A stretch of DNA of 37,097 nucleotides from Candidatus Limosilactobacillus merdigallinarum (GTDB lineage: Bacteria; Bacillota; Bacilli; Lactobacillales; Lactobacillaceae). Within the stretch, counting starts at the first letter, position 1. Each line of letters starts with the position of its first letter. The notes beneath the pieces were generated by a model, which saw nothing but the letters and a program-made list of their open reading frames with translations, was not told where the DNA came from and ran no database searches. The stretch is taken from NCBI GenBank assembly GCA_019114515.1, contig DXFH01000012.1, positions 1 through 37,097 on the forward strand. Reading direction: 5' to 3'. This document shows, in pieces, positions 1-37,097 of this stretch. The translations under genes and the position numbers were made by a program.

Positions 1-7
1 GGCTATA

Positions 8-64
8 ATGCCCTCTAAGTATACAGATGAAATAGAAAATTCATCTGATGTACTTGGAGGGCAT
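8..64 (+). promoter_or_regulatory. Hairpin at IS left end masking the orfA ribosome site
   Basis: Bases 8-22 pair with 50-64 (15 pairs, two of them G-U, 27-nt loop). The 3' arm contains the GGAGG ribosome site of orfA (56-60). A transcript that enters from outside the IS would hide this site, while one started inside would not. This would limit transposase made by read-through, as is known for several other insertion sequences. Confidence 0.5.
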
Positions 65-70
65 TTTTCT

Positions 71-784
71 ATGAGCCGTCAATCTAAATTTTCGATTGAA
101 GATAAGCTAAAAATAATTAATGAGATGAAGAACATTGACGCAGACATGATAGCTAAAAAATATAAAATTAGCAGATTTACTCTGCACACCTGGCAACTTA
201 GATACAAATACCAGGGAGCTGAAGGGTTACGCTCTACTCATCATAATCAACAATATTCCAAGAAGTTCAAGGTTGCTTTGGTTCAACAATATCAAGCATC
301 GAAGCATTCATTAGAGGAATTTGCCATCAAAAATGGGCTTAAATCTAAACATCAACTTTTAAACTGGATTCACCAGTATAATGAATTTAACTTAAAGGCA
401 TATACGCCAAGAAAGCGAGATTCAAAAATGCGTGGCAGAAAGACTAGTTTTGAAGAAAGACTCACGATTATTGAAGAATTGATTAAACATGACTTGAACT
501 ATAACTGGGCCGTTGACCACTATAATGTCAGTTACCAACAAGTATATGGTTGGTATCGGAAATACAAGCAAAGCGGTAATAATCCAGAATCACTACGTGA
601 TCGCCGAGGTAAAGCCAAACCTGAATCTCAATGGACGGAAGCTGATCGTTTAAGAGCAGAAAATCGACTACTTAAAGCCAAATTAAAGCAACAAGAAATG
701 GAGATTGCCTTCGCAAAAAAATTGGTCGAAATACGCAACCGGGAGGCGAAAAAGAAAACCAATACCAAGCAATTCAAGAACTAA
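71..784 (+). CDS. IS3-family transposase OrfA (DNA-binding subunit)
   Basis: OrfA of an IS3/IS150-type element, about 237 aa. It binds the element ends and, through frameshifting, supplies the N-terminus of the OrfAB transposase. Two helix-turn-helix regions are visible (IINEMKNIDADMIAKKYKIS near the N-terminus, and a second around WAVDHYNVSYQQVYGWYRKY), followed by a leucine-zipper-like helix (ENRLLKAKLKQQEMEIAFAKK). I place the start at ATG 71, 10 nt after GGAGG (56-60); an in-frame ATG at 8 lies in the terminal repeat and has no ribosome site. In-frame codons reach the heptamer A-AAA-AAA at 715-721, a good -1 slippery site from which the ribosome can enter the orfB frame. Confidence 0.85.
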   Translation: MSRQSKFSIEDKLKIINEMKNIDADMIAKKYKISRFTLHTWQLRYKYQGAEGLRSTHHNQQYSKKFKVALVQQYQASKHSLEEFAIKNGLKSKHQLLNWIHQYNEFNLKAYTPRKRDSKMRGRKTSFEERLTIIEELIKHDLNYNWAVDHYNVSYQQVYGWYRKYKQSGNNPESLRDRRGKAKPESQWTEADRLRAENRLLKAKLKQQEMEIAFAKKLVEIRNREAKKKTNTKQFKN

Positions 785-1632
785 GCAGAGAGCATGAATG
801 GCCAATCACACAGTTAACAAAACTGGCTGGTATTACACGTGATGCCTACTATAAGTGGCTTAAACGGGGAACATGCCCATATCGAAAAGAACAGGATCAA
901 CTATTAACGGCCATTCTCGAACTAGAGGAAGAGCATCACTGGACGCTGGGCTATTTAGGGATGACGACGCAGCTGCAGTCTGAAGGCAAATTAACTTTTC
1001 GTGCTGGCCTAAAGCGGGTCACCCGCTGTATGCGAGACAATCATATTAAAACCACTATTCGGAAGAAGAGGCATAATCGAATTAAACGACACGAAGAATA
1101 TGTCAGTGATAATTTATTAAACGAACAGTTTGATCGTCAGGCCAAGAACGAAGTATGGGTTACCGATACAACGGAAGTTGTATATGGTAATCAAACTGTG
1201 CACAAAGCACGTTTACACGTTGTTCTAGATTTATATAGACGTTATGCACTCAGCTACAATATTTCAGCAACAGAAACGACGCCAGCCGTGATTGAAACCT
1301 TTGAACGCGCGTTCAAAGGTGAACCAAATGTTCATCCAATGATTCATACAGATCGTGGAGCAGCCTATTGTTCAAGGGCTTTTACCAGCTATTTAGCTTC
1401 GAAGAACTGTGTACATAGCATGTCGCATCCAGGTCACCCTTGGGAAAATTCACCGATGGAACGCTGGTGGAATGACTTTAAGCTAATTTGGTTAGCTCGA
1501 CATCCACAACCAAAAACGCTGGCCGAACTTGAACGACTAGTTCAAGAGGGAATCGAATATTTCAATACTAAACGCGCATACGCAACAAGAAACGGCTTGA
1601 CTGCGGAACAATTCCGCAACCAAGCCGCCTAA
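676..1632 (+). CDS. IS3-family transposase OrfB (DDE catalytic domain), made by -1 frameshift
   Basis: Catalytic subunit of the IS3-type transposase (rve/RNase H fold). The -1 frame is open from 676, so OrfB continues directly from OrfA after slippage at A-AAA-AAA (715-721). The first ATG in this frame is at 961, but the codons before it are clearly coding (ITRDAYYKWLKRG, EEEHHWTLGYLG), so 961 is not the true beginning. The DDE triad is recognisable: D in VWVTDTTEVVY, D in MIHTDRGAAY, E in NSPMERWWNDFK. Only the frameshifted OrfAB fusion should be the active transposase. A second possible slip site, G-AAA-AAG at 748-754, sits just after GGGAGG. The ORF looks intact, so the IS may be active. 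Confidence 0.85.
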   Translation, partial: SQIKATRNGDCLRKKIGRNTQPGGEKENQYQAIQELSREHEWPITQLTKLAGITRDAYYKWLKRGTCPYRKEQDQLLTAILELEEEHHWTLGYLGMTTQLQSEGKLTFRAGLKRVTRCMRDNHIKTTIRKKRHNRIKRHEEYVSDNLLNEQFDRQAKNEVWVTDTTEVVYGNQTVHKARLHVVLDLYRRYALSYNISATETTPAVIETFERAFKGEPNVHPMIHTDRGAAYCSRAFTSYLASKNCVHSMSHPGHPWENSPMERWWNDFKLIWLARHPQPKTLAELERLVQEGIEYFNTKRAYATRNGLTAEQFRNQAA

Positions 1633-1723
1633 ACTAAATTTATTCTATTTTACCTGTATACTTGACGGAACATAGTGCCCCTCGTGATTGAGGTGCTTTT
1701 TATTTTGTTCTGATTTTATGCAC

Positions 1724-1750
1724 GTGACACGGTGTGACATGGATGTGACA
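1724..1750. repeat. Three helically phased GTGACA direct repeats
   Basis: GTGACA occurs at 1724, 1734 and 1745, i.e. spaced 10 and 11 bases so that all copies face the same side of the helix. This resembles a multi-site operator. No gene reads away from it on the plus strand, so its target may have been lost when the IS inserted. Confidence 0.35.
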
Positions 1751-1876
1751 AGTTCTTCTAACCGCCTCACGGTAATTTATTGAATATACACAGTTTATCA
1801 AAAAATATACGCATATTATACATTCTGATTTTAACTCTCAAAATGCTGATAAATCAACCGAAAACCTTACTCTCAC

Positions 1877-2734
1877 TTACCTTTGGGCCACGTGACCCGT
1901 TGCATAATCGATATTGATGTTGTTCTGGACATTCGGCACGAATACATTAAAAATTAACGAGCCGTCTTTGGACAAGGCTTCAATGTGAGCTCCTGCTGGA
2001 ACTAAGCAGTTACCATCATAGATGTCAGTAACCCGGTAACGAACTTGTTTACCTTGATCTAACGCTTTACGAACGAGACCTTCGTAATAATTCTGCCCAG
2101 TGGAGTCGCTAGAGCGCGCTTCATTAGCCCAAGCCGTCTGTGTAGCGATATTTTTAGGGTTGGATTCCGAAGCATCAAAGCCCTTAATACCACCAACTAA
2201 AGCATAGCCAAGCAAATGGCCACGATCATATGCGTGTGTCGGTCGTCCATTTAAATGGCTCGCCTGCAAGAAGCCGGCTGGTTTCCAATCACTAGCGCCA
2301 TTGCCGGTGGACTGGCGGTTTTGGTATTGTCGCGTTGTTTTATTCAACCAGGCATCGCCTCGCCAAGCGCGACCTTGCGAATCGACATGATTGACTGCAT
2401 AGGGTGCACTATTAATATCAGCGTTAAGTTGCGGCCGATTATTATTTAAAATGTATGCACCGTGACCATTCCACTCGATTTGCGCAGGCAATTGCTGGCG
2501 CACTGCTGGCGTAAGGGTTACCTGTGCCTGTGATTGCGTTGGTGTTGGTAAGCCATGACTAGTAGCGGATGTGCGCAAACGGCTACCACCCCAGGCGCGA
2601 TGAATTCGGGCACTGATACTTGGCGTTTGCCCATATTTGCTACCATCCGCTGGCCGTTGAAATGCATTGGCCACTGCAAAAAGAATGGCGAGAACCGCCA
2701 GCCAATGCCATAGTTTACGAAATTTACGTTTCAA
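1877..2734 (-). CDS. DNA/RNA non-specific endonuclease, secreted or membrane-anchored (EndA/NucA-like)
   Basis: A 285-aa nuclease of the DNA/RNA non-specific endonuclease family (beta-beta-alpha-metal fold). Residues 1-24 form a basic N-terminus followed by a hydrophobic helix (LAVLAILFAVANAF), so the enzyme is exported or anchored. The catalytic motif DRGHLLGYAL covers residues 170-179, with H173 the expected general base, and NPKNIATQTAWAN downstream provides the metal-binding Asn region. Family members include streptococcal EndA, which degrades the non-transforming strand during DNA uptake; others scavenge nucleotides or break down extracellular DNA. The start codon is TTG at 2734, preceded by AAAGGA; no ATG lies nearby. 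It is followed upstream by a surface-protein gene on the same strand, with a 75-base gap. Confidence 0.88.
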   Translation of the reverse strand: MKRKFRKLWHWLAVLAILFAVANAFQRPADGSKYGQTPSISARIHRAWGGSRLRTSATSHGLPTPTQSQAQVTLTPAVRQQLPAQIEWNGHGAYILNNNRPQLNADINSAPYAVNHVDSQGRAWRGDAWLNKTTRQYQNRQSTGNGASDWKPAGFLQASHLNGRPTHAYDRGHLLGYALVGGIKGFDASESNPKNIATQTAWANEARSSDSTGQNYYEGLVRKALDQGKQVRYRVTDIYDGNCLVPAGAHIEALSKDGSLIFNVFVPNVQNNINIDYATGHVAQR

Positions 2735-2809
2735 TTTTGAGGTTCCTTTCAGCTATTTATGCTTATTTTACACCTCTCAATTGAAAATGAACATCCGTTC
2801 GTTTAGCTA

Positions 2810-4564
2810 TTATTTCTGCTTATTAAGACGGGTCAGCAAAACGGCGGCCAATCCCATTAAGAAACCAGATACAGTCAATAGTAAGTTCCCCTGATGGCCC
2901 GTTTGTGGTAAATGATCATTATGACCCTTTTTCTGGGATTCGACCGGTTGGCTTAAACGACTAATTTCATTATCCAAAAATGGATCAGCACCTTTCTTTG
3001 ATTGTTTGGTTCCTGTCGAAAGATCACTCAATGGCATTTTCATAGGTTCTTCTTCGGTAAATGATTCCTCATCCATTCCTGCTGGATTGCCAGAATGTCC
3101 TCCTTCCTCATCCTTAACATTACTTACATCGCCATCGTGATGCGGCTGCTGTTCATCATTTTCACGGTGCTCATTCTTCTTGGAACTTTCACCTTTTGGA
3201 TGACTAGTTGTTGGTTGGGAAGGATTATTCTTGCTCTGCGAGTGCTGTCCTTTAGGCGTCGTCTTCTCTGAATCACTATGACTATCCTTGTGTTTATCCG
3301 GATCTTTAGTCGGTTTCTGTGGCTTTACATCGTGGTCATGCTGGTCTTTATCGGCAGGTGATCCTTTATCCGGTAACCCTTCATCCGCTGTACCTGCTCC
3401 TGACGATTGCTGTTTATCAGCATCTGGATTGCTTGGCTGGTCTGTCTTGGAATGATCTTGATCGTGTGCCTTCTGATCATCTTGCGGAGCCTCTGGATCT
3501 TTCTTGTGATCATCATCCGTCGTCACCGTGTCGCCCTTTTCATGATCATCTTGGTTAGCTGGCTGTTCCGGTTGCTTTGGAGATTCGGTTGTACCGTCGT
3601 CTTTTTGATCATCTTTCTTTGGCTGATCTTGGTCTGACTTGGAACCACCTTCTTCACTGCTAGGATCAGCTGGTTTAGTCGGTTCCTGCTTGTCCGAATC
3701 CACTGGCTTAGTTGGATCTTTCTTGTCCGGATCAGCTGGTTTAGATGGTTCCTGCTTACCAGGGTCTACCAGTTTATCTTGTTCATGCTCACCTTGCGTC
3801 TGATCGCCTGGTGATGGTAAGCCTTTATCACCACTCGTATCATGCTGATGGTCATCAGTCTTCTTGCCTGAATCCTCAGGTTTGCTGGTATCCTTTCCCG
3901 GTTTATCTGTCGAAGGATCCGTCGCAGGTGGGATTGTCGTCTTATCATTATGTTCAACTAGAATGGTCTGCGGCAGCACATTACGAAACTTATCCCGGTT
4001 AAAAGTAACCGTTGCCGATTGATCCTCGGCGAGCGAGAGATCATCAGCTAATGGTACTTTTACCTTAAATGTCTTGTCGTCGGGGCTACCATAAAAGTAC
4101 TGCGTTTGCAGGATATTACCTTTTTGGTCTTTGACATGCACTACTGCTGGATCAACTAACCCGGTATAATCCCCTTCCGGCAGGTACTTTAAGTGGTAAA
4201 CCACTTCTGGAACATCTGGGTCCAAGAATGGGGGCATCGTAATATATGTTGCCGGATGATAATCACCGATATTGTCCCATTGCATTGTCGCTAATTTGTC
4301 CGCTTTAATAACGTGCAAACGGCCATCCTTACCTTTTTGCCACCGAATGGTCACTTTCTTATCTTGGTGAACCTTCCCATCATCCGAGCGGAACTGGTAG
4401 ATGATCCGCGTCGTCTTTTCATAGTGCTCACCGGGTTCCGTTTTTTTTACCACTGTTGCGTCAGTGCTATTACTAGCAGCATGCACCGCTAATGGTCCTG
4501 CCACCGTCAATAATAAAGTTAACTGAGCAATTAATGCTCCGTGCCAAATGCGTTGTTTTGTCAT
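2810..4564 (-). CDS. LPXTG-anchored surface protein with MucBP-like N-terminal region
   Basis: A roughly 584-aa sortase-anchored cell-wall protein. It has a signal peptide ending near AVHAAS, then a globular part of about 170 residues that begins TTRIIYQFRSDDGKVHQDKK. This resembles mucin-binding (MucBP/Mub) repeats of lactobacilli. A very hydrophilic stalk of about 330 residues follows, rich in K, D, P, Q and H, with imperfect repeats such as KPADPDKKDPTKPVDSDKQ. The C-terminus is LPQTG, a hydrophobic segment and a RLNKQK tail, the standard sortase A signal. Start: ATG 4564 has GGAG at 9 nt; the upstream in-frame TTG at 4570 is only 3 nt from it and is unlikely. Probable role is adhesion to mucus or the cell surface. 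The ligand cannot be read from sequence. Confidence 0.85.
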   Translation of the reverse strand: MTKQRIWHGALIAQLTLLLTVAGPLAVHAASNSTDATVVKKTEPGEHYEKTTRIIYQFRSDDGKVHQDKKVTIRWQKGKDGRLHVIKADKLATMQWDNIGDYHPATYITMPPFLDPDVPEVVYHLKYLPEGDYTGLVDPAVVHVKDQKGNILQTQYFYGSPDDKTFKVKVPLADDLSLAEDQSATVTFNRDKFRNVLPQTILVEHNDKTTIPPATDPSTDKPGKDTSKPEDSGKKTDDHQHDTSGDKGLPSPGDQTQGEHEQDKLVDPGKQEPSKPADPDKKDPTKPVDSDKQEPTKPADPSSEEGGSKSDQDQPKKDDQKDDGTTESPKQPEQPANQDDHEKGDTVTTDDDHKKDPEAPQDDQKAHDQDHSKTDQPSNPDADKQQSSGAGTADEGLPDKGSPADKDQHDHDVKPQKPTKDPDKHKDSHSDSEKTTPKGQHSQSKNNPSQPTTSHPKGESSKKNEHRENDEQQPHHDGDVSNVKDEEGGHSGNPAGMDEESFTEEEPMKMPLSDLSTGTKQSKKGADPFLDNEISRLSQPVESQKKGHNDHLPQTGHQGNLLLTVSGFLMGLAAVLLTRLNKQK

Positions 4565-4716
4565 CCTCAAATACTCCTTTTTTCTTGTCTGCTATCTAAG
4601 GACGGCAAAACAGTAAAATGATATTTTATTTTTGGCAGAAATCTTAAATTGACCTAGACTAAAGGCGTAAAGATCATTCGGTGACTAATTGTTTCGTTTA
4701 AAAGGAGTTGATATTA

Positions 4717-4983
4717 ATGAATAAAGTTTTCATGTTGGGCTACTACCAGGGCGTAATTGAAACCGCTCCTAAAATTTTGTCCGCAGCCAAAACCAATGAA
4801 TTGGCCATTGCAATGGCGATTCAGCATTTGCGGCATGCCGGTGTCGACAGTGCCACTATCAACCATTTTCTCGTCGAAGATGCCCATGCCGATATGCGTC
4901 AGGTTTCCCACTGCATTACCCTCAATGCTGACGAATTGGAGACTCTGCAAGCCAAAATTTTGCGAATGGGCCATCTTGCCTAA
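4717..4983 (+). CDS. Small hypothetical protein (88 aa)
   Basis: Short cytoplasmic protein without a membrane segment or recognised domain. It reads MNKVFMLGYYQG at the start, has an Ala-rich amphipathic helix (ELAIAMAIQHLRHAG), and ends with a second helix (ADELETLQAKILRMGHLA). ATG 4717 is chosen because AAGGAG (4701-4706) lies 10 nt upstream; an in-frame TTG at 4708 is too close. The gene is transcribed divergently from the LPXTG gene and ends in the bidirectional hairpin at 5054-5098. Function unknown. Confidence 0.65.
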   Translation: MNKVFMLGYYQGVIETAPKILSAAKTNELAIAMAIQHLRHAGVDSATINHFLVEDAHADMRQVSHCITLNADELETLQAKILRMGHLA

Positions 4984-5053
4984 TCATCAATATTGCGGTT
5001 AGGAAAAAATTGGCACAGAAAAAGCGCTGGGGCTTAAATCTGTTATATCGAAC

Positions 5054-5098
5054 AAAAGGCCTCAAGCATCCGGGATTCCGAACGCTTAAAGCCTTTTT
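5054..5098. terminator. Bidirectional hairpin terminator, repeat-family copy 1
   Basis: Inverted repeat AAAAGGC...GCCTTTTT with an inner CAAGC/GCTT stem, between convergent genes (end of the 4717 gene and end of dxs). A-run on the left and T-run on the right allow termination on both strands. The loop and inner stem match the hairpin at 9054-9097 closely. Confidence 0.75.
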
Positions 5099-5156
5099 GT
5101 GATTGCGGAAGCTCGAAAACAAAGTCGTAACGACGTCTGTCTTGCTCCCTTACTTT

Positions 5157-6929
5157 TTAAATTTGGTGAACGACCTTTTCAATGTCATCACAGATGAGTT
5201 CTGGAGTTAAGTGGTACCATTCCGCTAAAACATCCGTTGGTACATTATCCGCAAATTCACGCGGAGCACCAAAGTTCAATACCTGCATATCGGTTGGCCC
5301 ATAGTAGCGGTCAATGGTTTCACTAAAGCCGCCGCTTAAATTGCCATCTTCCAAGGTCACCACAATATTGTGGTCTTCTTGTAAGTGGTGCAGGTCACGG
5401 GCATCAATATTGGTAACCGACTTTGGGTTAATCAAAGTAGCGTCAATATTGAGTTCCTTCTTCAACTGCTCGCATACTTGCTTTCCCAGTTCAAAGAAGT
5501 CACCGACTGCCATGATTGCGACTTCACTGCCCTGGTGGACAATATCGTAATCAATTGAGCTGTAGTCGTCCTGCGTCGCTGCGCGGTGAACAACCTTCTT
5601 TTCTGGTTGGCGAATAAAGACTGGGCTTTCATCCTGATTAATGGCCCAGTGCAGCATTGAAAGCATTTCTTCTTCGCTCGTTGGCGCCAAGTATTCAATG
5701 TTTGGCAAAGAACTGATGTAGGAAATATCGAAGGTCCCCTGGTGGGTAGCAGATTCGCTGCTAATCGTGCCACCTTGGACGATCATCACGATTGGAGCAT
5801 CATTCAAGGCGACATCATGAATCAATTGATCATAAGCCCGCTGCAGGAAACTGCTGTTTTCAAAGACCACTGGACGGACACCATGCTGGGCCATCCCGAC
5901 AGCCGAGGTAACCGCCATCTGTTCCGCAATGCCGACATCAAAGTAGCGGTCCGGATACTTAGCCTGGAACCGTTTCAAATTAAACATATTAGGAATTGCT
6001 GCCGTAATCGCTGCGACTGGCTGACCGGCCTCAATTTCTTTAAATAGCTGGTCAATCACAGGGTCGCTGTAGTTTTCTTTTGGTGCCGGGGTAGTACTCT
6101 TGCCCGTCTTCGGGTCGAATGGTCCGCGCCAGTGGTACAGCATCTTATTGTCCACTGCCGGCTGGTAGCCCTTGCCCTTCAAGGTGTGCACATGCAGGAC
6201 GATTGGGTGATCAATGTCCTTAACTTCTTTGAAGACTTTGATCATCTCTTCTAGGTTATTGCCATCGGGAACATAACGATAGTCGAGGCCCATGAACTTG
6301 AAGATATTGTTCGGGGACTTGCCGTCAGTCTCACGCAGTTCCTTTAAGCCCTTGTACAAGCCACCCTGATTTTCATCAATGGACATGCCATTGTCGTTTA
6401 CCACAATAATCAGGTTCGACTTTAATTGGCCGGCATTATTTAGTCCTTCATAAGCCAGACCACCGCTTAAAGAACCGTCCCCAATGACGGCAACGATGTT
6501 CTCATCCTTCTTGTGGCGCATATCCCGCGCACGGGCCATCCCCACTGCCAAGGCAATGGACGTCGACGTATGGCCAATAGCAAAGAAGTCGTCATCACTT
6601 TCTTCTGGCGAAGTAAAGCCGGAGACATCTTCATAGTGGTCGGGATCCAAGAATCCTTGTTTGCGTCCCGTCAGCATTTTGTGGGCATAGCACTGGTGGG
6701 AAACGTCCCAAATAATCTTATCGTGAGGAGAATTAAAGACGTAATGGTAAGCGATGGTCATTTCGACCACGCCTAGGTTTGGCCCAACGTGACCACCAAT
6801 GGCACTGTCACGCTCAATAATCAATTGTCGCATCTCTGAACCAAGCTGCTTAAACTGATCCAGCGTCATTCCCTTAATGTCCGCTGGCTCTTCCACTTGA
6901 TTCAGCAAATAATCTGGATGCCGATTCAT
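5157..6929 (-). CDS. dxs: 1-deoxy-D-xylulose-5-phosphate synthase
   Basis: Thiamine-diphosphate enzyme that condenses pyruvate with glyceraldehyde 3-phosphate to DXP. Of 590 aa, a little shorter than typical Dxs (about 620). Visible signatures: substrate His in GGHVGPNLG (about residue 47), KIIWDVSHQCYAHKMLTGR, the ThDP motif GDGSLSGG (150-157) with NDNGMSID, and the catalytic Glu in YFDVGIAEQ, followed by the transketolase C-terminal domain. Start ATG 6929 has AAGGAG at 8 nt. No other MEP-pathway or thiamine gene is nearby, and lactobacilli normally make isoprenoids by the mevalonate route. DXP may therefore feed thiamine or pyridoxal synthesis, or an unrelated sugar-phosphate reaction. It is monocistronic, with a terminator downstream. 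Confidence 0.88.
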   Translation of the reverse strand: MNRHPDYLLNQVEEPADIKGMTLDQFKQLGSEMRQLIIERDSAIGGHVGPNLGVVEMTIAYHYVFNSPHDKIIWDVSHQCYAHKMLTGRKQGFLDPDHYEDVSGFTSPEESDDDFFAIGHTSTSIALAVGMARARDMRHKKDENIVAVIGDGSLSGGLAYEGLNNAGQLKSNLIIVVNDNGMSIDENQGGLYKGLKELRETDGKSPNNIFKFMGLDYRYVPDGNNLEEMIKVFKEVKDIDHPIVLHVHTLKGKGYQPAVDNKMLYHWRGPFDPKTGKSTTPAPKENYSDPVIDQLFKEIEAGQPVAAITAAIPNMFNLKRFQAKYPDRYFDVGIAEQMAVTSAVGMAQHGVRPVVFENSSFLQRAYDQLIHDVALNDAPIVMIVQGGTISSESATHQGTFDISYISSLPNIEYLAPTSEEEMLSMLHWAINQDESPVFIRQPEKKVVHRAATQDDYSSIDYDIVHQGSEVAIMAVGDFFELGKQVCEQLKKELNIDATLINPKSVTNIDARDLHHLQEDHNIVVTLEDGNLSGGFSETIDRYYGPTDMQVLNFGAPREFADNVPTDVLAEWYHLTPELICDDIEKVVHQI

Positions 6930-7079
6930 TCAACCAACTCCTTACTCATCTTCCGTTTATACTATATGTATTTTACACCATTTCACAAAGTGATGAAAAC
7001 GACATCTTCATTGATTTGTTGACCGATTGGCCCGAATTCATTAGCATAGACAATTGTTGAAAGAAGGGAGTTTTTCCAC

Positions 7080-8309
7080 ATGACCGTTGATCAAAATACC
7101 GCCGTCGAAAAATTATCGCCGCTTAAGCCACTGACTAATGAACAAGCTCAATTGGTAAACCGGATTCTTGCTTTCACCAGTCAGCACCTAGAAGCCGGCA
7201 ATACACCTGCCATTTTCACCATTTATGGCGATGCCGGAACTGGTAAAAGCGTCGTCTTATCCCACTTATTTAACCAGCTGCAGACGGCCGCCCGGACGGA
7301 TCAAACCAGTCCGTTTTATGGTACCGACAATTGTTTCTTAGTTAACCACCCTGAAATATTGAAGGTCTACAAAGAGATTGCCGGGCATTACCCGCACCTG
7401 CTCAAGAAAGACTATGAACGGCCGACTTCGTTTATTAATCAGCTAGATAAAAGAGACGGCCACGTCGATGTCGTCGTAATTGATGAAGCCCACCTCCTCC
7501 TGTCTAAACCGGATCATTACAATAATTTCTACCATGAAAACCAATTAGCCGAAGTGATCAAGCGCGCAAAGGTCGTTATTTTAGTCTTTGACCAATACCA
7601 AGTGCTACGCATGAAGAGCCTGTGGACGCCCGATCGTTTGACTAAGCTGACTAACCAATATCCGCATGATGATTACCATTTAAAGCACCAATTTCGGATG
7701 ACCGCGAGCGATGATTTAGTAGCGTGGATGAACCAATTAACTGATGGCACAGTCACTGCTTTACCGAAAAATGCCCGTGATCATTATGATTTTCGCGTTT
7801 TTGACGACGCCGAAGCAATGCGAAAAGCGATCGTCCAGCGGGATCATGAAGTCGGATTGTCTCGCATCCTCTCCACTTCTGGCTACCCGTCCACGCTGGA
7901 TGGTGGCAAACACTATATCAAGGAAGGCCGTTTCAAAATGCCGTGGGATCAGTACAACTATACGTCAACACCCTGGGCGGAAATTCCCCAAACCATTAAT
8001 GAAGTCGGCTCCATTTACACCTGTCAGGGATTTGACCTTAACTATGCGGGTATTATTATCGGCCCGATCATTAGCCAGGCAAATGACAGCAACCAACTAC
8101 TGGTCCACCTCGATCGCTACACCGACGTGGAATCCTTTAAACGCCGCAAAGACCTCACTGATCCTAAAGAGATTAAACAACTAGAGGAACGTATGATTAT
8201 GAATGCGCTCAATGTGATTTTAAAGCGCGGCGTGCGCGGTACTTACCTCTATGCCCATGATCCCCGCTTGCGACAGACCTTGATTTCGATGTATGATCAA
8301 ATCAAGTAA
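7080..8309 (+). CDS. DUF2075 / Schlafen-type P-loop ATPase (helicase-like)
   Basis: A 409-aa P-loop NTPase of the DUF2075 family, related to superfamily 1 helicase domains. Walker A is GDAGTGKS at residues 50-57 and Walker B is VVVIDEAH near residue 135. A sensor-like VFDQYQ and the helicase-like EVGSIYTCQGFDLNY follow. No DNA-binding or nuclease fusion is visible. Members of this family are common in Firmicutes; the role is unproven, with nucleic-acid remodelling or phage-related functions suggested. The start has GAAGGGAG nine nt upstream. The gene lies divergent from dxs and is followed 18 bases later by the VTT-domain gene, so the two are probably cotranscribed. Confidence 0.8.
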   Translation: MTVDQNTAVEKLSPLKPLTNEQAQLVNRILAFTSQHLEAGNTPAIFTIYGDAGTGKSVVLSHLFNQLQTAARTDQTSPFYGTDNCFLVNHPEILKVYKEIAGHYPHLLKKDYERPTSFINQLDKRDGHVDVVVIDEAHLLLSKPDHYNNFYHENQLAEVIKRAKVVILVFDQYQVLRMKSLWTPDRLTKLTNQYPHDDYHLKHQFRMTASDDLVAWMNQLTDGTVTALPKNARDHYDFRVFDDAEAMRKAIVQRDHEVGLSRILSTSGYPSTLDGGKHYIKEGRFKMPWDQYNYTSTPWAEIPQTINEVGSIYTCQGFDLNYAGIIIGPIISQANDSNQLLVHLDRYTDVESFKRRKDLTDPKEIKQLEERMIMNALNVILKRGVRGTYLYAHDPRLRQTLISMYDQIK

Positions 8310-8327
8310 CTTTTGAGGGGGCCCGCT

Positions 8328-9035
8328 ATGAATAGAGAAACACCATCGTCTGAACAACGACGACACTATCTAAACAAGGGGTTCCTGATTGCTGATGCTA
8401 CTATTGCGATCTTGATAGCACTATATTTTGTCTGGATGGACTTTAAGCCGGAAATCATCCTCTTATTGCACTATTCACCACATAATCGGGCCACCTTATT
8501 GCGCTTAATTCGTTCGCACGGCTTGGCTGATATGGCGCTATTAACCATCATCATCGCGTTGATGAATGCTATCCCGGGTCTTTCTAATTCCGTTATCTGC
8601 ATCTTTGCGGGATTATGTTATGGACCGTTCTTAGGGCTTTTGGTCAACTGGGTCGGCAATATCCTGGGGAATTGCATGGTCGCTGCCCTCATCCGCAAGC
8701 TGCATTTCTCCAAGCAGTTCAGACGGCGACCGCTGTTAAACGAATTAATGTCGTTTAAATACCCTTCAATTGGTTTAACCCTCGGCTACATGATTCCCAT
8801 CATCCCCAGTGTGCTAGTTAACTATGCGGTGGTTCAAATGAAAATCAGCCGCGTCCAGTTTATTCTTATGGTGATTGTGGGTATGCTGCCGACATCATTT
8901 TTATATGCTTTTGGTGGCGATGCGATTTTCAAGGGCGACTTAAAACGAATTATTGCTGCTGTTGTGGCCATTCTATTGATCCTGATCTTGTTTACCCTAA
9001 TTCATCACCGTCAGGATGCCAAAGCAGTGGAATAA
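8328..9035 (+). CDS. VTT-domain (TVP38/TMEM64, DedA-like) membrane protein
   Basis: A 235-aa integral membrane protein with about five hydrophobic segments. The VTT/SNARE-associated core is recognisable in LMNAIPGLSNSVICIFAG, GPFLGLLVNWVGNILGN and GYMIPIIPSVLVNYAVVQMK, with conserved prolines and glycines in the re-entrant parts. DedA/TVP38 proteins are linked to lipid flipping and membrane homeostasis; the substrate here is unknown. I take ATG 8328, six nt after GAGGGGG, rather than the in-frame TTG at 8313, which would place the ribosome site inside the gene. It is the second gene after the DUF2075 ATPase and ends at a hairpin terminator. Confidence 0.8.
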   Translation: MNRETPSSEQRRHYLNKGFLIADATIAILIALYFVWMDFKPEIILLLHYSPHNRATLLRLIRSHGLADMALLTIIIALMNAIPGLSNSVICIFAGLCYGPFLGLLVNWVGNILGNCMVAALIRKLHFSKQFRRRPLLNELMSFKYPSIGLTLGYMIPIIPSVLVNYAVVQMKISRVQFILMVIVGMLPTSFLYAFGGDAIFKGDLKRIIAAVVAILLILILFTLIHHRQDAKAVE

Positions 9036-9053
9036 TTAATCAGCTAAGACAAG

Positions 9054-9097
9054 AAAGGCGTCAAGTATTCGGAATTTTCGAACGCTTGGCGCCTTTT
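9054..9097. terminator. Bidirectional hairpin terminator, repeat-family copy 2
   Basis: AAAGGCGTCAAG pairs with CTTGGCGCCTTT (one G-U) around an inner TTCG/CGAA. It lies between the convergent VTT gene and uvrA paralogue, and shares sequence with the hairpin at 5054-5098. Confidence 0.8.
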
Positions 9098-9122
9098 AAT
9101 CGGTATAGCCTAACTGACCTGC

Positions 9123-11639
9123 TTATTGCTGGTATGCTTGCCAGAATTCTGCCAGATACTTAGTCGTTAATGAACGTGGATCTTTAATCAACTCAGCTGG
9201 CGTCCCGGCAGCTACAATGCGGCCACCATTACTGCCGCCACGAGGGCCTAAATCAATCAAGTAATCCGCATTTGCCATCAGATTCATATCGTGTGTGATG
9301 ATGACAATCGTGGCTCCCTGTTTAATCAAGCCCTGCATCACTTCTAGCAAAGTGCGCACATCTAAAGGGTGCAGACCAATTGATGGCTCATCAAAAACAA
9401 ACAGCGTGGTCTTCTGCTGCCGGTTTAAATGCTTAACCAGCTTTAGGCGCTGTGCCTCCCCACCGGATAAGGTTGGCGTATCTTCACCCAGATGCAGGTA
9501 AGATAGTCCGACTTGATCCAGCAGCTTTAATTCACGTTCAATCGACGGTACCGCCCTAAAAATCGGCAAAGCCTCACGCACATCCAGTTTCAACAAATCA
9601 ACGATGGAATAATCATGCCATTTCACTTGTTGGATATCCTGGTTGTACCGGTCGCCATGACATGTCGGGCACGTCTGCTGCATATCTGGCAAGTATTGGA
9701 TGTCCATCGTCACGACACCTGTACCGCCACAGGTAGGACACGCCCCCTGTTTGTTATTGTACGAGAAGTAAGAAGCCGTGTAGCGGCGTTTCTTTGCTTC
9801 GGGCTGGGCGGCAAATAGCTTCCGCAAATGATCCATGATGCTGGTGTAAGTAGCCACCGTTGACCGCGTCGACTTACCAATTGGTGCGGCGTCAACACTG
9901 ACTACTGACTTCAATGGTGATTTTAGCATTACTACCTGCTTAGGCAGCGGCTGCTTCTTTGCTTGTGCCTGAATGGCCGGTACTAGACTGTCTAAAATCA
10001 GTGAAGTCTTGCCGGCCCCGGAAAAGCCAGTTACCGTCGTAATTTGGTTTAGCGGAATTTGGGCAGTCACATCTTTTAGGTTGAAGTAATTTTTGACTTC
10101 AAAATCAATCTTTCCCTTAACCTGCGGCGCAATGTCGTCAGTGGTTTTAATCGTGGCGGTCCCATTCAAAAACGGGCCAATCAACGAGTGCTGATCATGA
10201 CACAATTGCTGCGGATTTCCCTTGGCAACGATTGTCCCGCCTTCGTTACCAGAGCCGGGACCAATTTCAATTACCCAGTCAGCTGCCTTAATAATATCGA
10301 TATTGTGATCGACAACGACTAGCGAATTGCCCTGGTCAACCAAGGAGCGAAAGACTGACAATAACCCGGCCACGTTATCAGGGTGCAAGCCGATTGACGG
10401 CTCATCCAAGACATACAGTACCCCCGTGGTCTGAGTCCGCAATGTCCGAGCTAACTGAATCCGTTGCAGCTCACCGGTGGACAAGGTATTACCATTCCGG
10501 GAAAGCGTTAAGTAATCAAGACCGAGTTCTAAAAGAACCCGCAGATTATCATCCATTTCGGTAAAAAGTGAATGCGCCATCTCATTCATGTTCGCGGGCA
10601 ACTCTTTCTTAACCTTCTTTTCCCAGTCCGGCAATTGGCCAAGAGTTAACTGGGTAACCTGCGCAATGTTCAGGCCACCCGCCAACTGCTGGAGCCGGTC
10701 CGGCTTTAAGCGCGTCCCATGACAAACGGGACAGGTCGAGAAGGTAAAGAATTGGTTAATCCGGGCCTGGGAGCGATCACTCTTGCTTGTCCGTGCCGAT
10801 TCGGTCACCGCGTCATGCGCGTTTTCATATAATGCATTGAAGTCATGAAAGACCCGTCCAGTGCCAGAACGAAAGTCCATCTTAAACTTCTTTCGCGGAC
10901 CGTTAAGGACAAAATTCTTTTCCTTATCCGTTAGGTCCTTATAAGGTACATTGACCCGGATACCCGCTTGTTCGGCAACACTGGGCATAAAATTACGGCC
11001 CGGCAAATGCCACGAAGCCACTGCGCCTTCATTTAAAGTCCGGTTTTCATCTAAAATCAGCTTACTATCATCAACAGCCCTTACTTTACCCGTACCCTGA
11101 CAGTTATCACAGGCACCATCCGAATTAAAGGCAAAGTCCTCGGCAGAGAATGCCCGGAATTGAGCACCGCACACGGGACAGGTTAATATCCCCATGTCGT
11201 GGCCCTGCTTAGCCATCTGTACCGCTGTCTTAAGGCTGGGCTTTAAACGGTGACCATTCGGACAAACCGGCGATCCTAGACGCGAGAAAATCAGGCGAAC
11301 CACATTGAAAATTTCACTCATGGTCCCCACCGTTGCTCGCTCTGATGGAATACTCGGCCGTTGATGCAGCGCTAACGCGGACGGAATATGCTTCACTGAC
11401 TGTACATCTGCCTGGTTGCCCAGCTTGATCCGGCGTCGCGTATAGGTCGACAATGCCTCTAGGTAGCGCCGCGAGCCTTCTTCATACAGGATGCCCATTG
11501 CTAAAGATGATTTACCGGACCCAGAAAGGCCAGAAATCGCCACAAATTGATGCAGTGGAATATCAACATCGATGTTTTTTAAATTGTGGACTTTGCCACC
11601 ACGGACCTCAATCTTAGTCGGCAAGTTAGTCGCACTCAT
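9123..11639 (-). CDS. UvrA-like ABC ATPase (class II, UvrA2 type)
   Basis: A cytoplasmic tandem-ABC protein of 838 aa, against about 940 for canonical UvrA. The first ATPase half has Walker A SGLSGSGKSS and signature LSTGELQRIQLA; the second has TGFSGAGKTS and LSGGEAQRLKLVKHL. Two zinc-binding insertions remain (CPNGH...CPVC followed by CDNCQGTGKV, and CPTCGGTGVV...CPTCHGDRY). The segment between the first Walker A and CPNGH is short, which suggests that the UvrB-binding domain of canonical UvrA is missing, as in class II UvrA proteins linked to drug or DNA-damage tolerance. Start ATG 11639 has AAGGA nine nt upstream. The next gene on the same strand, the oxidoreductase, ends 46 bases upstream. 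Confidence 0.85.
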   Translation of the reverse strand: MSATNLPTKIEVRGGKVHNLKNIDVDIPLHQFVAISGLSGSGKSSLAMGILYEEGSRRYLEALSTYTRRRIKLGNQADVQSVKHIPSALALHQRPSIPSERATVGTMSEIFNVVRLIFSRLGSPVCPNGHRLKPSLKTAVQMAKQGHDMGILTCPVCGAQFRAFSAEDFAFNSDGACDNCQGTGKVRAVDDSKLILDENRTLNEGAVASWHLPGRNFMPSVAEQAGIRVNVPYKDLTDKEKNFVLNGPRKKFKMDFRSGTGRVFHDFNALYENAHDAVTESARTSKSDRSQARINQFFTFSTCPVCHGTRLKPDRLQQLAGGLNIAQVTQLTLGQLPDWEKKVKKELPANMNEMAHSLFTEMDDNLRVLLELGLDYLTLSRNGNTLSTGELQRIQLARTLRTQTTGVLYVLDEPSIGLHPDNVAGLLSVFRSLVDQGNSLVVVDHNIDIIKAADWVIEIGPGSGNEGGTIVAKGNPQQLCHDQHSLIGPFLNGTATIKTTDDIAPQVKGKIDFEVKNYFNLKDVTAQIPLNQITTVTGFSGAGKTSLILDSLVPAIQAQAKKQPLPKQVVMLKSPLKSVVSVDAAPIGKSTRSTVATYTSIMDHLRKLFAAQPEAKKRRYTASYFSYNNKQGACPTCGGTGVVTMDIQYLPDMQQTCPTCHGDRYNQDIQQVKWHDYSIVDLLKLDVREALPIFRAVPSIERELKLLDQVGLSYLHLGEDTPTLSGGEAQRLKLVKHLNRQQKTTLFVFDEPSIGLHPLDVRTLLEVMQGLIKQGATIVIITHDMNLMANADYLIDLGPRGGSNGGRIVAAGTPAELIKDPRSLTTKYLAEFWQAYQQ

Positions 11640-11685
11640 TTTTCCACTTCCTTAAAAAGAGGCTTAACCGCCCCGATTATTTTAA

Positions 11686-12243
11686 TTACTTTTCATTGAT
11701 GCCATCACGCGGCTGTACTGGCAGCGGACCTGCCGTTTGCAAGTAGTCAACGTAGGCCTGTGCCCGCTTTTGCAAATCTGCATCCGTCTGGCACAGGTCC
11801 GCATAGCTAATGAACGGCACACAGAATTTGGTTTGAATCAGGTGATTCGTTGCCTGGTATGGGCGTAACAATTCAGGTCCCAAATAGAAATGACGGCCGT
11901 TACGCTGGTAAGCCTGCTTGGGCGAACCCGTGGAAACAGCTAACAGCCACTCATGATCTTTAATTGCGTTGCCACCGTTGTAAGCCCAGTTGCCAGTGAA
12001 CACATCATCTTCATACTGTTTCATCAAGGCTGGACTAGAGTACCAATAGAATGGGAATTGAAAGGCAATCCGGTCAGTGTCTGCTAGCACTTGACGTTCT
12101 TGTTCTACGTCAATCTTAAAATCGGGATACAAATCATAAATATTCCGTACCTCGATGCCTGCTTGCTCAGCAGCGTTGGCTAATGCTTTATTTACCCGTG
12201 ATTGATCCATGTGTGGGTGAAAGAGAAATATCCGTGTTGTCAT
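11686..12243 (-). CDS. NAD(P)H-dependent flavodoxin-fold oxidoreductase
   Basis: A 185-aa protein of the NQO/KefF/MdaB-like flavodoxin fold. The N-terminal TRIFLFHPHMDQSRVNKAL is the FMN/FAD phosphate-binding strand and loop, IAFQFPFYWYSSPALMKQY the conserved flavin-contacting motif, and WLLAVSTGSPKQAYQRNG the next strand. Such enzymes reduce quinones or nitroaromatics using NAD(P)H, or regulate K+ efflux systems. Which one applies is not visible. I choose ATG 12243, seven nt after GAGGAG, over the GTG at 12258, which lies before that ribosome site. It precedes the UvrA2 gene on the same strand and may be cotranscribed with it, possibly as a stress or detoxification pair. Confidence 0.8.
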   Translation of the reverse strand: MTTRIFLFHPHMDQSRVNKALANAAEQAGIEVRNIYDLYPDFKIDVEQERQVLADTDRIAFQFPFYWYSSPALMKQYEDDVFTGNWAYNGGNAIKDHEWLLAVSTGSPKQAYQRNGRHFYLGPELLRPYQATNHLIQTKFCVPFISYADLCQTDADLQKRAQAYVDYLQTAGPLPVQPRDGINEK

Positions 12244-12313
12244 ATTGTCACTCCTCACTTACAAATTGATAGTTCTATCATCATTCTGCACTGCTGCTTG
12301 GGTAAAAGCAAAT

Positions 12314-12363
12314 AAAAGGGAGCGTGACAGAAGTCCATTACGACTTCGTAGTCACACTCCCTT
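12314..12363 (-). terminator. Hairpin terminator of the yjeM-like gene
   Basis: Stem GGGAG(C)GTGAC...GTCACACTCCC plus an inner GAAGTC/GACTTC with a small bulge. On the minus strand it is followed by TTTTATTT. Located 25 bases after the permease stop. Confidence 0.75.
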
Positions 12364-12387
12364 AATCATATTAATCTGCAACGTCTA

Positions 12388-13881
12388 TTAGTCTTCCAAG
12401 TGGTGACGACGTGCTTGAACATCGTAGAAGATCCAAGCAACGGCACCAAAGAAGACAGGACCAAAGATCGTCCAGAAGGCTGTCTGCCAGTCGCCGGTAA
12501 TAATTGGGGCGATGCAGGTAAAGATAATCCCGAAAGAAACGATCAGGCAAACAAAGATAGAAACGATGTTTGTCGTTGTCTTTGACTTGAAGAAGACGAA
12601 TGGCCGTGCTAAGTCAGTCCGCTTCTTGAAGAATGGGAACACACCAGCAATGAACAGGTATGGCATTGAGTTAGTAACGTTGGCCATGTTGGTCAAGATT
12701 TGGTAGAAGTCTTGAGCACCAGAACCACCGAAGGCAACCCCAAAGATGATCAGACAAATAACTACACATTGAATACCCATCGCAAAAGCAGGCATACCAT
12801 GCTTGTTCAGCGTAGTAACCCGTTTTGGCCACAAACGGGGGTCAGAACCAAGGATTAAGGCTTTGACTGGTGAGTAAATCATAACGAAGAAGGAACCAAC
12901 GTAGGCAAAGAACATTCCCAGACCAGTAAACCGGGCCATGAATGAGCCGATAGCCAATGAGGCACCATGTGATAAACCAAGTGCATTACCCATCACAACA
13001 CCGGCGTTGCTCATCATGACATAGGAAATGTTACCTAAGTTAACTTCCTTGCCACCCAGAACTTTTTGCCAGTTAGTAGAAATACCCCACATGAAAATCA
13101 TAATGGCGTATAAAAAGGTAATGACAATCATGGAAATAACCATGGCCTTTGGGAATGTCTTCTTAGGGTCCTTAATTGAATCCATCAAAGTACCAATTGA
13201 TTCCAAACCACCATAAGCAAAAATAGCATAGATAACAAAGGATAAAGTAGTAATCGTGGACTGGAAATTAGGGTTTGGTGACTTGAAGAATGAAGAAACC
13301 CCGTGAATTGGCTGCAGCACAACACCATGCTGAGCAATCCAAGTAACAATTGAAATCAGCACAAACAAGACGGTCAAGATGGAAACCATTGTCCCACCAA
13401 AAGTACCAACCTTGGCGATCTTATCAACCCCATGGCTGGCAGTAATCGTAACGAAGATCACCCATAAGATGGCCAGTACACCAACGAACTGGGTAGCTGA
13501 CATTCCTAAGAATGACCACTTTTGCGTCTGGTCAGAACCAGAAATTAACGTTGAAAGTGGGATCCATACCTTGGAAGCCGTGGAAACCATCCAGACAATC
13601 CATGCAGACATCCAGATAAAGGTACCGATGAAAGCAACCCGCTTGCTTCCGCCTGCTTCTAGCCAGGAATAAATCCCCCCTTCTGCTTTAGGCAACGCAG
13701 AACCATATTCGGCAATCATCATCGCAATTGGTAAGAAGAAGACAATTGCGGCAACAACGTACCATAAGATGGAAGCATAGCCCATTTGATAAAAGGCAAC
13801 TGGTGAGTTGGCAAACCCGAACACGGTGGTAAAGATCATCATGATCAGAGAGAACAACCCGATTTGCTTCTTTGTTGACAT
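12388..13881 (-). CDS. yjeM: APC-family amino-acid permease, YjeM-like
   Basis: A 497-aa transporter with about 12-13 membrane segments from the APC superfamily, glutamate/GABA-antiporter (GadC/YjeM) branch. The first helix region KKQIGLFSLIMMIFTTVFGFAN contains the unwound substrate-binding turn typical of this group. ALPKAEGGIYSWLEAGG and the helix 6 region IYAIFAYGGLESIGTLMDSIKDPKKTFPKA are family hallmarks. Substrate is unknown. The start is ATG 13881, eight nt after AAAGGAG; the longer in-frame reading from TTG 13914 lacks a ribosome site. It is flanked by its own terminator and a 250-base divergent promoter region. Confidence 0.82.
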   Translation of the reverse strand: MSTKKQIGLFSLIMMIFTTVFGFANSPVAFYQMGYASILWYVVAAIVFFLPIAMMIAEYGSALPKAEGGIYSWLEAGGSKRVAFIGTFIWMSAWIVWMVSTASKVWIPLSTLISGSDQTQKWSFLGMSATQFVGVLAILWVIFVTITASHGVDKIAKVGTFGGTMVSILTVLFVLISIVTWIAQHGVVLQPIHGVSSFFKSPNPNFQSTITTLSFVIYAIFAYGGLESIGTLMDSIKDPKKTFPKAMVISMIVITFLYAIMIFMWGISTNWQKVLGGKEVNLGNISYVMMSNAGVVMGNALGLSHGASLAIGSFMARFTGLGMFFAYVGSFFVMIYSPVKALILGSDPRLWPKRVTTLNKHGMPAFAMGIQCVVICLIIFGVAFGGSGAQDFYQILTNMANVTNSMPYLFIAGVFPFFKKRTDLARPFVFFKSKTTTNIVSIFVCLIVSFGIIFTCIAPIITGDWQTAFWTIFGPVFFGAVAWIFYDVQARRHHLED

Positions 13882-14132
13882 CTCTTTCGCTCCTTTATTA
13901 GAAAATAATAACAATCCTTAATAAATATTATACGACTATTTTACAATTTATGCCCGAAAATGTTGAATTAACGAGATAATTGGCCGAATTTATTTTAAAA
14001 CTTAATTCACAACATTTTCTAATGCAGTTTGCTTAATATTATTAAGTAAATTTATTCACATCTATCCAGACAATGTCTAAAATGAATGGTATCGTTTAGG
14101 TAGTAAATTTATTTGAGAAAGTGTGATTTTTT

Positions 14133-14528
14133 ATGAAAATGCGCCGTATTGACCATATCGTGTTAACCGTTAGTGATTTAGAGCGTTCGCGCCGCTTTTA
14201 CCACGAGGTCTTCGATATGCCCGTCATTGATGAGCAAACGACTGATGAGGTCGTTACCCTGCGTTGTGGCCACCAATTAATTCGTCTGCAAACCGTCGAT
14301 CGGGATCAAAAAGCCTTACAAGCCGACAAGCCAACCGTGGGCGCAGCTGACCTGTGCTTAGTTTCCGGAGACGACGTTAACGAGACTTTGCACCACTTTA
14401 AATCCTATTATGTTGATGTGGTTGCTGGTCCCGTGACTAAGCACGGTTCCGAAGGTGAAATGACCTCTATTTACCTGCGTGACCCTGACAAAAACCTGAT
14501 TGAAATTGCTTTCTACAAAAATAAGTAA
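14133..14528 (+). CDS. VOC-family (glyoxalase/bleomycin-resistance fold) protein
   Basis: A 131-aa single VOC module made of two beta-alpha-beta-beta-beta repeats. Repeat one begins RRIDHIVLTVSDLERSRRFYHEVFDM, with His at residue 8 as a probable metal ligand. Repeat two begins AADLCLVSGDDVNETLHHFK and ends SIYLRDPDKNLIEIAFYK, where the Glu is the other typical ligand. Such proteins include glyoxalase I, fosfomycin- and bleomycin-resistance proteins and dioxygenases. The reaction cannot be assigned here. The ribosome site (GAGAAAGTG) is weak. The following GNAT gene has its own promoter, so the two are adjacent but probably separate units. Confidence 0.8.
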   Translation: MKMRRIDHIVLTVSDLERSRRFYHEVFDMPVIDEQTTDEVVTLRCGHQLIRLQTVDRDQKALQADKPTVGAADLCLVSGDDVNETLHHFKSYYVDVVAGPVTKHGSEGEMTSIYLRDPDKNLIEIAFYKNK

Positions 14529-14533
14529 AGTGG

Positions 14534-14563
14534 TTGTCTAAATGATATTGGACAATTTATAAT
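14534..14563 (+). promoter_or_regulatory. Promoter of the GNAT gene
   Basis: TTGTCT (14534-14539), 18-nt spacer, TATAAT (14558-14563). It lies 37 bases before the ATG of the acetyltransferase. Confidence 0.6.
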
Positions 14564-14599
14564 TAATACGAACATTAACTATGAACGGAGGTTTCAACT

Positions 14600-15124
14600 A
14601 TGGGTGAAGCTATTTACATGCGTAAAGCTACGCTAGATGACCTGGATGCCGTTTGGGAAATCATCCAGAATGCCAAAAAATTATTAAAGGAAGACGGCAG
14701 TGAGCAGTGGCAAAGCGGCTATCCCTCTCGTTTGAGCATGGAGCAAGATATTGAAGCTAATTCCTGCTACCTCTTAATGTACGGCGACAAGATCGTGGGT
14801 ACTGGTACTTTGATGCTGCAAGGTGATACCCACTATGCTTACATCGTTGATGGTAAGTGGAACCGTCCAGGTCACCCATTTGCAACGATCAACCGGATTG
14901 CCATTACTTCCGGCTACCGGGGCAAGCACTTTGCTAACTACATTATGTCTACTCTGATTAGTATTGCCTACGGACATGGCGTTCGTAACATCCGGATTTC
15001 TACTCACGAATTGAACAAGCGGGTACACAACTTAGTATTAAACTTCGGCTTTGTACAGCGTGGTAAGGTTTACACCGGTCCAACTGACAAGGATATTCGG
15101 AACGCATACGAATTGAACATGTAG
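14600..15124 (+). CDS. GNAT-family N-acetyltransferase
   Basis: A 174-aa acetyl-CoA-dependent transferase. The GNAT fold is visible as MRKATLDDLDAVWEIIQ at the start, the central beta strands CYLLMYGDKIVGTGTLML, the acetyl-CoA-binding region INRIAITSGYRGKHFANYIMSTLI (R/Q-x-x-G-x-G/A pattern as YRGKHFA), and the C-terminal strand NLVLNFGFVQRGKVY. The acceptor could be a small amine, an antibiotic or a protein N-terminus. The start has CGGAGG about eight nt upstream and a clear promoter, and the gene ends in a hairpin terminator. Confidence 0.82.
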   Translation: MGEAIYMRKATLDDLDAVWEIIQNAKKLLKEDGSEQWQSGYPSRLSMEQDIEANSCYLLMYGDKIVGTGTLMLQGDTHYAYIVDGKWNRPGHPFATINRIAITSGYRGKHFANYIMSTLISIAYGHGVRNIRISTHELNKRVHNLVLNFGFVQRGKVYTGPTDKDIRNAYELNM

Positions 15125-15160
15125 CGTTAGACATGTTATTTAATGAAGAGAATATGTTTT

Positions 15161-15212
15161 AGGGAGTGAAAGCCCGCCTGCTGATCCAGCAGACTGCGCC
15201 CACTCCTTTTTC
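15161..15212 (+). terminator. Terminator after the GNAT gene
   Basis: GGAGTG pairs with CACTCC around an inner CTGCTG-ATC-CAGCAG hairpin, followed by TTTTTCTTT. It lies between the GNAT stop and the ribosome site of the aarF-like gene. Confidence 0.7.
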
Positions 15213-15227
15213 TTTGCGGAGGAGAAT

Positions 15228-16949
15228 ATGGCAGTAAGTATTTCAAAAAGTGAACGCCTCAGTGAAATCCTAAAGATCATGCGGCGCCACCAGTTTCTAC
15301 ATAACTTTTATCACCAAACTAATCCCGAGGAAGTCTTAGCTGCCTTTCAGGAGTTAGGTCCGACTTTCATTAAAATGGGGCAGCTGATTTCTACCCGTCC
15401 GGACCTGGTTTCCCCTGCCTACATCAAAGCCTTAAGCAAGCTACAGGATCAAGTGCCGGCTGACTCATACGAGACCGTTTGCCAAGTCTTCAGGAATAAT
15501 ACGGGGCACTTGCCAGAAGAGCTCTTCGCCAATTTTGATTATGAACCCTTTGCTTCGGCCTCTGTCGGTCAATGCCACTATGCGACCTTAAAGGATGGTA
15601 CTAAAGTGGTAGTGAAAGTTCAGCACCCCGCAGTCGACCAGCTGATTAAAGCCGATTTAGCCCTTTTTAGGCGGGCCATTAAGTTGCTGAAGTATGTACC
15701 TGGCAAACTGACGGTTGTCGACTTTAACCAGGTGTTGGAAGAATTAAGCAACTCCTTGCTAAGCGAAGTCAACACCATGCAGGAAGCTGTGTGGGGCCAA
15801 GAGTTTTATCGTTATAACAATGATGACGGCATCATCCGTGTCCCCAAAGTCTACTTAGATCACTGTCATCCCCAGATTTTGGTCAACGAAACCATGCCTG
15901 GTAAATCCATCAAGTACTTGGTCGCACAAAAAAAGCCCCAAGCTAAAGAAGAAGCGCAGCAATGGACCGGCGAGCGAAAGACGATTGCCGAAACGCTGGT
16001 GCGTAATTTTATCAAGCAAGTATTTGTCGACCACTTCTTCCATGCGGATCCGCATCCAGGTAACATCCTTTTCTACCGGGCACCTAAGCAAAACGCGCTG
16101 GCTAAGCCTCAGGAAGTTAAGCGGGAGTTCGGCGACGTGACTGTCCATTTAAGTACGCAAACCGTCCTGCCCCCTTACCGCTTGGTCTACTTAGACTTTG
16201 GTATGATGGGCCGCTTATCCAGTGCCATGGCTGACGGGATCGCCCAGATTATTTTGGCGGTGGCTAGCCAAGACGAATATGGCGCTGCCCAAGCGGTACT
16301 CAATGTCTGCAACCGTACCGGCGAGGTGGACGAACAAAGTTTTTCCCGTGATTTCGCTCGCTTTATCCAGCCCTACCTGCACACACCCCTCGCCCAGATT
16401 GACATGGGCCAGTTAATCTTCTCCATTACCCAGCTATGTCAGGGCCACCACCTGCAATTACGCTCAGAAGTTACTTTGCTGTTTAAGGCGTTTGGCAGTC
16501 TGGAAATGATGGTCGCCAAGCTGGACCCCGATATTTCGATGATGAGTGTCGCCCGCCCCTTTGCAATGCGTTGGTTCAAAGAGCATTATCAATTCAAGGA
16601 CTCCTTAGCCCACCATGCTCACCAGGGATATTCCGCATTAATTGCCGGAGCACAGATTCCGACCAAAACCAATCGTTTGTTAGAACAACTGTTGAATGGC
16701 CAAGCAAAGGTTAATTTGCATTATGTCGGCCAAAGCAAGGTGCTCGACAAAATTAACCGCCTGCTCAACCGGTTACTAATTGTCATCATGCTTGCATCAC
16801 TAATTATGTCGTCATCCATTCTAGTGGTTGGTTCCAGCGCCCACCCCATCATCTATAAGCTAGGAGTCGCCGGATGGATTTGGGCCATTGTCATTACGGC
16901 AATCTTGCTAATCAAAAATGCCTACGACTCATGGCATCGCAGGCATTAA
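15228..16949 (+). CDS. ABC1/AarF/UbiB-family atypical kinase-like membrane protein
   Basis: A 573-aa member of the ABC1 (ADCK/UbiB) family of atypical kinases. Diagnostic motifs are the KxGQ motif in FIKMGQLISTRPDL, ASASVGQCH (Ala-rich nucleotide loop), KVVVKVQHP (ATP-binding Lys), ADPHPGNILF (catalytic loop) and YLDFGMMGRL (metal-binding DFG). Two C-terminal hydrophobic helices anchor it. In other bacteria UbiB supports ubiquinone synthesis. No quinone genes are in this window, and most lactobacilli lack the pathway, so the role may concern lipid handling or menaquinone uptake. The start ATG 15228 has GGAGGAG. It ends at a terminator shared with the convergent copY-like gene. Confidence 0.85.
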   Translation: MAVSISKSERLSEILKIMRRHQFLHNFYHQTNPEEVLAAFQELGPTFIKMGQLISTRPDLVSPAYIKALSKLQDQVPADSYETVCQVFRNNTGHLPEELFANFDYEPFASASVGQCHYATLKDGTKVVVKVQHPAVDQLIKADLALFRRAIKLLKYVPGKLTVVDFNQVLEELSNSLLSEVNTMQEAVWGQEFYRYNNDDGIIRVPKVYLDHCHPQILVNETMPGKSIKYLVAQKKPQAKEEAQQWTGERKTIAETLVRNFIKQVFVDHFFHADPHPGNILFYRAPKQNALAKPQEVKREFGDVTVHLSTQTVLPPYRLVYLDFGMMGRLSSAMADGIAQIILAVASQDEYGAAQAVLNVCNRTGEVDEQSFSRDFARFIQPYLHTPLAQIDMGQLIFSITQLCQGHHLQLRSEVTLLFKAFGSLEMMVAKLDPDISMMSVARPFAMRWFKEHYQFKDSLAHHAHQGYSALIAGAQIPTKTNRLLEQLLNGQAKVNLHYVGQSKVLDKINRLLNRLLIVIMLASLIMSSSILVVGSSAHPIIYKLGVAGWIWAIVITAILLIKNAYDSWHRRH

Positions 16950-16969
16950 TAAATAGAAATATTTTAATC

Positions 16970-17002
16970 AAAAGGCTATGCGCTTTGTTGCATAGCTTTT
17001 TT
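16970..17002. terminator. Bidirectional terminator between aarF-like gene and copY-like gene
   Basis: AAAGGCTATGC pairs with GCATAGCTTTTTT, T-run on the plus side, A-run on the other; it abuts the stop of the copY-like gene. Confidence 0.75.
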
Positions 17003-17429
17003 AACAATTCATGTCCATTCCTGGGACGCAGTTGCACTTAACCGTTTCGGGTGCATCAACGGCTTTTTTTGCTAATAAGTCTTGCAAACTGGCAATATCT
17101 TGCTTGCTTAATTCCGTGTGTTCAATGACATGGATCAATGATTTGCCGGCATGCATTTGACAAATGCTCGAAAATAGCTGGTCAACCGCGTCGTTCATTG
17201 TCGTCTGTTCTTTTACCAGGGGCTGATAAATAAAGGCGCGTCCATGACGGGTTGTTTTCAAAGCCCCTTTTTTAACCAAGCGGTGTAAAAGGGTCTTAAT
17301 GGTTGCTGACTGCCAATCTTCTTTGCGCTGTAGGATTTCGATTACTTGGGCACTAGTAGCCTCGTTTAAAGTCCAGATAACGCGCATTACCTGCCATTCT
17401 GCTGGGCTAATATCTGTGTTTGTTTCCAT
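17001..17429 (-). CDS. copY: CopY/TcrY-type copper-responsive repressor (BlaI/MecI family)
   Basis: A 142-aa winged-helix repressor. The N-terminus DISPAEWQVMRVIWTLNEATSAQVIEIL and the recognition part WQSATIKTLLHRLVKKGAL are typical of BlaI/MecI/CopY. The C-terminus reads CNCVPGMDMNC (C132, C134, C142). CopY of enterococci ends in CxC-x4-CxC, where Cu(I) displaces Zn and releases DNA; here the second pair has only one Cys and a Met-rich spacer. Start ATG 17429 has GAGG eight nt upstream; the GTG at 17438 overlaps that site. The promoter contains a perfect cop box, so autoregulation is likely. No copper ATPase gene is adjacent within this window. Confidence 0.85.
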   Translation of the reverse strand: METNTDISPAEWQVMRVIWTLNEATSAQVIEILQRKEDWQSATIKTLLHRLVKKGALKTTRHGRAFIYQPLVKEQTTMNDAVDQLFSSICQMHAGKSLIHVIEHTELSKQDIASLQDLLAKKAVDAPETVKCNCVPGMDMNC

Positions 17430-17447
17430 CGAATTCACCTCAGCATT

Positions 17448-17476
17448 AGTCTACAGCTGTAGTCAAAAACAGTCAA
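17448..17476 (-). promoter_or_regulatory. copY promoter with cop-box operator
   Basis: On the minus strand: TTGACT (17476-17471), 17-nt spacer, TAGACT (17453-17448). The palindrome TACAGCTGTA at 17452-17461 matches the CopY operator consensus TACANNTGTA and overlaps spacer and -10, so a bound repressor would block the polymerase. Confidence 0.8.
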
Positions 17477-17551
17477 TTAGTTCCTCCCTATCCTGAATAA
17501 TTCTTAGCTATTTTTCACAGTAAATTCATCCGAATATAAGGCATGAAACCG

Positions 17552-17583
17552 TTTTCTACTTGTTATAATAAAACTGTAGAAAA
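17552..17583 (+). promoter_or_regulatory. Extended -10 promoter enclosed by an inverted repeat
   Basis: TGTTATAAT (TGn plus TATAAT, 17561-17569) is an extended -10 element. It sits inside an 8-bp inverted repeat, TTTTCTAC (17552-17559) and GTAGAAAA (17576-17583), with a 16-nt gap. It drives the small membrane peptide at 17627. The repeat looks like an operator; it shares only the CTAC/GTAG core with the cop box. Confidence 0.55.
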
Positions 17584-17626
17584 TAAATGCTTTAAATAAT
17601 TAAGGCAGCTAAAAGGAGTGGGGCAT

Positions 17627-17743
17627 ATGATGTCGACTTTGAGTAACTTAATTGCGTTAATTGGTATCTTATTCTTAATGGTTATTACGGTATTCCACGG
17701 AGTCCATATGACTCACTGGGGCAGTCATCACCGCGCCGCTTAA
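17627..17743 (+). CDS. Small His/Met-rich membrane peptide (38 aa)
   Basis: Short ORF encoding 38 aa: MMSTLSNLIALIGILFLMV begins a single hydrophobic helix, and the exposed tail contains VFHGVHMTHWGSHHRAA (five His, one Met). It has a strong ribosome site (AAGGAG, 8 nt), a good extended -10 promoter and a terminator immediately downstream, which supports a real gene. It is divergent from the copY-like gene. The His/Met tail could bind Cu or another metal, but that is inference. I do not recognise a family. Confidence 0.65.
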   Translation: MMSTLSNLIALIGILFLMVITVFHGVHMTHWGSHHRAA

Positions 17744-17785
17744 TGATTGAGCACAGCGGTGGGCCAATAATCCTTGCTTATCAGC

Positions 17786-17830
17786 GGGCGACTAGAAATT
17801 CAGCAACGAGTTTAGTCACCCACTTTTTAT
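17786..17830 (+). terminator. Terminator after the small membrane peptide
   Basis: GGGCGACTAGA pairs with TTTAGTCACCC (one wobble and one mismatch), followed by ACTTTTTATTT. Confidence 0.65.
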
Positions 17831-17881
17831 TTGTCTTAGTTATCCCCTTAGAATAAACGACGTTCCTTTTATATCAACTAA

Positions 17882-19816
17882 TTAACTAGCCTTTTTCTTC
17901 TTCTGGCAGACATTTGGCAGACCGTCTATTTTGTTTCCATCTAAATGTTGGTTACCATTAAATGTAACTTTTGATTTTTCTGCAGGAGAAATATCCATGC
18001 TTCTTTCCATCTTAGAGGCTAACTCAATGTCATTGTTACTAAACATATGCGCATAGTATTTCAGTGTCGTCATAGGTGTTTTATGCCCTAAACGGTGACT
18101 AACCGTTAAAACATCCGCACCTAGTTCAGCAATAAGATAAGAAGCATTAGAATGCCTCAATCCTCTACCGTCAACTCTAGGAACACCAGCAAGTTTGGAA
18201 TAGCGTTTAAGCCATTTGCTTAAGGTTGATTTATTCAATGGACAATTGTCATAGGACAAGACAAAATCATGAACACTATACTTAAGCTGTTCTTTTTTCC
18301 AATCTTCTAAAACTCTAACAAGTTCATCATCAAGAGTTAAAGTTCTCCGACTTGAATCATTTTTCAAATATGGCACTAGCTCATATTCCATCTTATTCTT
18401 ATAGTGGAGGTTATTAATAAATCTTACCTTACCATTGTTTAAATCAACGTCAGACCATCTTAATGCACCTGCTTCAGAGACTCTGCATCCCATCCTATAA
18501 AAGAACAAGAACGTTACATAAATTAAACGCTCATAAAAACTAGAAACAGATACAGACGAAAGAACTTTTTCAAATTCTTCCTTCGTCCAATACTTAGCCG
18601 TAGCCTTGCCTTTAGGCACAGATTTCGTCTTCAGAGAAGGATTTGCAGGAATTAAATTAATTTCTACTGCGTAATCCAAGCTTTGCCTAAAGGCCGTATA
18701 CACTACACTAGCATAACTTTGAGAGTACTTAGTTTCTGTTAACAGCCATTGATTAACCACGTAACCGATTAGTTTTTGACCTAATTCTTCTTCATCTTTA
18801 TCTTTTAAATCTGAGAGAATTGCATGTGCCGCTTTATGCTTAAACTCACCTTCTATGCGCATCCAACTAGAGCTCTCTTTTGCTAAATCAAAATGCGGTG
18901 CGTTCGGTTTATCTTGCTCGATCTTTTTGTCATACACTCTTAAGAAGTTATCACTTGAACGGGCACCACAGGTAATACCAGTGATTACTTTGTTTGCTCC
19001 GTAAAACTTCTGAGTCTTCTCAGATTTTTCACGCTTCAAGGAATCTAAGATCATAATTTCTTTTTGTTGAAGTTGACTGTGCAACTGGTCAACACTTAAA
19101 TTGCCATCAATTACATCAATCGCAACATCAACTCTGGTAAATCTAGCCTTCTTTTGAACCATGTATTTAACAAAACTATTAAAAGTTGAACTATAGCCTC
19201 TAAGTTTCCCTAAGTTCTGCCAAGCCTTAAATCCCGTCGCACTAAAATACAACAACAAACCTTGAGACTTCTTCTTCTCGTTCCACATGAACTTGATTTG
19301 TCCATTGTAGTAGCTGACAGCTTCTGAATAATAATTCAACGCCCTAGCCTTGTCAGATCCGCCAAAGATCTTAGAAAGTCGTAAGTCTTTAGCGACCTGC
19401 AATGCAGTATTTAATCCACCCATTTTATTAACGGGAAAGTTAACACTGACCTGATCTACACTAACAAAGTAATCACTGGCCGTTTTACCGAAGTCTCCGG
19501 AGAAGTGCTCGTATCGCATATGCATATTTTTAGTCAAGATACGCAAGGTACGAGCCGCTTGGTTAGGTGTAATAGCTGGATGAAAGGCTTTCAAACTTGC
19601 TAAGTCTGAGCCTTTGCCATCAATGATATATGCTTTAGCGCACATGCCTATTTTCTGGTTGTCTAACCGACTTTTAGCACTAATCGTTGAGAGCAAAACA
19701 TCCTCAAGAGTATTGGTTTTCGACGATCCAGTAACGCCAGATACCAGCATGTGTGGGCTTGACTTCCAGTCAACAGTACAATTTGGTGCCAGTAGTACCT
19801 TAGAAATCGCTCTCAT
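17882..19816 (-). CDS. Chimeric FtsK/TcpA fragment - Rep_trans initiator - tyrosine recombinase
   Basis: One uninterrupted 644-aa frame with three parts. Residues 1-116 match the start of an FtsK/TcpA DNA-translocase motor: DWKSSPHMLVSG leads into Walker A GVTGSSKT (27-34), but Walker B and the rest of the motor are absent. Residues about 117-357 match Rep_trans initiators/relaxases (MobT, NicK, Tn916 Orf20): VSVDQVSVNFPV, FTRVDVAIDVIDGN and FLRVYDKKIE. Residues about 362-600 are a tyrosine recombinase core-binding end and catalytic domain: R445 in GCRVSEAG, K485, R554, H578 and Y588 in TTLKYYAHM; the usual His of HxxR is Arg551. The integrase N-terminal arm-binding domain is missing. ATG 19816 has AAAGGA eight nt upstream. 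Two in-frame deletions in an ICE are the simplest origin. Whether the product works is unknown. Confidence 0.8.
   Translation of the reverse strand: MRAISKVLLAPNCTVDWKSSPHMLVSGVTGSSKTNTLEDVLLSTISAKSRLDNQKIGMCAKAYIIDGKGSDLASLKAFHPAITPNQAARTLRILTKNMHMRYEHFSGDFGKTASDYFVSVDQVSVNFPVNKMGGLNTALQVAKDLRLSKIFGGSDKARALNYYSEAVSYYNGQIKFMWNEKKKSQGLLLYFSATGFKAWQNLGKLRGYSSTFNSFVKYMVQKKARFTRVDVAIDVIDGNLSVDQLHSQLQQKEIMILDSLKREKSEKTQKFYGANKVITGITCGARSSDNFLRVYDKKIEQDKPNAPHFDLAKESSSWMRIEGEFKHKAAHAILSDLKDKDEEELGQKLIGYVVNQWLLTETKYSQSYASVVYTAFRQSLDYAVEINLIPANPSLKTKSVPKGKATAKYWTKEEFEKVLSSVSVSSFYERLIYVTFLFFYRMGCRVSEAGALRWSDVDLNNGKVRFINNLHYKNKMEYELVPYLKNDSSRRTLTLDDELVRVLEDWKKEQLKYSVHDFVLSYDNCPLNKSTLSKWLKRYSKLAGVPRVDGRGLRHSNASYLIAELGADVLTVSHRLGHKTPMTTLKYYAHMFSNNDIELASKMERSMDISPAEKSKVTFNGNQHLDGNKIDGLPNVCQKKKKAS
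17904..17922 (+). repeat. Element-end direct repeat, integrase side
   Basis: TGGCAGACATTTGGCAGAC: two TGGCAGAC units three bases apart. It matches 23280-23298 at 18 of 19 bases in the same orientation and codes for the C-terminal LPNVCQ part of the recombinase. Likely integrase arm-binding site. Confidence 0.65.
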
Positions 19817-20288
19817 TAATATTTCCTTTTGATCTAACCAAATTAATCTTATATACAGCTATACCGTTAGCTACACTTTCCAAATTTGCGGAATGATGAA
19901 AGGCTGCTCCTACCTCATTAGCCAGTTCCTGCAAATGACGAGTATTACTTACTCCGTTTGCATCAATGGTTAGTAGATAGTAATCGGTATTACTCATATC
20001 GAGTGTGTAATTAACTGAACTACGGTAGCGCCCAATGGCAAAATTATCACGATTATCAGCTAACTTAGCAGAGTTAGTTAACCGGTCAAGTGCCTTAATT
20101 TGATCAGCATAAAAAATTTTATTCAGTTCATCCAACAACCACTTATATTGACTAATTACAGTAGCAAGGATTAATAATACGCCTGATTGAAAAACAAATC
20201 CTAAAACTATGCCAACAATTACGCCCATAACCATCAAAGCAGCGTTAAAGTGATAGTGGTCGTTAGGATTGTACTTAATTGTGCGCAT
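19800..20288 (-). CDS. Membrane protein of the element, two hydrophobic segments (162 aa)
   Basis: The N-terminus MRTIKYNPNDHYHFNAALMVMGVIVGIVLGF runs into two closely spaced hydrophobic segments, then a soluble part of about 110 residues. In Tn916-type elements the TcpA/FtsK coupling protein has just such an N-terminal membrane portion before the motor domain. Here that portion is a separate gene directly preceding the motor fragment, with 17 bases of overlap. Start ATG 20288 has GGAGG five nt upstream; the longer frame from 20321 has none. It overlaps the preceding gene by 14 bases, so translation is coupled. I infer a conjugation or membrane-anchoring role. Confidence 0.65.
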   Translation of the reverse strand: MRTIKYNPNDHYHFNAALMVMGVIVGIVLGFVFQSGVLLILATVISQYKWLLDELNKIFYADQIKALDRLTNSAKLADNRDNFAIGRYRSSVNYTLDMSNTDYYLLTIDANGVSNTRHLQELANEVGAAFHHSANLESVANGIAVYKINLVRSKGNINESDF

Positions 20289-20739
20289 GATTACCTCCAA
20301 CAATATGCATAATTTGCTCATTAGAAAGATTCAAGACTCTTACGCCTGTAGCATTTAAGCCTTCACGACCGTTAAATGCCCAATGTGACAGATTGTCAAA
20401 GGCAACGATGATCATCTTGGAATTAAACATGATTTCGACATTGTCCTCTTCTTTAAGAATACACGTTTGCCCTTTTACTTTGATTTCAAATTCAGTTGAT
20501 AAAGGCAATAGCTTACTATTCAATGACTGAACTCGATAACATGCACGTACGGTGTTATCACCGTTACTATCCTTAACATCTTCATTTGTACCAGAAAGCA
20601 CCTTAAAGATACTACCAGTAGCTAACTTCAATGGCTTTTGAAGTACATTTGCAATTGGTGTAGCCTTGGGCAACACTGAAGCTGCAAAAGAAGATTCCTT
20701 AATAGTTTGAACTGATTGATTGTTATTAGTTTGAGCCAT
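20275..20739 (-). CDS. Element accessory protein, possibly YdcP/DUF961-like (154 aa)
   Basis: First gene of the element's minus-strand operon. A 154-aa soluble protein with an Asn/Gln-rich start (MAQTNNNQSVQTIKE) and a beta-rich region (STEFEIKVKGQTCILKEEDNVEIMF). Position before the TcpA-like gene and general character resemble the small DUF961 proteins (Orf22/23 of Tn916, YdcP of ICEBs1), but similarity is weak and I cannot confirm the family. ATG 20739 has a strong AGGAGG eight nt upstream. It is preceded by a 375-base leader with tandem hairpins. Confidence 0.6.
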   Translation of the reverse strand: MAQTNNNQSVQTIKESSFAASVLPKATPIANVLQKPLKLATGSIFKVLSGTNEDVKDSNGDNTVRACYRVQSLNSKLLPLSTEFEIKVKGQTCILKEEDNVEIMFNSKMIIVAFDNLSHWAFNGREGLNATGVRVLNLSNEQIMHIVGGNHAHN

Positions 20740-20800
20740 ATTTATAACCTCCTAAATTGAGGCAGCGGGATACGGCATCCCTTTAACTAAAATTGACGAC

Positions 20801-20893
20801 AAAAAAAGCGGATTACCAATGTTAAAGCCTTCTCTAACACCTTGATAATCCGCGATCACTAAAAGAAGCACGTGTTTGTAAACACATGCTTCT
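20801..20893 (-). terminator. Tandem hairpins in leader: candidate attenuator
   Basis: Reading the minus strand, hairpin A (20893-20864) is a 14-bp stem, AGAAGCATGTGTTT against AAACACGTGCTTCT. Its only imperfection is a U-G pair in this strand (C-A in the other), which supports a minus-strand RNA. Hairpin B pairs GCGGATTA with TAATCCGC (20853-20846 and 20815-20808) and is followed by seven T. Together they form an intrinsic terminator 60 bases before the first operon gene's start codon. Confidence 0.65.
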
Positions 20894-21121
20894 CGTCATT
20901 ATCTATTCAGTTTTCCATCAAATGGGCAGACTGCTAGTGCTGGAGAAGTTAAAAAGTTAAAAATTCCTTTAAAACTTAAAAATAACTAAACCACGTTACT
21001 ACCAGTATCCGCTAGCGTGGCGCCCACGGTGGTACCGCTACATTTTCTATAAAAAATCAGTCATAGACCTGTAGCAACGGTAACATTGTTCTACGACTTA
21101 TCCAACATCTCTCATAATGAC

Positions 21122-21162
21122 ACTATACACACCATGTTGGCGCAATGTAATAGTACTTACAT
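21122..21162 (-). promoter_or_regulatory. Promoter of the element operon with overlapping palindrome
   Basis: On the minus strand: TTACAT (21150-21145), 17-nt spacer, TATAGT (21127-21122). The -35 is one arm of ATGTAA-TAGTAC-TTACAT (21145-21162), a likely repressor site. It directs transcription into the leader and the operon ending in the chimeric ORF. Confidence 0.5.
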
Positions 21163-21292
21163 CACTATGAGTAATAAACAAATATACCTTTAAAAATAAA
21201 ATAAAACCTTTAAATACTTATAGTTGATTTATACCATGTCTTAAGTTTGCCATCAATTTCAAAATTTTTTCTTTAGAATTTCTTAATATTTT

Positions 21293-21694
21293 TTATTTCA
21301 AATCGGCTACACGCTTTTTGATTTCATCACGAACTTGACGAAATATTACCATTTTCTGTTCAGGTGTTCCTTGTGCTTGCGCCGGATCAATCAAAGGCCA
21401 ATGAAGATTTTTCGTTTGAGGCGACAAGGCTGGACAACGATCTCTTGCATCCCCACACAAGGTAACCACAAGATCAGCTGAATTCAAATAATCTGGATCA
21501 ATTAACTTAGATTTTTGCTGACTAATATCAACGCCATCTTCTGCCATAGCCTTAACCGCATATGGATTTAACCCATGTTTTTCAATACCTGCACTTTTCA
21601 CTTCATATTTATCCTTTAACAGGATCTTGCCATAGCCCTCTGCCATCTGACTACGACAGGAATTACCAGTACATAAAAAGTATATTTTCTTCAT
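21293..21694 (-). CDS. arsC: Arsenate reductase, thioredoxin-coupled (LMW-PTP fold)
   Basis: Reduces arsenate to arsenite in the cytoplasm so that Acr3 can export it. The 133-aa protein has the phosphatase-like loop C8-TGNSC-R14 and the redox pair C80 and C87 in [10 protein letters not shown], the arrangement of the S. aureus/B. subtilis thioredoxin-linked enzymes. ATG 21694 overlaps the acr3 stop by one base (TAATG), giving translational coupling. Last gene of arsR-acr3-arsC. The longer frame beginning at 21721 lies inside acr3 and is not needed. No clear terminator follows, so read-through into the element operon is possible. Confidence 0.92.
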
Positions 21695-22731
21695 TACTTG
21701 TAGTATCTCCTCTTTATCCAAAGTGCCACATCTACCAATAGGATCATAACCGGTACTTCTACCATAGGACCGATTACGGCCGCAAATGCTTCGCTTGAGT
21801 TTAAGCCAAAAATACCAACGGCTACAGCCACTGCAAGTTCAAAGTTATTGCTTGAAGCAGTAAAGGCTTGTGTTACGGAGATTGAATAGCTTGTGTGTGT
21901 CTTTTTCGCAATCCAAAAAGTAATTAGGAACATTAATACGAAGTATAGTAATAAAGGAACAGCTACCCTAACTGCATCAAGCGGCAATTGAACAACTTTA
22001 ACACCCTTAACCGAAAACATTAGTACGATAGTAAAAAGCAAAGCCCAGGTGGTTATTCTGCTGATTTTAGGAACATACTTAGCTTCAAACCAATCTTTGC
22101 CCTTGGATTTAATAATCAAGTAGCGTGAACCGATTCCTAAAATAAACGGAATACCCAAGTAAATAAAGACGGTTTTAGCAATTTCGCCCATCGTAACGTT
22201 AAGTGCATGAGTTTGAATACCGAAGAATTTAGGCAATACACTAATAAAAACATATGCGTAAACGGAATAAAAGACAATTTGGAAAATAGAATTTAATGCG
22301 ACCAAACCGGCTGCATAATCATTATTCCCTTGTGCCAACTCATTCCATACAATTACCATGGCAATACATCTTGCCAATCCAATCATGATTAAACCAACCA
22401 TGTAGTCAGGATAATCATGAAGGAAAATAACGGCTAAAGCGAACATCAAAAGTGGACCAACAATCCAGTTTTGAATCAAAGAAAAAACAAGCTCTTTCTT
22501 ATCTCTAAAAACATCCCCCATTTTATCGTAATTAACCTTTGTCAAAGGTGGATACAGCATTAAGATCAAACCAATCGCAATAGGTATTGAAGTAGTACCC
22601 ACTGACCAACTGTTAATTAACTTAGGGAATGATGGAAAGACAAAACTAATCACAATTCCTAAAGCCATAGCTAGAAATACCCATAAAGTCATATAGCGAT
22701 CCATGAAGGATAAGCCTTTTGACGTATTCAT
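21694..22731 (-). CDS. acr3: Arsenite efflux transporter Acr3
   Basis: A 345-aa membrane protein with ten hydrophobic segments, of the Acr3 (BART superfamily) type rather than ArsB. It exports arsenite using the proton motive force. [19 protein letters not shown] at the N-terminus and [22 protein letters not shown] in helix 4 are family hallmarks; the Cys in the latter is the conserved, functionally required residue. [20 protein letters not shown] is the matching motif in helix 9. Start ATG 22731 has GAGGGAG upstream. It has its own promoter with an ArsR operator, in addition to read-through from arsR. Confidence 0.93.
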
Positions 22732-22752
22732 AATAATAAAAAACTCCCTCTA

Positions 22753-22782
22753 TATATAGATAGTCATCTATGTATTGTTCAA
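22753..22782 (-). promoter_or_regulatory. acr3 promoter with ArsR operator
   Basis: Minus strand: TTGAAC (22782-22777), 18-nt spacer, TATATA (22758-22753). The operator CATAGATGACTATCTATAT (22772-22754) fills the spacer and -10. It matches the arsR operator at 23121-23139 except for four central bases. Confidence 0.75.
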
Positions 22783-22804
22783 AATAAAAGGATTAACAAA
22801 CTTT

Positions 22805-23104
22805 TTAAGCATCCTTACAAATACAATTCTCAGAATTTGATAGTACTTCAGTTAATCCATTAATAATTACTGTTGATTTTTCTGGGTTTAATGAATAATA
22901 GTGCCATTTCCCCCTCTTCTGCACTAAGATCAATTCCTTATCTTCCAATACTTTCATATGATGTGAAAGAGTAGGCTGTGTAAAATTAAAATGATCAAGA
23001 ATATCACAAGCACACATCTCTCCGCATGAAAGTAAGTTTAAGATCTTAAGTCGGTTAGGCTCTGCAACGACTTTTAATAAGTTTGCTAATTCTTGGTAAT
23101 CCAT
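22805..23104 (-). CDS. arsR: ArsR-type arsenite-responsive repressor
   Basis: A 99-aa SmtB/ArsR winged-helix repressor. FTQPTLSHHMKVLEDKELI is the recognition helix region. The arsenite-binding cysteines are C27, C31 and C33 in SCGEMCACD, and there is an extra CIC pair at 94-96 near the C-terminus. Binding of As(III) releases it from DNA. It heads the arsR-acr3-arsC operon and is preceded by a copy of the operator that also lies before acr3. The ribosome site AAGGAGAG is seven or so bases before ATG 23104. Confidence 0.92.
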   Translation of the reverse strand: MDYQELANLLKVVAEPNRLKILNLLSCGEMCACDILDHFNFTQPTLSHHMKVLEDKELILVQKRGKWHYYSLNPEKSTVIINGLTEVLSNSENCICKDA

Positions 23105-23120
23105 TTATCTCTCCTTAATA

Positions 23121-23139
23121 CATAGATGCTTGTCTATAT
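23121..23139 (+). promoter_or_regulatory. ArsR operator in arsR promoter
   Basis: CATAGATGCTTGTCTATAT, an imperfect palindrome (ATAGA/TCTAT) just downstream of a weak minus-strand promoter (TTGTAA, about 16 nt, TATCAT). Nearly the same sequence lies before acr3, which makes autoregulation by ArsR likely. Confidence 0.75.
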
Positions 23140-23240
23140 GATACCATATTATATTTAAATTACAAATTAATAATTATACAGCTCTTAAAACGTTAACTCA
23201 TATTTACAATTCAGTTATAAACTTGCTTTGTCTCTACATC

Positions 23241-23270
23241 AAAAAAGACCCTCAGTTTATACTAAGAGCC
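23241..23270 (-). terminator. Terminator insulating the ars operon at the element end
   Basis: On the minus strand GGCTCTTAGT pairs with ACTGAGGGTC (several G-U), loop ATAA, followed by TTTTTT. It would stop transcripts entering the element from the right. Confidence 0.55.
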
Positions 23271-23279
23271 CATATAATT

Positions 23280-23298
23280 TGGCAGACTTTTGGCAGAC
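23280..23298 (+). repeat. Element-end direct repeat, ars side
   Basis: TGGCAGACTTTTGGCAGAC, 18 of 19 bases identical to 17904-17922 and in the same orientation. The 350 bases that follow, up to the gene at 23649, are AT-rich and hold no ORF I can support; the attachment core should be here. Confidence 0.65.
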
Positions 23299-23648
23299 AA
23301 CCAAACTATTTTTTATTATTTTGTCTAAGTTTTGCCTTCGTTAAATGCTGTTAAATCAGGATTTCCTTATCAACTAACATTGTCAGCTTATCCCCAATCA
23401 ATTAGCAACAAAAGCAAACTTTTTAGTCGCCTAAAACTACTAACTGTCAACTCTGCTTGACAGCAAATATAAATTTCAGCGCGCAAAACGTTACTCTCAT
23501 TAGTTTTTCTTATATTACATAAATATTACATAGCAAAATATAACAAAAATATTTATTTATACAGGATAACCAGAACAACATTTATTGAATTTTTTGTGTC
23601 AATTTAAATAAATGATGCTATTCTAGGACTTTAAAAGAGGTCTTAGAT

Positions 23649-23879
23649 ATGGGAATGAATGAACAAGCAATTCAAAACATTCACAAATCTGACTTCGAAT
23701 TCACGGACGAGAAGGACAACAAGATTGATTTGAGCAAGGTCGCTGAAGAACCTAAGGGCACTGAATACGACTTCCGTTTAAACAACCACATTGTCCCAGA
23801 CAACATGACGGAGAATCAAATGGCTGAAACGGTAAATCACCTGTTTGCCGCTAAATTTATTTCACAACTTATCTTTTAA
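23649..23879 (+). CDS. Small acidic hypothetical protein (76 aa)
   Basis: A soluble, acidic 76-aa protein (EFTDEKDNKIDLSKVAEEPKGTEYDFRLNN) ending in a short hydrophobic LFAAKFISQLIF. No domain recognised. Codon use and GC are like the chromosome rather than the AT-rich element to its left, so it marks the return to chromosomal sequence. ATG 23649 has GAGG eight nt upstream; ATG 23655 is a nearby alternative. It ends in a bidirectional terminator. Confidence 0.65.
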   Translation: MGMNEQAIQNIHKSDFEFTDEKDNKIDLSKVAEEPKGTEYDFRLNNHIVPDNMTENQMAETVNHLFAAKFISQLIF

Positions 23880-23914
23880 AACTGCGATTGGGTCCTGCTC
23901 AACCGCAGTTTTAT
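23877..23914. terminator. Bidirectional terminator
   Basis: AAACTGCG plus TTG pairs with CAA plus CGCAGTTT, A-run left and TTTTATTTTG right, between the convergent 23649 gene and the ComK-like gene. Confidence 0.75.
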
Positions 23915-24618
23915 TTTGTCTGATAACATTTCTCCATCACTGTAATGAGTTCTGCGCGCATCTCCTCTTCCATGGCCTGTCCGTAGCAAGTCTTATATGC
24001 TTCATTCACTATCCACAGTAATTTGGTCTCTTCCCATTGAATTGCCTTTTCCCGCATTTGGCGACTCCGGTGATAATCATTAGTTAGCTGCGTGCATTTA
24101 TGCTGATAGGCATAGCAATGCATGAAATAATGCAGGAGACTCAGCTGCACACTAGAGAGCTCATCTGCTTCCTGCAGGATTTTGTTAAAGGTTTCTTGAT
24201 ATGCCGGAATGGCGATTCGGCAGTTAAGGTGGTCATTTACAAAATGCAGACAGATCTCCCCGGTTTGCGGCAGATAAACGTACCCCAGTAAAAACCGCGC
24301 CATGTAATAGACCAAATTAGGATTATGCAAGCCGCTAGTGGGCAGCAAACGGTTCATCCCAGCGACAATTCCCCGCACCGGACGATCAAACAAGGTTGCA
24401 CCAGGACAGATATTGCTTTGGTGACAGACATTAAACCGGGCAAAGGCATTGATGGACTCCCGCAGGCTTTGTTCCACCACTAGATGCGTGCCATCGGTCA
24501 TTAACACAAAGGTTTTATCCTCCCCATAATGACTGAGCAATAGGCAATCATCCCATCTCAGGTTGGCTTTTGGCAGGCAACAATCAATTTTGCCCTTTAA
24601 TTGCGCCATCGTTTTCAT
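23911..24618 (-). CDS. ComK-like competence transcription factor (tentative)
   Basis: About 235 aa. The order of segments follows B. subtilis ComK: TFVLMTDGTHLVVEQSL (ComK FYVNMKPLQIVDRSC), a basic stretch, GMNRLLPTSGLHNPNLVYYM (ComK ISHKPPIMVDPSNQIFLFP), then ICLHFVNDHLNCRIAIPAYQETFNKIL (ComK VTFSNGKTMELPISYNSFENQVY). The C-terminal 80 residues are longer than in Bacillus. ComK activates DNA-uptake genes at AAAA/TTTT boxes. The frame is open to GTG 24699, but no ribosome site is there; ATG 24618 has AGGA six nt upstream and gives a ComK-like N-terminal length. It is divergent from a sigma-factor gene. I am moderately sure of the family. Confidence 0.6.
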   Translation of the reverse strand: MKTMAQLKGKIDCCLPKANLRWDDCLLLSHYGEDKTFVLMTDGTHLVVEQSLRESINAFARFNVCHQSNICPGATLFDRPVRGIVAGMNRLLPTSGLHNPNLVYYMARFLLGYVYLPQTGEICLHFVNDHLNCRIAIPAYQETFNKILQEADELSSVQLSLLHYFMHCYAYQHKCTQLTNDYHRSRQMREKAIQWEETKLLWIVNEAYKTCYGQAMEEEMRAELITVMEKCYQTK

Positions 24619-24778
24619 GCCGTTTCCTACGTTCAATACATCATTCATTAATTGATCACTACTTTCTTCATTAGCTGTAAACGCTTTCACACCCTTCACA
24701 GATTAACGAAAATTACAGCTTATGTCAATCATTAATTGAGTTAATAGTCATTATTGATCGGCAAATAGGTAATTAACC

Positions 24779-24814
24779 AGTTAGGCAACAAACTTTAGCG
24801 TCCCTAACTTTTTT
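24779..24814 (+). terminator. Terminator-like hairpin upstream of the sigma-factor gene
   Basis: AGTTAGG pairs with CCTAACT, followed by a six-T run, on the plus strand and about 135 bases before the sigma-factor start. No plus-strand gene ends here, so it may attenuate a long leader transcript. The rest of the 24619-24949 interval is AT-rich divergent promoter region without another ORF. Confidence 0.45.
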
Positions 24815-24949
24815 ATTACTTATTTGCTTTCTTCGTTTCACTAATCACTCTTTCAGATCAAATGGCTAAATTTTGGCATTCACGTCCTCTTCTGTAATTC
24901 TGCTATCTTAGCACCACCTGATCAGGAAGCTTATCAAAGGAGAACGAAA

Positions 24950-25492
24950 ATGAATACCAACAGCAAAATTTCTTGGCAAAAAGCCATCCACCTTAGCTAT
25001 CATCCCGCATATCAAGCACTAATTTTTGGTGCTTTAAAGAACCTCCACCAAAGTCCGCTCCAGGAAAATTGGGATGACTTGGTGCAGGAAGCACGATTAG
25101 CCCTTGCGTCTAAACTGATGTTGTCAGACAAGGGGCAAATTAACCACTCATACCTTTATCAATGTATTTACTGGCGGATATTAGACCTATTGCGCAGTCA
25201 GCAACGACGGCAATCACGACAAACATCGGCATCCGCTGACCAGGAGTTAACCTTTATAGACTACCAGATGGCACGAGTATATGCCCGCCATGGAAACGAT
25301 CGCCTATTCAACCAGCTAAAGCCAATGCTCACCAGGCAGCAGCAGGCATACCTCGACTTACTCCTCAGCGGCTATGGTGATACGGAAATCGCCCTGCAAT
25401 GGCATTGCTCACGGCAGGCCGTCAATAAGCTGCGACAACGCATCATCAAGAAAGGACGCCAGTTTTTTCAAACCGATGCAGCCAAACAGTGA
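24950..25492 (+). CDS. Sigma-70-like alternative sigma factor (ComX/SigH type)
   Basis: A 180-aa small sigma factor. Region 2 resembles ENWDDLVQEARLALASKL...YLYQCIYWRILDLLRSQQRR (core binding and -10 recognition), and region 4 is LTRQQQAYLDLLLSGYGDTEIALQWHCSRQAVNKLRQRI, a helix-turn-helix for the -35. Size and layout are those of the ComX/SigX/SigH group that switches on late competence genes in streptococci and some lactobacilli. The ribosome site AAAGGAG is strong. It is divergent from the ComK-like gene, which supports a competence role, though other specialised regulons are possible. Confidence 0.75.
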   Translation: MNTNSKISWQKAIHLSYHPAYQALIFGALKNLHQSPLQENWDDLVQEARLALASKLMLSDKGQINHSYLYQCIYWRILDLLRSQQRRQSRQTSASADQELTFIDYQMARVYARHGNDRLFNQLKPMLTRQQQAYLDLLLSGYGDTEIALQWHCSRQAVNKLRQRIIKKGRQFFQTDAAKQ

Positions 25493-25525
25493 CACCCAGA
25501 TCACGCATTCCAACCATCATTCAGC

Positions 25526-25648
25526 TTAGGCTTCCGTTAGTGCATTAATAACCAGGCGGATCGCATCGGGACTATAGCCATGGCCGCGTAAATAATCCGT
25601 CACAATCAACCAATCACCATTGATCAATAAATTTTCTAAATTGTTCAA
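25526..25648 (-). CDS. Small hypothetical protein (40 aa)
   Basis: Short ORF beginning at TTG 25648, eight nt after GGAGG. The product starts MNNLENLLINGDWLIVTDYL and ends RGHGYSPDAIRLVINALTEA, a compact, acidic peptide with one amphipathic helix. It is convergent with the sigma-factor gene and upstream of the nifS-like terminator. The ribosome site and stop-free reading support coding; no family recognised. Confidence 0.5.
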   Translation of the reverse strand: MNNLENLLINGDWLIVTDYLRGHGYSPDAIRLVINALTEA

Positions 25649-25695
25649 TGCACACACCTCCACTCTTATAGACGGCAAAAATCAGCAAAATTAAC

Positions 25696-25778
25696 AAAAA
25701 AGCTGTTGGCTAAAGAAGACGCGACAATTCTTGGAATTAATCCCCGATTGCCGGTACTTCAACACACCAACAGCTTTT
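25696..25778 (-). terminator. Long-loop hairpin terminator after nifS-like gene
   Basis: On the minus strand AAAAGCTGTTGG (25778-25767) pairs perfectly over 12 bp with CCAACAGCTTTT (25709-25698), followed by more T. The loop is unusually long, 57 bases. Confidence 0.6.
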
Positions 25779-25796
25779 GATATTGCTTTTTAAAAA

Positions 25797-26966
25797 TTAA
25801 CGGGCAGCTTTTAATTTAGGAATCAGGTCGGCCAAAACGGCAATTAACCGGTCAATGTCCTCACTACTGTTCGTCATCCCCAGGCTAATCCGCAAAGATT
25901 GCGAAACGCGCGGACTGTCCTTGCCATACATCGCTACTAAGACGTGGGATGGATCCAGAGAGCCGGCAGTACATGCAGAACCAGCCGCCGCGACAACACC
26001 TGCCAAATCAAGATCGGTAAGCAGGGCATCCGCACGTACACCCTTGAACCAGATATTCATCGTTTGCGGTGTCATGTGATCGTCAAAACTACCGTTGAGT
26101 TCAAAGTCGATGTTGTGGTCCCGCAAGCCTTGAACTAATTGCTTCTTTAACGCCCAGTAATTATCTGCATTCTTCTGCAGCTGGTCATTTTCAAAGTGCA
26201 GTTCAATCGCTTTGGCAAAGGATACCGCTTGGGGTACATTTTCCGTTCCGGCACGCCGCTTTAATTCTTGGTCACCGCCACGAATTAACGATGGCAAGTT
26301 CAAACCCTCACGCCGGTACAAGAAACCAATGCCCTTAGGACCGTTGATCTTATGTGCAGACGTCGACAGGAAGTCAATGTGATCCTTTTGGACGTCAATT
26401 GGTACGGCACCGTAACCCTGAACAGCATCGGTATGGAACCAGGCATTGGAGTCCTTTACAATTTCACCAATTTCGTGAATCGGCAAATGGCTACCGACTT
26501 CATTATTGACCGTCATAATTGAGACCAGGATCGTGTCGTCAGTTAAAGCATCCTTCAATTGCTGCAGGTCAATCTGACCATTTTCATCAACATCCAGGTA
26601 GGTAACGTCAAAGCCTTCATTCTTTGCTAAATCTTCGAGCGGGCGCAAGATGGCTTCGTGTTCAAATTTAGTGGTGATAATGTGCTTACCGAGCTTTTGG
26701 CGCGCACGGGCAGTTTCATAAATCACCGTGTTATCGCTTTCCGTACCCCCACTCGTAATGACAATTTCCTCATCACTGGCTGCATTAATCGATTGGGCCA
26801 TTGCGTGGCGACTGTCTTCTAGCGCCTGTTTAGCAATCCGCCCGTAGTAATTCGTCGTCGAGGCATTGCCCCATGAATCATTAGCTGCGTCAGTCCATGC
26901 CTGAATGGTCTCTGGCATCATTGGCGTTGTACCAGCATTATCTAAATATACCGGATGCTTATCCAT
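25797..26966 (-). CDS. NifS/IscS-like cysteine desulfurase
   Basis: A PLP-dependent enzyme of 389 aa that takes sulfur from cysteine for Fe-S clusters or tRNA thiolation. Visible: VYLDNAGTTPMMPETIQAW at the start, TSGGTESDN (PLP phosphate loop), EVGSHLPIHEIGEI, HTDAVQGYGAVPIDV, the PLP lysine in STSAHKINGPKG, GTENVPQ and the catalytic Cys in GSACTAGSLDPSHV, a class I type loop. ATG 26966 is 11 nt from AGGAGG; TTG 26975, in the same frame, is only 2 nt from it. The apbE-like gene lies 68 bases upstream on the same strand. In lactobacilli such nifS genes often partner thiI, which is not in this window. Confidence 0.88.
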   Translation of the reverse strand: MDKHPVYLDNAGTTPMMPETIQAWTDAANDSWGNASTTNYYGRIAKQALEDSRHAMAQSINAASDEEIVITSGGTESDNTVIYETARARQKLGKHIITTKFEHEAILRPLEDLAKNEGFDVTYLDVDENGQIDLQQLKDALTDDTILVSIMTVNNEVGSHLPIHEIGEIVKDSNAWFHTDAVQGYGAVPIDVQKDHIDFLSTSAHKINGPKGIGFLYRREGLNLPSLIRGGDQELKRRAGTENVPQAVSFAKAIELHFENDQLQKNADNYWALKKQLVQGLRDHNIDFELNGSFDDHMTPQTMNIWFKGVRADALLTDLDLAGVVAAAGSACTAGSLDPSHVLVAMYGKDSPRVSQSLRISLGMTNSSEDIDRLIAVLADLIPKLKAAR

Positions 26967-27034
26967 CTTCTCCAATTCCTCCTACACAGGTATTTTTCAA
27001 AACAGAATAATCATAACAGGACTCAGTGCTAAGC

Positions 27035-27946
27035 TCAATCAAAGAGGTCTCGCGTTAACCCATCTTGCCAAATGCCGATTGCCTGAATTCCCGCCGTTTT
27101 GTGCACCACTTGTTCAATATATTCCCAGCTATGGCCAAATAAGATCGATGTCCATAACTCACCGGGCAATGATTTGCGTGAAATAATCGATAAGCTAGCT
27201 AAGTCCGTGGTAAAGGGATAGCCCGTCTGTGGATTTATCAGATGGTGGAAAAAGCGGTGGTGAACCTGCAAATTACGCTGGTAGGTTCCGGACGTGACAA
27301 TCGATTGATCCCGCAGCTTCAAGCAACGTATACATTGCCCCTGTGGCTTAGCAGGATCCTGTAAGCCCACTATCCAGTGGTGATCTTCATGATGCGGATG
27401 GTCGCCAATGACCACGACATTGCCACCCAGATTAATCATGCCTGAAACCACCCCATCATGCTTCCAGCCGTTAGCAATTTGGTCCGCAAAATACCCCTTG
27501 GCCAGCGCGCCGAGGTCAATTTCCATCCCCGGCTTATCCAGGTAAACCCGTGAAGTACGAGCGTCTAAATAAATATCAGCCGGATTCGTTAAGGCCAGCT
27601 TTGCCTGAATTTCTTTATCACTCGGTTCACGGGCATCTTGAAAGCCAATGTGCCATAGTTTCACTAAGGGGCCAATGGCAATATTTAAGTTGCTCTGCTC
27701 AAATAAGCTGTACCGCTTACCAACCTCAATTAACCAGAAAAGTTCTCTAGGCACCGTCACTGCCCGTTTCCCCGCCGCATGATTAACCTGCATTAACAAA
27801 GAAGAATCATCATTAGCGGAAAAGACGTTTTCATAGTGTTTTAACTGTTTGATCGCCCAATCCATTTCTTGTTGAGGATTACCCTGAGTGGACATTATTT
27901 GCAATTTAATAATCGTCCCCATCAGTTGGATGCTTTTTGTCACCAT
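27035..27946 (-). CDS. apbE: FAD:protein FMN transferase (ApbE family)
   Basis: A 303-aa flavin transferase that links FMN covalently to Thr/Ser of target proteins. Family features are LMGTIIKLQI at the start, EIDLGALAKGYFADQI, GMINLGGNVVVIG, SIVTSGTYQRNLQ and HHLINPQTGYPF (Mg and FAD contacts). No signal peptide or lipobox is visible, so it probably works in the cytoplasm, unlike lipoprotein ApbEs. ATG 27946 follows AAGGAAG by about ten nt; the upstream extension from 27991 is not needed. It precedes the nifS-like gene on the same strand. The flavinylated target is not in this window. Confidence 0.85.
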   Translation of the reverse strand: MVTKSIQLMGTIIKLQIMSTQGNPQQEMDWAIKQLKHYENVFSANDDSSLLMQVNHAAGKRAVTVPRELFWLIEVGKRYSLFEQSNLNIAIGPLVKLWHIGFQDAREPSDKEIQAKLALTNPADIYLDARTSRVYLDKPGMEIDLGALAKGYFADQIANGWKHDGVVSGMINLGGNVVVIGDHPHHEDHHWIVGLQDPAKPQGQCIRCLKLRDQSIVTSGTYQRNLQVHHRFFHHLINPQTGYPFTTDLASLSIISRKSLPGELWTSILFGHSWEYIEQVVHKTAGIQAIGIWQDGLTRDLFD

Positions 27947-28026
27947 TTGCACTACTTCCTTATTGCTTGCTTTCAAAATGTTTATGCACAAATTACAATG
28001 AGATAAATTGACTTGGAGATTTAGCT

Positions 28027-29428
28027 ATGCTTAATCAAGAACTCGATATTTTTGATCTGAAGAGGATTCAGGTTCATCATACCAAAGACGAATTCATCAA
28101 AATGGGACAAGCAGCCCAGTCAAGAATCAACAAGTAGAGCAATTTGTACCTACCAGACCGTTGATCGTGATCCTCTACAGTACATTAAATTCACCGAATC
28201 CAAAATGATCCAGGAATTATTGCCGTTACGTCACGGGCGAATGCTGGCCAACCCCTTCACCTTCTATCGGGGCACCGCTGAATTGATGGAAGAGGACTTA
28301 AAGCACCAAAGCCAAAGTTAGGTTGCGACTATCCTTTGCGGTGATGCGCACGTTAATAATTTCGGCTTTTATGCCTCCCCAGAACGGCAGCTGCTTTTTG
28401 GCCTCAATGATTTTGACGAAGCCCGGATTGGCAATTGGGAAAGCGACTTAAAACGCCTGTTGGTTAGTGTTGAACTAGCTGGTCAGCTCAATGGCATTTT
28501 CCAAGCAGACCTGACTGATTTAATGTAGCAAATCACGAAAACTTATCGGCATGCCATCAAGCGCAGCAACCGGCAGTCATTGTCACAAATCTACTACTTC
28601 CAATTCCGTTACCAAAACATGGTGGATATTGTAAAAGAAATGGGCGATAAGCATTCCAACGACCAGCTGGCAAATATCTTGCAAAAGATCCTGGACAAAA
28701 GTCAGCGGTCTGATTCCGAGCAAATCATCAAGAAGATGTGTGAAACAAATAAAGATGGTCATCTACGCTTCAAGGATAACGAGCCGTGTGCCCGCCATGT
28801 CAGCCCGGTTCGCTATCAATAAATTCTCAGCGGCTACCAAAAGTACCGTGATAACGCCCGTGAAGATATCCGCGTCCTATTGGCTAATTTCTCCGTGGAA
28901 GATATCATCCGCTACAGTGTCGGCATCTTTGGAACCCGCTGCTACCTGATCTTGTTAACCGGCAACGACGGCAACCACCTCGTATTGCAGGTTAAAGAGG
29001 CCCTGCCGTTGCGTTACAACATGCTTGCCATGCCATTGACGACCATCATCGCCAGCGGTCCGCGCTCTGGTCGGCGGATTGTCACCGCCCAACGAACCCT
29101 CCAGTCATCAGATCCCTTCCTTGCACCAATTAGTTTTGCTGGGCGCAGCTACTATGTTCGCCAATTCCGCGACATGAAGGAATCAATCAATGTCCAGAAG
29201 CTCGACCTCGAAAGCTACACCCTTTATTGTGAGACCTGTGCCCTCCTATTGGCCACTACCCACTACCGAACCCCCGTCGCCCCAATGATCCGTGGTTACC
29301 TTAAGTACCAAAAGTCATTGGATGGGGGCCTAGCGCAATGGTCTTTGGCATATTCCCACCAGGTGGAAAAAGACTTTGAACGGTTCAGCCAAGCCACTAA
29401 AAATGGTGAATTGCCAGCGGTTAAGTAA
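28027..29428 (+). pseudogene. Disrupted DUF2252-family gene
   Basis: The translated pieces together give a DUF2252 protein: LLPLRHGRMLANPFTFYRG, ILCGDAHVNNFGFY, LNDFDEARIGNWESDLKRL, SGYQKYRDNAREDIRVL and a long intact C-terminus from 28880. From 28205 onward a single frame is kept but is broken by TAG 28319, TAG near 28526 and TAA near 28820. Each of these is one transition from a Gln codon (CAG, CAG, CAA). Before that, the start at 28027 is in another frame and stops at TAG 28135, so at least one indel has occurred. DUF2252 is kinase-like in fold and its function is unknown. I regard it as inactivated, although the C-terminal 180 codons remain open. Confidence 0.8.
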
Positions 29429-29436
29429 ATATTGAT

Positions 29437-29479
29437 AAAGCGTGATGCATCGCCTGCAAACGATGGTCACGCTTTTTTT
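29437..29479. terminator. Bidirectional terminator
   Basis: AAGCGTGATGCATCG pairs with CGATGGTCACGCTT (small bulge), followed by a T-run, between the DUF2252 pseudogene and the convergent antiporter gene. Confidence 0.7.
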
Positions 29480-29533
29480 GTCGCTAAATTAGGCGGGCGA
29501 TCGTTCCTTACAAGGGCGGTTACGCAAAAGGGA

Positions 29534-31117
29534 CTAGTCTTCAAGGATAACCGCTTCAGCCATCAAAATCTCCGAATAGAGGTGGGTCACAATCGGCATG
29601 AACCGCTCTTCTTGCTGCGAAATAGTACTGAGGTATTCTCGTTCCTCATGAAAAGCTAAGCGGTACGCCATTTCCAGCGTGTTGGTTTGGGCCGCATTCA
29701 TATCCGGCTGGCGTAATGTGATACGAAATGCATAAATGAAATGCAGCAGGGTCGTCTGCCCCATTTGGGAGCGCAGGTCAAAAATGATTTGTCTGCGCAG
29801 TTCATCAGGGAGGTAAATTTGATTAATCCGATCAATTGCATTGCGAACCATTGCTTTGCGGAAGTAATTGATTTTCTTTTGTGTTTCGCGGGTATCGGGT
29901 TCCTGCTTCAAAATAAAGCGGAACACAATCGTTGGTACTAACAGGCTCAGGATAATTAATACCGCTTCGGCCATTAACACCATTTCGAAATCAGTCCGTT
30001 TAACCGCCGTTTCAGCTACCATGTAGGTCAATGCGAAGGTGACCGCCCCATGGACACCACCTAAAGAAAAGACCCACGCTTCTTGCCAAGAAATTTTCAT
30101 GACGAAGCGAATATATAGCAAGCGGACAATCACGTTGCTCAAATACAAGATTAACCCGATCAAAAGCCATTCTTTCGGTTTGTTCAACACGACATTATGA
30201 CGGGTAATCCGAACCAACACAATGCCTAACATAACAAACACAATCCCGTTTAAAATCTCCGTCAATAATTCGGTCACCACATTGGAACTGATGATCAGCC
30301 GGGGATTCGTTAACCGGCTACGTTCCGCTTCGGCGTTATGCAACAGTCCCGCACACACCACCGCAATAATCCCGGAGACATGGACGGCTTCAGCCAGGTA
30401 GTAAATCACAAATGGCGTGGCAATAAAAGCAACCAATGCGGGCGTTCCGTTATAAGAGGAATTATTGCGCATGTTATTCATATGCAAGATGGATTGTCTA
30501 ATCAGGATTGTCAACAGGGCAAGCAAGAAGCCCACGATTACTCCCCCTATTGCTGAATAAAGAAAGTTGCCTAGCGTTTGTGGAAAGTTGATGTAACCAT
30601 TGACGTACCACAAAATGGCCATGTTCAGCAAAATGATTCCGGAAGCGTCGTTAAAAAGCGACTCCATCTTAAGATAGGTCCGTTCTTTTCTCGGAATGAT
30701 CAAGCCATCCGAAACGGCGTCCGAGGCCGTCGCGTCCGTCGGGGTACTGATGGCGGCCAAAATAAAGGCTAACGGCATTTGCGCAATGCCAAACGCGTGA
30801 GTCGCCAAACCCGCCACAACGCAGCATGCCAAGACCATCACTACCGTCAGTGACAAGATCACCTTCCACTTTTTAGCTACCAAGTAGAAGCGGGTTTCCA
30901 TGCCCTCATAAAAAAGCAATGGGGCAACGACGCTTCCCATGAATAATTCGGAATGAAAACTTGCTACCGTATGGTTAAACATCTGAATCAAAGCAATGAT
31001 GATGCCCAAAAACACATTGATATAGTTAATGGGAATTGCGTGCAACAGGTGACGCTGCAGCAAAATACCTATTACTGCCGCTGTAATGACGACGCCAGTT
31101 GAGAGAACCAAATCCAT
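29534..31117 (-). CDS. CPA1-family Na+/H+ antiporter (NhaP/YjcE-like)
   Basis: A 527-aa monovalent cation:proton antiporter with about 12 membrane segments and a C-terminal cytoplasmic tail of about 120 residues. The ion-binding Asp is in AAISTPTDATASDAV and the second conserved acidic/Asn pair in MESLFNDASGIILLN. These match the CPA1 motifs TDPVA and ES-x-x-ND. GGVHGAVTFALTYMVAE corresponds to the conserved Arg/Gly-rich later helix. It would maintain pH and Na+ homeostasis. Start ATG 31117 has GAGGAG eight nt upstream. Monocistronic and convergent with the DUF2252 pseudogene. Confidence 0.85.
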   Translation of the reverse strand: MDLVLSTGVVITAAVIGILLQRHLLHAIPINYINVFLGIIIALIQMFNHTVASFHSELFMGSVVAPLLFYEGMETRFYLVAKKWKVILSLTVVMVLACCVVAGLATHAFGIAQMPLAFILAAISTPTDATASDAVSDGLIIPRKERTYLKMESLFNDASGIILLNMAILWYVNGYINFPQTLGNFLYSAIGGVIVGFLLALLTILIRQSILHMNNMRNNSSYNGTPALVAFIATPFVIYYLAEAVHVSGIIAVVCAGLLHNAEAERSRLTNPRLIISSNVVTELLTEILNGIVFVMLGIVLVRITRHNVVLNKPKEWLLIGLILYLSNVIVRLLYIRFVMKISWQEAWVFSLGGVHGAVTFALTYMVAETAVKRTDFEMVLMAEAVLIILSLLVPTIVFRFILKQEPDTRETQKKINYFRKAMVRNAIDRINQIYLPDELRRQIIFDLRSQMGQTTLLHFIYAFRITLRQPDMNAAQTNTLEMAYRLAFHEEREYLSTISQQEERFMPIVTHLYSEILMAEAVILED

Positions 31118-31285
31118 TTTTAAAACTCCTCGAAATAGTCTCCACCATCATTATATCGGAGCAGACACATTCCCTCCAGTTTTACGGAGGCAAAATCGCC
31201 CTTTGCAGTTCACGATTTTTTTGCTAAGATAATGTTTCTAGGTTTTCGTAAAACGTTTTAGGTAAGTGGCCGCTTTTCCCTTTGT

Positions 31286-31314
31286 TTGCGGAATGATTAA
31301 ACTCGCATTATAAT
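31286..31314 (+). promoter_or_regulatory. Promoter of the AAT-family permease
   Basis: TTGCGG (31286-31291), 17-nt spacer, TATAAT (31309-31314). A 12-bp palindrome TAAAACGTTTTA at 31249-31260 lies about 25 bases upstream. Confidence 0.65.
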
Positions 31315-31359
31315 TTAATAAGTTACTCTGTAACATTCGTTAAGGAGATGAGTAATTAT

Positions 31360-32733
31360 ATGGATCAAAAAGCCAATAAATCCAATCAATTGGAGCGTGG
31401 CTTATCAAACCGTCACGTTCAAATGATTGCGCTTGGTGGCGCTATCGGTACCGGGTTATTCCTTGCCTCTGGTGAGTCAATTCACGATGCCGGCCCTGCG
31501 ATCCTGATCAGCTACTTAATTACAGGGATCATCTGTTTTTGGATGATGCGGGCAATGGGTGAAATGATGATGACTGATGTCTCATATGGATCCTTCGTTG
31601 ACCTCATCCATAAGTACTGGAGCCATCAAGCAGGTTTCGTAATCGGCTGGGCTTACTGGGCCAGCTGGATTGCCATCGCAATGGCTGAATTAACCGCGAT
31701 TGGTATTTACATTAAGCTGTGGTTGCCCGGGCTGCCACAATGGGTACCCGGTTTAATTACCCTTTTAATTTTAATTTGTGTCAACTTAATCACCGTTAAA
31801 GCGTTTGGTGAAGTTGAATTCTGGTTCGCATTGGTTAAAATTTTGGCCATCATCGTCTTGATTTTAATCGGTGTCTTCATGATGATTTTCCATTTCAAGA
31901 CCAACGCCGGATATGCATCACCGGCTAACCTGATCAGTCATGGTGGCTTCTTCCCACGAGGCATTCAAGGGGTTATTATTTCCCTGCCGAACGTTGTCTT
32001 TGCATTCTTGGGGGTTGAAATGGTGGGAATGACCGCCGCTGAAACGAAAGACCCGCATGAAGTTATTCCACGGGCAATCAACAACATTCCTGTCCGGATC
32101 CTAATCTTCTACATTGGCGCGTTAGGGGTCATCATGTGTATCTACCCATGGTTCCTTCTCCACGCATCTTCTAGTCCATTCGTCATGGTCTTTAAAGAAA
32201 CTGGAATTGCCAGTGCGGCCGACATCATTAACTTCGTGGTCATCACTGCAGCGGCCTCTTCTTGTAACAGTGCCCTGTTTACTACCGGACGGATGCTTTC
32301 TGAATTGACGGCAAAGTCCAAGAGTAAGCGTGTACGCTGGTTCAGCAAGATTTCCAGCCACGCTGTTCCTAGTCACGCCATCATGGTTTCCGCGGCATTG
32401 ATTTTAATTTCGGTGCTGTTAAACTACTTTATTCCGAGTGCCGTCTTTAGCCTGATTTCAGGAATTGCGACGACCAGTTTCCTCTTTATTTGGGGCTCGA
32501 TTGTCATTGCCCACTTGAAATTCCGGAAACAATACCATGGTAAATTGGAATTTACGATGCCGCTTTACCCAATTTCGGATTACATCGTATTAGTCTTCTT
32601 TGCAATTGTGGGAGTCACCATGCTGATTAAGCACACGACCATGATTTCGCTCTTTGCCGACCTGGCTTGGTTTGCCATCCTGGTAATTCTTAGCTTCTGG
32701 CATAAGGAAGTGCCTGCTAAAGAAGGTAAATAA
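31360..32733 (+). CDS. AAT-family amino-acid permease
   Basis: A 457-aa, 12-helix transporter of the APC superfamily, amino-acid transporter (AAT) family. ERGLSNRHVQMIALGGAIGTGLFLASG is too long a run to quote fully but its core GGAIGTGLF is the substrate-binding motif of helix 1. FLGVEMVGMTAAETKDPHEVIPRAI is the helix 6 signature. Substrate (GABA, proline, lysine or aromatic amino acids in relatives) is not decidable. I choose ATG 31360, because ATG 31348 touches the ribosome site AAGGAG directly, although the 12-nt distance to 31360 is on the long side. It has its own promoter and terminator. Confidence 0.82.
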   Translation: MDQKANKSNQLERGLSNRHVQMIALGGAIGTGLFLASGESIHDAGPAILISYLITGIICFWMMRAMGEMMMTDVSYGSFVDLIHKYWSHQAGFVIGWAYWASWIAIAMAELTAIGIYIKLWLPGLPQWVPGLITLLILICVNLITVKAFGEVEFWFALVKILAIIVLILIGVFMMIFHFKTNAGYASPANLISHGGFFPRGIQGVIISLPNVVFAFLGVEMVGMTAAETKDPHEVIPRAINNIPVRILIFYIGALGVIMCIYPWFLLHASSSPFVMVFKETGIASAADIINFVVITAAASSCNSALFTTGRMLSELTAKSKSKRVRWFSKISSHAVPSHAIMVSAALILISVLLNYFIPSAVFSLISGIATTSFLFIWGSIVIAHLKFRKQYHGKLEFTMPLYPISDYIVLVFFAIVGVTMLIKHTTMISLFADLAWFAILVILSFWHKEVPAKEGK

Positions 32734-32758
32734 CCTCTTTCATTTAATTCAAACCAAC

Positions 32759-32798
32759 TAACGGTCTTCATCCTGTTGATGATGAAGGCCGTTTTTAT
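32759..32798 (+). terminator. Terminator of the AAT-family permease
   Basis: AACGGTCTTCATC pairs with GATGAAGGCCGTT (one G-U), followed by TTTTATTT. Confidence 0.8.
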
Positions 32799-32861
32799 TT
32801 GCCTAAAATTTAGTTGCAATCTCTTTGCTACTATGCGAACATATGTTCTGGAGGTGTCTTA

Positions 32862-33173
32862 ATGATTGATCCTTTAAAAGAAGGCCGCCGCATTAACCAG
32901 CGCATTGGGAAACTTTTTAAGCCCCAGGCTTTTGCTACCCAGTACCGGATCGCAGTCGTCTACTACCCACCCGAAAAAAGCTATAACTTCTTTTTCGATC
33001 TCACCCGCACGCGGACCTTCTCGCGTTCGATCCCGATTGGTCAGGTGAGTGACTATGATTTTGCCGACCTGCTATTAGTTTTGCGCACCATTCGCACTAA
33101 GTATCAATTTACTATGGTTTATCGCAATTTTTCAGCAGAACAATTAAAGGTATTGCGACGGCAGGTTCACTAA
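32862..33173 (+). CDS. Hypothetical protein (103 aa)
   Basis: Soluble basic protein beginning MIDPLKEGRRINQRIGKLFK, with aromatic-rich beta strands (YRIAVVYYPPEKSYNFFFDL) and a C-terminal helix (SAEQLKVLRRQVH). No recognised domain. Start ATG 32862 has GGAGG seven nt upstream; the longer frame from 32814 covers that ribosome site and is unlikely. It is convergent with the tRNA-Gln gene. Confidence 0.65.
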   Translation: MIDPLKEGRRINQRIGKLFKPQAFATQYRIAVVYYPPEKSYNFFFDLTRTRTFSRSIPIGQVSDYDFADLLLVLRTIRTKYQFTMVYRNFSAEQLKVLRRQVH

Positions 33174-33183
33174 AAATCGGCAC

Positions 33184-33213
33184 AAAAAAACGGGCTGCAT
33201 TTCTGCAGTCCGT
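33184..33213 (-). terminator. Terminator of tRNA-Gln
   Basis: Minus strand ACGGACTGCA-GAAA-TGCAGCCCGT (one mismatch), followed by seven T, directly after the tRNA. Confidence 0.75.
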
Positions 33214-33220
33214 AAATGAG

Positions 33221-33292
33221 TTGGGCTAGCTGGATTCGAACCAGCGCATGACGGTACCAAAAACCGTTGCCTTACCGCTTGGCTATAGCCCA
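33221..33292 (-). tRNA. tRNA-Gln (TTG anticodon)
   Basis: A full cloverleaf on the minus strand: acceptor TGGGCTA/TAGCCCA, D-arm AGCCAAGCGGTAAGGC, anticodon loop TTTTGGT with anticodon TTG flanked by ACGGT/ACCGT, T-arm CTGG-TTCGAAT-CCAG. No CCA is encoded. Followed by a terminator. Confidence 0.92.
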
Positions 33293-33440
33293 ATGATTGC
33301 CTTTCGACAACAGTATTAATATATCATTGATGTCCTTAAAAAGCAAGAAAATTTCTTTAAAAAAATCCTTACGGGAAATTATTTTGTTTGCTATAGTAAT
33401 CAATCGTTGGCTTAAGAAAGAAATGGAGGAATTGATTTTT

Positions 33441-33716
33441 ATGGACACAACAATGAATGCTAATAATGTACGACTTCAACCGCGCGTCCAAGTCCACCAT
33501 CCTAAGCTCGCCATGGTCAGTATTATGCTGGGTGCTTTTGTCGGCATGTTCAGTGAAACCTCACTAAACATTGCCTTATCCCAGCTCATGGCCGAGCGTC
33601 ATGTCAGTCAAGACAGTATTCAATGGCTAGTGACTGGCTATATGCTAGTAATCGGGATTATTCTGCCCCTCTCTAGTCTTGTAACCAGTTTTCAAATCAA
33701 GGACAGTAACCGTTAA
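33441..33716 (+). pseudogene. N-terminal remnant of a DHA2-type MFS drug transporter
   Basis: A 91-aa frame matching only the first two membrane segments of an EmrB/QacA/LmrB-type exporter: KLAMVSIMLGAFVGMFSETSLNIALSQLM, then SIQWLVTGYMLVIGIILPLSS. Full members have 460-500 aa. After helix 2 the frame diverges (SFQIKDSNR) and stops, and no remaining helices are found downstream. GGAGG stands about ten nt before ATG 33441, so a short peptide may still be made. Most of the gene has been deleted. Confidence 0.75.
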
Positions 33717-33769
33717 TCTTTAACTAATGCTATACTGGAAAAGATTAGCTAGTTAAAGAAGTGAATAGT

Positions 33770-34012
33770 TTGAGCAAACACAAGTTAATAATCTATGATG
33801 ATTTTTTTGACAGTCGTTACGATGGTGAAGATCGCGATGATGAGAATGCCAACGAATTAAGCATCCAAAAAGATGGCAGCGACCCTGCGCGCCTAAGTCT
33901 CCTGCTTACTAATTGGGATCAACAAGGACACGAATTCGATAATACCTTTTCCCTAACTAAGAAAGAAGCGCGCTTACTGGCTGACCTGCTCACTAAATGG
34001 GGTAACAAGTAA
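33770..34012 (+). CDS. Small acidic hypothetical protein (80 aa)
   Basis: A highly acidic 80-aa protein (IIYDDFFDSRYDGEDRDDEN), ending in SLTKKEARLLADLLTKWGNK, which looks like a short two-helix segment. No family recognised. Start is uncertain: TTG 33770 has a weak GAAGTG six nt upstream; the GTG at 33761 has no ribosome site. A promoter-like TATACT is at 33731. It ends at a strong bidirectional terminator. Confidence 0.55.
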   Translation: MSKHKLIIYDDFFDSRYDGEDRDDENANELSIQKDGSDPARLSLLLTNWDQQGHEFDNTFSLTKKEARLLADLLTKWGNK

Positions 34013-34020
34013 ATCAACTA

Positions 34021-34057
34021 CAAAAAACGTGATGAATTTGGTTCATCACGTTTTTGT
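34021..34057. terminator. Bidirectional terminator
   Basis: CAAAAAACGTGATGAA pairs with TTCATCACGTTTTTG (nearly perfect, 5-base loop), between convergent genes. Confidence 0.85.
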
Positions 34058-34073
34058 ATATTTAACTATGTAG

Positions 34074-36977
34074 TTATTCGGCTTGCTTCCGCCGGTGAAT
34101 AATAATTGTCACGACCGCCGCCAGCGCAGTCCAGATCAAGCCAATAAGGCTGATCAACGCCCCTTGCCGCAAGCCTGGCAGACGGTAGCTAAAGCGTACA
34201 TGGTGAGTGCCTGCTGGCAGACGCAGCCCCAGGAAGGCTTGGTTAGTCCGCAAAACCTTGGCTGGCTTGCCATCAACCGTCGCAGTCCACCCAGAGGAAT
34301 ATGGGACGGACGAGGTCAGAATCCCGGCACGCTGGGTAGTAATCCGGCCGCTAAAGCTGTTTTGACCAAACTTGAGATCCTGAATGCCATGACGGCGAAT
34401 TGTGGCGACTTCGTGGTCATACTTTGAACCCAAGTCTTCGGCCACTACTTGATACTTCAGCTCATAGTTACCCAGTTTCGAAGGCTCGAAGGATAGTTTC
34501 TGCGGCAAACTGCCCCGGTAATAGCCAATGTTCACCGTGCCATTCTTAACCCGCTTAAACAGGGACAAGACACTCTGCTTGGACTGACTGATTTCAGCGG
34601 TACCAAAGCGGCTGCCAAAGAAGAGTTTAAAGGAAATATCCGGTGAACCGTTGATGACGTGGTAGCGCCAATACTTATAACGGTTAAAGCGTTGGTTAAT
34701 CACCGTGCCCGGATTAGTGGCCATCTCAGCGACGTGCTGCTGTTCATACTGCAGCTGCTCTTTCATCGTGAACGGCGTGTACTTGATCTTTGAAAAATCA
34801 ATGTGCAATTCCGTCTGCTTATAGCGTGCCCGTCCCTTCTTGGTTTGCAACTGTGGGAACTGCAGCTGGTAAGTCTCGTCGCCATCGGTGTATTTCAGGT
34901 GACTCGGGTCAATCTTGTTAAAGCGGTTAGAAATCAATTGTGACTTAATTGGGTGAACGTTACCGCTTAAATCGGCGGCCTTCATCCCCTTCGTTGCCGT
35001 ATTACTGTTGTTGACCACGACACCGCTAGCCAATGCCCGCTCCTTGGCAGTTGGCGACAGCTTATTGTACCGGCTCTTGCTGATATAGCTATCCTGCCAG
35101 TACAGCAGCGGGAAGTTCTGCTTCGTCTGGTAGCGGATGGTTTGGATTGGCGTCAGATCATTAACCGACTTAGCGTCTGACGGCTGCCCCTTATCATAAT
35201 TGATGATCGGGTCAGTGAGCTTATCTTGCATGTATCCGGCGGGGACCTTCGTGGCGTTCTTGCCATCGCTTTGTGCAAAAATATACTTAACTCCGTAGAA
35301 ATTGTTCAATACGGACCGGTCATCCGCCTGTCGGATGGGGATATTGGCAGTATATTGAATGTTTTGCAGGGAGTCATTGAACTGCCCTAAGAAGTGATTC
35401 TGCAGAGAATAGTAAGAATCAATATTGTGCAGCCCCGTCGTCAAGTCATTATCAAAGCGGTGATTGGCGATTATCTTATTATTGCTGATGGTATTGACCC
35501 GGTAAGGCGCGGTTCGATCTAGTCCCTTATCTAATTGACCATAGCGATTAGCCGTAATGGCCTGGTATTCGCCCCGGTTAAGCATTTCCCGCGCAAAGCC
35601 CCCGTTATATGGTGAGGCTGCGTAAATGGCATTAAAGCCCGCGTTAATCACGACTATTAGCAATAGCCAGCGATCGGGATAGGCAATGTGGTGCAAATTA
35701 ATCATCCACAATGCCAGTAATGACAGGATCAAAAAGATCACCGGCATAAACATCGCCGTATCATTTTGGAAATAGAACGTGGCAATGAGGATCAGCAAGT
35801 AGATGACCGTCGTCCAATTCAAGATCCACAAAGTATGGTGGTCCAAAGTGGGCGCATCCTGGATTAAAATGCAGACTGCCATGGCTAACGGCAGGTAAAT
35901 CAATAACGTCCACCGGTTAGAAGCCGACATCATCCCATTAAAGACTGCCCCGACTGCCGGAATCAGCAGCATGATCAACGATAAGCCCAGGCTAATCGTC
36001 AACAGCGGGTACTTCTTCGGCCGCGAATAGATGTAGACCAAAGCGATAAAACCAATGCTGACGATTCCTAGAGCCGACCAGAACATGAAGTACCAGTTAC
36101 CCCCGTTAATCAGCTGTTTTGGCAAGAACAGGTAGTAATAAAGAGGATAAGACTTTAATCCATTGGCAAATTCGGACCCGGCCCGGGTGGAATTCATCAC
36201 CGCGACCAATTCGGGTACCAGCATCACTGATGAAATCAAGATACTGGTGACAGCAGCAAAGGCTAACTTAAGAAAGGTCTTGCCATAATTCAACGTCTTG
36301 CGGTAATGGGTCGCTACCCGCAATACTAAGTAGAAGATCGCACCAATGCCCAAAACAAAGGCCAGGTAATAATTTGAGATCAGCATCCAGGTGAAGACGC
36401 CCAGAAGCGGCCAAGCGCTGCCTCCTTGCAGCACTCGTTCGATCTGTACAACGATCAGCGGGAACAAGATGAACGGCGTGGTAAAGAACGGTTGAGCAAC
36501 ACAGGCGTACAAGAGGAAGGAATTAACTAGGTAAGTTGCTGCGCCGGCCAAAATAACGTTGTCCCGAAAGTTAAAGTGCGATGCAAAGTACACAAACGAT
36601 AAGCCGACACAGTACATCCGCACGACCAAAATCACTTGGTAAGCCAGCGTGATCTTGGAAGCCGGGAATAACAATGCCAGGTAAGCGAAGACATCCCCCA
36701 TTGTGTAATAGGAGTAAACCTGAAAGGTGTCGGCCCCTAATCCCAGCTGCCATGACCACAGGTGCAAGCCCTGACTAGGGTGACGTAGGAAACTGGCAAC
36801 CGCATCACGCCACTTGGCCATTAAAGGCAAGTGCTGGTTCAGCGGGTCACGGTCTAAAATCAAAGTGTGACCGTTGAGCACATAGATACCGAAGATACAG
36901 GCAGCTAATACCAGGAATAAAAGTGTATAGGTCAGGTACAGACGCCTGACTGACCGTTTTTTAAAGGAAAATTCCAT
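34074..36977 (-). CDS. yfhO: YfhO-family membrane protein (GT-C glycosyltransferase-like)
   Basis: A 967-aa integral membrane protein. The first half has about 12 membrane segments. LILDRDPLNQHLPLMAKWRDA in the first extracytoplasmic loop holds the acidic residue typical of GT-C enzymes. The second half is an extracytoplasmic domain of about 400 residues with FNNFYGVKYIFAQS-like elements, then RLPAGTHHVRFSYRLPGLRQGALISLIGL and the last membrane helix. YfhO proteins in Bacillus and Listeria add sugars to lipoteichoic acid or related polymers using lipid-linked sugars. The start is ATG 36977, without a strong ribosome site (GAGGACAATT). It is a single-gene unit ending in a bidirectional terminator, with a tRNA-Pro terminator upstream. 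Confidence 0.85.
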   Translation of the reverse strand: MEFSFKKRSVRRLYLTYTLLFLVLAACIFGIYVLNGHTLILDRDPLNQHLPLMAKWRDAVASFLRHPSQGLHLWSWQLGLGADTFQVYSYYTMGDVFAYLALLFPASKITLAYQVILVVRMYCVGLSFVYFASHFNFRDNVILAGAATYLVNSFLLYACVAQPFFTTPFILFPLIVVQIERVLQGGSAWPLLGVFTWMLISNYYLAFVLGIGAIFYLVLRVATHYRKTLNYGKTFLKLAFAAVTSILISSVMLVPELVAVMNSTRAGSEFANGLKSYPLYYYLFLPKQLINGGNWYFMFWSALGIVSIGFIALVYIYSRPKKYPLLTISLGLSLIMLLIPAVGAVFNGMMSASNRWTLLIYLPLAMAVCILIQDAPTLDHHTLWILNWTTVIYLLILIATFYFQNDTAMFMPVIFLILSLLALWMINLHHIAYPDRWLLLIVVINAGFNAIYAASPYNGGFAREMLNRGEYQAITANRYGQLDKGLDRTAPYRVNTISNNKIIANHRFDNDLTTGLHNIDSYYSLQNHFLGQFNDSLQNIQYTANIPIRQADDRSVLNNFYGVKYIFAQSDGKNATKVPAGYMQDKLTDPIINYDKGQPSDAKSVNDLTPIQTIRYQTKQNFPLLYWQDSYISKSRYNKLSPTAKERALASGVVVNNSNTATKGMKAADLSGNVHPIKSQLISNRFNKIDPSHLKYTDGDETYQLQFPQLQTKKGRARYKQTELHIDFSKIKYTPFTMKEQLQYEQQHVAEMATNPGTVINQRFNRYKYWRYHVINGSPDISFKLFFGSRFGTAEISQSKQSVLSLFKRVKNGTVNIGYYRGSLPQKLSFEPSKLGNYELKYQVVAEDLGSKYDHEVATIRRHGIQDLKFGQNSFSGRITTQRAGILTSSVPYSSGWTATVDGKPAKVLRTNQAFLGLRLPAGTHHVRFSYRLPGLRQGALISLIGLIWTALAAVVTIIIHRRKQAE

Positions 36978-37002
36978 AATTGTCCTCGCTGATCTAAATT
37001 AC

Positions 37003-37033
37003 AAAAAAAGAGCTGTGAAAGATTCACAGCCCG
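37003..37033 (-). terminator. Terminator after tRNA-Pro
   Basis: Minus strand GGGCTGTGAA-TC-TTTCACAGCTC followed by TTTTTTT, directly after the tRNA. Confidence 0.8.
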
Positions 37034-37039
37034 ATATTA

Positions 37040-37097
37040 TCGGAAAAACAGGATTCGAACCTGCGACCCCCTGGTCCCAAACCAGGTGCTCTACCAA
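37040..37097 (-). tRNA. tRNA-Pro (TGG anticodon), 5' end outside the window
   Basis: The minus-strand 3' part is present: D-arm end TTGGTAGAGC, anticodon arm CCTGG-TTTGGGA-CCAGG with anticodon TGG, variable region, T-arm GCAGG-TTCGAAT-CCTGT and acceptor TTTTCCG plus A. The 5' acceptor strand is cut off by the window edge. Confidence 0.88.

Follow-up and report, generated by a model that had tools for sequence, protein, structure and literature searches.

Does an open reading frame that carries parts of three mobile-element proteins encode a new kind of enzyme, or is it the remnant of three genes? The question is raised by a frame in the window, the whole stretch of 37,097 nucleotides analyzed here, from a draft genome of Candidatus Limosilactobacillus merdigallinarum (1,564,634 bases, 32 contigs, completeness 92%). 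The original prediction of a single uninterrupted 644-codon frame with three mobile-element segments was confirmed by the list of open reading frames and by Pfam. The ORF at 17882-19816 has an ATG start and zero internal stops, and Pfam models matched residues 13-107 (FtsK_SpoIIIE, E 9e-6, 25.7 bits versus a cut-off of 24), 225-350 (Rep_trans, E 8.9e-16) and 411-591 (Phage_integrase, E 2.5e-21). The fused frame is thus real in the sequence, and it is probably a product of decay, not a new kind of enzyme. The predicted division into three domains held, but the recombinase segment begins inside the core-binding domain, at about residue 357, and not just before the catalytic domain. The frame and its segments are as follows.

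17882..19816, minus strand: 644-aa fused open frame (ORF list and Pfam)
19469..19816, minus strand: TcpA N-terminal segment, residues 1-116, with Walker A (alignment to relatives)
18746..19468, minus strand: Rep_trans/MobT catalytic domain, residues 117-357 (Pfam, motif residues and alignment)
17882..18745, minus strand: tyrosine recombinase segment, residues 358-644, comprising the end of the core-binding domain and the catalytic domain (Pfam and alignment)

When named genomes were scanned with the Rep alignment, 13 loci were obtained. Elements with the same gene set were found in L074 (a MAG contig), L075 (Companilactobacillus nuruki) and L076 (Lactobacillus colini); since tcpA is frame-broken in L074, where it also has an in-frame stop, in L076 and in L077 (L. 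melliventris), 'same set' refers to gene content. L077 has frame breaks, and an int match is absent within its 16.7 kb. The order in the relatives is a 154-aa-like gene, a membrane gene, tcpA, rep/mobT, an xis-like gene and int. In L075 a 168-aa gene, a 158-aa gene, tcpA (282 aa), rep/mobT (379), a 117-aa gene and int (416) lie on one strand, the 117-aa gene carrying DUF3173 and being xis-like by position. The window keeps the order of the intact relatives (154 aa, 173 aa, TcpA, Rep, Int) with xis missing. The three functions had been expected to be separate genes with others in between; separate they are, but they lie close together, and the only gene standing between any of them is a small xis-like one, located between rep and int. 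Identity of L074 to the window is 80% for the 154-aa gene, 70% for the 173-aa gene, 74% for TcpA, 70% for Rep and 76% for Int, and the window parts align to relatives without gaps as far as the junctions. Among 397 genomes of the family, counting that of the window, the Rep third had matches in 48 (E 0.001) and the TcpA third in 4 (E 1e-8); one genome, that of C. nuruki (G347, L075), was close in both. The L074 contig (NZ_CALNCS010000233.1) is assigned to a MAG with the name Alkalibaculum bacchi and is possibly misbinned, the element being otherwise found here in Lactobacillaceae.

We also compared the element with known systems. In the part of Coluzzi et al. 2017 (PMC5357655) drawn on here, Class_IME_1 consists of streptococcal IMEs with a MobT (PF02486) relaxase, TcpA and a tyrosine integrase. 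The window's relatives resemble this class, as described there, in gene types and in the compact order tcpA, relaxase, excisionase, integrase. The window differs from it in that its genes are fused and cut and xis is gone, and the hosts are Lactobacillaceae. On that portion of the source, the relatives fit the streptococcal type of IME and the window is a collapsed member.

A separate observation concerns tcpA of the relatives, in which a GC-rich hairpin is inserted; its length is 23, 24, 23 and 22 nt in L074 (from 2072), L075 (about 7497-7520), L076 (from 7485) and L077 (from 7498), respectively. The insert has Val codons at its two ends and lies at the same codon in each, between ..RQASIY and V(V/I/M)VGIQRP; the L076 and L077 sequences recur in L116/L125 and L114/L126. 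It breaks the tcpA frame in three of four distinct copies, and the frame remains open downstream, where it is conserved (four pairs, with pN 0.20-0.25 and pS 0.75-0.87). Values of dN/dS for L074 on the upstream side of the hairpin were set aside as invalid, since MAFFT drops the stop sign. The hairpin looks like a candidate translational-bypass element, of which phage T4 gene 60 provides an example; L. colini (L076), whose other element genes are open, is the best case.

Comparison with the relatives located the two joins. Relative to L074, junction 1 lacks about 641 bases (from the end of tcpA to the start of rep) and junction 2 about 1,079 (the end of rep, xis and the start of int); relative to L075 the numbers are 647 and 1,077, and these counts are differences from two relatives, not ancestral lengths. 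The positions originally given, near 19470 and at 18735-18750, agree with alignments to the relatives that have all the genes. At junction 1, TcpA ..FGKTASDY (identical in L077) is joined to Rep YFVSVDQ (MTEYFVTVDQ in L074) on a tyrosine codon common to tcpA and rep. At junction 2, Rep ..GYVVNQW is joined to Int ..WLLTETKYSQ:

18737..18748, minus strand: junction 2, the WLLT codons (357-360), common to the relatives' rep and int (alignment and repeat comparison)

In L074 the corresponding sequences are RWLLTDSN in Rep and TWLLTNSG in Int, with 14 of 20 bases matching, a number equalled by 198 of the 1,407,130 rep-int pairs. The repeat has 13 matches in L075 (reached by 1,041 of 1,381,072 pairs) and 12 in L076 (4,364 of 1,403,518). 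Measured against all pairs, therefore, it is good but not outstanding in each relative. Because WLLT stands in the same phase in rep and int, a deletion between the copies stays in frame without selection.

The three segments have fared differently, and only the Rep catalytic domain appears whole. TcpA of the window keeps Walker A and has lost Walker B (residues from 123 on in L075); a coupling ATPase with both Walker A and B is absent from the window, residues 1-116 being its sole remainder. The Rep_trans/MobT relaxase domain scores above the PF02486 cut-off and its catalytic part is complete, with the C-terminal part lost. Its residues D121, D230, Y295, K297, E300 and E322 were matched by eye to the motif residues of the MobT relaxase RelSt3 as given in the consulted part of PMC6499999. 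The window domain thus resembles RelSt3, on that portion of the paper, in its PF02486 assignment and, by motif, in its catalytic Tyr, Lys, Glu and acidic residues. It differs in that Rep of the relatives begins at the catalytic domain, no N-terminal HTH being seen by eye, and the NCBIfam MobT score of the window is 31.7 versus a cut-off of 600. In L037 (1396-2566) and L038 (1094-2298) the Rep/MobT C-terminal part is a gene of its own adjoining the catalytic part (BLASTP E 4e-14 and 2e-14 for the pairs), and therefore junction 2 coincides with the natural end of the Rep catalytic domain. The window's own integrase is incomplete. Measured against the 416 aa of L075 Int, it is short of some 128 residues, comprising the N-terminus and half of the core-binding domain (the SAM-like match covers residues 86-167 of L075), while R445, K485, R554, H578 and Y587/Y588 of the catalytic domain are present by motif. 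An AlphaFold model of the fusion (12 sequences) gave a mean pLDDT of 62.6 and a pTM of 0.44, with values mostly of 70-90 for residues 117-357 and below 50 for residues 358-397. With Foldseek, the Rep domain matched 4CIJ (E 1.4e-10), and the recombinase matched 3NKH, XerA and Tn1549 Int; it differs from such Tn1549/Xer-type integrases in lacking the N-terminal domain and one half of the core-binding domain. Folding of the Rep catalytic domain may still be possible.

We believe that the ORF very probably arose by decay of a small integrative mobilizable element (tcpA - rep/mobT - xis - int), through two deletions that were each in frame by chance. A first deletion at a short matching sequence would have removed the second half of tcpA and the start of rep, and a second one, likewise at a short matching sequence, would have removed the end of rep, xis and the start of int. 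The element would thereby have been left without a coupling ATPase, an excisionase or a complete integrase, and what remains would no longer excise or transfer by itself. That two deletions fused three genes in frame had been proposed from the window, and the relatives with separate genes support it. Selection for the fusion, suggested at the same time, is not borne out: the junctions lie at short matching sequences, TcpA and Int are cut inside domains, and no second example was seen in the genomes and loci searched. Two in-frame events have a 1-in-9 chance, and this case was chosen because it is in frame.

Changes found in the window only and in L074 only were counted at sites alike in L075 and L076. 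The numbers were 0 versus 2 for TcpA (44 sites; the L074 piece contains a stop sign), 11 versus 6 for Rep (126 sites) and 19 versus 6 for Int (204 sites), with 4 versus 3 (57 sites) and 5 versus 2 (48 sites) for the upstream genes. The lack of window-only changes in TcpA suggests that the event is recent, while the excess in Int may reflect early decay or the history of the L074 Int, which is 84% identical to that of L075. Some findings count against decay: the frame is open over 644 codons, junction 2 falls at the end of the Rep catalytic domain, and the conserved TcpA sites show zero window-only changes.

The surroundings of the fused frame are as follows.

19800..20321, minus strand: 173-aa upstream element gene, membrane-protein-like by eye (ORF list and relatives)
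20275..20739, minus strand: 154-aa first gene of the element (ORF list and relatives)
20740..21291, minus strand: conserved element leader, containing GGTACCACCGTGGGCGCCACGCTAGCGG at 21009-21036 (alignment to relatives)
21293..23104, minus strand: arsC-, SBF/ACR3- and arsR-like genes, the first two overlapping (ORF list and Pfam)
17840..17855, minus strand: att-like end behind int, TATTCTAAGGGGATAA (comparison with relatives)

At E 0.01 the 154-aa and 173-aa genes matched none of the Pfam or NCBIfam models. The 550-nt leader is conserved (76% over 592 bases in L074, 75% over 501 bases in L077) and holds two terminator-like hairpins; a search of Rfam yielded no RNA family for it, tRNAs being the sole matches in the window. 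The leader with GGTACCACCGTGGGCGCCACGCTAGCGG is, from its sequence, a candidate origin of transfer or regulatory leader. It starts directly after the arsC-like stop, as the L077 leader does after an Eco57I-type methylase/restriction-like gene, so the arsenic-type genes probably occupy the cargo place, where relatives carry restriction-modification-like genes. The L076 and L077 elements have differing methylase/restriction-like genes in this place. These two elements (788-5731 and 2-5642, respectively) come after the 3' end of a gene that resembles GMP synthase (guaA by eye). Insertion at guaA was considered for the window and rejected: guaA does not adjoin its element, and the 527-aa ORF at 29534-31117 is a Na/H exchanger. 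A partner for the att-like end at 17840-17855 was looked for and not found, and an empty site sought through the neighbours copY and a 262-aa ORF (18 genomes each) gave no common layout across the element.

Junction 1 carries a feature of its own.

19463..19479, unstranded: junction 1, a 17-nt inverted-repeat arm across the TcpA/Rep join (repeat search)
18978..18994, unstranded: second inverted-repeat arm, within the Rep segment, coding for NKVITG (repeat search)

The 17-nt repeat is perfect, with its arms 468 nt apart. Each arm's only match is the other arm, both in the window at up to three mismatches and in the genome at up to one. Shuffles gave a mean of 0.11 arm matches, with two or more in 1 of 100, and a separated exact inverted match of 17 arose in 1 of 1,000 shuffles of 4.5 kb (self-palindromes excluded). 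The halves of the arm at the join look native, CCAGTGATTA occurring in L074 TcpA and TACTTT at the start of L077 Rep. Simple slippage does not explain this repeat, which counts against decay by two deletions as the best explanation. The repeat hints at a template-guided deletion, in which the inner arm in rep may have bridged both ends on single-stranded DNA, or at a chimera, since a chimera formed in amplification would leave an identical trace. If the joins of the contig were artefacts of assembly or amplification, the organism would have complete genes. We consider this improbable, even though an inverted repeat exactly at junction 1 is the expected trace of an amplification template switch and the genome is a draft with 32 contigs and 92% completeness. 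Against it, two independent joins would have had to keep the same gene order and both fall in frame, no other copy of full tcpA, of rep or of this int was found in the genome (other matches to the fused protein are weak), and a repeat of 17 nt is shorter than the usual assembly words.

A selected, working fusion, in which a single-chain nickase-recombinase serves both replication and excision of the element, is more doubtful still and can be given very little weight. It is favoured by the open frame, by the Rep motif and Int catalytic residues present by motif, and by a Rep domain that is well modelled and matches 4CIJ. The halved core-binding domain of Int, the cut of TcpA between Walker A and B, the loss of xis and the single example argue against it. 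The original prediction had proposed looking for the same fusion in other genomes. No second one appeared among the matches listed in 49 other genomes of the genus, in 396 other genomes of the family (where, the window's own apart, open frames matching Rep reached at most 487 aa), in the 13 named loci or in viral contigs searched by short patterns, and at 80% cover it was found in 0 of 1,287 matching phage records and 0 of 322 matching plasmid records. Two weak alignments across junction 2 were rejected, L086 being a 371-aa Rep alone and G035 a 401-aa integrase alone. In the literature searched, no title or abstract described a relaxase-integrase fusion. A working single-chain initiator-recombinase is thus unlikely; an active fusion would represent a new layout among mobile-element enzymes. 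Its fullest form, in which one expressed chain would nick its own leader through the Rep domain and act on att-like sites through the tethered recombinase domain, the first deletion having been guided by the join's inverted copy in rep, is highly improbable; if true, two deletions would have created a minimal enzyme of excision and replication.

Decay by two deletions remains the reading that we prefer. It means that the closely packed genes of a small mobilizable element can collapse into a single open frame, which automatic annotation would call a three-domain protein, and the first join possibly records a deletion guided by an inverted repeat.
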